The notes below the pieces were generated by a model, which saw nothing but the letters and a program-made list of their open reading frames with translations, ran no database searches and had not been told where the DNA came from. A DNA stretch of 64,000 nucleotides, taken from Symbiodinium sp. CCMP2592. Taxonomy: Eukaryota > Sar > Dinophyceae > Suessiales > Symbiodiniaceae. Of the stretch, positions 1 to 64,000 are shown piece by piece (the stretch's first letter is position 1; every line of letters begins with the position of its first letter). The translations under genes were made by a program, and so were the position numbers. Location: assembly GCA_905221615.1 (NCBI GenBank), contig CAJNDT010000598.1:1-64000 (forward strand). Reading direction: 5' to 3'.

Positions 1-59
1 CTCCGCTTCAGATTCAACGCGGCCGGACAGGAGGTGGTGGGGGAGGGACCAGGCCAAAA

Positions 60-330
60 CGGCGGAAGAAGGTCCCCATGCCAGTCCTGGCCGCATCGGT
101 TTAGGGGTTAGGGTGTATGGTTCAGGGTTTCGGGTTCGGGTCGAGGGTTTAGGGTTTAGGCCCGAGCCTCGGCGGCACCACCAGAAACTTCGGTTGCGGC
201 CTGTGCAGGGCTAACGATATTTGTTCAATACAGCTTTCCAACCCTCAGCCCTAAACTAAACCCCTAAACCCTTAAACCATAACATGGCATGACATGCATG
301 TACATGAAGGCATGAAACCTAAGTTCAAAA
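60..330. repeat. Degenerate telomere-like (TTTAGGG) sequence
   Basis: On the plus strand this stretch alternates 'tttagggttagg' and 'gggtttagg' strings, and near 245-280 the complementary form 'ctaaacccctaaaccc' appears. The unit is imperfect, changes orientation and mixes 7- and 8-base versions. It is therefore an interstitial telomere-like remnant and not a chromosome end. No gene is visible in the first 330 bases. Confidence 0.5.
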
Positions 331-439
331 ACTCTACACCCCTGAGGCTTCAACCGGAACCGTGGCATGGCACACCATGCATGACATGACATGATACATG
401 ACGACCGCGAAAATCCGGCTCCGAATTGCCAGCCTTGCC

Positions 440-2230
440 AGATCTGCCGACTGATCTGGCCTGACCAAAATCAGAGTGCACCTATGAAGGCTTAATCTCT
501 GAACCCAACATCGCCCCTGCCTTGGTCCAGCCGGCTGATGTTCTTCTTCCTTCTCTTCTCCATTGGCCGACTCATCTTGCCTGACCAAAATCAGAGTGCA
601 CCTTTTGAAGGCTGAATCTCCGAACCCAACGTCACCCCTGCCTTGGTCCAGCCGGCTCATCCTCCTTCTCTTGTCCATTGGCCGACTCATCTGGCCTGAC
701 CAAAATCAGAGTGCACCTATGAAGGCTGAATCTCTGAACCCAACATCGCCCCTGCCTTGGTCCAGCCGGCTGATGTTCTTCTTCCTTCTCTTGTCCATTG
801 GTCGACTCATCTTGCCTGACCAAAATCAGAGTGCACCTTTTGAAGGCTGAATCTCTGAACCCAACATCACCCCTGCCTTGGTCCAGCCGGCTCATCCTCC
901 TTCACTTGTCCATCTGCCGACTCATCTTGCCTGACCAAAATCAGAGTGCACCTTTTGAAGGCTGAATCTCTGAACCCAACGTCACCCCTGCCTTGGTCCA
1001 GCCGGCTGATGTTCTTCTTCCTTCTCTTGTCCATTGGCCGACTCATCTTGCCTGACCAAAATCAGAGTGCACCTTTTGAAGGCTGAATCTCTGAACCCAA
1101 CATCACCCCTGCCTTGGTCCAGCCGGCTCATCCTCCTTCACTTGTCCATCTGCCGACTCATCTTGCCTGACCAAAATCAGAGTGCACCTTTTGAAGGCTG
1201 AATCTCTGAACCCAACGTCACCCCTGCCTTGGTCCAGCCGGCTCATCCTCCTTCTCTTGTCCATTGGCCGACTCATCTTGCCTGACCAAAATCAGAGTGC
1301 ACCTCTTGAAGGCTGAATCTCTGAACCCAACGTCACCCCTGCCTTGGTCCAGCCGGCTCATCCTCCTTCACTTGTCCATCTGCCGACTCATCTTGCCTGA
1401 CCAAAATCAGAGTGCACCTTTTGAAGGCTGAATCTCTGAACCCAACGTCACCCCTGCCTTGGTCCAGCCGGCTCATCCTCCTTCACTTGTCCATTGGCCG
1501 ACTCATCTTGCCTGACCAAAATCAGAGTGCACCTCTTGAAGGCTGAATCTCTGAACCCAACGTCACCCCTGCCTTGGTCCAGCCGGCTGATGTTCGTCCT
1601 CCTGGACTTGTCCATCCACCGCCACATCTGGCCTGAACAAGTCTGGGTGCAACCATGAAGGCTGAATCCAATGTCACCCGTGCCTTCGTCCGTCCGGCTC
1701 ATGTTCATCCTCCTTCAACAGGCCATCCGCCACCTCATCTGGCCTGAACAAGTCTGGGTGCACCCATGAAGGCTGAATCTTTGAACCCAACGTCACCCCT
1801 GCCTTTGTCCGTCCAGCTGATGTTCATCTTCCTTCACTTGTCCATCCGCCACCTCATCTGGCCTGAACAAGTCTGGGTGCACCCATAACTGAGCCCAACA
1901 TCACCCCTGCCTTTTTGCAGCCACCTCAGACTCATCTGGCCTGACCAGACTCAGAGTGCACCCATGAAGGCTGAGCCCATTAGCACCCCTGCCTTGGTTC
2001 GCGCGGCTGATGTTCATCCTCCTTGACAACTTGTCCTTCCGCCGCACCTGGCCTGAACAAAATGAGAGTGCAGCCATGAAGGCTGAATCTTTGAACCCAA
2101 CGTCACCCCTGCCTTTGTCCGTCCGGCGGATGTTCATCATCTTCCTTGACTTGTACATCCGCCACATGTGGCCTGAACAAGTCTGGGTGCAAGGCTGAAT
2201 CTCTGAACCTAACATCACCCCTGCCTCTCA
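440..2230. repeat. Tandem satellite, 115/121-bp units
   Basis: About 15 units carry the core 'gaacccaacgtcacccctgc' followed by a CT-rich part and a 'cctgaccaaaatcagagtgc' part. Spacing between successive cores near 501, 622, 737, 858, 972, 1093, 1208, 1323, 1438 and 1553 is 121, 115, 121, 114, 121, then 115 repeatedly. The left half is thus an alternating dimer whose two forms differ by a 6-base insertion in the CT-rich segment. Units right of 1600 are more diverged ('cctgaacaagtctgggtgc'). Short ORFs on both strands here are by-products of the repeat. Confidence 0.9.
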
Positions 2231-2439
2231 CCATCTGCAGGACCTGCAGCATCTGGATTGGTGTCGAAAGGCGACACCCGGCTCCATGGAGCCGCCCCCA
2301 GACACAGCCGCGGCGGCCACTGTGCAGGCAGAGCACCCCTGACCAGGTCATGTATGCTCCGAGGCTTCATCTCTGTGTGCAACTGAGCTCCAGGCCTCAG
2401 CCTGGGGCTCCTCGTCGACCTCCTTCGTCGACTCCTGCA

Positions 2440-3052
2440 CTTGACGAAATTTGATTTCGGCTGTGCTCTAGGTGCAAATCCCATACCAGGCCTTGGCCTG
2501 GAGCTTGTCGAAGACCTCCTTCGTCGTCGACTCCTGCTCCTGACGAGGATTGATTTCGGCTGTGCTCTGTGTGCAAATCCCATACCAGGCCTTCGCCTGG
2601 AGCTTGTCGAAGACCTCCTTCGTCGTCGACTCCTGTTCCTGACGAGGTTTGATTTCGGATGTGCTCTGTGTGCAAATTCCATACCAGGCCTTCGCCTGGA
2701 GCTTGTCGAAGACCTCCTTCGTCGACTCCTGCTCCTGACGAGGTTTGATTTCGGCTGTTCTTTGTGTGCAAATCCCATACCAGGCCTTCGCCCGGGGCTT
2801 GATCGAGACCTCCTTCGTCGACTCCTGCTCCTGACCAGGTTTGATTTCGGCTGTTCTTTGTGTGCAAATCCCATACCAGGCCTTCGCCCGGGGCTTGATG
2901 GAGACCTCCTTCGTCGTCCACTCCTGCTCCTGACGAGGTTTGATTTCGGCTGTTCTTTGTGTGCAAATCCCATACCAGGCCTTCGCCCGGGGCTTGATCG
3001 AGACCTTGTTCTTCTGCGGCTTTTGCTCCTGAGGAGGTCATGTTCTCGGTAG
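2440..3052 (+). repeat. Tandem repeat of 96/99 bp (32/33 codons)
   Basis: Six units share 'gcaaatcccataccaggcct'. Their spacing is 99, 99, 96, 96 and 99 bp, so length varies only by one TCG triplet. One plus frame (2441-3052) stays open and gives a repeated peptide containing FDFGC, CANPIPGLR and RRLLLL. Two minus frames stay open as well, one arginine-rich. Multiples of three with triplet-only indels can mean coding constraint, but a tandem unit divisible by three keeps any open frame open automatically. I find no domain, so coding status is undecided. Confidence 0.8.
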
Positions 3053-4459
3053 CACTATTCACAATTCGATCTGCCCGGTCTCCTATACCGAAATCTATTA
3101 GTCGTCATGAAAGCTCGCGCCACAAGAACGCACATGTTAAAGCGAATGACCTAGTGTACACCTGTAGCTCCCACAGCCCTGCCTAGATTTGACCGCATGC
3201 GCTTGGGTCCAGATCGCCCATATATCATGCGCACAGCACACATCGCCACATGCATGCCCAGGATAGCATGGGGAACTAGTAATATTCTGATGGCACATGT
3301 GTCGCATCCACTCAGCTGCAATCAACCTCATCATCAATCGTCTGTTCTTGGGACAGATTGCAAGCCCGCAACAAAAGCTTGTGACCTCAAACGCCAGCAT
3401 GCGGCCAGTTTGTTGGGAGATTGAAGGCTTATCCTTTCACATCCCCAACAAGTCATTGCAGTAGCTCGAAGCACAGATATCTCCCAATTCTCCTGTTCCC
3501 ACAATATAAGTGGATGATGTCTGTTGAGGCTGGGGTACAAAGATACACAAAGTATGGGTACACATGGGCTGGTTGATGCAGGTTTCAAGAAAATCATGCA
3601 AAGCAATCAAATGTGCGAGGGAAGATGACCTAAGGATTGGGCCGATGTGGAAGCGAGAGCGCATGATTCAATCACTTTTCTAGCAGTAGTTGCTTATCAG
3701 ACCTAAGTTACCCTGCAATGCGGGCTTTGTCCTTGCTAGGTACGAGGGAAAAATCAAAGTGATGAATCATTTGTGCCAATTCGGTCAAGTTAGAGCATAC
3801 AAGAAAGCAATCGCAGGGGTTGCGACAAGGATGCAAGACTGTAGTTGGCTTCGACTGTTTAACGAGGTTGCAGGCTTCTGTGATTCGACTTAGTATTCTA
3901 CGATTGCTGCTTCCATTTGATGCTCCGACCTTTCCAAATTCGAGGCTCTACCACTAAACTCTAAACCCTACAAGCCCCAAACCCTAGAAACCTCTAGACT
4001 CCAAACCCCTAAACCCTAAACCCCGAACCGCTATGCATCGCTTCAGAGGCTCTGCAGTGCCCGACAGGCACTTCTACAAGGCACAATATCGGACTTTGGG
4101 TTTTCGAATAAAGCATAGCTATGAGCACCAGCAAAACAAGCTTTTACGACCTAAACTTGCCACCTCAACCCCAAATCCCAAAATTCCAAAGCCGGTAATA
4201 AGAAATAAACCTTTTTAACACCTAGCCCTACATATTTTCTTCAGCTGGCACTGGGACTCCTTGAAACCCTGAATCCTCAAACCCCGAGCTCTGAATACTA
4301 GGATTTGTAGGGCACCTAAAGTAAGCTATAGGATTCGACTCTGAGTCCAACACCTCTCTTCCGGTGGATCCTGCACCGCCTGGCAGCCAAAACTGCACAA
4401 TGAAGCAAGCCCATACTTCAAGCCTGGTCTCTGTCGCCTTCTGCACTGGCGAGGTCGGC
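3053..4459. other. Low-copy sequence, no convincing gene
   Basis: Short ORFs on both strands overlap without a preferred frame and resemble no family I know. Between about 3945 and 4030 there is another patch of telomere-like 'aaaccctaaacccc' text. The rest appears to be unique non-coding DNA. Confidence 0.5.
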
Positions 4460-5250
4460 GTCATTGGCTGCTCCTGACAACAGAAGTTGCCACCAACATA
4501 ATTAGAAGAGCAAGCAAGCCAAGTCCCGACCGATCACCTGGCCTCCTTGTGTGGCAAGTCTTCCACCTGACCCATACACACTGACAACAACATAGCCAAA
4601 GCAACACACAACCACCCGGCCTCCTCGCCCTTTGTTGGCATCTCCTCCTGCTTCGGTTCCTCCTGAGAACAGAAGTTGGCACCAACAGAATTAGCGGAGC
4701 AAGCAAGCCAAGTCCCGATCACCTGGCCTCATCGTGCGAGGATTCGTGCACTGTTGTCGGAGAGTCTTGTTTCTCCTGACAACAGAAGGTGCCAACGACA
4801 TAATTAGATTCGCAAGCAAGCCATATCTCGATCACCTGGCCTCCTTGTGTAGCAAGTCGTCTTCCACCTGACCCAGACACACTGACAACAACATAGCCAA
4901 AGCAACCCCACAACCACCCGGCCTTCTCGTCCTTGTCTACAATCTCCTCCTGCTTCGGTTCCTCCTGATAACAGAAGTTGGCACCAACAGAATTAGCAGA
5001 GAAAGCAAGCCAAGTCCCGATCACTCACCTGGCCTCGTTGTGCAATGATTCTTGCGCTGGACTCGGACAGCATTCTTTCTCCTGACAACAGAAGTTGCCA
5101 GCAACATAATTAGCGGAGCAAGCAAGCCAAGTCCCGATCACCTGGCCTCCTTGTGTGGCAAGTCTTCCACCTGACCCAGACACACTAGCCAAAGCCTGTC
5201 CTGTTCAGCCTTTGCTACAATCACCTCCTGCTTCCCAGCCATGCTTGCCA
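4460..5250. repeat. Alternating long/short tandem repeat (about 188 + 114 bp)
   Basis: Blocks each begin with 'gcaagcaagccaagtcccga' and end with 'cagaattag' or 'cataattag'. Long blocks (about 4508-4695 and 4809-4997) contain the extra 'aacaacatagccaaagcaac' and 'cctcctgcttcggttcctcc' text. Short blocks (about 4696-4808 and 4998-5112) lack it. The long-short-long-short order is a higher-order dimer of about 302 bp. A final partial long block runs from 5113 to about 5240. Confidence 0.8.
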
Positions 5251-5724
5251 GCACGAACGTGAATTAAGTTATGCCAGTCTGCAATGTATGTAAGGATTTT
5301 GGTTTTGGGGTTAAAGCTTTAAGGGTTTAGGGGTGTCGGCACTCAGACTCTGTTTGGGGATTTAGGGTTTAGGGTTGCCGTTTGGGCAACTTTGGGATCT
5401 GCAACTAGGGATTCTGGCAGCTGGTAGCATGCATGGTCACATGGTCATGCGCATGTCATGGTTCATGGCTGGTCTGATCATGAACTGAAGCCGCTGGAGC
5501 AACAAAGGCAACACGGCCACGCGCTAAACCCTATCTAAACCTCCTATACCTGCAAAGACATGCTGGCACAGCACTTCGGAACGGATTTAAGCAAGCCGAG
5601 TCCCCTGCCAGCTGTAGTTTCCTCCCCAGCACATCACCAGACCTGCACAGGATCATGGCAAAGCAATACGGGACACCCCTAGGTTGGTGGCTTTAGGCCA
5701 GGTCTTGGTTGACGAGCTCATTCG
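5251..5724. other. Low-copy sequence with telomere-like patches
   Basis: Telomere-like 'tttagggg' and 'ttagggtttagggttg' strings lie at about 5315-5375, and 'catggtcacatggtcatg' simple text near 5435. No gene is seen. Confidence 0.4.
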
Positions 5725-6040
5725 ATGTCAGGGCTCACAAGCATCAAAATCATGAGCATGAAAAGACAACACTTATGATTATCAACGGCCTCCCGTACAA
5801 AAGGGCTTGCACACTTCAGCAGATACCTGCCAAGCGAGGACTGTGGCCACCCCAGCAGGCACATTAGCCGTTAGCCCATTCGTCCTGCTGTCATCTGCCG
5901 GCACTGGCAGGTTGGCCCCAAGGCAGCCACATTCCCCAGCGGTGCAAAGACCCTTGCCCCACACCCGGCCAATGGTGTGAGAGGTGCCTGTGTCATGTGC
6001 CGGGCACCCCTTCGGTAGGGCCGTTTTCACGACCCAGAGG
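5725..6040 (+). repeat. Left copy of a ~310-bp direct duplication
   Basis: This block is almost identical to 6432-6741. Both copies contain 'agacaacacttatgattatc', 'ccgtacaaaagggcttgcac' and 'ccggccaatggtgtgagagg'. The main difference is a 7-bp extra 'gttagcc' in this copy near 5868, which looks like a short duplication. ORFs inside are short and not family-like. Confidence 0.85.
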
Positions 6041-6431
6041 TTTGCAATCCCGAAGATCGTTAACTTTTGTCAATAGCTGAAAAGTCATGAAATTGATCAG
6101 AAATAAGCATGAAGATCCAAAGCCAAGATGCATGCACAGTAAGAGGCCTCCCTTCCCTGGCCCTTGCCCTGCAGTGCGGGTCCCAACCCCAGGCGACGGA
6201 TTTGACACCGCCTTAATGCGGGCACCGCAGGCCCGTGAGTCACGACACCCCTCTTCTTGCCTTCCGCCTGCAGATTAGCACCCCAGCGGACACTTTAGCT
6301 CATCGTCCCGCTGTCATACCCCTCGAAAGGGGCGTTGGCTTCAAGGTGCCTGGGCCGCCCTGTCACCCGGCCAACGGTAACACACCGACCAAAACCCACA
6401 AACCGGGAAGTCAGTGTAGGTAGGGCTGAGA

Positions 6432-6741
6432 ATGTCAAGGCTCACAAGCATCAAAATCATGAGCATGAAAAGACAACACTTATGATTATCAACGGCCTCC
6501 CGTACAAAAGGGCTTGCACACTTCAGCAGATACCTGCCAAGCAAGGACTGTGGCCACCCCAGCAGGCACATTAGCCCATTCGTCCTGCTGTCATCTGCCG
6601 GCACTGGCAGGTTGGCCCCAAGGCAGCCACATTCCCCAGCGGTGCAAAGACCCTTGCCCCACACCCGGCCAATGGTGTGAGAGGTGCCTGTGTCATGTGC
6701 CGGGCACCCCTTCGGTAGGGCCATCACCACGACCCACAGGA
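6432..6741 (+). repeat. Right copy of the ~310-bp direct duplication
   Basis: This is the second copy of 5725-6040, about 707 bp downstream, and lacks the 7-bp 'gttagcc' insertion. The spacer (6041-6431) is related to sequence at 6742-6990 ('cagattagcaccccagcgga' versus a similar string near 6840). An older, larger duplication is therefore likely. Confidence 0.85.
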
Positions 6742-7154
6742 ACCCAACAGCCTCCCACCAGCACGATACTCCGGTCTATCGGCAAGAGGCCATAGGCACG
6801 GGGTGGGCCCTGCCCCCGCACGATATGACCTCGTGCCTCCAGATAAGCAGGGGTGCCAGCGAGCACATTAGCTCATCGTCTCGCTGTCATTCGCATCGGG
6901 CTCGTTGCGAGTTGGCCCCAACACCCCATGTGCTTTCTAGCCGGACCTGCACCCCACACGGCGGCCAACCCGTGTGCAGAGATTTGTGAAGAGCCCGAAA
7001 ATCTCTGTTGGTAGGGAAATCACACCATGCAAACGACAGACTGCCGAGCACCAAAGCATCCATGCCGCATTGCTTTTCCTAGCTACAGCTTTTTGTTGAT
7101 GCTTCATCGTCATATCTAGCCAGCAAGCTGCTCAAATCAGCATGTTCAGCATGA

Positions 7155-7440
7155 GATATCTTAAGGCAGCAGCCCCAAAATCTTTTATCCTACCGAGAGC
7201 TTGAAGCCCGCTTCAACACTGTGTTTTCGCGCTTGGATAGTGCTGAGACGGATATTGCAGTGTTGCAAAAGACTAAGAGTGTGTCTGGACAACAGGGTGT
7301 GGACCTGCTTATGGAGGTGCAATGCCTTGGCAAGGTCCTCAAAGAAGCCCTCGAGCCGCTGAATCGCCTGGAGCACTTGTGTTGGAGGGACCGCTTCACA
7401 GAGTACATAGGATCCATGAACCCCCTCTCCCTAAACCTCC
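7155..7440 (+). CDS. Possible exon with coiled-coil character
   Basis: The frame is open from 7155 and reads as a plausible helical protein between about 7185 and 7430, with SYRELEARFNTVFSRLDSAE-like text and then regularly spaced Leu/Val and Glu/Lys residues (KVLKEALEPLNRLEHL). This looks more protein-like than any neighbouring frame. There is no good ATG at its start; its left edge would need a splice acceptor, and its right edge runs directly into the telomere-like satellite. I recognise no family. It may be a captured exon fragment or chance. Confidence 0.3.
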
Positions 7441-8420
7441 AAGCCCCTGAACCCCTAAACCAAAACATGACATGGCATGACATGACTGAAGTAACCCCTA
7501 AACCGCAACATGTCAAACCAAAACATGACATGGCATGGCATGAGTGAAGTAACCCCTAAACCACAACATGTCGTGGCATGACATGCATGATCTAAACCCC
7601 TAAACGAGAAAGTAACATGGGATGGCATGTATGATCCCTTAAACCCTAAACCCCTAAACCAGAACATGTCGTGGCATGACATGAGTGAAGTAACCCCTAA
7701 ACCACAACATGTCGTGGCATGACATGCATGATCTAAACCCCTAAAGCAGAAAGTGACATGGGATGGCATGTATGATTCCTTAAACCCCTAAACCCCTAAA
7801 CCAGAACATGACGTGGCATGACATGAGTGAAGTAACCCCTAAACCACAACATGTCGTGGCATGACATGCATGATCTAAACCCCTAAACCAGAAAGTGACA
7901 TGGGATGGCATGTATGATTCCTTAAACCCCTAAACCCCTAAACCCCTAAACCAGAACATGTCGTGGCATGACATGAGTGAAGTAACCCCGAAACCACAAC
8001 ATGTCGTGGCATGACATGCATGATCTAAACCCCTAAAGCAGAAAGTAACATGGGGTGGCATGTATGATCCCTTAAACCCCTAAACCAGAACATGTCGTGG
8101 CATGACATGCATGATGTGACCCCTAAACCACAACATGTCGTGGTATGGCATGTATGATGCAACCCCTAAACCCCTAAACCAGAACATGACATGACATGGC
8201 ATGACATGCATGATGTGACCCCTAAACCACAAAATGTCATGCTATGGCATGTATGCTGTGACCCCTAGACCCCTGAAGCAGAATATGCCATGGAATGGCA
8301 TGTATGATGTGACCCTTGAACCCCTAAACCCCTGAACCAGAACATGATGTGGCATGCCATGCCTGATGTGACATGCATGATGCACTAGCCCGAAACCCTT
8401 AAACCTGACCTCTAAACCCG
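7440..8420. repeat. Telomere-like composite satellite
   Basis: Long units alternate 'aaacccctaaaccccta' runs with 'catgtcgtggcatgacatg' blocks. The pattern 'agtaacccctaaaccacaac', then 'catgacatgcatgatctaaa', then 'gacatgggatggcatgtatg' recurs at about 7550, 7690, 7830 and 7990. The telomere-like part is mostly the 8-base CCCCTAAA form. The spacers are built from ATG/CATG-rich palindromic text. Confidence 0.85.
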
Positions 8421-8461
8421 ACAATCTCAACAGCCCTAGATCTCGCAACTGTTACTACGAA

Positions 8462-9075
8462 GCTACAGAACACAACTGGTTGCAATCTGTGTTTAGCTAC
8501 ACAAGCCTGTATTGAAGTCATCTGAAATGATGGTTTTGCCACAAGTTACAGAACGCAACTGGTTGCAATCTGTGTTTTGCCACAGAAACCTCTATTCAAG
8601 TCATCTGAATTGATGTTTTTGCCACAAGTTACAGAACGCAACTGGTTGCAATCTGTATTTTGCCACAGAAACCTGTATTCAAGTCATCTGATTTGATGGT
8701 TTTGCCACAAGTTACAGAACGCAACTGGTTGCAATCTGGTTTTTGCCACAGAAACCTGTATTCAAGTCATCTGAATTGATGTTTTTGCCACAAGTTACAG
8801 AACGCAACTGGTTGCAATCTGTTTTTTGCCACAGAAACCTGTATTCAAGTCATCTGAATTGATGGTTTTGCCACATGTTACAGAACGCAACTGGTTGCAA
8901 TCTGTTTTTTGCCACAGAAACCTGTATTCAAGTCATCTGAATTGATGTTTTTGCCACAAGTTACAGAACGCAACTGGTTGCAATCTGTATTTTGCCACAG
9001 AAACCTGTATTCAAGTCATCTGATTTGCCACAAGTTACAGAACGCAACTGGTTGCAACCTGTTTTTTTGCAGCAG
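8462..9075 (+). repeat. 83-bp tandem satellite
   Basis: Seven units contain 'acaagttacagaacgcaact', at about 8541, 8624, 8707, 8790, 8873, 8956 and 9030 (spacing 83 bp five times, then 74). Each unit also has 'gccacagaaacctgtattca'. The copies are close to identical, indicating recent homogenisation. 83 is not a multiple of three and no long frame is maintained. Confidence 0.92.
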
Positions 9076-9184
9076 AAACCTGCAACTAAGAATCATCTCA
9101 ATTCATGGTTGTGTGAGAAAAATACAGAACCCACCCGGTTGCAAGCGAATGCCATGCCTCGTCGTCGGGCGCAAGCAGTGTTGT

Positions 9185-9520
9185 GCCACCGCAGGTGTAG
9201 GGTTTGGGGGTTTAGGGTGTAAAGGTTAGGGCTCTTAAAGGCCTGCAACGACAGGGTTAGAGGCGCTATAGGGTTTAAGGTCAAGGGGTTCAGGGCCTCA
9301 GGTTCAGGGTTTATGTGGTTCGGGGTTTCGGGCATAAGGTCCAGGGGTTCAGGGTTACCAGGGCTGAGGTGAAGGTCGATGGCATGTGCAAATTGGGGGC
9401 TTGGCAACTATTGCTATGGAGGAGTTTAGCCTTACAATTCAGGATGAGGCATCATGTTCAGAGCTCAGGGGAGTAGGGCTTCGGGGGTTTGGGTTTAGGG
9501 TTCAGGGTTAAAGAATTTGG
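9185..9520. repeat. Telomere-like TTTAGGG-derived sequence
   Basis: This is degenerate G-rich text such as 'gggtttgggggtttagggtg' and 'ggttcagggtttatgtggtt' on the plus strand. It is opposite in orientation to the C-rich form at 7440-8420. No gene is visible. Confidence 0.5.
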
Positions 9521-9586
9521 GCATTTCGGGTCTTGCTTCGGGCTTCTGGGCAAGCACTCTAAACCCCAACCCCAAAACCCGAGCCG

Positions 9587-9910
9587 ACCCCCACCAAGGC
9601 ACCCTGAACAACTCAAGACCTGCATAAAGCCCCACTACCTGCCTAAGCCAAGAGGGGGCTTGTTCAACCCCCACCAAGGCACCCTGAACAACTCAACACC
9701 TGCAAAAAACCACACTACCTGCCTAAGCCAAGAGGGGGCTTGTTCAACCCCCACCAAGGCACCCTGAAAAACTCCAGCACCTGCCTAAAAACCCCACTAC
9801 TTGCCTAAGCCAAGAGGGGGCTTGTTCAACCCCCACCAAGGCACCCTGAATAACCCTATCACCCCACTAAGCCAAGAGGGGTCTTGTTCAACCCCCACCG
9901 AGGCACCCTG
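9587..9910 (+). repeat. About 81-bp tandem repeat
   Basis: Units start 'cccccaccaaggcaccctga' near 9587, 9668, 9748, 9829 and 9889 (spacing 81, 80, 81, 60) and contain 'gcctaagccaagagggggct'. The last unit is shortened. Frames are interrupted by single-base length changes, so the array is not coding. Confidence 0.85.
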
Positions 9911-10359
9911 AATGACCCCGAAGACTAATATCCCTGCACCCAAAACCATCTAAGCCCTAGCAACCAAAGAGTTTAAGACTTGGGATTTAGGGAGTCGGCT
10001 TAGGGGTTAAGAGTTTAGGGTCGTGTTCATAGCTGCTGCAAAACTGTTCCATGAGTGTGATGTGTGGTGTTAAAAAACGGTTTCCCATGTGATTTGCTGA
10101 CAACAAGTTTGATTTGGCAAAACGACAGTTGAGCACATCAGAGGAAAACATGCAAAACATTTAAAATATGCACAAATATTTCGGTGTATGTGTGTGCCCA
10201 AAGCATGAAAACATGTGTGTTGGCTCCACAAAACTCAGCTTCAAAGCATGACATAATTGGTGTTTTTTGTGTTTTTTTTGCTTTCTTTCCACGGCAGGAC
10301 TCGGAGGGTGAAACACCCAATCGGAAATGAAAACCCCAAATGACACGATAGTGGCTTAA
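9911..10359. other. Non-coding sequence upstream of the RT-RNase H relic
   Basis: Telomere-like bits occur near 9985-10020, followed by AT-rich unique sequence. No domain is seen. The N-terminal half of the reverse transcriptase expected upstream of 10,360 is not here in any frame, so the neighbouring gene is truncated or split. Confidence 0.4.
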
Positions 10360-11415
10360 GCCTCAGTGACTGCCTTCATCCGTTGTGCATTCGGAATTTG
10401 GCGGCTGGGGGTTAAAATGTTTGCCTTGGTCTGGAGTTTTTATTTTGACGATTTTCTATCGGCTTGCAAGCCTGAGGAGCGTCGACATGTGGAGGTCGTC
10501 ATCAGCACGCTTTTCAGGATTCTAGGTTGGGATCTTTCGCTAGATAAACTTCTGCCCTATGACGTGTGCTGCAAAGTCCTTGGAATCAAGATCGACGTGG
10601 CGGAAGCTCGCCTGGGACTCTTCAAGTTGGCGAACACCGAAAAACGTGTGCTGGAGTTAACCGCTGCCTTGGACGAGGTCTTGTTAGCTGACAGGTTGTC
10701 GCATTCCGACTGTGAGAGACTTCGAGGTAGGCTGCAGTTTGCTTCCGGCCAGTTGTTCGGTCGAAGGGCGAAGGTTGCTCTGCACCAGCTTAGCCGGCAT
10801 CATGGAGGTCGGTTGAGCGAGGCCACTTCTGAGGCGTGTCGCTTCTTGAGGCGTTTGGTTTCGTCAAACCAGAGCCGCTTGATTAGTCGACAACTTGGAA
10901 ATGTCGTGCATGTGTATGTGGATGCATCCTTCAGCGATGAGGGCAAGCTTTGTGGCATCGGGGGCATGGCTTATGACCATAAAGGCTCCTTGCTCCAATG
11001 GTTCGGTGAAAACCTTGATGCTTCGCTTGTTTCCCAAGTCATGACGTCCTTTGAGCGTGTCAAAGAGACCGTCATCTTTGAGCTGGAGGCTTTGGCGGTA
11101 TATGTTGCGCTGAAGTGTTTCTTCAAAGCTCTTAAGCGCAAGAATGTGGTTGTGTTCACCGACAACGAAGGTGTTCACGGCGCCTTCGTGAAGTGCTGGA
11201 CTGTGAGTCAGTTTGCAACGCATGTCATCGATGCGGTATGTGAGATTGAAGAAAGCCTTGGCTTTATGATTTGGTACGATCGAGTTCCATCTGCAAGTAA
11301 TCCTTCGGATCCGCTTTCAAGAGGAGTGTGGAATCTGCCGACACCCGTGCGTGTTAGGCCTGCGGCGAAGTTCTTTGAGAACCTTCTTGAAAAGTCGAAG
11401 TCACGACTGAAGTGA
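10360..11415 (+). pseudogene. 5'-truncated reverse transcriptase-RNase H fragment
   Basis: The frame is open from just after a TAA at 10357 to the stop at 11415 (about 350 codons), with no ATG at its left edge. It opens inside the RT palm (text like SVTAFIR), shows the RT catalytic box YFDD at 10441-10452, then LGIKID, and a connection segment. It ends with an RNase H domain whose acidic residues are recognisable: VDAS (10918), the Glu of FELEAL (11080), TDNE (11159) and NPSDPLSR (11299). The RT-RH order without an intervening integrase resembles DIRS/Ngaro or Ty3-like pol. I recall related sequences as frequent in Symbiodinium-type genomes. RT fingers and other pol domains are missing, so this is a remnant, although the remaining frame is intact. 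Confidence 0.8.
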
Positions 11416-11473
11416 TTTGCACAAGTGGTGCGGCGGCAAGTAGTTTGGGCGCTCTTAGTGCCAAGGACTGGGG

Positions 11474-11654
11474 CAGGGCAAGGCACTGCGATGCCCCAAT
11501 CACGAGAAAAGGATGAGCCGCTGCGTGAGCCGAATTTTTATTAGTTGTGAAGTATATATTCGGATGAAGAATGACATATCCCGATTTTTTATATGTATAT
11601 TCTTTTGTATATATGGAATGTGGAACGCCCGGTTGACACATAAAGGGAAAATAA
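11474..11654 (+). repeat. 181-bp direct repeat, copy A
   Basis: It matches 12046-12226 over its full 181 bp with about two substitutions and no indel, from 'cagggcaaggcactgcgatg' to 'cacataaagggaaaataa'. It lies 60 bp past the RT-RNase H stop codon. Its interior is AT-rich ('ccgattttttatatgtat'). Confidence 0.92.
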
Positions 11655-11703
11655 GACGCAACTCCGCGAACAGCGGATGAAGCTTTATTTTCCCCTGTGT
11701 CAA
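11633..11703. repeat. Imperfect inverted repeat
   Basis: The left arm 'ttgacacataaagggaaaat' ends copy A of the 181-bp repeat. The right arm 'attttcccctgtgtcaa' lies 30 bp further on. The arms pair over about 19 bases with a 3-base gap. This could be a hairpin in a transcript or part of an element terminus. Confidence 0.55.
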
Positions 11704-12045
11704 AAATTTTGGTTTGTCAAACAAACTCAAAATTTAGGGCGTGAGTTTTTGTCAAAGTTTTCTCAACCCATGACATGACAGTTCATGTTTGAGGAATCTC
11801 AATGAGTCTTTGCTATGCCGTCAGTTGGCTCCACAGGGTGGTGGGAGGGTAAGAAAAAATTTCCGGCATAAGTCCGGAAAAAAGTTTTGTCCCACCCAGC
11901 CCGCCCTGGTTGTTTCCTGCACAAGTTGTGCTGCGAAGTTCGCGATGATGCAAGTGGCATCCTTCTTTTAACAATACCTCTTGTACAAATGGAACTTGGC
12001 GATGTTGTTGAACTGAACAAAGAGCAAGCGCCCTGGGCCCGCGCC

Positions 12046-12226
12046 CAGGGCAAGGCACTGCGATGCCCCAATCACGAGAAAAGGGTGAGCCGCTGCGTGA
12101 GCCGAATTTTTATTAGTTGTGAAGTATATATTCGGATGAAGAATGACATATCCCGATTTTTTATATGTATATTCTTTTGTATATATGGCATGTGGAACGC
12201 CCGGTTGACACATAAAGGGAAAATAA
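12046..12226 (+). repeat. 181-bp direct repeat, copy B
   Basis: This is the second copy of 11474-11654, separated from it by 391 bp. It is preceded by a small palindrome at about 12031-12050 (gccctgggc ... gcccagggc). Two near-identical direct repeats immediately downstream of an RT-RNase H frame could be solo LTR-like repeats or the split direct repeats typical of Ngaro/DIRS elements. No tyrosine recombinase or integrase frame is found between or around them. Confidence 0.9.
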
Positions 12227-12331
12227 ATGCTGAGGATTCAAAGGTGTGGGTTTCAGGGATCGCCCAGTATGTTCAGAAGGCTTCTGGCCCTAGCAGGTTT
12301 TGGGTTCCAGTTTAATTTTATGTGGGGGCAT

Positions 12332-12389
12332 CATTACATCATCATATCACAGTAACATGTGAATGTTACTGTGATATAATGATGTAATG
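12332..12389. repeat. 26-bp near-perfect inverted repeat (hairpin)
   Basis: The left arm at 12332-12357 starts 'cattacatcatcatatcac'. The right arm at 12364-12389 ends 'gtgatataatgatgtaatg'. They are complementary at 25 of 26 positions around a 6-base loop. There is no T-run directly after it. It could be a miniature element, a cruciform or a structured RNA. Confidence 0.85.
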
Positions 12390-12488
12390 GTGTAACAAGC
12401 ATGTATAGTGTGATGTACATGAACTTATCGTCATCTATAAGTATAATATATCGATCGTCATTTGAGGATAGCAATATATAGTATATAC

Positions 12489-12496
12489 TCATATAT

Positions 12497-12534
<38 letters not shown>

Positions 12535-12585
12535 TACATATATATATATGTACTAAAACCTTAAAAAGGATTAGTATCATAGTCT

Positions 12586-12647
<62 letters not shown>

Positions 12648-12685
12648 TATAATGGACGTATATATATATATACATATATAGATAA
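12489..12685. repeat. AT dinucleotide microsatellite
   Basis: Long (TA)n runs lie at about 12500-12530 and 12586-12652, with shorter ones around them. The short ORFs found here are artefacts of this low-complexity text. Confidence 0.95.
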
Positions 12686-12972
12686 ACACCCTTACCTCGT
12701 AGAACCTCTATACTTTGGATCTGTGTTAACCCTGACAGAAACCCAAATCCTCTAACCCTGAAGCTTGAAACCCTGAAGCAAAACCCTCAGGTGTCTTGCT
12801 GCATGTGCTGCAGATACTATGTGTCCGGGCCACAGGTGCAACAGTGATATGCTGCATCGTTTTGTCACAGCATGATAAACAAATGCATCAAAACTCACTT
12901 TCGATTTTGTGGCTCCAGATCAAAAATAGTTTAAATCACTGGAGCCTTTTGTACAGTTGCCCTTTTGGCATC

Positions 12973-14059
12973 ATGGCCCCAAAGAATAAGGCCAAGGCTG
13001 CTCCGAAGACGGAGCCGAAAGCTAAGAGGGCCAAGTCCGGTGCCTTGGTGATTGGAGATGACCCCACACCGGTGGAGATGAAAGCCAGCATTCAGAGGAT
13101 GCTGAATCTTGTGAAGTACAAAGCCGACCCCGTGAGAAACAAGAGTGGGGAGTGCCAGAGCGAAGCCCAGCAAGTGCTGGAGGCCGGGTTGCAATTCTCC
13201 ATTTGCTATGCATTACATTTTTTTTGTGGGTATTGCATGTACCAGGCCTACCGGCAGATCGCCGACTCGACTTGAAGTGGGTGGGCCAGTACACCAAGAA
13301 GGTTGTGAAGGAGGAAGCCGAGGAGGATGTCTCTATCAAGGGCATGATGACAGCGACTCTTAGATTTTATTTTACATAGGTTGCTTGGTCATTTTGTTTT
13401 TAATGTTTTGTTTTGCAATGCCGCTGAGGTCGCGAATTTTTGACCTGAATGGCCTCAAGATCAGCGACGTCCCAGAGAAGAGGCAGAAGGAGTTGCTGGA
13501 GGGTTTGCTCCAGGAATCCGAGGATTTCTGGGGGCACGAGAGGAACCTGGTGAAGCACAAGATGCCCGAGCTCTGCCGGTACTTTTACCGGACCTTGGTG
13601 GAAAGCAAAGATGCAACCCGATCGACCGAGTCAGGCACCTTCGAAATGAGTGCTAGCCTAGCAGCGAAGGAGATGAAAAGCCTGCAGAACACCAAGGGTG
13701 AGGTGAAGTTGGAGCACCCCGAGCGGACCGAGCTGAGCAACTTGAGCAAAGTGGCCAACAGTGCAGTCAAGAGCCTGGATGCCAAGCATGGAGAGTTGAG
13801 CTCGGAATGCATTGCTCTCGAGAATTGCCCCAAGCTCGCTAGCAAAGCGCCGGAGGTCCGGGTTACCCTGGATGCTCTGAAGAAGTTTGTGGAGGATCTT
13901 CGAAAGATCCAGGTCCTGCTGGGTCGCAAGCTTCCCACGATGGACGAGGCAGCCTGCAAGAACGAGAAAGCCGACATGGAGCAGTGGAATCGCAATGCCA
14001 ATGAGCATCTTGACAATGTGAAGTTGTTGCTGAAGAAGGTTAAGGGCTGGCAGGCCTAG
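12973..14059 (+). pseudogene. Lys/Glu-rich multi-exon gene, dinoflagellate-type family
   Basis: It begins with ATG at 12973 and a basic N-terminus (MAPKNKAKAAPK...) that looks nuclear-targeted. The first frame is good to VLEA near 13185. An intron is likely at about 13184-13245, because joining there continues as YRQIAD. A frame change near 13262 is then needed to read KWVGQYTKKVVKEEAEEDV. A second intron with an AG|G acceptor near 13428 leads into the long last exon (13429-14059: ISDVPEKRQKELLEGLLQES, then Ser/Lys/Glu-rich helices). I remember similar proteins as multicopy in Symbiodinium-type genomes, of unknown function. The frame change near 13262 suggests decay, unless an unusual intron explains it. 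The gene lies directly upstream of the DDE-like gene on the same strand. Confidence 0.6.
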
Positions 14060-14347
14060 GATCCATCGAGCATGGATCTGGATATCATGCAAGCAGCATT
14101 TTGCTGCAGTTTTGCCAAAGCAGCTTTGAGGCGATCCACGGCAGGCGAACTTTAAAAAAACAGTGCTTTGCAGCCGCGAATAGCATGCACTGCATAGTGT
14201 TTTTCAAGCTTTTGCTGACTGTTTTCTGCTTGCAGCCAAGGTCGATCTTCTCGAGCTGCAGACAGGGCCCTTTGCATGCAAAAGGGCGAGTGCAGCAGCA
14301 GCTCGCAGACTTCAGCCGACAACTGTGCTAGCTTGCTGTGCAGGGTA
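14060..14347 (+). other. Intergenic or intron-like sequence with possible small exon
   Basis: A pyrimidine-rich 'tgactgttttctgcttgcag' ending at about 14236 looks like a splice acceptor. It opens a frame with LLELQTGPFACKRASAAARR, which ends within the following 120 bp. A second acceptor-like 'tatag|gtgctcaag' near 14347 precedes the DDE-like frame. These would make 12973-16074 one spliced transcript or give the second gene a 5' exon. This is inference only. Confidence 0.3.
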
Positions 14348-14400
14348 TAGGTGCTCAAGTTTCTGAAGTTTGTTTCACTTCTGGAGCTGCATGTGAAGCC

Positions 14401-16074
14401 ATGTACTCCAAGAACAGTCGTGGTTACAATGAGGAAGACGTGCCTGAGAAGAAAAGGTTTCGGGCCAATCTTTCGGATGCTTTTTTGCCTGGACAGATCA
14501 CAGCTGCCAGGACAGCTTCCCTTTTCAAGGATGCTCAATCTTCTGGTGCCAGTGGTGTGGACGACTTGGCCGCTGTACAAGACAAGAATGCAGCCAGAAG
14601 CCTAAGAAGGAAAATGTTGAAGGGGTCCCACTGGCCAGACTGCTACTATGCCGACATAGAGCTGCATGATCCCAAGCTGCAGGAGAACCACCAGGTCTCC
14701 TTGCCGTTTTTGCTTCCCCATGAAATTCTGGGGAAGCTTTTTGAATTTGGTGACTCAGCCTGGATCCTGAGCCAGGATGTGCTGCAAGAGGATGCTGAGC
14801 TGATTGAGAAGTTTTCTTTGTCGTGCCAGCCAGCGAGAGATCCAGCGACAATTCTGCCACTGGGGCTCTGGAATGAAGGGGTGCCTTGCAATTGGGACAG
14901 GTCCCAAAGCTTGGAAGTTATAGCTCTAAGTTTCCCATCCATTCCTGGCCTTCGAGTGCCGCTGTTCTGTCTGAAGAAGATGTTTGAAGCCAAGAAGTGT
15001 ACCATGGATGCAGCCATGAAGGTTTTGGTGTGGAGTTTCGAGCAGCTGGCTCTTGGAAGGTATCCTTCTCGAAGGCATGATGGCAGCCCCTTCGATTTAC
15101 GGGTCGACAAGGCACGTCTTCGTCTAGCTGGGTCAGATTTGCCAGTTGCATGTTTGACACAAATCAGGGGCGACTGGAAAATGTTCAAGGATACCCTTTC
15201 CCTGCCTGCACACAACGAAAACAATGGTTGCTGCTGGCTTTGTCCCATGACACCTGATAAAGTGCACGAGGTGGATTTGCAGGCCTCCTGGAGACATCAA
15301 TATTTTGATCAGGAGGCCTTTATCATGAGGTGCTGGGAGGAGCACAGGTTCATGAGTGCTGTGTGGCAGTTTCCAAATTTTTGTCTCAAGGTCATCAGGT
15401 TGGATTGGCTGCATATTATGGATTTGGGTTGTGCTGCCGATGCTGCTGGGAATATTCTGTACCACCTGCAAAGCAAGATGCCCGGTTCCAATATTACCAA
15501 GCGAACTGGGGAGCTCTACAAAGAGATTTCGCAGGAGTACAAGAACCAGGGTGTCGCATCCGATCGACTGGCCACATTGACAGAGACCATGTATCGCAAG
15601 GAAGCTGGAAAAGCTCCAAGGCTCAAAGCCAAAGGTGCAGAAACCAGAAAGTTGATACCTATTTTGGATGCTGTGTGCCGAAAGTTTTTGGACAGCTCAG
15701 GGGATCTGGATTCGGCAGTTTTGGCTTGCATCTCTTTGCTTTTGGCATGCTATGCTGCTCTGGATGTCGAGCCCTACGACCCCAGCCTCATGGAGCGAGA
15801 GGTCAGAAGGTTTGCTTTGCAGTATGTGTCTTTGAGGGATCACTTTGGTGACAATATCGCCTGGCGAGTTAAACCGAAGCTTCACCTCCTCCTGCACCTT
15901 TCGCAGAGCCCTACATGTCCAAAGGACATCTGGTGCTATAGAGATGAAGATTTCGGAGGAGCTACTGCAGCCATGGTAAGTGCCAAAGGTGGCCACAACA
16001 CTCCGGGAAACTCTTCCCAGCTTGTCCTGGACAAGTTCAAAGCCAGAAACACCCTGCCTGTGCTAGCTGCTTGA
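14401..16074 (+). CDS. Long open DDE-transposase-like protein
   Basis: The frame is open from 14338 to the stop at 16074. The first in-frame ATG is 14401, giving about 557 residues. Visible landmarks in order: RFRANLSDAFLPG (14458), SHWPDCYY (14626), LPFLLPHEILGKL (14700), LPLGLWNEGVPCNWDRSQSL (14857), IRGDWKMFKD followed by CCWLC (15163-15243), LDWLHIMDLG (15400) and WCYRDEDFGG (15931). The 'GDW...C..C' box, the 'LH..DLG' box and a late acidic box resemble CMC/KDZ-type (CACTA-like) DDE transposases. The position where a first catalytic Asp would be expected reads NEG. I recall this family as repetitive in dinoflagellates. The intact frame, next to decayed neighbours, suggests recent activity or domestication. 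Catalytic competence is unproven. Confidence 0.6.
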   Translation: MYSKNSRGYNEEDVPEKKRFRANLSDAFLPGQITAARTASLFKDAQSSGASGVDDLAAVQDKNAARSLRRKMLKGSHWPDCYYADIELHDPKLQENHQVSLPFLLPHEILGKLFEFGDSAWILSQDVLQEDAELIEKFSLSCQPARDPATILPLGLWNEGVPCNWDRSQSLEVIALSFPSIPGLRVPLFCLKKMFEAKKCTMDAAMKVLVWSFEQLALGRYPSRRHDGSPFDLRVDKARLRLAGSDLPVACLTQIRGDWKMFKDTLSLPAHNENNGCCWLCPMTPDKVHEVDLQASWRHQYFDQEAFIMRCWEEHRFMSAVWQFPNFCLKVIRLDWLHIMDLGCAADAAGNILYHLQSKMPGSNITKRTGELYKEISQEYKNQGVASDRLATLTETMYRKEAGKAPRLKAKGAETRKLIPILDAVCRKFLDSSGDLDSAVLACISLLLACYAALDVEPYDPSLMEREVRRFALQYVSLRDHFGDNIAWRVKPKLHLLLHLSQSPTCPKDIWCYRDEDFGGATAAMVSAKGGHNTPGNSSQLVLDKFKARNTLPVLAA

Positions 16075-16349
16075 AAATGATCGAGCGAGTGATCGACTGC
16101 ATGCTTTGATTGATAGGATTTAGGATAGGGTTAACGGCAATTTTCTGGAGCCTGCCTCCAGCAAAATCTGTCAAACTTGTTGTTTTAATTGAAAGCTGTC
16201 AGCCTTAATTAAGAGACGTACTTTTCATGTGTATTTAAAGCTGAAAGCTTTAAATTTTCATTAAAACAGCTTTTATAATGTTTAAATAAAGGTTATAAGC
16301 TTTAAAAAGAGTTTAAAGCTTTATATAAGCATGAGGTTTACGCCTGATA
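16075..16349. other. AT-rich spacer
   Basis: This is repetitive AT-rich text built from 'aagcttta' and 'ttaaagcttt' words (many partial palindromes) with no open frame. It separates the DDE-like gene from the GC-rich LINE. Base composition changes abruptly at about 16,380. Confidence 0.5.
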
Positions 16350-16362
16350 GGGAAACTTAAGC

Positions 16363-16566
16363 ATGTCACCTTATTTAAAGCTTATTGGAGCTTCAGGGAC
16401 CGCAGTAGCGGCTGCGTGCCCGATTTGCCTCCTTGCGCCTTCGTCGGAGCCTGAGGCTGCAGACACTGCTTTTCCGTGCTGCAATGCCTTTACGCATCTC
16501 GCCTGCCTTGTGCGATGCGCACACGCACATGGTACGTGCCCTAATTGCCGAGCTGCCATAGACTGA
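16363..16566 (+). pseudogene. N-terminal RING-like zinc finger of the LINE
   Basis: The frame starts at ATG 16363 and ends at TGA 16564. It carries CPICL, then CCNAFTHLACL, then CAHAHGTCPNCR. This Cys/His spacing matches a RING finger (C-x2-C ... C-x-H-x2/3-C ... C-x2-C). In R2 the N-terminal fingers are C2H2 and bind the target; a RING here would be unusual. The downstream frame at 16562 onward continues as DHLPREPG without its own start, so a one-base frame change near 16,560 splits one original ORF. Confidence 0.65.
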
Positions 16567-17560
16567 CCATCTCCCGCGCGAGCCGGGAATCGCCGCGCGG
16601 TGCCAAGCGCTTGGCATCGATATGCTCCCCGCTGATGGCCCCGCGCCCGACACAACTGTCGCCGTTGTGCGCGACTACTCCGTGCGCACCTTCTCACGGG
16701 CGGATGCGGCCGAGCCGCGTGAACCCGCACTTATCCGGGCTACATGCTGCAATCGCCTCGCAGGGCCCGCGCTCGACTTCATTGAATTGCCCGACGCCCG
16801 CATGCACTGGGCCCCGCTTCCTCGCAGAGGAACGCATGGCATTGAGGCCTGGCACCCGCAATGGTTGTGCATGCGGTGCCACAACGAGCTGCCGTTCGAG
16901 AGCGTTCGCATCCCGAGTCCAACGGCCACGTGCCCTGTGTGTGTCACGCCCATGCTTTGGGAGGTGGACGTCGCAAGGCATCACGAACGGTGGGTCTGCA
17001 GCCGTTGCCCGTTTGCGCATGCAGCAAGGCCGTTCGCCCCAGCATGCCACGCACCCGACGTAGCCAACCAACAGCCCGCCAATCCCCCTGCACAGGGAGA
17101 TGAGCACGGCGCTGCGCCAGCGCCAGCGCCTGCGCTGTTCCAGTACACAACTAGTGGTCCCCCGCCCCTACCCCTGCGCGAAGGCACCAACTCTGCATTG
17201 TACGTGCCTTTGCTACTTGACGCGGCAGGCCTGCTCACGGCACAGGCTGGGCACAGGCGCAGCTCGCCTGGCGCTCACGCGCTCCCATCAGCGAGTGGTG
17301 GCCTGCCGATGCCTGCCGCGGTCGAGGCGCTGCGGGCTCGCCCCTTCATCCCTGTCGACGAGCTCACACAAGCATTTGAGCACGTTGCTCTCGCTTTCGC
17401 GCCCCCGGTCCTGCAATCGCCCTCGGTTCAACGTTTCCGGGTCTGGGCCGGAGCACGAGCTGGTCAAGTCGCCTCCCTGTCCGATGTGTTGCGCGCAATA
17501 GCCGTTGCACCCGAGGGCCACTACGTCGCTGCGCCACTGCAAGAAGCGTTGCTTATACCC
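16562..17560 (+). pseudogene. Cys-rich second segment of the LINE ORF
   Basis: The open frame contains 16622 (GIDMLPADGP) and continues to the stop at 17716, but homology-like text probably leaves this frame near 17,560. Cys pairs occur at TCCNRL (16744), LCMRCHNEL (16866), CPVCVTP (16932) and WVCSRCPF (16992), suggesting one or two zinc-binding modules. After that come low-complexity Pro/Ala stretches and an Ala-rich helical region (ELTQAFEHVALAF). Its role is probably nucleic-acid binding within the LINE protein. Confidence 0.55.
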
Positions 17561-18762
17561 TGTTACTTGGCCCGCCGGCCGTCGCCACCCTCGCACGCCT
17601 CATTGAGACGCTTCGTGCCCGGCCTCCTGACGCACCTGACCCGCCCCCACAGATCCATCCCGGCGCTTCTGCCGACGCTGCTGCGCCTGCAGCCCTGCGC
17701 CAGCGGAGTGACGTGACGCCTCCCCCGCCCACAGCACCTACTTGGCGCGCAGACCCGCAAGTCGTGACAGAGCCTGCCGTCTGCCCTGCAGTGCCGAATC
17801 CGCAGGGGGCGTTGCCGGACCCGCTAGCCGGCTCTGCGCCGCCCGGTGTCGTGCACCCCGCAGAGCCTGCCCACGAGCACGGCGACCCCGACGCGGCGCG
17901 GGCTGCTAACACCGACACCAGCTTAGCCAGGCTCGCCGCTCAAGCAGCATCACGCTCCCGTGCTGGCGGCCGAGGCCGGCGTGGCGGACGCGGACGCGGG
18001 CGCGGACGCCGGCTGGTTGAAAACGAAGGTCCAGCTCCCGCGCCCGAAGCAGACGCTGCTGCGGACGGCCCTACCCTCAATCGCGAAGGCACTGCCGCGC
18101 AACGCCGAGTCGCCGCGGCAGAAGATGGCATGCGCCTTGGCTTAGCGGCCTTGGATGACGTTTGCCTCGAGGACATTTTCCGCTGCCGCACTCTCACCCT
18201 TCAAGCCGTCCCCGCCCGCTTACGCGGGGCCCTCCGTACGGCCATGCGGACAGGGCTCGAGCTAGTCTCTGAGCGAACATCACCGCAGCAGGAGCTCCGA
18301 GGCTGGAAACTTTTCCTTCTGGCTCCGCGCATGCTTCTCCACCGTGCCGCGGGCCAGACGCGCATCCCCCCTGCGGAACTGGCACTGCGGTGCGAGGCGT
18401 TTGCGCGTGGAGAGTGGTTGACTCTCCTTCATGCTGCTGCCCGCACTGCCGAAGCCCCACACCTCGCGGCAGCGCGCTCTGCCGCCCAGGACGTCGAAGC
18501 CAGAGCCCACCGCGCTGCAGCTTTGGTACACCTCGGGGAGTTGTCTGCTGCAGGGCGCGCCCTCACCGCAGAGCCCCTCGCCCCTGCCACCAACGCGACT
18601 CTCGCCGAGCTCCGGGATCCTATGCGGCGCCCGCCCGAACCGTACGGTCCCCTACCATGCGAGGTCACCAGCTATCAGCCCCCCGAGCCATGCCCGTTCC
18701 CGCTGCCTGCCTTCCTCGCCGGCCTGCGGAAAGCGAGGCGTGGAGCTGCGGCTGGCCCCTGA
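17560..18762 (+). pseudogene. Linker segment of the LINE ORF
   Basis: This frame takes over near 17,560 (PPAVATLARLIETLRARPPD) and runs to a TGA at 18760. It holds a Pro-rich stretch, a Gly/Arg patch near 17965-18020 (GRGRRGGRGRGRGRR) that could bind RNA, and an Ala/Leu-rich helical region leading into RT. The TGA falls in '...AAGP*GATNEHLRIL', a place where R2-like RTs have a 'GP-x-G-x-T-x-E-H-L' box. It is thus a nonsense change inside the same frame, not a gene end. Confidence 0.55.
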
Positions 18763-19190
18763 GGAGCCACCAACGAGCACCTTCGCATCCTCTTAGACGA
18801 CGAGGTCGATAGCCAACTCCTGCACTGCGCCGCGCAGCGCCTTGCACAAGCCGATGTGCCCGCTGCGGCCCTGGCTGCACTCCGCGTCGGAAGAATCGTC
18901 GCTCTGCAGAAGCCGGATGGACGCGGCATCCGCGCCCTTGTGATAGGCGACGTCCTGCGGCGACTTGTAGGGCGGGTGCTCGCGCAAGCCTTCGCGCTGC
19001 GACTCGAGACGGCGTGCCTGCCGTACCAATACGGGCTCAGCACTCGTGCTGGCGCTGAGGCTTCGCCACGCGTCCTGAGGGCTGCAACTGAAGTCGACCC
19101 CCGTGCAACAATTCTGTCCGTCGACGCGGTTGGCGCCTATGATCACGTATCCCGGCAGGCAATGCTTGCAGCCCTGCATGCCCGCCCCCG
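18763..19190 (+). pseudogene. RT fingers/palm part 1 of the LINE
   Basis: This continues the previous frame after the TGA: GATNEHLRILLDDE, then LQKPDGRGIRALVIGDVLRR (RT blocks 1-2), then ILSVDAVGAYDHVSR. The last is RT motif A with its catalytic Asp at about 19121. Near 19,190 the sequence leaves this frame, which runs on to a meaningless stop at 19299. Confidence 0.8.
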
Positions 19191-21140
19191 TATGCTCGGC
19201 AGTTCTACGGTGACGCCAGCACCTACACATGGACTGATGGGCAAGGGGCTTCCCACAGCATCGTGCAAGCTGAGGGCGGAGAACAAGGAGATCCGCTGAT
19301 GCCCGCCCTGTTCTCGCTTGCGCAGCACCCCGCGCTTGAAGAGGTACAGGGGCAGCTGCGAGACGGGGAGGCCATCTTTGCGTATCTCGACGACACATAC
19401 ATCGTCGCCACCCCCGAGCGCATCCACGAGCTGTACTTAGCATACCAGCGCGCGTTGTGGGCCCACGCGCGCATCGCGCTCAACAGTCGCAAAACGCGCG
19501 TTTGGAACGCGGCGGGCGAGGAGCCACCGGGCATTGCAGCGCTGCAGGGCGACGCTGACAATGCCGTGTGGGTCGGAGATTGGACGCTCCCGCCTACCCA
19601 TCCGGGGCTCACTGTTCTCGGCACGCCTTTTGGCAGCGACGCCTACGTCCAGCAGCGCTTGGCCTTGAAACGAGAAGAGCACGACCGCCTCCTGCAGCGC
19701 ATCCCGTCTGTTCAAGACTTACAGGCAGCCTGGCTACTATTGCACTACTGTGCAGTTCCATGGGCAAATTACCTTCTGCGTTCCCTGCCCCCAGCCGCGA
19801 CAGCAGCCTATGCTTCCTCACATGACGCAGCCGTGAGCAGCTGCCTATCAGCGCTCTTGGGCCTTGCGGACGAACCGCTGCCCCCCCAACCAGCACGAGC
19901 AGCACGGCTCGCGCTGCGGTTTGGCGGACTCGGTCTGCGCGCAGCTGACGACGACCGTCACGCAGCCTACTGGGCTTCCTGGATGGACACCCTGCCGGTC
20001 ATCCACGCCCGAGTCCCCTCAGCTGCGGAGCGCCTGCTCGCAGCCTTGCGCGACAACAGAGCTGCGCGGCTGCCTTCGCTCTTGGCTGCAGCCCAGGCAG
20101 CGGCTTACTTGACCACCCAGGGCTACGCAGTGCCGTCATGGGACGAGGCCATTTCCACTGTGCCAAGCCCGCAGTCCCGACACGACGAGCCTGCAGACCT
20201 CCTGCGCGGATGGCAGCGCAGAGCTTCCCACGCTTGCGATGAGCGCGCGCTCGAAACTCATTTTGCTGATTTGTCCCCTGCGTCCCGGGCGCTGCTGCTC
20301 TCTCAAGCTGGTCCTCACGCGGCCCGAGCCTTCACGGTATTGCCCACGTCGGATGATGTTGCAATACCCGACTCACACTTCCGCGTCCTGCTCTTACGCC
20401 GTGTGCGCCTGCCCCTCCCGTTCGGCCCGCGCAGCTGCTCCTGCCACGGCGTGCTTGATGCGTACGGAGACCATCGAGCTGCATGCTCCACATCAGGCGT
20501 GCTCGCCTCCCGCGCACTGCCCCTCGAACGGGCCATCGCCCGCGTCTGCCCAGAAGCCGGGGCGTGTGTCGGGCGCAACGTCGCGCTGGCCGCCATGAAC
20601 ATCGATGTGCCGGTCCATGACGCGAGGCGCATCGAGGTCGTCTGCAACGGCCTCCCGCTTTGGCACGGCGCACAACTTGCCGTTGACACGACGCTCGTCA
20701 GCCCAGTGACCCGAGATGGCCGCCCGCATGACGGCGCTGAACGCCACCCGGGTTGGGCCGTCCGCGGTGCTGCGCGGCGCAAACGCAGGCAGACGTACCC
20801 CGAGATCGACCGCAGCCGACGCTGTCGCCTCGTCGTTTTCGGACTCGAGGTGGGTGGACGTTGGGCTGAGGAAGCTGCCACCTTTGTTCGCCTCCTCGCC
20901 CGGGCGCGGGCCGCAGGTGCCCCCGCCGCGTTGCGCAGCACCGCCCAAGCCGCCTGGGTTCTCCGCTGGAGTGGACTCATCTCCGCTGCGGCGCAACGTG
21001 CGCTCGCTGCCACTTTCCTTGAGCTACCCCTTCAGTCGGAGCTTGGTGCTGCTGGCCCGCCACCAGCTTTGCACGAGCTTCTCGCAGACGCCCGTTGGCA
21101 GGAGGCTCCTGAGCCAAGCCGCCTCCCTGCCCGTGCGTGA
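19191..21140 (+). pseudogene. RT part 2, zinc knuckle and restriction-like endonuclease
   Basis: The open frame reads FYGDASTYTWTDGQGASHS, then EGGEQGDPLMPALF (RT motif B, about 19280) and FAYLDDTYIVAT (motif C, YLDD at 19383-19394). It then gives a long thumb/linker with a repeated Ala/Leu pattern. Near 20436-20486 lies CSCHG...DAYGDHRAAC, a CxC-H-C knuckle. From 20628, RRIEVV, LAVDTTLVSP, KRRQTYPE and VFGLEVGGRW have the acidic and lysine positions of a PD-(D/E)xK nuclease. This segment of about 650 residues has no stop. Polyadenine follows 80 bp after the stop codon. Confidence 0.8.
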
Positions 21141-21218
21141 GTCGCGAGTTGCTGCCGTAGGCTGCAGTGGGCACCGGGACCCGGACCTCTGTCACGTGCC
21201 GTAGCAAAAGGTGCGTGT

Positions 21219-21234
21219 AAAAAAAAAAAAAAAA
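21219..21234 (+). other. Poly-A tail of the LINE
   Basis: Sixteen adenines follow 'aaaaggtgcgtgt'. This is the expected 3' end of a LINE copied by target-primed reverse transcription. Immediately beyond it begins the inverted relic of the same family. Confidence 0.85.
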
Positions 21235-21235
21235 T

Positions 21236-22060
21236 CCCCTTCGTGCAAGCATGTCACCATGCAGCCAATTTCGGCTGTAAGGCTGGTATGCGCGGCTTTA
21301 CGGGGGACTTGAAGGAGGCTTAAGAAAGCTGCTGCCCGCTCAAGAGGCCCGCCACGGGAGCGCAGCACCCCAGAGCGCGGGCATGCCGCAACATGGTCAC
21401 CGAGAGCATCCAAGCCACGACGGCAGCGGCAAGCTGCAGGTGTGAGGGGCAGCGGCATACGCAGTCGCCGGAGAAGCAGCGCCCTAAAGAGGGGCGACGG
21501 CAGGCAGAGCTCCTGCGAAGTGGGGCGGTCTGTGAAGACACGCGCGCGTATGGGCCAGCTTGAAAATCAAGCATGGCAACGGATGCTGGGTCGAGCTCGC
21601 GTCGGAGGGCTCTGTCACCGAAGTCGTCAAGAGCACGAGATGGTGAACGCTGCCAACCACGAGTGGCGTCGACGCCTGGGTCATCATGCGTCATGCTGTG
21701 GGGGAGGAGTCTGGCGTGCGCGACAACTCCTGCCATGCGGGCAGTTCAAAACCTGCAGCGGACAAGGAGTGGCCGGCCAAGCGAATGGAATCCAGGGCAA
21801 TTGGTAGCGAGTCGCTGCTCGCCAAGGATGCGCGCAGACGTTCAACGAAAGTGGGCTCACGGCGTGCAAAGAGTTGGAGGCAGTCTGCCCAAGAAGCCCA
21901 ATACGCGGCTGACGCCTGACTCGTGCCGGACGGCACTGCGGAGACCCAAGCCGCCGTGCCGCAGCGCAAGCTGGGCCCGGCGGCGGCGGCGAGAGGTGGC
22001 AGAGAGTCACAGTCGGCACTTCATCAGCGTTGTGAAGCTAGGTTTTCGCAGTATTTGAGA
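21236..22060 (-). pseudogene. Inverted relic of the same RLE-LINE family
   Basis: Read on the minus strand from about 22,020 downward, it shows AAYWASWADCLQLFARREPT, then SLSAAGFELPAWQE (21,969-21,730). In shifted frames it goes on to CRCRRGLDALGDHVAACPRS and RGGPLERAA (21,458-21,330). These match AAYWASWMDTLPV, YAVPSWDE, CSCHGVLDAYGDHRAAC and LPLERA of the main LINE in the same order. RT and most of the nuclease are missing. The recognisable homology stops at the poly-A junction with the plus-strand element, and its missing 3' part does not reappear on the other side of that element. Confidence 0.75.
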
Positions 22061-22084
22061 CAAGAAAATCATCTAATTCACATC

Positions 22085-22560
22085 AAGCCAGCCAGCGCCC
22101 GGGCAACCTCCTCCCCGCGCCGGGAAACAATTTTCCCGGCGCCAGGAGAACCTACACATTTTTCTTCGATAGTGCAATGAATGTGACTCGTACTGAAAGT
22201 CATTCAAAGTTTATCCTTGAGCAAGCAAACTTGTCAAGATAAAGTTGCCCGGCGTTGGGCGGTATTTTCAATCAGCGCCAAAACAAACATTTTCTAGCAC
22301 CAAAAAATTGTGTGAAAACCAATTTTCCGACGCCGAAACATGTAACAAGTTTCGTCGGCGCCGGGATGTTCTTGCAAGAACCAAAAGCTTTTTCTGTTGA
22401 GTAAAAATATTAATGTGTTGGCAGGGTACGGCGACGGGCTAACCTTTCTCCGGCGCCGGGAACCAGCTTTCCCCGGCGCCGGGGGACAGCTATCCCCGGC
22501 GCCGGGAAAGAACATACCCCGGCGCCCGGCGCCGGAGAAAACTCTGCACACGTCAGCGCT
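22085..22560. repeat. GGCGCC-core palindromic repeats, left block
   Basis: Repeated short units centre on the self-complementary CCGGCGCCGG, for example 'ttttcccggcgccaggag', 'tttccccggcgccggggg' and 'tatccccggcgccgggaa', each flanked by short A/T-rich text. Diverged copies have 'ccgacgccga' or 'cggcgttggg'. The block abuts the left end of the next LINE relic. A related block lies at 24045-24435. Confidence 0.85.
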
Positions 22561-22599
22561 GGGAATCTAAGTTTCGAACTATTTTATATGTGAATGCGC

Positions 22600-23956
22600 A
22601 GGCCGAATTGCTTGGCAGCGAACGCCTATATGCATTCTTAGATGATTCTGACGTGCGACCCCGAGCGCGTTCGCGCAGCACCGGTGTGGAATGCAGCGGG
22701 CGATGAGCCCCCTAGGCTCTCGGAATGGTTGCCGCCCGCCCGAGATGGCCGGCCAGTGTGGGTTGGGGACCCTGCACTCCCTCCGGACCAACGGGGCATC
22801 CACGTGCTTGGCACCCTCATTGGGCATGACACCTTCCAAAAAGCGGCACTGCTGGCCAAACAGTGCCAGCATGACTCGCTCCTGGACAAGCTGCCGGGCC
22901 TCCCAGACCTCCAGACAGCCCGGCTGCTTCTCCTCATGTGCGCAAACCCCTGCAGCAACTATTTGCTCCGGACCGATCATGGGCTGCCTAGGCGAACTCC
23001 TTGGAAGCGACGGGCCATTGCACTTCGACGATCAGGCACTGCAACGCGCCATGCTGCCGCTACGACTCGGCGGGCTGGGTCTCCGCTCGGCCGTGGCCGG
23101 CCGCTGCGCAGCTTATTGGGCTTCGTTGGCAGACACATTGCCCACGTTGCAAAACCGAGCTCCGGAGCTGGTGGCTGCTGCGTACCACCCCGCCGGGAGT
23201 GCCGGCGCGGTGCCTGCCACAAGCAGCGTTGCCGAGCTGCTGCAAGCAACCACACGCCTGAGCGAGGCGGGCTACGCAGCACCGGGATGGGGCGTGCTCT
23301 CGGCCGGCGGGGAACCACCGTGGGAGCCTGCTGAGCGCGACCGAGGCTGGTAGCGAGCTGCGGCTGCCTGTTTGTACATCTGCGTGCGCGAGCCTTTATT
23401 CTGACCTTCATCCGGCTTGACGCCTCCCCTTTTGTTGCGGCATCCTCTCCAGCCCCTGCCAGTCGCGCCTCGCACCTGCAGGTGCGGTGGTGTTTGGATC
23501 CGTAGGCGACCACCGAGCAGCCTGCCCCAAAGCCGGAGTGCTGGCGCTCGGGGTGCGCCGTTTGAGTGGGCAGCAGCGCGCTAGCCGCTAGCCTCCAATG
23601 TCCTGATTCGGGACATGAATCTGGATGCACCTGCCACGAACGCGCGCCGCATCGAGGTGCTGGCGAATGGCCTGCTGCTGTGGGCGGGAGCACAAGCCGC
23701 CGTCGACACCACTTTGGTTTCGCCGGTGACACGCGATGGCGCACCGCGTCCCGGTGCTGACCGCAAGGCTGGGAGCGCGGTCTCACCGGCGGCCACTCGG
23801 AAACGGCGGGACACGTACCGAGAACTGGACATTGCCGCTGGCTGGCGTCGATGCAGGCACTGGCGCCGAACCACGGGAGACCTCCTAGCGGACGCGCGCG
23901 GCAACCACGATGTGCCCAGCAGCCACCTGCCGGCCCCCACCGGTGAGCGCTGCTAG
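22600..23956 (+). pseudogene. Second direct relic of the RLE-LINE family
   Basis: It starts at RT motif C (ERLYAFLDDS near 22620). VWNAAGDEPPRL, PVWVGDPALPP and HVLGTLIGHD follow (22,690-22,830), matching the main copy. A frame change near 22,980 gives MLPLRLGGLGLRSAV and AAYWASLADTLP, ending at a stop near 23,353. After a gap, a knuckle remnant (GDHRAACPKAGVL, about 23,500) and the nuclease box (ARRIEVL, AAVDTTLVSPVTRDG, 23,641-23,740) appear. Fingers, motifs A and B and about 150 bp before the knuckle are lost. Confidence 0.8.
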
Positions 23957-24044
23957 CCGCTGGCCAGATTAAAGCACAATGGGCAGACGGAAAAGTCCGC
24001 TGATGTCCGCTGGAAAAAAAGGAAGAATCACCCACATCAAATCA

Positions 24045-24435
24045 AACCAGCCGGCGCCCGGCTAACCTTTCCCCGACGCCGTGAAACAGCTTTCGCAGCG
24101 CCGGGACACAGCTTTCCCCGGCCCTGCGAAAACCTTCGCTGGTGGAACGAATGTTACTCGTATTCAAAACTGTCCTTAAAATCAAACAAACTTGCCGGCC
24201 GGCGCCGGGCTGACCGTTCCCCGGCGCCGGAAAGATGCAAAAGAAATCAAAAGAACACCTTCCCGGCGCCGGGGCACGACTTTTTTCGGCGCCGGGAAAG
24301 CCAGGAAAGTATTTGCATGACACCTATCAATTCATCGGCGCTGAAAAGTAGGTCTCCGCGCTGTTGAATATCAGAAATTTCCAGTTCAAATCTAACCGGC
24401 TGGCGCCGGGCTAACCCTTCCCAAACGCCGGCCTT
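24045..24435. repeat. GGCGCC-core palindromic repeats, right block
   Basis: This has the same kind of units as 22085-22560: 'cggcgcccggctaacctttc', 'ccgttccccggcgccggaaa', 'cccggcgccggggcac' and 'ttcggcgccgggaaag'. The string 'gggctaacctt' recurs in both blocks (near 22,437 and 24,060). The LINE relic therefore sits inside a pre-existing repeat tract, or the tract was duplicated around it. Confidence 0.85.
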
Positions 24436-24880
24436 GCTCCGGAACCCCGCTCCGGAACAATTTGCTCCGGAAACCCGGAACCTCTCCGGAGCTTTGCTCC
24501 GGAACCTCCGGAACCTCTTCGGAACCTTGGCTCCGGAACCTTGTCCGGAATCTGGCTCCGGTACCTCTCCATAACCTTGCTCCAGAACCTTTCCGCAACC
24601 TCTCCGGAACCTGTCCGGAACTTCGCTCTTGAACCTCTTTGGAACTTCGCTCCCGAACCTTGCTCGGGAACCTTGCTCATTGCTCCGGAACCTATCCGGA
24701 ACCTCCAGAACCGGAACCTCACTCCAGAACCTCTCCAGAATCTTGCTCTGGAACCTCTCCGGCACTTCGCTCAGGAACCTGTGTGGGACCTGGCTCCGGA
24801 ACCTCTCCGGAACCTTGCTCCGGAACCCTTCTGGAATCTCGTTCCGGAACCTCGCTCCGGAACCTCTTCAAAACTCTCTA
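24436..24880. repeat. TCCGGAACC tandem array
   Basis: About 25 short units of the type 'ttgctccggaacctctccgg' contain the palindrome TCCGGA. Several frames stay open on both strands; the plus frame from 24541 gives repeats such as LRNLAPEPF and EPLQNLALEPLRHFAQEP. Peptide regularity comes from the repeat length (mostly 24-27 bp). I do not treat it as a gene. Confidence 0.85.
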
Positions 24881-25330
24881 AAGCTGTTGGTGAATTAGTG
24901 AAGGTCCAGTCGCAGAACGAAGTCCTTGAAGGACCTGAGGCGAGTGGCCGTGCACTTCAGCGGCCAGCAGCTATCAGTTGCGGCGGGGCAGGCTTTGAAG
25001 AACACATTCGTTTTCTGCAGCTGAGGAGCTTGCATGCCAGGGCACGTCATTGCGTGGGCCGTCGGCTCCAAAGTTTTGCCACTCGCATTGCGACGTGCTG
25101 CTTGGCATTTGCCGGATGTGCTGAGGAGCATTTGTGCCAGGGATAAACCCCCCCCCAGGAGAAGCTGTGCATATGGATACCGGAAAGCAAACGTTCCCGC
25201 CCCATCAACCTGGCAGCACGAAAGCCTACTGCCCAGTCGGTGGGCCTGGCAATTCTGTCTGCCCGGCGGTGCCTAGAGAGCACTAAAATGCTAGCCGGGT
25301 GGAGTTCATATTGGTCTCTGAGAGTGGAAT
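24881..25330 (+). other. Open tail after the TCCGGA array, unknown
   Basis: The plus frame that starts in the array runs on to 25146 through unique sequence (KVQSQNEVLEGPEASGRALQ, then Cys-containing text). No domain is recognisable, and the array itself supplies the frame, so a real gene is doubtful. Confidence 0.25.
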
Positions 25331-25900
25331 GCCTATCAAACAAGTTGATTTATATAAATATTATATAAAAATATAATCAAAAAGAAATTAAGTCACAATA
25401 GAGGGCGAAATGCCTGCAAAACACAGCACCTCGGCACCACCGACCTCTGGAACCGAACGATGCCTGCTGAAGGTTCTACATAAAGAAAACAGTGCGGAAA
25501 CATAGCAGACAGCAAAAAAGAAAGAAAGCAAGAGGACAATGAAGAAGGAACGAAATATGAAATGAAACAAATAGATAAAGAGAGATATGAAAATGTAGAC
25601 AGACAGCAGAGAAAGAAAGATAGACAAACAGAAACAGCCAGAATGAAATGCATGCTAAGACGCAGAAGCAAGAGGATGAAGAAATGAGAAGGAAAGCAGC
25701 ACAAAATAGTAAATCCAGAAAATCGCGAAGAGAAAAGAGCGAGCACGGCAAGATATAAAGAAAGACAGAAAGAAAGAGATGCAAACATAAAAGAATATAT
25801 TGTGAACACCTCGTAGCGCAGCTATGGTAGAAATACACGAGCAGCAATAGTACTAGTGAAACAAAATATATCGTCGTACAAATAATAGTAATAATAACAC
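25331..25900. repeat. A/T-rich and AG-rich low-complexity tract
   Basis: An AT-rich stretch 'tatataaatattatataaaa' near 25350 is followed by about 400 bp of purine-rich plus-strand text ('gaaagaaagcaagaggac', 'agaaagaaagagatgc'). On the minus strand this gives hydrophobic-looking ORFs (Ser/Phe/Leu only), which are composition artefacts. Confidence 0.7.
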
Positions 25901-26134
25901 TAATAGCAGCACGAACATTCATAAGAGCAACTCTGGTACGGTATTTTTGTTTGTGCATGCGGCCAACGTTTTCTGACAACTTGTGTTTGCCATATGCAGC
26001 AATTCGGCAGCGATACAACCTCCAGGGTGTGCAGGCTTCGGTTCTCAAGGTCAACGCAGCAGGTTCGTGAGCAACATGCGCAGGGTTTTTCGCATGCTGG
26101 AACTTGCGCCTTTTGACGGACGGAGTCAAGAAAA

Positions 26135-26420
26135 CGATATGTCATCACCATGTTTGCAGCCTTGCAGCAAGGGAATGTTGTGCGGCTGTGCCCCCCCCAA
26201 CCCGCCTGCATTTTCAAGTCCATTCACGCTTGCAATTAAAAGGAAGCATCATGTCGTCACCATGTTTGTATAAAGGAAGTTTGCGCGGATCATTTGGTTT
26301 GCACATGGGGGGGCAGCCCCCCGGTATTTTGAATCCATCCGTGTTTGCAAAAGAGGAAAGGGCATCATGTCATCACCATGTTTTCAATAAGCCAAAGTTG
26401 TGCGAATCGCCTTGTTTGCA
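26135..26420 (+). repeat. Dispersed 'catcatgtcatcaccatgtt' repeat
   Basis: Three copies of 'atgtcatcaccatgttt' or its one-base variant lie near 26141, 26250 and 26367, each about 110 bp apart and followed by 'ttggtttgcacatgg'-like text. A fourth copy is at 34197-34260. It looks like a short interspersed or tandem unit. Confidence 0.7.
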
Positions 26421-26552
26421 CATGGCAGGCTAAACTCCAAGCGAATCCGAGGATCCTGATCCAACAGCGCCCGTTGTTACGGGATCGTGCCCCCGAACCC
26501 TTTGAGGCTGTTGACCTTTGCTTAACCTTCAAGAGGGTCCGAAGATGGAAAA

Positions 26553-26790
26553 CCGATGACACTTATGAGGATGGCGACCCCGAAGCCCACAAGCCTTGTA
26601 ACTGTTGACTCCTTGCAAATTCCGACAGACTTTGAGGGTCCCTAAGCCACGACAGTGCGAGGATCGCGACCCCGACCCCAATGATCCCTGTGACTGTTGA
26701 CACTTTGCAAACTCCGAAAGGCTCCAAGGGTCTAAGAGCGACGACAGTTTCAGGGATGGCGACTCCGACCGCACAATCTCTGTGACTGTG
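26553..26790 (+). repeat. 92-bp tandem repeat, about 2.5 units
   Basis: Related units contain 'aggatggcgaccccga' near 26568, 'aggatcgcgaccccgacc' near 26660 and 'gggatggcgactccga' near 26752, each followed by 'tgtgactgttgacactttgc'-type text. The spacing is 92 bp. They are older and more diverged than the following array. Confidence 0.75.
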
Positions 26791-26934
26791 CACATTTGGC
26801 AGGTGGAGCATTTTCTGATTACAACTTTTGTTTATCATCTTTTTTTGATAGGTCACCCCCTGAGAGTCTTGGAGATGTCAATCCTTGGACCCCTAGGTCC
26901 AAAAGCTCAGCTCCGGCGCCTGCATCCAGAACAT

Positions 26935-29900
26935 GCAATAGGATCCATGAAGACGGCAAAAGTTGAAATGTTTGTTCAGGCTGTGCTGTTTGGCCGCGGC
27001 CAGGGCACAGAATGCAAAACCGTTTGATTTGCCAGATTTTTGTGTTGTTGCGCACGTGCAAGCATGAGCACCGAAAGAGCCTTGTGCTGCATGGCAGATA
27101 GCCATGGCACTTGCATAGGAAGCAGTGCGATTAGTGATTAGAATGTGATTCGTATCCGGAGCATAATCAAGATGTGCGGCCGGCACATGTAGAATCAAGC
27201 GATTCAAACTTTTGTGTTGTCATGCAAGACGCTGTCGTGTGTGGCGATGGAAATCAAAGATCAAAGAAGTGTCTTATAGTTGATTGTGTTCGAAGAAGCA
27301 ACGTTCGGTATTCTGTTCGAAAAACTATTTGATAGGATCCATGAAGACGGCAAAAATTGAAATGTTTGTTCAGGTTGTGCTGTTTGGCCGCGGCCAGGGC
27401 ACAGAATGCAAAACCGTTTGATTTGCCAGATTTTTGTGTTGTTGCGCACGTGCAAGCATGAGCACCGAAAGAGCCTTGTGCTGCAGGGCAGATAGCCAGG
27501 GCACGTGCATAGCAAGCAGTGCGATTAGTGATTAGAATGTGATTGGTATCCGGAGCATAATCAAGATGTGCGGCCGGCACATGTAGAATCAAGCGATTCA
27601 AACTCTTGTGTTGTCATGCAAGACGCTGTCGTGTGTGGCGATGGAAATCAAAGATCAAAGAAGCGCCTTTGATGGTGTTCGAAAAAGCAAAGTTCGGTAA
27701 GCACAAATATATTTGATAGGATCCATGAAGACGGCAAAAATTGAAATGTTTGTTCAGGTTGTGCTGTTTGGCCGCGGCCAGGGCACAGAATGCAAAACCG
27801 TTTGATTTGCCAGATTTTTGTGTTGTTGCGCACGTGCAAGCATGAGCACCGAAAGAGCCTTGTGCTGCATGGCAGATAGCCAGGGCACGTGCATAGCAAG
27901 CAGTGCGATTAGTGATTAGAATGTGATTCGTATCCGGAGCATAATCAAGATGTGCGGCCGGCACATGTAGAATCAAGCGATTCAAACTTTTGTGTTGTCA
28001 CGCAAGACGCTGTCGTGTGTGGCGACGGAAATCAAAGATCAAAGAAGTGTAGTTGATTGTGTTCGAAGAAGCAACGTTCGGTATTCTGTTCGAAAAAATA
28101 TTTGATAGGATCCATGAAGACGGCAAAAATTGAAATGTTTGTTCAGGTTGTGCTGTTTGGCCGCGGCCAGGGCACAGAATGCAAAATCGTTTGATTTGCC
28201 CGATTTTTGTGTTGTTGCGCACGCGCAAGCATGAGCACCGAAAGAGCCTTGTGCTGCATGGCAGATAGCCAGGGCACGTGCATAGCAAGCAGTGCGATTA
28301 GTGATTAGAATGTGATTCGTATCCGGAGCATAATCAAGATGTACGGCCGGCACATGTAGAATCAAGCGATTCAAACTTTTGTGTTGTCACGCAAGACGCT
28401 GTCGTGTGTGGCGATGGAAATCAAAGATCAAAGAAGTGTAGTTGATTGTGTTCGAAGAAGCAACGTTCGGTATTCTGTTCGAAAAAATATTTTTTGATAT
28501 GAAACCTTCCATGAAACGCAAAATTGAAATGTTTGTTCGGTTTGTGCTGTTTGGCCGCGGCCAGGCCAGATGCCAAAACCGTTTTGATTCTCCAGATTTT
28601 TTGTGTTGTGGCGCACGTGCAAAGAATGAGCACCGAAAGAGCCTTGTTCTGCATGCATGATAGCCAGGTCAACGTCATAGCAACATGCTATTATCTGATT
28701 AGAATGATCGTAATCCGGAGCATAATCAAGATGTGCGGCCGGCACATGTAGAATCAAGCGATTCAAACTTTTGTGTTGTCACGCAAGACGCTGTCGTGTG
28801 TGGCGACGGAAATCAAAGATCAAAGAAGTGTAGTTGATTGTGTTCGAAGAAGCAACGTTCGGTATTCTGTTCGAAAAAATATTTGATAGGATCCATGAAG
28901 ACGGCAAAAATTGAAATGTTTGTTCAGGTTGTGCTGTTTGGCCGCGGCCAGGGCACAGAATGCAAAATCGTTTGATTTGCCCGATTTTTGTGTTGTTGCG
29001 CACGCGCAAGCATGAGCACCGAAAGAGCCTTGTGCTGCATGGCAGATAGCCAGGGCACGTGCATAGCAAGCAGTGCGATTAGTGATTAGAATGTGATTCG
29101 TATCCGGAGCATAATCAAGATGTACGGCCGGCACATGTAGAATCAAGCGATTCAAACTTTTGTGTTGTCATGCAAGACGCTGTCGTGTGTGGCGATGGAA
29201 ATCAAAGATCAAAGAAGTGTCTTATAGTTGATTGTGTTCGAAGAAGCAACGTTCGGTATTCTGTTCGAAAAAATATTTGATAGGATCCATGAAGACGGCA
29301 AAAGTTGAAATGTTTGTTCAGGTTGTGCTGTTTGGCCGCGGCCAGGGCACAGAATGCAAAACCGTTTGATTTGCCAGATTTTTTTGCTGTTGCGCACGTG
29401 CAAGCATGAGCACCGAAAGAGCTTTGTGCTGCATGGCAGATAGCCAGGGCACTTGCATAGCAAGCAGTGCGATTAGTGATTAGAATGTGATTCGTATCCG
29501 GAGCATAATCAAGATGTGCGGCCGGCACATGTAGAATCAAGCGATTCAAACTTTTGTGTTGTCATGCAAGACGCTGTCGTGTGTGGTCAATGTAAGAATC
29601 AAGAGATCAAAGAAGTGTAGTTGATTGTGTTCGAAGAAGCAACGTTTGGTATTCTGTTCGAAAAAATGAATGATAGGATCCATGAAGACGGCAAAAATTG
29701 AAATGTTTGTTCAGGTTGTGCTGTTTGGCCGCGGCCAGGGCACGAATGCAAAACCGTGTGATTTGCCAGATTTTTGTGTTGTTGCGCACGTGCAAGCATG
29801 AGCACCGAAAGAGCTTTGTGCTGCATGGCAGATAGCCAGGGCACGTGCATAGCAAGCAGTGCGATTAGTGATTAGAATGTGATTCGTATCCGGAGCATCA

Positions 29901-31053
29901 TCAAGATGTACGGCCGGCACATGTAGAATCAAGCGATTCAAACTTTTGTGTTGTCATGCAAGACGCTGTCGTGTGTGGCGATGGAAATCAAAGATCAAAG
30001 AAGTGTCTTATAGTTGATTGTGTTCGAAGAAGCAACGTTCGGTATTCTGTTCGAAGAAATATTTGATAGGATCCATGAAGACGGCAAAAGTTGAAATGTT
30101 TGTTCAGGTTGTGCTGTTTGGCCGCGGCCAGGGCACAGAATGCAAAACCGTTTGATTTGCCAGATTTTTGTGTTGTTGCGCACGTGCAAGCATGAGCACC
30201 GAAAGAGCTTTGTGCTGCATGGCAGATAGCCAGGGCACGTGCATAGCAAGCAGTGCGATTAGTGATTAGAATGTGATTCGTATCCGGAGCATAATCAAGA
30301 TGTGCGGCCGGCACATGTAGAATCAAGCGATTCAAACTTTTGTGTTGTCATGCAAGACGCTGTCGTGTGTGGCGACGGAAATCAAAGATCAAAGAAGTGT
30401 AGTTGATTGTGTTCGAAGAAGCAACGTTTGGTATTCTGTTCGAAAAAATGATTGATAGGATCCATGAAGACGGCAAAAATTGAAATGTTTGTTCAGGTTG
30501 TGCTGTTTGGCCGCGGCCAGGGCACAGAATGCAAAACCGTTTGATTTGCCAGATTTTTGTGTTGTTGCGCACGTGCAAGCATGAGCACCGAAAGAGCTTT
30601 GTGCTGCATGGCAGATAGCCAGGGCAGTGCGATTAGTGATTAGAATGTGATTCGTATCCGGAGCATTATCAAGATGTACGGCCGGCACATGTAGAATCAA
30701 GCGATTCAAACTTTTGTGTTGTCATGCAAGACGCTGTCGTGTGTGGCGATGGAAATCAAAGATCAAAGAAGTGTCTTATAGTTGATTGTGTTCGAAGAAG
30801 CAACGTTCGGTATTCTGTTCGAAAAAAATATTTGATAGGATCCATGAAGACGGCAAAAATTGAAATGTTTGTTCAGGTTGTGCTGTTTGGCCGCGGCCAG
30901 GGCACAGAATGCAAAACCGTTTGATTTGCCAGATTTTTGTGTTGTTGCGCACGCGCAAGCATGAGCACCGAAAGAGCCTTGTGCTGCATGGCAGATAGCC
31001 AGGGCACGTGCGTAGCAAGCAGTGCGATTAGTGATTAGAATGTGATTCGTATC
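26935..31053. repeat. About 390-bp satellite, 11 units
   Basis: Units begin 'gataggatccatgaagacgg', near 26941, 27335, 27719, 28108, 28505 (diverged), 28889, 29283, 29676, 30069, 30458 and 30838; spacing is 380-397 bp. Each holds 'ctgtttggccgcggccaggg', 'gcatgagcaccgaaagagcc' and 'cggccggcacatgtagaatc'. Unit 5 is much more diverged than the rest, and the last is cut off at about 31053. A minus-strand frame of up to 115 codons (MNRLILHVPAAHLDYAPDTN...) is open in most units but its 3' end varies. Because units are nearly identical, this openness is inherited, not independent evidence of coding. Confidence 0.95.
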
Positions 31054-31182
31054 CCGAGGCCATTCAAAGGCGAGAACTCAGCATATTCAGCAGATGCCTG
31101 TTTTGTTTTACGGTTTTTTTTGGGGGGGGAGGTGATTTGTTCCCCACATCACCTTGTGGGGTTCTTACTTTTAAGGCTGCAT

Positions 31183-31515
31183 CCCGCCTCCTTCTCCTCC
31201 TCCTCCTCCTCATCCTCCTCCTCCTCCCGCTGCTGCTGCTCCTGCAGGAAATGCTATGTTTCTTGTGCCCCTCACTACTATCTACTATCTTGCTATTCCT
31301 CTCCTCTTGCTGCTGCTGTTGCTCTTGCATGAAGTACTATCTTGCTATTCCCCTCACTACTATCTTGCTATTCCTCTCCTCTTGCTGCTGCTGCGATTCC
31401 CTTCATACTATCTTGCTATTCCTCTCCTCCTGCTGCTGCTGTTGCTCTTGCATGAAATGCTATCTTGCTATTCCCCTCATACTATCTTGCTATTCGCCTC
31501 CTCCTGCTGCTGCTG
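31183..31515 (+). repeat. CTC/CTG triplet and CTATCTTGCTATTCC repeats
   Basis: A (CTC)n tract at about 31190-31230 is followed by 'gctgctgctg' runs and five copies of 'tactatcttgctattcc'-like text. Leucine-only and serine-only ORFs here are artefacts. Confidence 0.85.
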
Positions 31516-31524
31516 CTGCGCGGC

Positions 31525-32290
31525 CCTGAAGACTGTAAACGCGACTGCGGGCTCTCTCCGGAGGGCTCGGTCGGAGGCCGCGCGCGTTTCGGGGCGCGCG
31601 GCTCTGAAGACTCTAAACGCGACTGCGGGCTCTCTCCGGAGGGCTCTGTCGGAGGCCGCGCGCGTTTCGGGGCGCGCGGCTCTGAAGACTCTAAACGCGA
31701 CTGCGGGCTCTCTCCGGAGGGCTCTGTCGGAGGCCGCACGCGTTTCGGGGCGCGCGGCTCTGAAGACTCTAAACGCGACTGCGGGCTCTCTCCGGAGGGC
31801 TCTGTCGGAGGCCGGGCGCGTTTCGGTGCTCTGCGTCTCTGAAGACTCTAATGGCGACTGCGGTCTCCTCTCGTATGGCTCTGCCTGACGGCCGCCAAGC
31901 GCGTTTCGGGGCGCGCGGCTCTGAAGACTCTAAACGCGACTGCGGGCTCTCTCCGGAGGGCTCTGTCGGAGGCCGCGCGCGTTTCGGGGCGCGCGGCTCT
32001 GAAGACTCTAAACGCGACTGCGGGCTCTCTCCGGAGGGCTCTGTCGGAGGCCGCACGCGTTTCGGGGCGCGCGGCTCTGAAGACTCTAAACGCGACTGCG
32101 GGCTCTCTCCGGAGGGCTCTGTCGGAGGCCGCGCGCGTTTCGGGGCGCGCGGCTCTGAAGACTCTAAACGCGACTGCGGGCTCTCTCCGGAGGGCTCTGT
32201 CGGAGGCCGCGCGCGTTTCGGGGCGCGCGGCTCTGAAGACTCTAAATGCGACTGTGGGCTCTCTCTGGATTGTTCGGTCGGAGGGCGGCA
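31525..32290. repeat. 78-bp (26-codon) tandem repeat
   Basis: About ten units of exactly 78 bp (for example from 31603, 31681 and 31759) contain 'tctgaagactctaaacgcga', 'ctctccggagggctct' and 'cgcgcgtttcggggcgcg'. One unit near 31840-31910 is diverged. Because 78 is divisible by three, frames on both strands stay open. One plus frame repeats GSEDSKRDCGLSPEGSVGGR, another repeats LKTLNATAGSLRRALSEA, and the minus frame repeats ESPQSRLESSEPRAPKRA. There is no flanking domain or start that singles out one frame. Confidence 0.92.
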
Positions 32291-32299
32291 GGTCGGGCG

Positions 32300-34190
32300 A
32301 GATTTCCTGGAAGATACTAAATGCCACTCATGCAACGTATGGTATGGGCGGTGCGGCTGTATGTTGTGTGGATCTGGTCTTCGGCGAATGGTCGTGGAAC
32401 AGATGGTGCGAGCCCACTCATTGCTTCGAGGGTTGTCTTGAACTTGCTGGATTGTAGTTGCAGCAGATGGTCATGAGCTAGTCGAAACCGTTGCAAGATG
32501 TAGTGACGCACATAGTCTAGCGCAGGCACGGTATGAATGGCAAGTGTATTTTCGATTCACCTCGCGCGAGACTGCTGTCATCCAGACCTGGCCTTTAGCT
32601 GGTCAGACCGCTGCGGCTCTCCATTCCGGATCGCACGCTTGATCGGCTGCACTTCTCAATCCGACTCGCACAGTTTTGCAGGCCTTCCGTGCAACATCGA
32701 CATCGAGCCCTAGCGAGATGTCCACCAGACCAGATCAATGCGGCTTTCCATTTCGGATCGGACGCTTAACAGGCGGCGACACCGGAGCCTCCTGTATCGG
32801 ATCCAGCTTCGTTGCTCTGTACCGGAACCAGCTTCGTTGCTCTGTCACACTGCTTGCCCCTCTCAGCGAACCAAGGCACGGGTCCGGGCTTCATGACGTA
32901 GCCGAGACGGTTCGCATCCTGAACTCCTTCGATGCGCGCGATCAAGAGCCTGATGCGAGTCCTATCCTTCCAAGTCAGGTTTGCCAGGGCAGTTTGCATG
33001 TTGGCATCAGTGTTCCGGACGAAAAACGCCAAACAATTCTTCGAGCTCTTCAAAGAGACACTGCGTAAGTTCTCGACGACGTCGGCTTCTTCCACCATGA
33101 AGCGCGATTTGTCGGGCTTTCTGTCCGGCCGACGTTCATCACTCGAGGACCAGCTCGTCCCAGAGGCGTCCCCCGAAGACATTGCGAGCGCTCAATAGCA
33201 ATGGGGAGACAGCAATCCTCAACAGTTTCCACAGAAGAAGAAGAAATGGCTGCGGAAAGACAGAGGAGACAATCGGCAGCGAGAATGTGCATCTGCAATA
33301 GTTTCGATCGGTGCCGCCTCTCGGAAGTGTGAATAGGAACCCCATCTTCAACGCTCTTGAAAGATGATGCGAGCTTCCCAATCCAGGTCGCACACACACC
33401 ATTTTTCACGACCCGCAATCGTCGTTGCGAGCCAAGGTTCCAAAACTCGGACTAGTAATGCCGCCCGCACTATCCTACATGTCTCGACACCGATGCCGCC
33501 CCTTAGAAGTTCGGAGCTAACTGTCATCTTCGACGCACGCACTCGCTTGCACCCATATGCAGACGCGCGCCTACATTCACACACTTCTTTTTCATTCTTT
33601 CTCCACTCCTTCTCAGTCTTTATTCTGTTCTCATAACAAAGATAATCTTCACATGTGGGGTTATCCGGTCCTTTAGTTGTTTCCCTGCGTTTCTGTTTGT
33701 TGCCTGTCTTGCTTCATTCTTACGTTTTGCTGTCAGCTTTTTGCTCGCTATTTGTTGCTTCCCGCGATCTCCTGAGTACTGCTTGCTCGCTGTTTTAGCT
33801 TCCTGGCTCTCGTTGACTGCGCTCAGCTTCCCGATTACTGCTATCTGCGATTGCTTTTTTTGCTTCTTGCTTCTTTTTCCTGGTAGTACTTTTCTGCTTA
33901 GTAGTACTTGCCGTCTTTCATCATGTGTCAAAATTCTTCATCATATACTGAATTTCCCTTATCTTCCATGTCTTTCAATTTCTTTCAGCAGTGACAATAT
34001 CTTTTATCATGTTCAAAAATGTTCATGACTTTTCATCAGTTGCATATTATTTAGTAATTCTCCATCCTTCCGCATTATTGTCCATGTTCTTCATGGGTTT
34101 TCATGCTTTCCCGATAGAAACCATGATATTTCATCGCCTTTTCCTTGTTGTTTGCAAGCCTTTCTTGAAGCCATCAATGCTGTCACAAAG
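32300..34190. other. Low-copy region, weak ORFs only
   Basis: The best candidate is a minus-strand frame at 32766-33182 (139 codons, with KSSKNCLAFFVRNTDANMQT and KDRTRIRLLIARIEG), which reads like a helical protein but matches nothing I know. From about 33,590 to 34,190 the plus strand is T/C-rich with many 'ttcatc' and 'tttgctt' words and has no gene. Confidence 0.3.
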
Positions 34191-34440
34191 AAGCATCATG
34201 TCATCACCATGTTTGCAATGAGGAATGCTTCTGCAGATCATTTTGTTTGCGCATGGGAGGGAGTTGTCCCCGCCCCTCACCCCTTGTTTTAATTAACGCC
34301 ATCCACACTTGCCGTGTCCGAGAAGCGCCGTGTTATTACCAGAAATGGCAACGAAAGAGCATTGTGCTGCATGGCAAATTGCAGAGCACGCGCAAAGCAA
34401 GCAGTGCCATTAGTGATCAGGGCCATCTGCGGTTTCAGCG
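34190..34440 (+). repeat. Solo copies of the dispersed repeat and a satellite module
   Basis: 34197-34260 matches the 26135-26420 repeat ('atcatgtcatcaccatgttt'). 34341-34420 has 'acgaaagagcattgtgctgc' and 'aagcaagcagtgccattagt', which match the middle of the 390-bp satellite unit (26935-31053). The two occur here in the same order as in the 26-27 kb region, so a segment has probably been copied. Confidence 0.6.
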
Positions 34441-34443
34441 GCT

Positions 34444-35302
34444 TTGCCTTATGCGTTGATAAACGCTTCTGGCGGAGTGGAGCTCTTCCAAGATGTGGTG
34501 AACCAGATGAATGCTCGCCCTGAACATCAGCCTGCAGCGCCTTTTGAAGGGATGGTCGTCCTGCTCGAGAACGTGAGGCCGGTGTCTTCGCTAAAGGACC
34601 TGTCTCCTATTGGTTTGGTCGAATCAGTGTGCAAACCGAGCGCAACACTTGCAGCGGCTCGCACTGCCGATATCTGGCCTCTGCCTCCTGAGCAACTTGG
34701 TGGGTTGCCAGGGATTCAGGTTGCTGAGGTGGATTGAGGTGGTGTGGTTGGCAAACAGCATGATGGCTAGGAGTGCCATGTGCGATGATGGCCACGTGTT
34801 TCTCAAATTGACATCTCGGCAGCAATTGATAGCCTTGACCATGGGGCAGTTCAGGGGCTCGTTGCCCGATTCAACAGCCCTGAGGTTGCTACCGGCATGC
34901 GCTTCCTCAATAGTCTTCTTACCAACCAAATCTTGCATTTCAGTTTGTCGGGCGAAAATCGATCGCAGAAGATGTTTCGCGGCACAGCCACAGCCGAAGG
35001 TGGAATGCACTTCCCGAAGCTGTGCCCGAATTTTGTGTTTGCTGTTCGCTGATTGGGGTGAAGCTTGGATGCTTCGGGGAGAAGTGTCGCCCTTCACAGC
35101 TTTGTCCTTGGCCCTTTGGGCGCTCTTTTTTGTGGATGATGGACTGCTGCCTTTCACGGGGATGGCCCAAATATGACAGCTCCTGCCAGATATCATTCAA
35201 GCCCTGCATCACCTTGGCCTTGGCATTCATCGCGGCTGTTGGGCCGGCACGGGCGAGGGCCGTTGCCAGCCTGCTTTGCCTGGCGTGCAGGTGGTTTCTC
35301 AA
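34444..35302. other. Overlapping unassigned ORFs on both strands
   Basis: On the plus strand, 34444-34737 (98 codons including INASGGVELFQDVVNQMNAR) reads smoothly. On the minus strand, 34624-35196 (191 codons) and 34940-35302 (121 codons, with AAMNAKAKVMQGLNDIWQEL) also read like protein, and the latter looks the more natural of the two. No domain is recognised, and I cannot decide the coding strand. A decayed minus-strand gene with a frame change near 35,000-35,190 is one possibility. Confidence 0.25.
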
Positions 35303-36420
35303 GTCACATTCTTGGGCTGTAGTGTTGTCTGTTACTGCATCAGATGAGGAGGTGGCCCAGTTGTTAGGGCGTTTTTTTGCGTCTAGCCAACTATGTGTTG
35401 GATGGTAGGGTCAACAATTCCAAAGCGCACTCTTGATCAACATGCCGGTGGTTGTTTGAATTCGATGAAAGATTTGGTGGGTGGGCGCCCTCTTCTGCAG
35501 TGTTGCGGCTACGCTGAGTCCAGCATTGCACGCCGCTGGCTTGGCTACGGGTTTTTCGACAGCATCAGTCATGGGCCGATCTTTCCCAGTTTGCCTTGAC
35601 GCGTCATGCGGCGAAGTTGCGGGGACGATGCTGTAAAGGGTATCTTTGGGATGGTCTATGTGCTGTGCAGTGTTGGGGTTTGGTTGGGCATATGGTTCGC
35701 TCTTCTGCCTCAAGGTTGCCGTGTGCCGCTTTGACTTAGAGGTCCATATGGGAGCTTTGCATCAGGGCATGCGGCGGTCCAGACGCGGTTCCGATAAAGC
35801 CAATGCAGCTCGAGTGTCTCAATTCTTGCACTTACTACACGGGAGATGGGAGTCTGCCGAAAGCCGAGTTTCGTGGCCATCCTTGGAGTCGCAATGGGTG
35901 CACTATTGCGTGTGCTGAAAGGTGATGTGGCCTGCAATGTGGAGCTTGTTCCCGTCGAGCACATGTCGTTCAGCTGTCGTTGTTTACAAAAGTGTGCTTC
36001 AGGGATCCCACCCTTTTTGCCGCGCAGTTTCGGGACGATTGCAGTTGAGTGAGTTCCGCATGCGTGAGGGGAGGGTTTCATTCTTGAGCTCCATCTCGGA
36101 GAGCAAGTTTCAGTCGTTGGAGCTCCTAATGTTAATTTTGGACGCTCCATGCCAATGTGATATGGTACATCTCATGTTAGGTTATATTTTTGCGAAATGT
36201 CTGCTGTTGCCATTCTTTCGCTTCCGTCCTCAGCTAGCATGCTGTGTGGTGTTCCCGTGCAGCGGATGTCCATAGTGTCGTTTGAACCTTGATTTTGGAC
36301 ACCCTAAGTGGTGCGGCGTTGTGCTGCTGTGAAGTGGCATTGTGCTGCTGAGTGGGTGTCCTGTGCATGTAGTTGCGCTGGTGGATGCCGGGACTCGAGA
36401 GCGCTGAGAGAAAGGTTAGT
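35303..36420. other. Non-coding low-copy sequence
   Basis: Only short overlapping ORFs without any preferred frame are present. No repeat array, RNA gene or recognisable motif is seen. Confidence 0.4.
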
Positions 36421-36424
36421 GCCA

Positions 36425-37085
36425 CGAGCAACAAAGGAGCATGATCAAGATGTTCGGCCGGCACATGCAGAATCGAGGGATGAACAGCGATTAACACGAC
36501 ATTTTTGCTATGATACATGTTTTACAAGCAGTGCGATTAGTGAGTAGAATTTGATTAGTGTCCTGGGACATTCAAAAAAGGAGCGCGATCAAGATGTTCG
36601 TAGAATCAAGCGATTCAAGCTTGTGTGTGTGTGGCGATGGAAATCAAAGATCAAAGAAGTGCCTTATGGTTGATTGTAAGAAGCAACGTTCGGTAATCGA
36701 AAATATATTTGATAGGATCCGTGAAGACGGCAAAAATTGAAATGTTTGTTCAGGTCGTGCTGTTTGGCCGCGGCCAGGGCACAGAATGCAAGGCCGTTTG
36801 ATTTGCAAGATGTTTGGCGTCGTCGCGCACCTGCAAGCATGAGCACCGAAAGAGCGCTTGGGCTGCAGGGCAGATACCCTGGCCAAAACGAGCAGTGCGA
36901 TTAGTGATTAGAATTTGACTCGTATCCCGGGGCCATTCGCAAGCGGCAAGGGAGCATAATCAAGATGTGCGGCAGAATCAAGCGATTCAACCTTGCGAGT
37001 TGTCATGCGAGACGCTGTTGTGTTTGACGATGGAAATCAAAGACCAAAGATGCCTTATGGTTGATTGTGATCGAAGAAGCAAAGT
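36425..37085 (+). repeat. Two diverged copies of the 390-bp satellite unit
   Basis: 36435-36720 carries 'atgttcggccggcacatgca' and 'agcagtgcgattagtgagta'. 36711-37085 carries 'gataggatccgtgaagacgg', 'gctgtttggccgcggccagg' and 'gcatgagcaccgaaagagcg'. Both have internal deletions and substitutions compared with the array at 26935-31053, 5.4 kb away, so they are older outliers. Confidence 0.85.
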
Positions 37086-37670
37086 TCCATTGCGGTCGGG
37101 AAGGGTGTCTGCCGCACCGCTCGCACCGCCCGCACCGCCCGCGAAAGACCCCGTACCACGACCATACGAAGACTTGATTTGCACCATCTGTCTCTCCATT
37201 GGTCCATCGAGGATCGAAGAAACATGATTACCAGCATCGGCAACTCCTGCTGGTGCCTTGCTCGTTCATTTGAAAATCAAAGGGCATCCGCCAGTTGCAG
37301 CCTTGCTGTCACTGGCTTTGGTGCCTGACTTGGCTGCTAGCTTACAGGTTCGAGTCATCGGAGGCTTGAGGCATTCGAGGCTGTCACATGCGTTCCATGA
37401 TTCTCCATCTTAGCTTGCCGCAGCTGCGTCAGGTGTTGACTGCTACTTTGGGCGTTTTGATGCTTGCAACTCTTCTTACGGCTGCGCTGGCGCTTGGGAG
37501 TTTTGTGGTCCCAAGTGCTGCTCTCCGAAAAGGTTGTGCTCAGATGTACCATGCAATTCCATACCACCAAGTCGCTGCACTGTCCTCGTTGTCGCCTTAC
37601 AGCGCTGTGCTTGAGAGTGTATCGCCGAGTGAAATAGGATTCTCGTGATTGTGACTGTGTGACATAAGGT
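37086..37670. other. Low-copy spacer between two satellites
   Basis: A Pro/Ala stretch (APLAPPAPPAKDPV, 37110-37160) and a short plus ORF (37388-37648) with a hydrophobic middle (LATLLTAALALGSFVV) are visible. Neither has a recognisable domain or context. Confidence 0.25.
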
Positions 37671-38835
37671 GATGCATGAAGGCATCAGCGACGAAAGCGT
37701 GCAGTGCTGCATGGCACATCGCCAGAGCACGTGCAACAAAACACATGTGGAAATATTGGGTGATGCATGAAGGCGTCAGCAACAGAAGTGTGCTGCAGCG
37801 CTGATAGCGCGTCGCCAGGGCACGTGCAACAGAACAAATGTGCAAGCATTGAGTGATGCATGAAGGCATCAGCGACGAAAGCGTGCAGTGCTGCATGGCA
37901 CATCGCCAGAGCACGTGCAACAAAACACATGTGGAAATATTGGGTGATGCATGAAGGCGTCAGCAACAGAAGTGTGCTGCAGCGCTGATAGCGCGTCGCC
38001 AGGGCACGTGCAACAGAACAAATGTGCAAGCATTGAGTGATGCATGAAGGCATCAGCGACGAAAGCGTGCAGTGCTGCATGGCACATCGCCAGAGCACGT
38101 GCAACAAAACACATGTGGAAATATTGGGTGATGCATGAAGGCGTCAGCAACAGAAGTGTGCTGCAGCGCTGATAGCGCGTCGCCAGGGCACGTGCAACAG
38201 AACAAATGTGCAAGCATTGAGTGATGCATGAAGGCATCAGCGACGAAAGCGTGCAGTGCTGCATGGCACATCGCCAGAGCACGTGCAACAAAACACATGT
38301 GGAAATATTGGGTGATGCATGAAGGCGTCAGCAACAGAAGTGTGCTGCAGCGCTGATAGCGCGTCGCCAGGGCACGTGCAACAGAACAAATGTGCAAGCA
38401 TTGAGTGATGCATGAAGGCATCAGCGACGAAAGCGTGCAGTGCTGCATGGCACATCGCCAGAGCACGTGCAACAAAACACATGTGGAAATATTGGGTGAT
38501 GCATGAAGGCGTCAGCAACAGAAGTGTGCTGCAGCGCTGATAGCGCGTCGCCAGGGCACGTGCAACAGAACAAATGTGCAAGCATTGAGTGATGCATGAA
38601 GGCATCAGCGACGAAAGCGTGCAGTGCTGCATGGCACATCGCCAGAGCACGTGCAACAAAGCACATGTGGAAATATTGGGTGATGCATGAAGGCGTCAGC
38701 AACAGAAGTGTGCAGTGCTGATGGCACGTCGCCAGGGCACGTGCAACAAAACACATGTGCAAACATTGAATGATGCATGAAGGCGTCAGCGACAGAAGTG
38801 TGCAGCGCTGCATGGCACATCGCCAGGGCACGGCG
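37671..38835. repeat. 184-bp dimeric higher-order satellite
   Basis: The repeat 'gatgcatgaaggcatcagcg' recurs at 37671, 37855, 38039, 38223, 38407 and 38591, exactly 184 bp apart. Each 184-bp unit is two related monomers of about 91 and 93 bp (the second begins 'gatgcatgaaggcgtcagca'). Successive 184-bp units look identical over most of the array (the 140-codon minus frame is the same four times), while monomers within a unit differ clearly. The last 130 bp (38700-38835) are diverged edge monomers. This matches the structure of homogenised higher-order satellites. Confidence 0.95.
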
Positions 38836-39642
38836 ATGCTGACCCCGCGGTGCCCGAACCCGTATACTAGTCACGCGCTACTTGAGCCTAGGGTGCGGGA
38901 GGGGGGACAATTACGTACCTTGCACTCGCAAACTGGCAAAAAAGCATCCGGTCTTCCTGCGCACTACGCAGAACAGCATCGCAGGTGCATCGCTTTCTGC
39001 ACTTCAGAGGCTTTTAAGTTGCACCTCCGGAGCATCCTCCAGAGTTGGCGCACAAGGGCCTGACCTAAACTAACCATGTACCTTAGTGTTCGTTGGCACC
39101 TTTTTAGCATGCCTGAGCAAGACCTTTTTGGCTCGCCTTTGCGCACGTTCAGCCTCCCTAACACCAGCAATGGAGCTGTGTTGCTGCGGAGTGCGGAACC
39201 ATGGCGCGGCCCTGAGATCTTGCTGTGCATGCGCCTTGGTGTTTGTTTTGCATTTGCGCCGTCCCAACTTACCGAGGAACGCAGCAGAGCAAGACAATTT
39301 CCCAGGACAAGCTACACCACATGATCTCACAGCATGCCTCGAGGCATGGTTCATCTAGGTTTCTAGGTGCTTGACCTCCTCTTAGAGCTTGGCCCGATTG
39401 TTGGCCCGCTTCTCCAGGTCGCAATTCATCAAAGACCAGCCAATCTATGTATTGCCGCTGTCAACGGGCCAATCTTTGTCAAGCTTGCCGCAGCCAGTGC
39501 CCTGGCTGATCTTGGCAACGCATGGTGACACTGGGCTTGGCCTTTGAAGTGCCGGCTTCAGACATGTAGCGCCAGCAGAGCTCCAATTCCCGGTTTCGAT
39601 AGGCTGTTTTTGAAGCTTCAGACTAGAGGGGCTAGTTGAAAA
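38836..39642. other. Low-copy sequence, weak ORFs
   Basis: The plus ORF 38770-39063 starts in the satellite and gains a protein-like tail (HYAEQHRRCIAFCTSEAFKL). Opposed ORFs cover 39070-39358. No family is recognised and no frame stands out. Confidence 0.25.
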
Positions 39643-40257
39643 ATGGCTTGCCTGCAACCAGCCCAGGTGCGAGAAAACCTGGGCAAAGTTGACAAAACGA
39701 GCTACGGGCATCTTGACAACCTGGATGCTTTCGGGGCTGTGTCGCTTCAGTTCAAGAAGGACGCGGGCACGAAGTCAGTGACGCAAAAACATGACGAGTA
39801 TTGCATATATGCAGATCTTTTGGATGGTCACCGTGCCGTGAATCCTGCGACAGCGCGCTGGTCATGGGCCACGCTCGGCCACACCCAAATGATTCTTGAC
39901 CTTCTCAGCTGCCGCACCACTTTTCCGTGCAGTCTGTGTTGTGCTCATAACGTGCAGGCAGCAGAGGCTCTGCTGCCATGGCAGTTTAAGTTGCGTGTGA
40001 ATGCCTTCATTCCCGAGCTTCTTGGATGCCCTGTAGCTGCCAGTCTGAAACCTTGTCCTGCCCGTTGGGACACGTTCATGGCAGGCTCACAAATTTGCAT
40101 CATTATGTTTTGTCTGCATTTGCGGATCATGCAAAAACCCAGGCAAATGGGTGTGGTTCTGAAGGATTACGCCAGTGAGTTAGCCTCTGCACGCTGTAGC
40201 CAACCACTTCGGACGATGAAGCGTGCGTGGAAACTGATGATGAGCTTGACGTTGTGA
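39643..40257 (+). CDS. Hypothetical ORF, 204 codons
   Basis: The open frame contains KVDKTSYGHLDNLDAFGAVS, several Cys residues (CRTTFPCSLCCAH, CPVAASLKPCPARWD) and a helical end. It is the longest smooth frame in its area and no longer frame competes on the other strand. I recognise no domain. The CxxCC-H cluster could bind metal but does not fit a named finger. It may be an exon of a larger gene or a decayed element ORF. Confidence 0.35.
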   Translation: MACLQPAQVRENLGKVDKTSYGHLDNLDAFGAVSLQFKKDAGTKSVTQKHDEYCIYADLLDGHRAVNPATARWSWATLGHTQMILDLLSCRTTFPCSLCCAHNVQAAEALLPWQFKLRVNAFIPELLGCPVAASLKPCPARWDTFMAGSQICIIMFCLHLRIMQKPRQMGVVLKDYASELASARCSQPLRTMKRAWKLMMSLTL

Positions 40258-42130
40258 TGATGTTTTCTTGATTCATTGTAATGCCGTGAGGTTGATATGT
40301 CGATGTTTGTAGCTGCCACAGTCCCATTCTTGCTACTTGTACCATTGGCATGTTGCAGGAGTCCTCACTGCTGTGGCACTTGTCCTGCATGCGTTTTCGT
40401 CCTGGCTGCAGCATGTTTCAAAAGTACGTCACACTGACCTGGTTGCTGATGTTTTCGTTCGTTACTAGTTAGTTACTCCCATCGACTCCACGTTCGCAAG
40501 CAGGACAAAAGGCCCTGACAGGTCTTCTTGCTTTTGTACAAACTACTACAACGTACAACTTTGACTTCTTCGCAGACTTCTCCGCCGTTTGCCTGAAATT
40601 TTGCATTCCTCAGTATTCTTGCTTCTCTCGAAGCATGCAAGTCTCCCAGATACCACGGGGATAGAGTTTCTTCATGAGTTTTTTTCGTGCGCTTTTGCAC
40701 GCTAATGCGAGGTTGGCACGTTGTTTACTCATCCACGTTACAAATATTGAAAACCCAAACTACTGTTCGTGGCGATGTCAAGATCATCAGCGTTTGTTGC
40801 ACGTAGGTTTGCAAGATAGCCTTGCTTCTTGTACCAACAGGTGTTGAGAATTTTGTTTGTTCAGAATGGTCGCTTGATGCGGGCTTCGATTCTGGACGCC
40901 CGCATGATGGCTCTTGCCGTGGTAATAGGGAGGCTTAGGCACCAACGAAGACCAATCTTTTGAAGCCTTGCGGTTGGCCACCCGAGCGTTACCCGCATAT
41001 CCGTTCGCTTGTAAGAATTGGCTGCCACGTATCGTTGCGAATTTCAACGTGATGCCCTGTGCAGCTTGCAGGACAGCACGCCGGACTTCTACTTGGTCTC
41101 AAAGAATGTGTTCGATGCGTCTTATGCGATTGTGGACTCAGAGATGGTGGTCACAAAGAATCCAAAGCTGGCCGGTGCGTTCAAAGCGTTTTTTCCAGAC
41201 ATGCCTGAAGGTGTAGCAGCGGCCATCAAGAACACGCCGGTAGCCATGGTGTCAACGAGTGATTTGGGCGTTGGGAAGGATCAGGCAGGATCTGCTGCTG
41301 TAGAGTTGGCTGTTGCGTGCTGCAAGCCAAAATGACTCTGTGAGGCCTTCAAAATATCATCGCCATGGGGTGATACACAGGAGAAGCCACAAGGTATGGA
41401 TGCTTGGATCGTGGTATCTGGCACCAGCAATCGGCCAGAGTATTACCTTTGCAGCGTGGCTGATGCCTTAAGATTTTCACAGGTATTTGGCAAACATGGG
41501 GTTCACTCTGTTTCAGGTTAAGCATGGTTAAGCGCGTGTTCTTCAAGCAGGGGCTCTGACAAGGATAAGAGCGTGGAGGTGGGGTTTTCCCATAAAGAGC
41601 ACGATGTGCAATTCAGAAATTAAGATTGCTGTTCTGGGGATGCTGGGTGCTAGAGAAGATTTAATCAGGGGATTATGGGAGTTGCTGGCATGGGTATTTC
41701 GTGGATTTTTTTGCGCCATACGACTTGATTCAGGGTGTGCTTTGGGTGTCTCTCAAGTCCTGGTCCGTCTGGATTCTGTTCCGGATGCTGCTTGGGGTGC
41801 AGTTTCGGATCCTGATGTTGGTACGAGGGGTGCCAGTCTTTATGAGCAGCATCTGTACGCCAGTATATTCAGTAATGTAGGAACTACGGCTGACTTGCTG
41901 AGCGGGCCATTGGAGGGTGGGTTGTCGGAAGTTGCGTGCATCATTGCCATTTTGCTTGCATGGTTGGCGTGCAAGCTTGATAGTAGTCTGCTGTAGGCAG
42001 TGCACGTAGTATTTGTAGCAACTGGATGCCCATGTCCTCTTCCTTATCGGCTGCATGTCTTGCTTTCCAGAATGCATGCACACCCAGGCAATGCGGATGA
42101 GAATGGCCTACCATTGGGATACACACGCTT
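40258..42130. other. Low-copy region with one possible small exon
   Basis: Within it, plus frame 41018-41335 (YRCEFQRDALCSLQDSTPDF, then VDSEMVVTKNPKLAGAFKAF, ending CCKPK) reads like protein but is short and unassigned. Plus frame 41604-41996 is weaker. The rest shows no gene or repeat. Confidence 0.3.
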
Positions 42131-42541
42131 GTGATCAAAGATGTCTGCTATCTGCTATCGGGAAAAGCAGCTGCAGCAAGCGTGAACATGTTTCTCAGAC
42201 CTTTTCCTGAATGTTCCGGTAACTTTCATTTTGGCTTCAAATTTGGAAGCCATACGGGTTGTTACCTGTGCAATCCAGGCTTGAATCACCCACCGCGTGT
42301 TTGTGCTGATCTCCCGTTATCTCTGGTTGTTGGGTGTGAAAAAATGAGGTCGTACTATTGGGAATCAAAAGCATTGCTGGGTAGGTTGGGAAATCTTGAA
42401 CCGTGCGCAGAACAAGAGGCATGTTCCAAGAGCAAACACATCATTGCACTATTCGACACTTGGTCATCCATTTTTGTCATGATCAGAGTTTCTTGGACAG
42501 CGCCTGATTTACGGCATGGCAAGAAATTGGAGGGAAACTGA
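42131..42541 (+). CDS. Hypothetical ORF, 137 codons
   Basis: The frame runs through MFLRPFPECSGNFHFGFKFG, then GCYLCNPG and SLVVGCEKMRSYYWESKALL. The Cys spacing is irregular and no domain is evident. It could equally be chance open sequence. Confidence 0.25.
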   Translation: MIKDVCYLLSGKAAAASVNMFLRPFPECSGNFHFGFKFGSHTGCYLCNPGLNHPPRVCADLPLSLVVGCEKMRSYYWESKALLGRLGNLEPCAEQEACSKSKHIIALFDTWSSIFVMIRVSWTAPDLRHGKKLEGN

Positions 42542-45500
42542 GGGGTACTGAGGGAGACAGAGAGGTAGGGAGATAAGCTGCAAGCTGCATGAGATCATAT
42601 GAGATTGCAGAGAGCACAGAGTCGGGGCATATAACAACCTCAGTTGAACCAGTTTTTCCCATCATTGAATTAGTTGTTGTATGCTTTCCATCTGCGTTAG
42701 TTTCGTGCTGCCAAGCAGCCGACATTGAGCTTTGTGGTTGAGTTGGCGGACATCTACTTTCAGCCGTTTCAGCCCTCATAAATTGCATCATAAACCGCAT
42801 CAGAGCCTGGAAGGGCAGTCCGTGAAGCCAACGGGCAAAAATCACAACGCACGGGCCGTCGTAATCACTGGCCACACGCCCAAACAGCAAAATCTCTGGA
42901 CCATGTTGATCGGCTGACTGCTGTGCCGTGCCCGCCGTCGGCTGACTGCTGGGCCGCTTTGCCCGCTCCTCAGGCTTCTCAGTGACACACGAGGATTCAT
43001 AGTTGAAGAAATTTGGGCCCAAAGACCATACTATATCAGATCTTTAGGCTATTTTGATGCTTAGGGTTAGGGTGGAGGGTATCAATCATGCCGAGGGGTT
43101 TAGGGTTCACGGTTTAGGGTTTGAGCCTGACATTTTTTGGGTCCCAATCATCTGAGCTGCTGTTAAGGAACTTAAATTAAGTTACCACAACGGTGATAAA
43201 TGGTGATTAATATGGTTCCCCAACTCCCCGACCCCGACCTTGTTGTCTTTTGCTTCAGGTCTTCCTCGCCTATTCGTGTTCAGCTTCAAAGCGCAACGTC
43301 GAGACCCTTGAGTGATGGCGTGGGGTGGGGTTAGGTTTCCCTAGTTCTCGAATCCCGAACCCTAGGTCCAAGGTTGCTCCCTCCCCCGTCTTTGGTTGAG
43401 TTTGGTTGGCTTTTTTGCCCTGCCTTTACTCCCTAGGTTTAGGGCTAGTGCCTGTCAAGTGCCCCGCAAGTGATTTCGGCGGTTGGGGGTTCTTGGTTTC
43501 ATACCGGTGTCCACTTGGGGTTCTCAACCCACCCCGGGATCAAGCTGTGGACTTCGTTTGAGATCTAGAATTCCATAAGGCTTCCGGAAGCTTCCCCAGG
43601 CCCTTCCTACACTTTCCCCAACCATCCGTGGCTGAGCCTTGACATCTTCCTAAAGAAGGGATTTGCACTTCCTTGTGTCGTGTGGTGGTGCGGTATTTAG
43701 GCCATTTACCTTGAGGACAGTTAGAGCGTTACAAGTTTCAAGCTGGAGATTGCCTTGAATACAGTAATACAGTCGCATGGAACGATAAGATAGTATATTG
43801 GTTTCTAGAAGTTCAGGAGATTGTGTGAAAAGGATAGAGGAATTTGTCTGATAACACGGTGTCCACACCGAGTCACAGCACCATGACAGACATCAGATGC
43901 TAAGGGTTGCATTCCATATATATATACACACATTATATGGGCGGGAGGGTATCCCCCAGCTGTATTTCGTGGCATTTGATAATATGTTCATAAAGTCCCA
44001 TAATTATACTTCGTTCTATGTAATGTCAAATTACATATGCTTATGTGCAAAGAGCATGAATGTCCTGTTTTGGACAAGAACCGAAGTTATTTCCTCAAAA
44101 TAAGTAATACATCTAATATTCCAACGGTTTCCTAAAGATACTATAGCTGTCTCAACTTTAAAGAAGAAGTCTCAAATCCTTGGCCCTGCATCTTTCCAAT
44201 GAATACACGTTTTCAATATTTGGCTGAAAATAGGCAGTATTCTCTGACGCTGGGCTCAACCTATTCCCGTACAAAATTCACTAAGAAGTTATATTTCACA
44301 TTGCAAGCACGTTGCAAATCCTAGGCTTCTTGTTCACGAAAACCCTGCCACATGGGTTTTGAATAAGCTCCCAAAAAAGTGCTGCTTCAAAATTCAATCA
44401 ATAGTTGTCAAATCCAGTGTCTTCTTTCTTCACCATGGAAATTTCTTGCTTCATACATGTGTTGCAAATTCTAAACAGGAACTCTAAAATCCCTGGCCCC
44501 TGTTCGCCTTTTTCCCCATGTATAAATCCCATATTACATGTATTGCAAACTTAGAAAGGAATTCGGAATGCTCGAGGCATGATTCCTGAAAAAGGGATTG
44601 GAAAACATGAGAATATTCATGAAAAGAGCCTTCAAGAAGAAGAAGAAGATGCCCAAGAATTGAAAATTAGCACCTAAATTTTCAGCATATATTGTAAAGA
44701 ACTTATACGTAGGAAAATGAGGAAAACAGGAGCCCACGAGCGCAAAAACTATTTGGAGCCCAGCAACAAATGACTCACTAAGTAGCCTACCGGTAAGAGG
44801 ATTTCACTGTCTTTCTCTAGAACATCACAATTCTGACTAAGTAGAACTAAGCCTCAGGTTTTACGGACGGAACAGAATCTTTTCTCCACAATCAAGATGA
44901 AAGAGATGTGCAGTTGACTTAAGAAGTGGAAGATCTAGTTCCATGCAGGTGTGTCTTTTGATCCCATAGAAATTCAATAAAATCAGCTGGAGCTTGAGCT
45001 CCGTGCTTTTCAGAACGGCGTTTATTGCAGTTCAAAAACGTGATTTTTTCCATAATGTGCTATTTATAAAGCCCTGTGCATCATCAAGCCTATGTTCTTT
45101 AGAGAATGCATCTCTTCCTCTTCAAAAAGAGATACAAGAGCAGCTCTTTTGATATTGTACGCTAGCCAACAACTTGTATGGTTTCGACAAACAACTGCTT
45201 TTTAAAGTTGTTTTAAAACAAGTGAGATAAACCCCTACTATTACTATATCAAACCACGAAACAAATGGGTTTCCCACATGGTCATTTGAATGCTAGACAG
45301 CCAATTGGGTTATACGGGCAAGATACTCGTATAACGTCAATGTGTTCTAACATTTTCATATGGGGGCAGCGTTGCTCATCCAGAGTCTGAGTGTCTACCA
45401 GTCGCGAAAGTCATAGGACCCCAACCATGGTGGGCAACGCTTTAACCAGAAATGCCGCGTCTGGCGCAACATGGGCCGCCAACGATTTCATTGGCCAGCA
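42542..45500. other. Gene-poor region with a telomere-like patch
   Basis: Telomere-like text appears at 43060-43110 ('gcttagggttagggtgg', 'gggtttagggttcacgg') and near 43435. From about 43,880 to 45,300 the sequence is AT-rich and unique. Only ORFs shorter than 80 codons are found, with no repeats or RNA genes recognised. Confidence 0.5.
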
Positions 45501-46985
45501 GATTGCACCAGGTTCAGGCCCAAGAGGGGGCACTTGGCTTGCTTCGTTGGTGGTCTAGGTGCTTGATCGGATTGCGGGAAGAAGAAGTTCAAGCAGCTTG
45601 AACAAGTTTTTATCTCCGAATTGTGTGGGCTTCGCACGGCCACTTATGCGGTCGCTATCTTCCTCGCCAGGCCTGAGGCCGAGGCCGGTACACTACAGGG
45701 TTGGAGGGTCTTCAGGAGAGGGTCGGTTTATGTTGCTTGCACTGCTTGCAGCTTTCAACTGCTCCGGCCTCAGCACAGGGTCTTTCTCCTGAAGTAACGT
45801 AGCATGAAGAATTAATGAGTGCGACTAACAGTCTCCAGCATCATCGGAAGCAGAAGTGCATGAATCTGGCCAAGGCAACAGCAACGCGGACAGATCCTAT
45901 TTGCACACGGCACACAAACAGGTATAAATCCACAGTACATGTACAACTAGAAAGAGGAGCCTGAGGCTACTACATTTTCTAAAGCTGAAGCTGTAGGTAC
46001 ATCTACTCCATCTACTACACATAGCGATTCCTGGAGGTACTAGGGAACTACTTATGACCCCAATGAACCCTTCGGGTCCCAAGGACCCACGCTGAGCCAC
46101 GCATGGGCTGCACACAACCAAGGCTGTTATGCTGCTTGCCTCCATACCAGCACCCCCCCCCTCGTCGCACGTTAGGTGAAGAGTGTTCGACATCACATGG
46201 CCGTGCTTGAGGAAGAAGAGGCAACATTGAAACCTGGAGATGCTGCAACAAGTGGGCTGGGAAGAGCTAGATGAGTGAGATGAGCGAGATGAGCATGGAA
46301 CTGACAGCAGTGCAAAACATGTCTTCAACCTTGCTCGAAACAAGTCTTCCGAAAACGTTTCAGTTTAAGGTTAGCCTGAAAGTCAAAGGTGTACGCAGCA
46401 GGGAGCATATCTTATGCAGCAACCTGCGGGTCATCATTGCTAACTAAAAGGCCCAAGTCCCAGGGATGCTGGAACAACGCCTTGCAGAAGGGTGCAACTA
46501 CCATAGACTGCCATAGCTCATGCGCTTCAGCAGGCTCATGCGGCAGCCACATCTAGCACCCTTTGTGCAGAAGGAGCATCCGGGATATCAATGTCATCAT
46601 CTCCAAGCATCTCCAAGCCTGAGGCTGGAAAAGTCAACTGCAGCCGTTGGACTGTGACATGTCACGCAGTGTCCTGGCCACATGATCTGTCATGAAGCGG
46701 GGTGGGTGCAGCAAACAAGGCAGTGGAGAGGGCAGAAGTCCAACAGATGGAGCGCATGATCATGGCAGTGAGTGAGATGCTGCTGAGCATTAGTTGGATA
46801 ATGCGCACATCATCTGGAACAGCAACCATGTTAGGTCCTCCTTAAGCAGGATGCTACGGCCAGTGCCGGGGGTCTGCAATAAGCAGACTTGCCATTAAGG
46901 AAGACAACCGCACAATCAAAGAGCTTTGCGCTTTCATCCTCAGCATGTCCTCCACAAGGGCAATAGCCAGGGGTCTTGGGCCCCG
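45501..46985. other. Low-copy sequence, no clear gene
   Basis: Short ORFs on both strands do not resemble known families. The minus-strand text at 46,390-46,830 (including VPDDVRIIQLMLSSISL) could be a decayed continuation of the LINE relic to its right, but no RT motif can be pointed to. Confidence 0.3.
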
Positions 46986-47340
46986 CCATGCTGCGAAAGC
47001 AATGCCTGCACGCGGATGGCTGGCCAGATGTGAAGAAGCATGATCCTGTCAAGAACTTTGGCCAAGGGGCAGAAGGGATACAGGCCTGAGCGGCTCAATG
47101 CGAGAGTGGTCCTTACAGGGCTTAAGCAGAGGAATGACCGCGACCTCTGTTCCTATGAAGCACGCTCTCAGCGGTTCCAATGAAATTGACAAGATGGACA
47201 AAGGAATTGGCTCTGAAGGACGCATCGCACAGCTCAGACTGTTGAATGAGCCACGAAAAGCAATCAGAGATTGGCGTGGCAACGGCCTCTGTCAGCCACT
47301 GCCCAGCTTGCTTCTGCGATTTGACTGTGGGAGAAGGGAG
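46986..47340 (-). pseudogene. LINE-type reverse transcriptase relic
   Basis: Read on the minus strand, 47282-47049 gives FIGTEVAVIPLLKPCKDHSR, then RPVSLLPLG. After a frame change, KVLDRIMLLHIWPAI follows (47,060-46,990). The box 'vIPLLKP-KD......RPVSLLP...K..DRI' is the standard RT block 1-2 signature of APE-type LINEs. The expected motifs A (D), B (QG) and C (YxDD) do not follow in any frame, so only this fragment remains. It is a different lineage from the RLE-LINEs at 16-24 kb. Confidence 0.6.
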
Positions 47341-50300
47341 CTCCGAAGCCTTAGTTAAACGCCCAGGTAAGGATCAAGCAGTTCCTCCGGAGGGAATTGT
47401 CCAGCCTACGAAGTCTGCAATCTGAGAAATTCTCTCTAAATCTGTGTCGCCACCTTCTTGAGAGAACGTTACAGCCTGCTGATGGAGACTGCGGCACTTA
47501 GTAGGGTGTCCCTGCGAGTAACTCTTTGCCCGGCATGCAGCAGTTTGCAAGCTTGCTTGTGTGAGCTGAGAGTTTGTAACGCCGGCGGTGAACGTGAGAA
47601 GAACAAGATGAGTTGTAGTGTGCAGATCCGCTTTGTGAATGAATGAACAGTTAGCCAATGTGCTAGCCCTTTGTGCTCAGTTTGTCTGTCAGAAGCCTCG
47701 TCTGATGCATCGAGTACGAGTGACAAAAGAATGGCGCCGGCGTTGACCTTTCAGCAGGCGGTTCACCTTGCGCTGCATGCGGCCAGAATTGGAAGCGCCC
47801 TGATTAAGCCGCAGCTGCTGAACAGCTGCTCTCATCTTAGCTGAGATCTTGATAAACGGCCATAGGCCGAGTTCGCTTGAAACAGGGTCGCCAGTGCCAA
47901 ATTTCGAAAAGTCATGGTGGTTCAAGAACGGAAGTGGCTTTTTATCTTTGTGGGGGCTGCTTCGAGCTGTGAGGCATTGAAACTGCTTGGGGTGAAAAAC
48001 CATTGCGTAAGTGAGTCTTTCGTTCGCCAGCAGAAGAAACATGCATGGTACAGAGGTGTGCCGAAGCTGCGGAGCTCTTGTTTGAACGGTATTCTACTCA
48101 GGATGCGTGTGCAGCATTAGTTGTCTGGGTGTGCAAAGTGCAACTAGCTCACAAAAGCTGCACGCGGCTGCCGCATGATTTTACCTTGTTATGTCAGCTG
48201 TCGTGTTCAGAAATCTCACAAAACCTGCTAGGTTTACACTTTGCAAAACTTGCGTGGGGGAGTTCGCTGTTGTCCCGTCAGAACCATACGCCATACTTCG
48301 CAAGGGAAGCAGAAGGGACGACGACCTGTGAGGAATCGATTTTATTAAATACGCCTTGCAGCTGAAGGTATGGGTCTATGAGTGGGAGGCTGTGTGCGGT
48401 GAGTTCTCTTCATGTCAGTGTGCTATGCTTCAGATTTCAGAGATTCAGTGCTCCATGTCGATGTGTGATGGAATTTTGACGCAAGGTCAAGGACTCGAAT
48501 TTTAAGACCCTGATGTATCTCAAGTGCCAAGGACTGGGTAGCTACTTGTAATTGGGCTTATGGCGTAGAACCATACTTCGACTTCTAATCGCCCCAATTT
48601 CATTGGACCTATGTTTAGTCATGCCCAGTATTATACAAGAAAAGCCTGAATAGAAGTAGTTATTAAAACAGCTGTATAGCCGCGCTGGCCACGCATAATC
48701 CCAGGCAGTGCAAACAACGTAAAGTAAATAAGTAGGCCTCAGGGCAATAGTCTCCAATGGTGGAGAGTCCATGACCACGTGCCATGTCGGATTCCGAAGT
48801 GCTTGCCCTTGTGGCTGCGAAATGCTCTGTGGTGTGTGATTTTCTGCTGTCAGCGGCGCGGCCTGTTCTTGAGGCTGGCATGCTGGAAGAGGCGGCTGGC
48901 CGGCAATCAGATTGACAGACTTTTCAGGCATTTTAGTCCTTCAGATTCTGGGAAATCAGAAAGTCCTTCAGAAAGTCTTTCAGTCCATGGTTCATGGTTC
49001 ACATGTACATCCCACACATGTCACAAATTCACGCAAAACCACTTTATGGAGCTAAATCGCAAGCATAACATGGACATTATTAAATAAAGGCATTTGGGAT
49101 AGATGTAGGGACACTCTAAACGCTTGATTCGTACGATATTCGTATGTTGTTCATACGAAGTGAAAAATTCTTCATTGCCCAAACCCCCCATACCGTCTCA
49201 GTTTCCCTCATCATGTTCAACTTCCTTTCCATTTGATTCTAGTACTGGGGGTCATAGCCCTTATATACCCCTGTTGAAGTCCGAAAGGGCCAACCTTCCC
49301 GCAGCCCTGAAGGCTTTGAAGTGGAGCCGAGCTCCAACCTTTGACATGTCATGATAGGCTGAAGCCAGCAGGCCTTAAGGCTTTGATCGGCAGAAGCCAC
49401 GTAGGACAACGCGATAGCTAGTTCAGAGAACAGCAGCTGTTGGTCCGTGCGAGTTGAAAATTCCATACTTGCTGTAAGCCCATGGTGAGCCGCATCCTCG
49501 TTCTCTGACTACGTTGAGTAGCTGGAACGATACTGAGAAGATTACATGGCGTCAGGTGATGTGAGCAAGCCGAATGCTCAGGATGTTCCTGAGCCTCTAC
49601 AAACCCGTATATACCCTACAACCCAAACCTCAATTTTTCCATGCTTCTCTATGATACAGACTATAACCCTATACTAGGTGAACCAGGCCCAGAGTTCAGG
49701 AGCGCGATTCGCTGCAAAGTGCAGTCAAGATTTTATATGATTTGCTTCTGGGGCCGAATTGCAGTAGGGCAATCTCGAGAACTCCCCGTGTGTTTAGGCT
49801 TAGGTGGCTGAGTTGGAGGCTGGGGCCCGACTACCGCCTCCCCCGTTTCCATAGGGGGCCAAGTGCCGCGCTGAAAATGTACACGAGGGGGGTTACCGGG
49901 AAGCTGAATTGGGTGACATCTCAAGTAGCAAGTCAGAGAGAGAAGAGAGATGAGAGGCAGTTGACGTCACGATGTGATTCTATGCCATGTCTGGTCAGTC
50001 AAAGCACGGTCAGTTCCACGACACTTTTGCCGCAGGACTAATGCTTATTTGGGTTTTTGATAAGCTTTTGCAACTTGAAAACTTTATGAGCCAATCTGTC
50101 AATGTCAGTCTGAGGAAACCAAGGAGAATGATTCAGGAGATTTGCAGCACTTAGGCCCTCAACAAGTGCGAGATGTGCAAGCAACAGGTACATTCAAAAC
50201 TGTTTTTTGTGTTTACCGGTTTTCCATGACAAAAGCCATATTGCGGCTTTCTCGTGCCCCTCGTTTGTTTAAGAAAAGGCCGAAGTAAACCATGCGATCT

Positions 50301-50478
50301 TTACATGCTCTTTGCAGTTTGCTTAAACAAAGATGCAGACAAAGACGCAAGGGGACCGGGCAGGCGGGGAGGTATGGGTGGTGAGGGGTGGACAGGTGAA
50401 AGGTTTTTTCTAGCTTGTAACTCTTCAAGCATGACCCCGTGTACTTTTCTGATGAAACCTTGAAAATTTCCACATTCC
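47341..50478. other. Gene-poor low-copy region
   Basis: Minus ORFs at 47374-47658 and 47689-48042 and plus ORF 48045-48365 have no recognisable motif. No arrays, inverted repeats or RNA genes are visible by eye. Confidence 0.4.
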
Positions 50479-51063
50479 TCAACTGTTTGCAAACTGGGGA
50501 CCCGCTTCTTCAAATAAGCGGCTTGCTTTCGAAGATATCCCCGTATCATGCTTGTAATTTGCTTTCGCACTCTCAAAGAGACTACTGGGGATGGGGAAGA
50601 GGCGCAGATACTGGTGTGAGCGTTTTTCGAACAGTTTGATTAAAGCTATGCCGGCGTGGACCCAAAGAGTGCAAACCACGAAGAGCCGACCAACACCGCG
50701 TAAGAGCACCGAGAGAACCCTCAGACCACTCCAGGCTTCGCGACAGCAAGGCTCCAAATGCCGGGGCTCCCTTTCTCTTTCTTCCTTCCGCCAGGCGGGC
50801 CCGGGGGGCGGCGTGACGTTGTGTGAGAGAGATAGGTCTTCTTGCAACAGGAAGAGCGGCTGCTGGAGCGCCTGGACTCTTTCATCTTGGGAGGGGCTTG
50901 GTTTGCGGAGCTCCAGGAATTGGGTGCGCAGCTCCCAACACTCGGTCCTCTTCGAGCAGAAAGCCAAGCCTTGTGTTCATCCGAGGCGAGGCACTTTCCG
51001 GTTGAAGAACGTGCAGAGGAGTTCAAGTGCCAACTCAGTAGGAAGCGAGGAATTGTGTCATGA
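50479..51063. other. Opposed ORFs, coding strand undecided
   Basis: Plus frames near 50,842-51,063 give QQEERLLERLDSFILGGAWF, then ELQELGAQLPTLGPLRAES and a Glu/Lys-rich end. This resembles a helical protein exon. The minus strand carries a 163-codon ORF (50479-50967) with Ser/Pro/Glu-rich text. The plus reading has the more amphipathic pattern, but neither is assignable. Confidence 0.25.
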
Positions 51064-53275
51064 TAGAGCTTGATCTTAGAGTTGCGCGCCAGTAGCTCAG
51101 TACCATGGAGATGCTCTTACCGGTGCTGCGCTGCTGTTTTATTGCTTGGTCAAGGTGCACGAGAAGGACTCGCCGTGTCGTATGTATTCCGGACTCTACC
51201 TTGACGGGCATGGTGCCATGACCCTCATTTTTATCTAGTTTCAGAACCCGAAGTTGATGCAAGGCTTGTTGGGGGCTCGCGTCTACCCTCCTGTTGTTGC
51301 CGGGCTTGCCGCGAACATGGCGCAGGCTCAAAGGGCGGCAAGTGGGATGTTCTCTGGTTGGAGACTTGTCTTGCTAAGGATGCAGGCTGTCAGCGTGGGT
51401 TTCTTGAAAGTTCTCGACTGCCAGGGTCTCCGGCGATGCACTCCGGCAGCGGGGCTGAGGAAAGTTTCGGAATGCAACATTCGTGCATGGGCGCGACCAC
51501 ATCCATGTCATTACCCCTCATCCTGATATGACAGCATGTGCCTTTCCGAGTTGAGTGTTCTGCTTCAACTTTACCATTCGTGCCAGCTTCGACGCCGTTG
51601 GTATGTGTAGACATGTCACACATCTGCCTGTCCATGTGCAGTCTGGAGTGAATGCTGCTGGAACTTGATGTTTTGGTTTGGACTCGTTGCCTCAAACATG
51701 TGACTCCGGTCTCTGAATACTTTACTGCTTTCGAGTCTTCAAACCAGCTCATTTGGATCTCAGTTCTTTGGTTTTGATGCTTCTTGATATTATTGCGCTT
51801 CGGGCAGGCTGCCAGTCCAGTGCGGCGATGAAACGGTGCAGTGCATAGTAGCGCAATACAGTATGTGGTAGCCAAAGCACATGCGCATGGTAGATTACCT
51901 GGGCACATACAGTACAGAAGCGCAGTGCTGAAAGGCTGTGTGCGAGAGAGAGACTCGCCGCTCGCGCGATCGCCCGTTGGAGGATGATCATGAAGAAGAT
52001 CTCACAGTGGCGGTGAACAAGATCACATCTTTCCTGGCTACGGCGGCTACGGTGTCAACAGCAGACGTCGAGCTGTTGGAGGGAGAGAAGGCCCAGAAGA
52101 AAAGGCACACATCATAAGGCATCCGGAAGCCGTCGTTCGAGTCCTGACCTGTTCGGTTCGGTGCACAGAACTTGCTGTTGTAGTAAAAAATCTGCTGCGT
52201 GAGTGAGCGAAAGAAAGCGATGAATAATGAATTCTTAGGTAGTGGCTAGCGGTTCTGCTGTCGTGCTGCTCGGAGCCATAGTAAGAGTTGCGTAGGTAAA
52301 CTCTCGGAAGACGTTTTTTGTAGAAGTGTCGCTGAGCTTAGCGTTAAGTGTTTGCCCCTCAGGTGTGCCAACGTCCTCGTCGACTTCACTGACTACTTGT
52401 GCCTGGCTCCCATTGTGATTGCAAGCGACAGGCGTTGGCGGTTTTGGTAGACGTGCTGTTGGTAGGAGTGCTGTGCGGGTGAGGGTGCTGCAAGGACCAG
52501 GAGTGGAGGTGCTGCTAGGCGTAGGCGTAGGCTACCCTCCTCGCTCCCGGCAGCGCCGTGGCCCCCTCGCTTTGGTCAGGTGCTATTTCGTCTTCGACAT
52601 GTCCGGAAAGCCAAGTGGGAAGCTCTGAGTGATTGCAAGGGAGTGCGCAAGTAGGATCGTGGTTTCAGTTTTTACATTCGCAATGAAGCAGTTGTTGTAG
52701 GGTGTGGTCATGTCTTATGCACGGGCCTTGGAGCGAATGCATCTGCAAGGAGGAACTTAGGTAGGTGTGGTGTTTGCAGGTGGGAAGTGGTAGGTGGTAG
52801 GGAACGCAGTCGTGATTGCGTTTGTTAGCCTGGCACGAAAAAATTGCTCCACTTTCTCCCCAAGCCCCAAGCCTAGGCGTCCCTTTGCCCATTCCCAGGT
52901 ACATATCGTGACAGCGGGACACGCAGGGAGCTCATAGTGACAGCAAGGGCTTGGATTTTGGTAGGATCTGAGTGCGCAGTTGCAGTAGGCGCTGGTGGAG
53001 TAAATCAGGTCATCCGGTCACTACCCAACTCTTGTGTAAATAGTATCAATAATTGTACAAAAAGTATCAATTACTTGGTAAAGGGTATCAACCAGGTTAA
53101 CTGACACGATGCATGGGGAGTTTGGTAGTGACCAGTAGCGACCTTTCTAGCGTAGCTGCAAGTTCAAGCTGTCTATTCGGGTCAATAGACAAAAATCTGC
53201 AACCTGAAGTTGCTCGAGGCATTTCCCAATTCAAGCTCACTCCTGTTTCGATAGCCTCTAGCTAGCTATCTGGCC
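51064..53275. other. Low-copy region with one small exon-like frame
   Basis: Plus frame 51974-52117 ends in EDDHEEDLTVAVNKITSFL and ADVELLEGEKAQKKRHTS before a TAA. The acidic, amphipathic text is protein-like but under 50 codons. Otherwise I see nothing except short 'gtatcaa' repeats near 53,040-53,090. Confidence 0.25.
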
Positions 53276-53917
53276 ATGTCAACTCAGCTTAAGAATACAC
53301 GCTGGGACTTGCGGAAGCAGATCGGAACTGGCAAAAGCTTGAAAGGCTGCGCGCTGTCAGAAGATCACCTTGAGAAGCTTTGATTCCGAGAGCAACAACT
53401 TGTGGAGCAGCAGTCCGATCATGCTGAACAACTGTCGCACACGACGAATGAGCCTGACAGGGTGATCGAGAAAGGAGCCCAAAAAACAGCAGCAGTTGGA
53501 GAAGAAGAACGCATCCGCAGAGCTGCGCAAAAGGAAGAGGGATGAAGAGGCCGAGGAGCGTCGCAAGAAGAAGGAGATCATGGTGGAGAACACGGCTAAG
53601 GTAAAAGCAGCTTGCTGAGGCCAAAGCTCTTTTGGCATCGGAGGCCGAAAAGAAAGCTCATCCATCTAGCAAGAAGCTTGCTAGGCAGGAGACCGCCTGA
53701 GGCCAGTCATGTCGAGCAGGCCGTCGAGGAGCCGCGCGAGGAGCCTCGCGAGGAGCGATCCATTGATAAGGTCATAACGAGGGTGGTGAGGTGCCATCCG
53801 AGGAGCCGCCCGAGGAGTCCACTACAATGGATGATCTCATCACTGAGCCTAAGGCGGAGGTTTCCGGCAATAGCAGCGTACTTGGCAATCTCTTTGTTCT
53901 CCGTCGGAAGGGGTGAG
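53276..53917 (+). pseudogene. Decayed Lys/Glu-rich coiled-coil gene
   Basis: It starts at ATG 53276 (MSTQLKNTRWDLRKQIGTGK). An in-frame TGA lies at about 53381, and the frame then continues with FREQQLVEQQSDHAEQLSH. Successive frame changes carry the protein-like text onward: EKKNASAELRKRKRDEEAEE with KKKEIMVENTAKVKAA (about 53,490-53,610), AEAKALLASEAEKKAHPSSK (53,612-53,700), VEEPREEPREERSIDKV (53,725-53,780) and EVPSEEPPEESTTMDDLITE (53,789-53,917). Each piece ends where the next begins, so one helical, charged protein with several frameshifts is likely. It lies 0.9 kb upstream of the polymerase relic on the same strand. Function is unknown. Confidence 0.5.
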
Positions 53918-54812
53918 CGGTGTTGATGCCGTGCCATGAGCATAACGATGTTTTGCCGAGTGCAGAATGCGACATGCAGAGCATCCCCGAAGCATAGAGA
54001 TCCGCTCGGCTTCTACAGGAGAGTTGATGCGGTTTAGGGCTGATCTGGTCATTGTTTGCAAGGAAAAAAGCTGTCCGAGCGAGAATGCACTTGTAGGTCA
54101 TTCAGTTACTCCTGAAGTCTTCGTCCGCAAAACAAATGCGTTGCCCAGGTTTCTGCTTCGCCATCTTCGCTGCTGGGAGCTCTAAGTGAAACCAAGCGCT
54201 TACTTTCACTTGCTGTAGGAGCGTCTTGCATTAGGAGCGGCTTGCGTTGGAAGCGGATTGCGTAGAAGTTGCTTGCTTGTGAGATTTTGTAAGGTTTTAA
54301 ATCCATCGTCAAGCTCAAGCTCAGCTCTGTTTCCCCCCCGCCGCTCTCCGCCGCTCGGATTCTTCGCTGACTTCGCTTTAGGGGGCTCTGAGTGCTTTGC
54401 ATCTGTGTGGAGGTCTGTGCTAGGGTCCAACTCTCAATTGCTCAAGTCCGCTGGAAAACAGATTTTGGCCTAGAGTTGGGGAGTCGAGACAAACATCCCC
54501 ATGAGGCACCTCTGCGCTCAGGTGTTCAACCGCGATCTGCGTCCACTTCGACACTGCGGGCACTCAGATTGCAAGGAATGCTGGCAGGTAGTGACTGTGA
54601 GTGAAGTGATCATAAGTGATCTGAAGTGTTGTGAGAATTGACCCCGGAGACGTTTGAGCATATTTGAAGTCATGGCTTTCAAGACGATCGTCAAGAAGTG
54701 GTGTGTGCTCATTTGAGGCGGGCTTTGCACGTCACATGCTTGGTGTAATGTGCTGCGCACTTGATGAAAAGATTCCTGTAAGCGTTTACAACACATTGTT
54801 AGATTCTCCGCC

Positions 54813-56690
54813 ATGGCTGAAAACGGCATCATTGTCAGAGAGGTTGGCCTGCGCAGAGATGAGAGCTACTTTCTGCGTTAGCTTGTCATGGAGATTACTC
54901 CTGGGCACGCCCTCCAAGTAGCTGGCTTGCGGCTTCTGTCAGAGCGGTTGCGGGAGCACCTTCAGATACAACTCGGTTTCTATGCGAAGCTGAAGTTCGA
55001 TATGCAAATCATTGTGCCCATCCATGTCTGCGGTGATGAGCCTGTGCCCGCAGAGACCCACTACTTGCTGAAACCTGCTCCTTGGGTTGTCGAAGCAGGT
55101 CTGGGAGCTAAAGCTATAATGGATGGCATTCTTCATGTCACCCGAGAGACGTACTTGGCCTTGGGTCAGGCTATTATGGCTGCCCCTTCCTCCGCCCGGG
55201 GTTGCAGACGATAAAGATGTTGGAGCTCATCCCCATCCACTTCTTGAAAGCAAAAAATGTTTGTGGAATCCACAGAGCACAGATCGGTCGTGTCTCAGCT
55301 GGTGTCTGAGAGCTCGCTTGCTAGGACTGTCGCCGCGTATGAGTGCTCAGGAGCGCAAGACCCTGACCAGGTTCACAGATGAGCGGTTCTACAAGCCTGA
55401 GTTTGCGCCTTGCAGCGTCCGGCAGCGCAACTCCAAGAGGCACCTAGCATCTCGCGAGCAGCAACATTTTGGCTAATAACTTCAGCAGTCTTCCTGACCC
55501 AGCATCCAGAGGGGTGACTTCTGATGGCATCACCAACTTCGAGCAGTCCAACGATGGCCAAAGTGCTGTTTATGTCTGGGCATGGAAATCGACTGTCTGA
55601 GGCCCTCGCGTTCCTAGGAAGTCTTTGCCGCTCTTGTAACAACCTCATTGTCCAGCCAAGATGCGTCCGAGTGATGTCCCACAATGGTGGCAATTACGAT
55701 TACAAGTTCTTGCTGAAGGCCATTGCGTACCTACGGGGACACTCAGAGTCTGAGTCTGACATGCAAGCTGACGAGCCTCCTCCATCCAGTGCTGCCATTG
55801 ATGAGGAATCAGATCAAGAGCCAGACTCCGTTGATAGTTGCGCGGATGGTGACGATGGCGAGCTTCCCCTTGCAGACTCTGCTGCATTCATGGACAGCAT
55901 TGTCTTCAAGAAGCTTAGTCTCAGCATGGTCCTCAAAACCCCTCCAGAAGGTATTGCAAGTCAGATTTGGAAACTTAGTCTTCGTAGATTCTTTCAACTT
56001 CTACCACTCCAGCCTCGCCAAGTTGATGGATGAGCTTGCGAAAACAGTTGTAGATGGAGACTGTTCCTCGATGTTCAGGCACCCGGCTGTGACCCATCCT
56101 GAACTACGACCAGAGGCTTTGACTGCTGAGAGGCGTGAGTGGATGAGGCATCATTTTGCGCCAGGATCTACAACTTGTTCGGAGAAGGAGTGGGCACGCC
56201 GACGCCAATGTGCCGTCGCTTGGAGCAGAGAATTGGGACCGCACGCTGCCCGTGAGTTGGGTGCTGGCTGTTTTCCAGCATGTACCCATATATGGGTCAC
56301 CCTTCCAGAAGGGCCGCTGGCTCGTCTAGAGCACCAGGCTTTGAAGGACGTCGACTATAAGGAGATCAACGAGAGTCACAGCTACCTTATCGTGCTGGAT
56401 TACAGTTACCCACTGCGGCAACATGGACTGGCCTCCTGCGTGCAAGATGAGCATGAAGTACAACATGTTTCCGACCACGCTCGTAATCGTAAGGTCATGC
56501 GCGAGAACCAGGTCCAGCCTTTTTCGGCCGAGAAACTCGTGCCATTTCTTGGAGCTCATCAAAATGAATGTGTCCCTTTCCTGAGCACATGGATGAACTG
56601 CTGAAGCTCACCCTCAATGGCGTTCATGGGATGTCCATGCAAAACGTGCAGGAGTTCAGCAATTCCAGCCTTTACGTTGACGTCATCATG
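54813..56690 (+). pseudogene. Decayed protein-primed family-B DNA polymerase
   Basis: A candidate start ATG at 54813 (MAENGIIVREVGLRR) is followed by an in-frame TAG at 54879. The same frame continues through GFYAKLKFDMQ and THYLLKPAPWVVEAG (54,960-55,105). In shifting frames the landmarks then come in family order: KKCLWNPQSTDRSCLSWCLR (55,250-55,315), matching the 'N-x-D-x2-C-F-x-W' box; an ExoI-like NFEQSND...VYVWAW (55,540-55,600); CRSCNN (55,632) and HNGGNYDYKFLLKAI, the ExoII box (55,680-55,724); an acidic Ser/Asp insert; FVDSFNFYHSSLAKL (55,987-56,031); SYLIVLDYSYP (56,380-56,412); EKLVPFL (56,530); and LKLTLNGVHGMSMQN (56,601-56,645), a motif-B-like box with Lys, Asn and Gly kept and Tyr replaced by His. 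Motif C (DTDS) is not found. This is the DNA_pol_B_2 type used by Polintons, adenovirus-like viruses and linear plasmids. At least five frame breaks mark it as a relic. Confidence 0.72.
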
Positions 56691-56785
56691 GTGATAGTGA
56701 TGACGGCGCTTCCTCCGGGCTCATAGAACGATTGCCAGGGTGAGCATGATGATGCTGATGTTTCTGCTGGTGTTGATGATTTTTT

Positions 56786-56802
56786 GCTGTTGCTGTTGCT
56801 GC

Positions 56803-56833
<31 letters not shown>

Positions 56834-56842
56834 GGTGGTGCG
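56786..56842 (+). repeat. GCT/GTT/GGT triplet microsatellite
   Basis: 'tgctgttgctgttgctgctg' passes into (GTT)n and then (GGT)n. It sits 100 bp past the last recognisable polymerase motif, where the palm motif C would be expected, so repeat expansion or a deletion may have removed the gene end. Confidence 0.9.
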
Positions 56843-58703
56843 GAGTGTGATGTTATCTGAGATGACAGGATGATGCTGACAACGATGCTGTTTCAGTTGT
56901 TTTGCTTTGTTTCTGTGGATCACACTGGTCAACCGCCTGCTTTGTCGACGCATGGTGGTGAATGTGCACTGCATGTATGCTTCTCGAACAGATGATGATG
57001 TCTACGATGATGACGGTGATGGTACGACGATGATGACGACGCTTTCCCGCTCTCCCCAGGGCATCCTGCGCAGTTAGCGATGACGAAAATCACAGTGCGG
57101 ATAGTGTGATGTTGGCTCTTTCGTTGGTGCTGGTACGATGATGCTGCTTCTGGGAAGATTGAAGCATCCAAACTGGAAGCCTTTGCTGGACAGATGATGG
57201 ATGCTGAATGCTGCTGAATGCATGCCTGCCAGGCTTCAAGTTTGCCATCTCCAAACATCCGGGGATAATTCGTTAGCCTGCAGGGTAGAAGTCAGAAGGG
57301 TCACAGGTCGAAGATGTACGTGAGGGTACACATAAGCACCTGCCTGCATTTTACAAGCAGTAGCTAATCAGGATCCAACATCGAAAAGGAAGAAAAGCCT
57401 CGTTGGTCATGACCATCATGATGATCTGGCAATCTGCGCTTGAGTGGAGTTCTCATTGCAGCAGAGATGGGCTCGCAGCATGAACGACTCGAGTTCGAGA
57501 GAGAGAGACATGGCGCCTGGATCGGCACTGGAACTCGAATTCGGTGAATATGCTGCACGGAAAGCGTCGGACAACACGGGTAAGGGGTTTTGAGCTTTGA
57601 TTCTGTGCGTAGTGGTACTTAGCTGACATCTGAGTTTGGAACGCGATCTGCAGCACTCCTTGAGCGCTTTCACACCAGGTGCGCAAGCTGTAAGCTGTAA
57701 GGTGTCCTCACCCTCAGTCACTAGCAACCAACTGGAATCTAGCGTGATGGTAGCGGTCAGTCATGTTTGTTAGCTTCTGCGTTGCTGTCAGATGGGAGCT
57801 TGCTGAGGGTTCAGTGTCAATTGCGAACCGCACGGGCTGTGCCGGCAAACCTAGATGGAGCCACTGGGCGTCAAGACCAAATCAAGAACCTCGAAACAGG
57901 AAGTATCCATCATCCCCTTCGGGGCAGGGGAGTAAGGTGTTGTTGCCATACCGTACTCTTACCGGCCAGCCGTAATCAATGCGGGGATCCTTTGTTAGTG
58001 CTTTGATTCGGGTGTGCCACTGTGAGGTAGGCAGTACGAAGCAAGGACCTCCGGCCGCAGGGAACTTGTGAGTGGGGCTTCAGTTCTTAGGGGTTAAGTT
58101 GAGCTGTGATTCAGTCAACAGCCGGAAGGTCAATTGCATGCATGTCATGTGCGAGCCTTGCACGTGGGTTCTGTGTGCCTTCAGGGCTGCTGCCATGACA
58201 GCAGAAGGCTGGAGTGACTAGATCCTCGGCATGGATTCAGAGTTGGGCACCGGAAATTTGAGAAGCGGCTGGGGTGGTTACTAGGGGTTGAGCTGGTTAC
58301 CTTGGGTTGAGTCCTGCTGTAATGGGGTGGAGTGAGCGTTTGTGAGCTGCTCAGTGGTGCCCGGCTCAGCAATGCAGCAGTGGCAGTGGCAGTGTATGCG
58401 AGGTAGAGGAGTAGAATGCGGGTCGGTTTGAGCTGTTTGGTCCTTCCATGCCCTTCCATACATGCAGCATTGCCGGTACTGCTGTCTGCTTGCGTGCTGG
58501 TTTTGGCAAGTTTCACAGCCAGATGTGGGAAGATGCAGGCAATCGGCCAAGTATGATCTAAACTAGGGGCTTTTGACTACCTTGTGTGGTGAATGCTTGT
58601 TGGTAGTACCTGCTGGTACCGACCTCAGTGACAGACTCGAGCGGCACGGGGCTCGGCGTTGTGCGCTGGCTGGCCCGTAAGGGTCAGCCTAGCCCGAAGA
58701 AGA

Positions 58704-58739
<36 letters not shown>

Positions 58740-59233
58740 CAGAGATGGGTTTGATGGGTTAACAACCTCGATCACAACCATCCATGCCAGAAGCATTACT
58801 GCAATATTGCACTTAAACGGCACCAATACATGTTGACTTCTGGCTTCGTCGGTTCCACAGGATCCCGATGGTGCTGAAAACGGATTGGGCGCCATGACGT
58901 TAGGGGGATCTCCATACTCCGTTAGCTCGGCAGCTCATTTTCGCAGTCAGAAACTCGCCCAGGATGGGAAGGATTCTCAGAGCCCTAAACGACCCTTCAT
59001 CGAAGACACCTGTAGTTGCTGGACTCAGACCTAGTGATGTTTACATAGGTGATGCGACCCTTTGAACTTTGAAGTATACAAATCCACATAAGTAGTCGTT
59101 CAGGGGCCAGCCCAAGACTCATAAAGGAGATGGACGATGAAGCTGGCAGTTTCTCAAGAGATACCTCGAGCCTGTCACAAAGCAGCCGGCATGAGGAAAC
59201 CGGGGATGGGCAGTAGGAGAATCAGAAAGCGCT
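56843..59233. other. Gene-poor region
   Basis: GAT/ATG-rich simple text covers about 56,850-57,030 ('gatgatgatgtctacgatga'). An (AG)n tract lies at 58704-58728. Short ORFs have no motif. I searched by eye for integrase, ATPase and capsid signatures that would accompany a Polinton-like element and saw none. Confidence 0.4.
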
Positions 59234-59801
59234 TTGGGGTTGCAGTTCCTCCCAGTAGGCGTAGTTGTTAGCCTTCTGGGGCAACTTGGCTTATCAGATT
59301 CGTGTTGCCGCGGACAGCGCCACCACGACTGGAACAACCACCGCAACCACTACGAGGACCACCATCATGACAAGACGATGACTACTGCCACAGTGCGAGA
59401 AGCAAGCCTGGAATTTTACAAGCAGTTGTACGTTTCTCAGTGTTTGGCGGCTCGAGCACACCTGGTCTTCTTTTCTGCCCAGCCATCACCATGGGGTGTC
59501 GTGCCTGCAGATGGCCACACTCTGTGTGCAGGCTATGCATTTGTTGGCCCTGGGGGTGCTTCCTGCCATAAGGTCCACTGAATCCTTCCAGATGGCCATC
59601 CGTAGCCACACAGCTGAGGAGATTGCAGCACAAGTGCAGGAGACTCGGGCGAGTGCAAGCACTGGACAGGTTTGCCATTTACGCCTCCATCAAAGGATCG
59701 CCGCATTTCAAACAGTGCTCCTAGCGCAGGACATGATGCTCCTCCCTTCGGACATAGCCAAGCTGCAAGAAGCTGCAGGCCACTTCATTGATTTGACGTG
59801 A
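59234..59801 (+). other. Two overlapping unassigned ORFs
   Basis: The frame at 59234-59581 has a His/Asn-rich stretch near its middle. The frame at 59496-59801 ends in a helical segment (SHTAEEIAAQVQETRASAST, then LPSDIAKLQEAAGHFIDL) that reads like a real C-terminus. Neither is recognised. A frameshifted single gene is possible. Confidence 0.25.
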
Positions 59802-60683
59802 TGTCGGAGGGCTTTTGTAATTCAAGTGGATGGATCCCGCACCTCACCTATGTGCCGTCATCCTCACATTATTCGCTTGCGACTTCCATCTCGTACTTAG
59901 CCGCCTGCTTGTCTTTTGCACACTGCACCCACTGCGCCTGACGCTAAGTTTGAAGCAGAATCATTGGCATTTGCTGTCTGGCTGTCTCCTCGCATGACGC
60001 TCATGCACCGCTTTGTCCTCAACATGTGGCAGTGGCAGACAACATGCTGTCGACGTCTTGAATATCTCATATGCCATATACTTGACCAAGATGCTATCGG
60101 CTGTTCATGTTTGTCATGCACCGCTTGGTTGTGAAGCATGTGCATCAAGCAAAGTTTGCCAAAAGCCATCACAAGCAATTCCAGACCGCTCTCCGCAGGA
60201 GCATTGAAGATGCCTGCTGGCCAGGCGGGCCCCTCAGGAATTACTCTCTGTCGTCAGTACCAACCAACCAACCTAAGATTTATGAGGCCCCGTTTTGCAA
60301 ATTGATCTGCCTGAGTAGTTTGCGCCAACTTCGGATTTTTGGGGCCCCTGAGTATTTATGACATATGCAGACAAGCAGACCTTGTTGACCCGGTAGGCTG
60401 CAGCCCTCCAGCATTTCAAAGCGGCAAAAGCACACATTCGCCGAATAGTGCGACTTGCCTTGCAGTCAGCTCTGCGGTGCGAGCTTGTCCTTGATCGTTT
60501 TGGCAAAGAACGAAGCGTGGTTGCGTTGAAGGCAAGCTTGAGAGGACAGCAACTTGCAACTCAAGCGGCACACTCCTCTTCCGTTGTTCGATTGCCAGAC
60601 TGACAGTAGGTGCACTTTGCCGGGCGAACCCCGCCGCTCTGCGGATAGATACATAAAAGCAGGAGAAGAAGAAATGGATGATG

Positions 60684-60684
<1 letters not shown>

Positions 60685-60719
<35 letters not shown>
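60685..60719 (+). repeat. GA dinucleotide microsatellite
   Basis: The 'gagagaga' run of about 35 bp creates an ERERER-type stretch in ORFs on the plus strand and an SLSLSL-type stretch on the minus strand. Both ORFs are artefacts. Confidence 0.95.
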
Positions 60720-60721
<2 letters not shown>

Positions 60722-62647
60722 TGGAGTGTGCTCCCCTCAGCCAATGCTCGACTGAGAGAGTGCGAGAGAGGCAACGAGGGCAGGACAAATCGAGGAGCGG
60801 TATATCCATACCTCTCCCGCGCATGCGCCACATGTACATATTGATGAACAGCTAAATTTATGTCCATGTCTTCAGTGGAATCCTTGCTAGCTGCATTAGT
60901 GGCGGCAAGTACAGAGCTACATCGCAGCTTGGCGTGAACTGACATTCGCAGGAGTGGCTGTTTAACGATTCGCGGCCCTCCGTGCTACCGTGTGGAACGC
61001 GACATTGTTGACCGCTGCTTCTTTGAGATGAACGACTCCGCATCGCCAACGCTGTCATTCAGCCGTGGATCTGTTACTGTTCGTTTTTTGTGCATTAGGG
61101 CGGGTAGCTGCCACATAGGCCAAGTCGCGGCTGGAAGTGGTTCCAGTCCATGGATCCAAGGTTTACGGCCCTTTGGCATGAGTAGCCCACCCTTGCGCCA
61201 GACTTCATACTCCGTCCTTGGCCTTCCCAGAAACCGAAGCGAACCAATCGAGAACCAACCGAGGCTCCAGTGACTGCTGAAGATGCGGCCATCCTTGGAT
61301 CACAGTTGGTGGCTCCGCCTGGATTCACCCCACCGGTACTGGACATCAATCAGCTTGCAGCCGGTTAAAGTGTACCTTGATGAGGGTCAAGACATGTAAA
61401 GACTTTCGCCTGACGGAATGCCATGCTTCAGGCTGGGCAGGGTGTGGATTGCCCGCCTCTGCGTATCCCTTGAGATCTATATAATCGACAGCCTCGACGG
61501 ATATGAAGAAAGTGCGGAGTTCGATTCAGGAGCTTTGGCTGACCGCGGCTTTCTGAACGAGTGTGTTTGGAAATGCTAGAGTCAGAGTAGAGGGGGAGCT
61601 TGTTCACGCAGGCCTTTCTCAGTGCATCCCAAGGTGCGCTGGACAATACCTGGCACCAGCGCGAGAAGGAGCACAAGTTGGACGCTTACAACACGCGTGT
61701 TTCACGTTGCTCTGTTCTGGGAGCTTAAGAGCCATCTCAGGCTCCAGAAGCCGAAGCCGGAGTCACTGAGTAAGCTGCAGGATTCGTGCTGGATGTGCAA
61801 TGGTAGTGACTGACTTTTCAGACCAAACATTCGAATAATTGCGAGTCAGGACTCTAGACAAGCATAATTTGTTTTTCAATAGGTCGTTTTTTTGACTTGC
61901 CTGACCTATATGTTTGCCACAGTCAACATTGTCACATGTTGGCAGCATTCCCTGCAGTATGGAAGAGGATGAGGATGTAAGATTTTCAGAGTAGGTTGCT
62001 GAATCCGCAAAGCTGGGTTAATGTCAGGTGGGCTAATGTGCTTATCTGCTTCCGGGGCAATGGACCCGGGATTCGAAGTAAACCTCGCCTGTTCGTCGAG
62101 TGCGAGTGCTAGAAAGACAGGAAAGATGATGGGACCACTGCTTGCGATTTAAGATTTCAGGGACATGTCAAAGAACGGATGAGGGGTACATTGCTTCCGA
62201 TTTAATTTTTGGAGAAAGCGAAAAGAAGATGGGGGCACTGCTTGTGATTCGATTCAAGATCTTCTTAAGGCATATTGAGCCAATGCGGCTGCAGGTGCAC
62301 AGGTGGCAGAGCATGTAATTCTGCTAAAGTGCGACACTGGGTAGTAAAGCGGTATTTCAACAGGAGTTTAAACATGGCACATCCTCTGCAGAAACGTATG
62401 TTGCAGTCAAGCAGCCCAGGAAAGCCAGAGCCCTTACTCCCCACTCTCTTGCAATTGTGTATGCTGAGGACAGGCTCAGCAAGCACAGGCTTTGCATCTT
62501 GATCGTACATGCTTTTTGTGATGCGTGCTGGCGAATCTCAGTCGAGCCTGCCATGGGTACATACATACAGGCCGTCACATAGCAGCAGCAGTAGGCAGTA
62601 GTAGCAGTAGAAGTAGCATTAGCAGTAACATTAGCATTAACAGTCGC
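60720..62647. other. Gene-poor region
   Basis: ORFs such as 60992-61273 are short and unassigned. No repeats or RNA genes are recognised. 'gttcgattc' near 61,517 resembles a tRNA B box but lacks any tRNA fold around it. Confidence 0.4.

Positions 62648-62719
<72 letters not shown>
62648..62719 (+). repeat. AGT trinucleotide microsatellite
   Basis: About 24 uninterrupted 'agt' units follow looser 'agcagtaacattagcatta' text (62590-62647). It gives poly-Ser on plus and poly-Thr on minus ORFs, which are not genes. Confidence 0.97.
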
Positions 62720-62720
<1 letters not shown>

Positions 62721-63766
62721 TGATTCATGATGATTATGATCATGATGTGAGAGCTCATGATGTCACAGGGTGCCATTACAGTACAGCCTTGAATGCCAGT
62801 GCCCGCTTTACCAGCTTCACATAGGTGACATATGCCAACGCATGTGTGTTCGTCTGTTGTCGTTCGTGCGAAGGATGGGCCAATCTGCCCTAAGGCCGAT
62901 CAATGCCGTAAAGAAACTCTCCCGTCGCCATGCTCAAGTTCGATTGATTCCTTTATGGAGTAGGACTGTCAGAACTTCAGCTATGACAGCTATGACATGT
63001 ACCAGACTCTCCAGGGGTTCTATCGCCTGCTCAAGATAGATTTTTTAGAGGCCAGATATCGATCATCTTTTCCTGGAAGATCTTCCCAGCGAATTCAGTG
63101 GCAGATCAGCACAGCCAGATTGGGTCGAAACTCCAGAACCAATACGTGATTCAAAAGAAAGTATCATGATTCCAAATCAATTTAGACTTTCTCCCTCATC
63201 GGCATGAATTTGCAGGGGAATAATACCATGATGCATCTAAGAGTGGTTGCTGAATATCTGATCCGATGGGCACTCCTGGCAACACCACCTCCAGACCTTG
63301 GGCAGGACTGAGCTTGCTTCCTGATGACCTCCCCATAATTTCGGCAGCTTGCCCCGAGAAGCTACAACTCGAAGCTTGTTGGGTATCCGCACAATAGGCT
63401 GAAGTTTTGGCAAGCCACTATCTGGTGCATCAACTTGGACAGGACAAGAGGGCTTTCGTTTTTTTGCAAGGGTTTACTTAGCATGCCGATTGAGTTCCCC
63501 AACAGTGACGAACTTGCTAAGTTGTGTGCCATGCCTGGGTCAGGCTCCACGCGCTGTTCAAATAACCACGGAGTCAATTCACAAAGTAATCGGTCAGGAG
63601 CCCGGAAAGGAACAACATCCTATGTGAACTTAACTGTAGGAAGACCCGTTGAAAATGTGAGGTCCAGTTTATTGCGAATTACTCATCAACTACTTCTACA
63701 CATGGTTCAGATAGACGGGATACATAATTATGCACTTATGTTGTGGTAGTTGTGGGTGAGTTCTAG
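62720..63766. other. Low-copy sequence before the terminal retroelement frame
   Basis: The ORF 63435-63749 (LSFFCKGLLSMPIEFPNSDE, then RKGTTSYVNLTVGRPVENVR) reads moderately like protein and lies just upstream of the terminal frame. It could belong to the same element but is unassigned. Confidence 0.3.
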
Positions 63767-64000
63767 GCTTCTGCGTCTTGGCATGACGTGATTGTGTTGG
63801 ATGTGGATTGTCAGGAGGACCTCAACAATCCCCACACAGCATCATATTTGCTGCGCCTTGCTGCGCTTGGCAAACTGAAAGGGGTGATGTCAGGATTGCC
63901 TTGTCGGACCCGTAGTGTGCTGAGGAACAGGGCCCCAGGACCACCAGTCATTCGTGGCAGGTTTGGAGAGACGCGTTGGGGGTTACCAGATGTGGACTTG
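63767..64000 (+). CDS. Partial retroelement-associated 'PC-R' domain, runs off the window
   Basis: The frame is open from just after a TAG at 63764 to the window end (78 codons, no 5' ATG). It reads VIVLDVDCQEDLNNPHTASY, LLRLAALGKLKGVMSGLPCR, then SVLRNRAPGPPVIRGRF and WGLPDVDL. I recall similar text ('GPPCRT-S-LR-R--GP--LR-R---R-GL') upstream of reverse transcriptase in dinoflagellate retroelement polyproteins. The 'PC' within a loop after 'LLRLAALGK' also resembles motif IV (PCQ) of cytosine-5 methyltransferases, but here Gln is replaced by Arg and the second Pro by Leu, so activity cannot be assumed. The left edge needs a splice acceptor or is truncated. Confidence 0.5.

Follow-up and report, generated by a model that had tools for sequence, protein, structure and literature searches.

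The polymerase relic and its surroundings

The window, the whole 64,000-nt stretch of DNA analysed here, is included in contig C598 (176,876 bases). Its + strand carries the relic of a protein-primed family-B DNA polymerase (pPolB) gene and, upstream of it, the remains of a coiled-coil gene. The features are as follows, with the polymerase stretches given in residues of the relative P0006 (1408 aa).

53258..53422, + strand: coiled-coil gene relic with one in-frame stop (tblastn with L017:6564-7271, E 4.9e-8, 44% identity)
54736..56681, + strand: pPolB relic with frame changes, stops and large deletions (tblastn with P0006, profile hits)
54795..55148, + strand: N-terminal domain, P0006 19-136, one in-frame stop, 59% identity
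55198..55473, + strand: part of a vOTU-like domain with the putative cysteine box, P0006 177-270
55478..55609, + strand: continuation in another frame with VYVWAW, P0006 272-315, one in-frame stop, 59% identity
55611..55940, + strand: CxxCN, ExoII (HNGGNYD, 55,680-55,700) and an acidic linker, P0006 566-661, 48% identity
55936..56199, + strand: FVDSFNFYHSSL region, P0006 660-747, 67% identity
56189..56272, + strand: stretch just ahead of motif A, P0006 894-921, 50% identity
56272..56601, + strand: palm stretch with DYSYPL and KLVPFL, P0006 935-1052, 47% identity
56595..56681, + strand: motif B (LNGVHGMSMQN), P0006 1093-1121, 72% identity

In tblastn, P0006 aligns in eight main stretches at 47-72% identity over 54,795-56,681, and it also matches briefly at its N terminus (54,736-54,783). 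A total of 616 of its 1408 residues are matched; two stops interrupt the matched parts in frame, and the frame itself changes repeatedly. The initial annotation had placed the polymerase at 54,813-56,690; a polymerase does lie there, but the relic is longer, spanning about 54,736-56,681, with the upstream gene remains in addition. The residues of P0006 that have no counterpart are part of 137-176, ahead of the vOTU-like stretch; about 316-565, a deletion of some 250 residues that removed the vOTU histidine region and the true ExoI; 748-893, about 146 residues with ExoIII and most of the stretch that scores best against PF03175; 1053-1092, about 40 residues following the palm stretch; and everything after 1121, motif C included, for which tblastn finds nothing in the window. 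The reading frame also breaks at motif A, after 56189..56272. Simple repeats follow motif B, and tandem repeats at 56,785-57,041 come after the relic.

The motif names placed on P0006 follow general usage for the family, and the key residues of the motifs, motif C excepted, are among the listed invariant columns of nine relatives. So numbered, the kept stretches contain the cysteine box (209-215), ExoII (589-595) and motif B (1096-1104), the lost stretches contained the vOTU histidine region (344-350), ExoI (435-441), ExoIII (819-823) and motif C (1198-1202), and motif A (921-928) coincides with a frame break. The eight landmarks on which the polymerase was originally recognized were located as strings on the + strand, in the order claimed and spread over all three frames. 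The identifications of HNGGNYD as ExoII and of LNGVHGMSMQN as motif B hold, as both fall in kept stretches. VYVWAW is not ExoI, because it aligns within P0006 272-315, ahead of the real ExoI, and the "palm YP box" (DYSYPL) is not motif A, because it aligns to P0006 979-988. The N-x-D-x2-C box is present and aligns to P0006 209-215, and we reread it as the cysteine box of a vOTU-like domain. The N-terminal domain is probably terminal-protein-like, judging by the predicted fold of the relative P0007. Of the catalytic set, comprising ExoI-III and motifs A, B, and C, ExoII and motif B alone remain, and the locus is therefore a relic rather than a polymerase gene. With ExoI, ExoIII, and motif C lacking counterparts, motif A broken, and the frame changing repeatedly, it cannot encode a working polymerase.

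The dinoflagellate nuclear setting that had been proposed is borne out by 429 exact copies in the genome of the sequence that we take to be the dinoflagellate spliced leader, with 0 for the reversed control. Elsewhere the window carries a 665-aa open frame (19143-21137, +) with an RVT_1 match (E 3.2e-7), which sits inside a GC-rich block (16-24 kb, about 61-66% GC). A 351-aa open frame (10360-11412, +) has 27% identity to part of a 1071-aa ORF of L026 (E 3e-30) and a weak RT_RNaseH match below the cut-off (E 0.0043), and is probably a retroelement remnant. In a tandem array at 26938-31058, a 394-base unit is repeated 10.6 times with 93% matches, and further long arrays occur, e.g., at 442-1870 and 37669-38832. 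An Rfam search of the window yielded nothing useful.

Detection by a profile of related polymerases

Homology to intact polymerases was established within the same genome and beyond. The relic piece 55,518-56,030 matches a 1412-aa open frame on contig C2902 of the same genome (E 7e-13, 33% identity). This frame in turn matches the window at 54,810-55,148, 55,237-55,594, 55,611-55,967, 55,936-56,163, and 56,275-56,574 (E 2e-16 to 8e-10). A protein search with the second part of the C2902 polymerase frame provided 14 homologues, all 14 of which match the polymerase relic by tblastn at E <= 0.01, with no match at that threshold elsewhere in the window or in the next 19.8 kb (83.8 kb in total). 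The nine longest of these homologues (family-B polymerases of 1176-1442 aa) were combined into a profile, which was compared with the 2023 six-frame stop-to-stop ORFs of at least 20 aa in the window. Six of the 2023 score 22-156 bits at E <= 2e-6 (1.2e-46, 4.5e-27, 4.9e-25, 5e-19, 7e-9, and 2e-6), all within 54,882-56,723. A seventh (54,768-54,878) has E 0.0026 and two more have 0.14 and 0.39, so that the nine best ORFs all lie inside 54,768-56,723; the first ORF elsewhere in the window has E 3.9. With the same profile, the top ORF from 20 dinucleotide-shuffled versions of the window reached 8.6 bits (E 0.03). The ExoII pattern occurs once in the window against a mean of 0.00 in 100 shuffles. 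The segment is the relic of a pPolB gene, and the original observation is confirmed.

Searches with single pieces behaved differently. The initial annotation had tied its reading to a match with PF03175, and none of eight relic pieces hit any Pfam family at E <= 10, probably because most of the best PF03175 stretch (P0006 residues 779-940) is missing from the window. Six pieces compared with PHROGs gave nothing significant (only E 0.28 and 0.52), nor did one piece compared with PDB sequences. Two pieces and the family alignment A1 against IMG/VR, and one piece against phage records (E 6), returned nothing useful. A profile from A1 drew 35 rows from the PDB sequences, nearly all of them zinc fingers and none a polymerase.

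Relatives in the same genome and the origin of the relic

Relatives of the relic score against PF03175 above the cut-off, and several full-length polymerases of the family occur in the same genome. Two of them have both an rve integrase and an A32-type packaging ATPase (FtsK/A32) gene nearby: C2902 (integrase L018:2864-3643:-, E 4.1e-8; ATPase L017:2-847:-, E 5.6e-6) and C209 (integrase L020:3248-4285:-, E 6.6e-13; ATPase L019:250-1077:-, E 1.1e-7). A double jelly-roll capsid gene lies near C234, and C209, C234, and C4945 are near-identical copies. The stretches of four relatives contain no terminal inverted repeats that would bound an element, whose ends may lie beyond them. By predicted fold, P0007 appears to have the domain order TP-vOTU-EXO-PALM, and a Foldseek search with its model returned no match at E <= 0.001. 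Two of four relatives scanned contain, ahead of ExoII, an endonuclease-VII-like stretch that scores above the cut-off, and none of the four has a helicase domain.

Other features were observed around these relatives. Beside the C2902 Polinton lies a 2280-aa frame (L033 999-7838, +) with endonuclease, reverse-transcriptase, and ubiquitin carboxyl-terminal hydrolase domains, which by its domain content reads as LINE-like, one portion of it resembling a deubiquitinase. Beyond the C2902 integrase, a 1416-aa frame (L018 4930-9177, +) encodes an OTU-type protease domain (E 4.9e-15). Contig C4988 (L002, L030-L032) of the same genome carries an AT-rich element (31% GC in L032) with another kind of polymerase and a distant capsid gene of its own (26-29% identity). 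The capsid-protein homologue P0087, filed under an alphaproteobacterial MAG, is probably eukaryotic contamination.

The coiled-coil remains at 53,258-53,422 correspond to the start of the ORF L017:6564-7271 of C2902, where it precedes the polymerase (ORF from 8,269) in the same orientation. From one gene start to the other there are about 1.55 kb in the window, compared with 1.7 kb in C2902. Reversed-query controls gave a best E of 0.34. The assignment comes from one query, because the C209 and C234 counterparts find no match at 53,258-53,422, and the match does not extend significantly into the low-complexity sequence that follows, to about 53,609 (E 6.4). No integrase, ATPase, or capsid gene was found near the relic at E <= 0.01 in the window or in C598:64,001-83,800, and the copy is thus a partial element. 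The Polinton-type origin suggested at the outset is nevertheless supported by the piecewise homology, by the integrase, ATPase, and capsid genes of the relatives, and by the second gene in the same order. Very probably, the segment is what decay has left of one portion of a Polinton (Maverick) that had inserted into the dinoflagellate nuclear genome.

Other explanations have to be weighed against this origin. Short motifs aligned by eye in a repeat-rich genome could mislead, and single pieces have no significant match in Pfam, PHROGs, PDB, or IMG/VR. The earlier expectation that chance would hardly yield such an order of landmarks is, however, borne out by ORF scores of 22-156 bits (E 1e-46 to 2e-6), where 20 shuffles reach no more than 8.6, and by the confinement of all 14 homologue matches to the relic within 83.8 kb. 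Given the profile scores and the shuffle control, chance is rejected, its probability being negligible. Derivation from a linear-plasmid or cellular PF03175 polymerase would fit the absence of integrase, ATPase, and capsid relics beside the polymerase, but intact relatives of the same polymerase adjoin rve integrase and A32 ATPase genes and one such relative shares the upstream coiled-coil gene, which makes this derivation very improbable.

Two further readings concern how the copy came to look as it does. Dinoflagellate transcripts are known to be reverse-transcribed back into the genome, and a Polinton mRNA returned in this way would account for seeing just two element genes in a window with reverse-transcriptase-like ORFs elsewhere. 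Against this, the second-gene remains lie upstream at about the usual distance, and a 19-base part of the spliced leader was not found in the window with up to 3 mismatches. The spliced form of this reading is rejected on the latter ground, and a reverse-transcribed origin as a whole retains a slight chance, barely above that of the plasmid or cellular origin. A living gene could appear broken through introns or assembly errors, and in the portion of Bellas et al. 2023 (PMC10120064) available to us many stop codons of endogenous viruses are described as assembly artefacts. The internal stretches missing relative to P0006 and its last 287 residues are, however, absent rather than interrupted coding sequence, because they have no counterpart, and protein searches of the same genome revealed no near-identical copy that could blur the assembly. 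The missing coding stretches lead us to reject introns and a living gene, which we regard as highly unlikely. For the Polinton, a functional scheme can be drawn by analogy with its family. In an intact element, the N-terminal terminal-protein domain of the polymerase would prime copying of the linear genome, the vOTU domain would cut the terminal protein off the polymerase, the exonuclease and palm domains would copy the DNA, the ATPase would package the genome into a double jelly-roll capsid, and the integrase would insert the replication product. The relic copy presumably decayed neutrally after insertion, and we found no sign that the host has put it to a new purpose.

Lineage, age and known elements

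P0006 is the best hit for all four relic pieces tested. The relic is sister to it in one of four piece trees (99/98 support); two trees place it together with P0006 and P0008 in a group that lacks resolution, and one in a wider group of this sort. It appears nearest to P0006, and we claim no finer branching. The best own-genome match to P0006, among 33 of 186 candidates scored, is C2902 at only 49%, and the lineage to which the relic itself belongs is therefore not seen intact here. Of 81 matched columns that do not vary among the other eight relatives, 16 are changed in the relic and 8 in P0006. In the same test with other rows, the relic differs at 11-12 of 73-79 columns versus 0-6, except for the outlier P0012, which departs at 37 of 110 conserved columns versus 18 of 110 for the relic. 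The end branch of the relic exceeds that of P0006 in all four trees, in one of them slightly (0.48 vs 0.41). These data, with the two in-frame stops in 616 residues, point to neutral substitution of a few per cent per site after the gene was inactivated, an order of magnitude only, because the rates of stop-making and amino-acid-changing substitutions used are approximate values, the counts are very small, and P0012 departs more than the relic. Of the old insertion with frame breaks described initially, the insertion and the breaks stand, while "old" applies only in a relative sense.

The relic is homologous over its matched parts to the Polinton/Maverick pPolB with TP-vOTU-EXO-PALM order (PMC11071308), an order that P0007 also appears to have, and the integrase, ATPase, and capsid genes of that gene set likewise occur near its relatives. 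It differs in being a broken copy that no longer has the catalytic core, and two of the four relatives carry the endonuclease-VII-like stretch. Compared with phi29 DNA polymerase and its terminal protein (PDB 2ex3), identity is 8%, and the relative adds terminal-protein-like and OTU-like domains fused in front. Among dinoflagellates, the same host group, the available portions of two papers describe endogenous Polintons/PLVs: 2,535 Polinton/PLV capsid genes in Polarella with a few virophage-type capsid genes in Symbiodinium (PMC10120064), and an enrichment of Mavericks at the dinoTAD boundaries of Breviolum (PMC11071213). The relic's lineage is not named in these portions. The OmPLV of Oxyrrhis, also an endogenized dinoflagellate element, has a helicase-pPolB fusion, mostly in broken copies with the gene split into several ORFs; as far as the accessible part of that report goes, it has a tyrosine recombinase, whereas the relatives of the relic have an rve integrase and, in the four scanned, no helicase domain (PMC12721341).

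Because dinoflagellate Polintons are already published, novelty is low, and the relic changes nothing known about Polintons or dinoflagellates. An old dinoflagellate Polinton copy can escape a standard Pfam search, and a profile of related polymerases recovers such a copy. The relic also adds a defunct lineage to those of a genome in which full-length relatives persist, from which the turnover of these virus-like elements could be dated. It is possible, although we hold it as the less probable case, that the relic is the last trace here of a Polinton lineage that died out in this genome and survives in another (P0006), while related elements remain. The relic would then provide a datable record of the turnover of virus-like elements within dinoflagellates.
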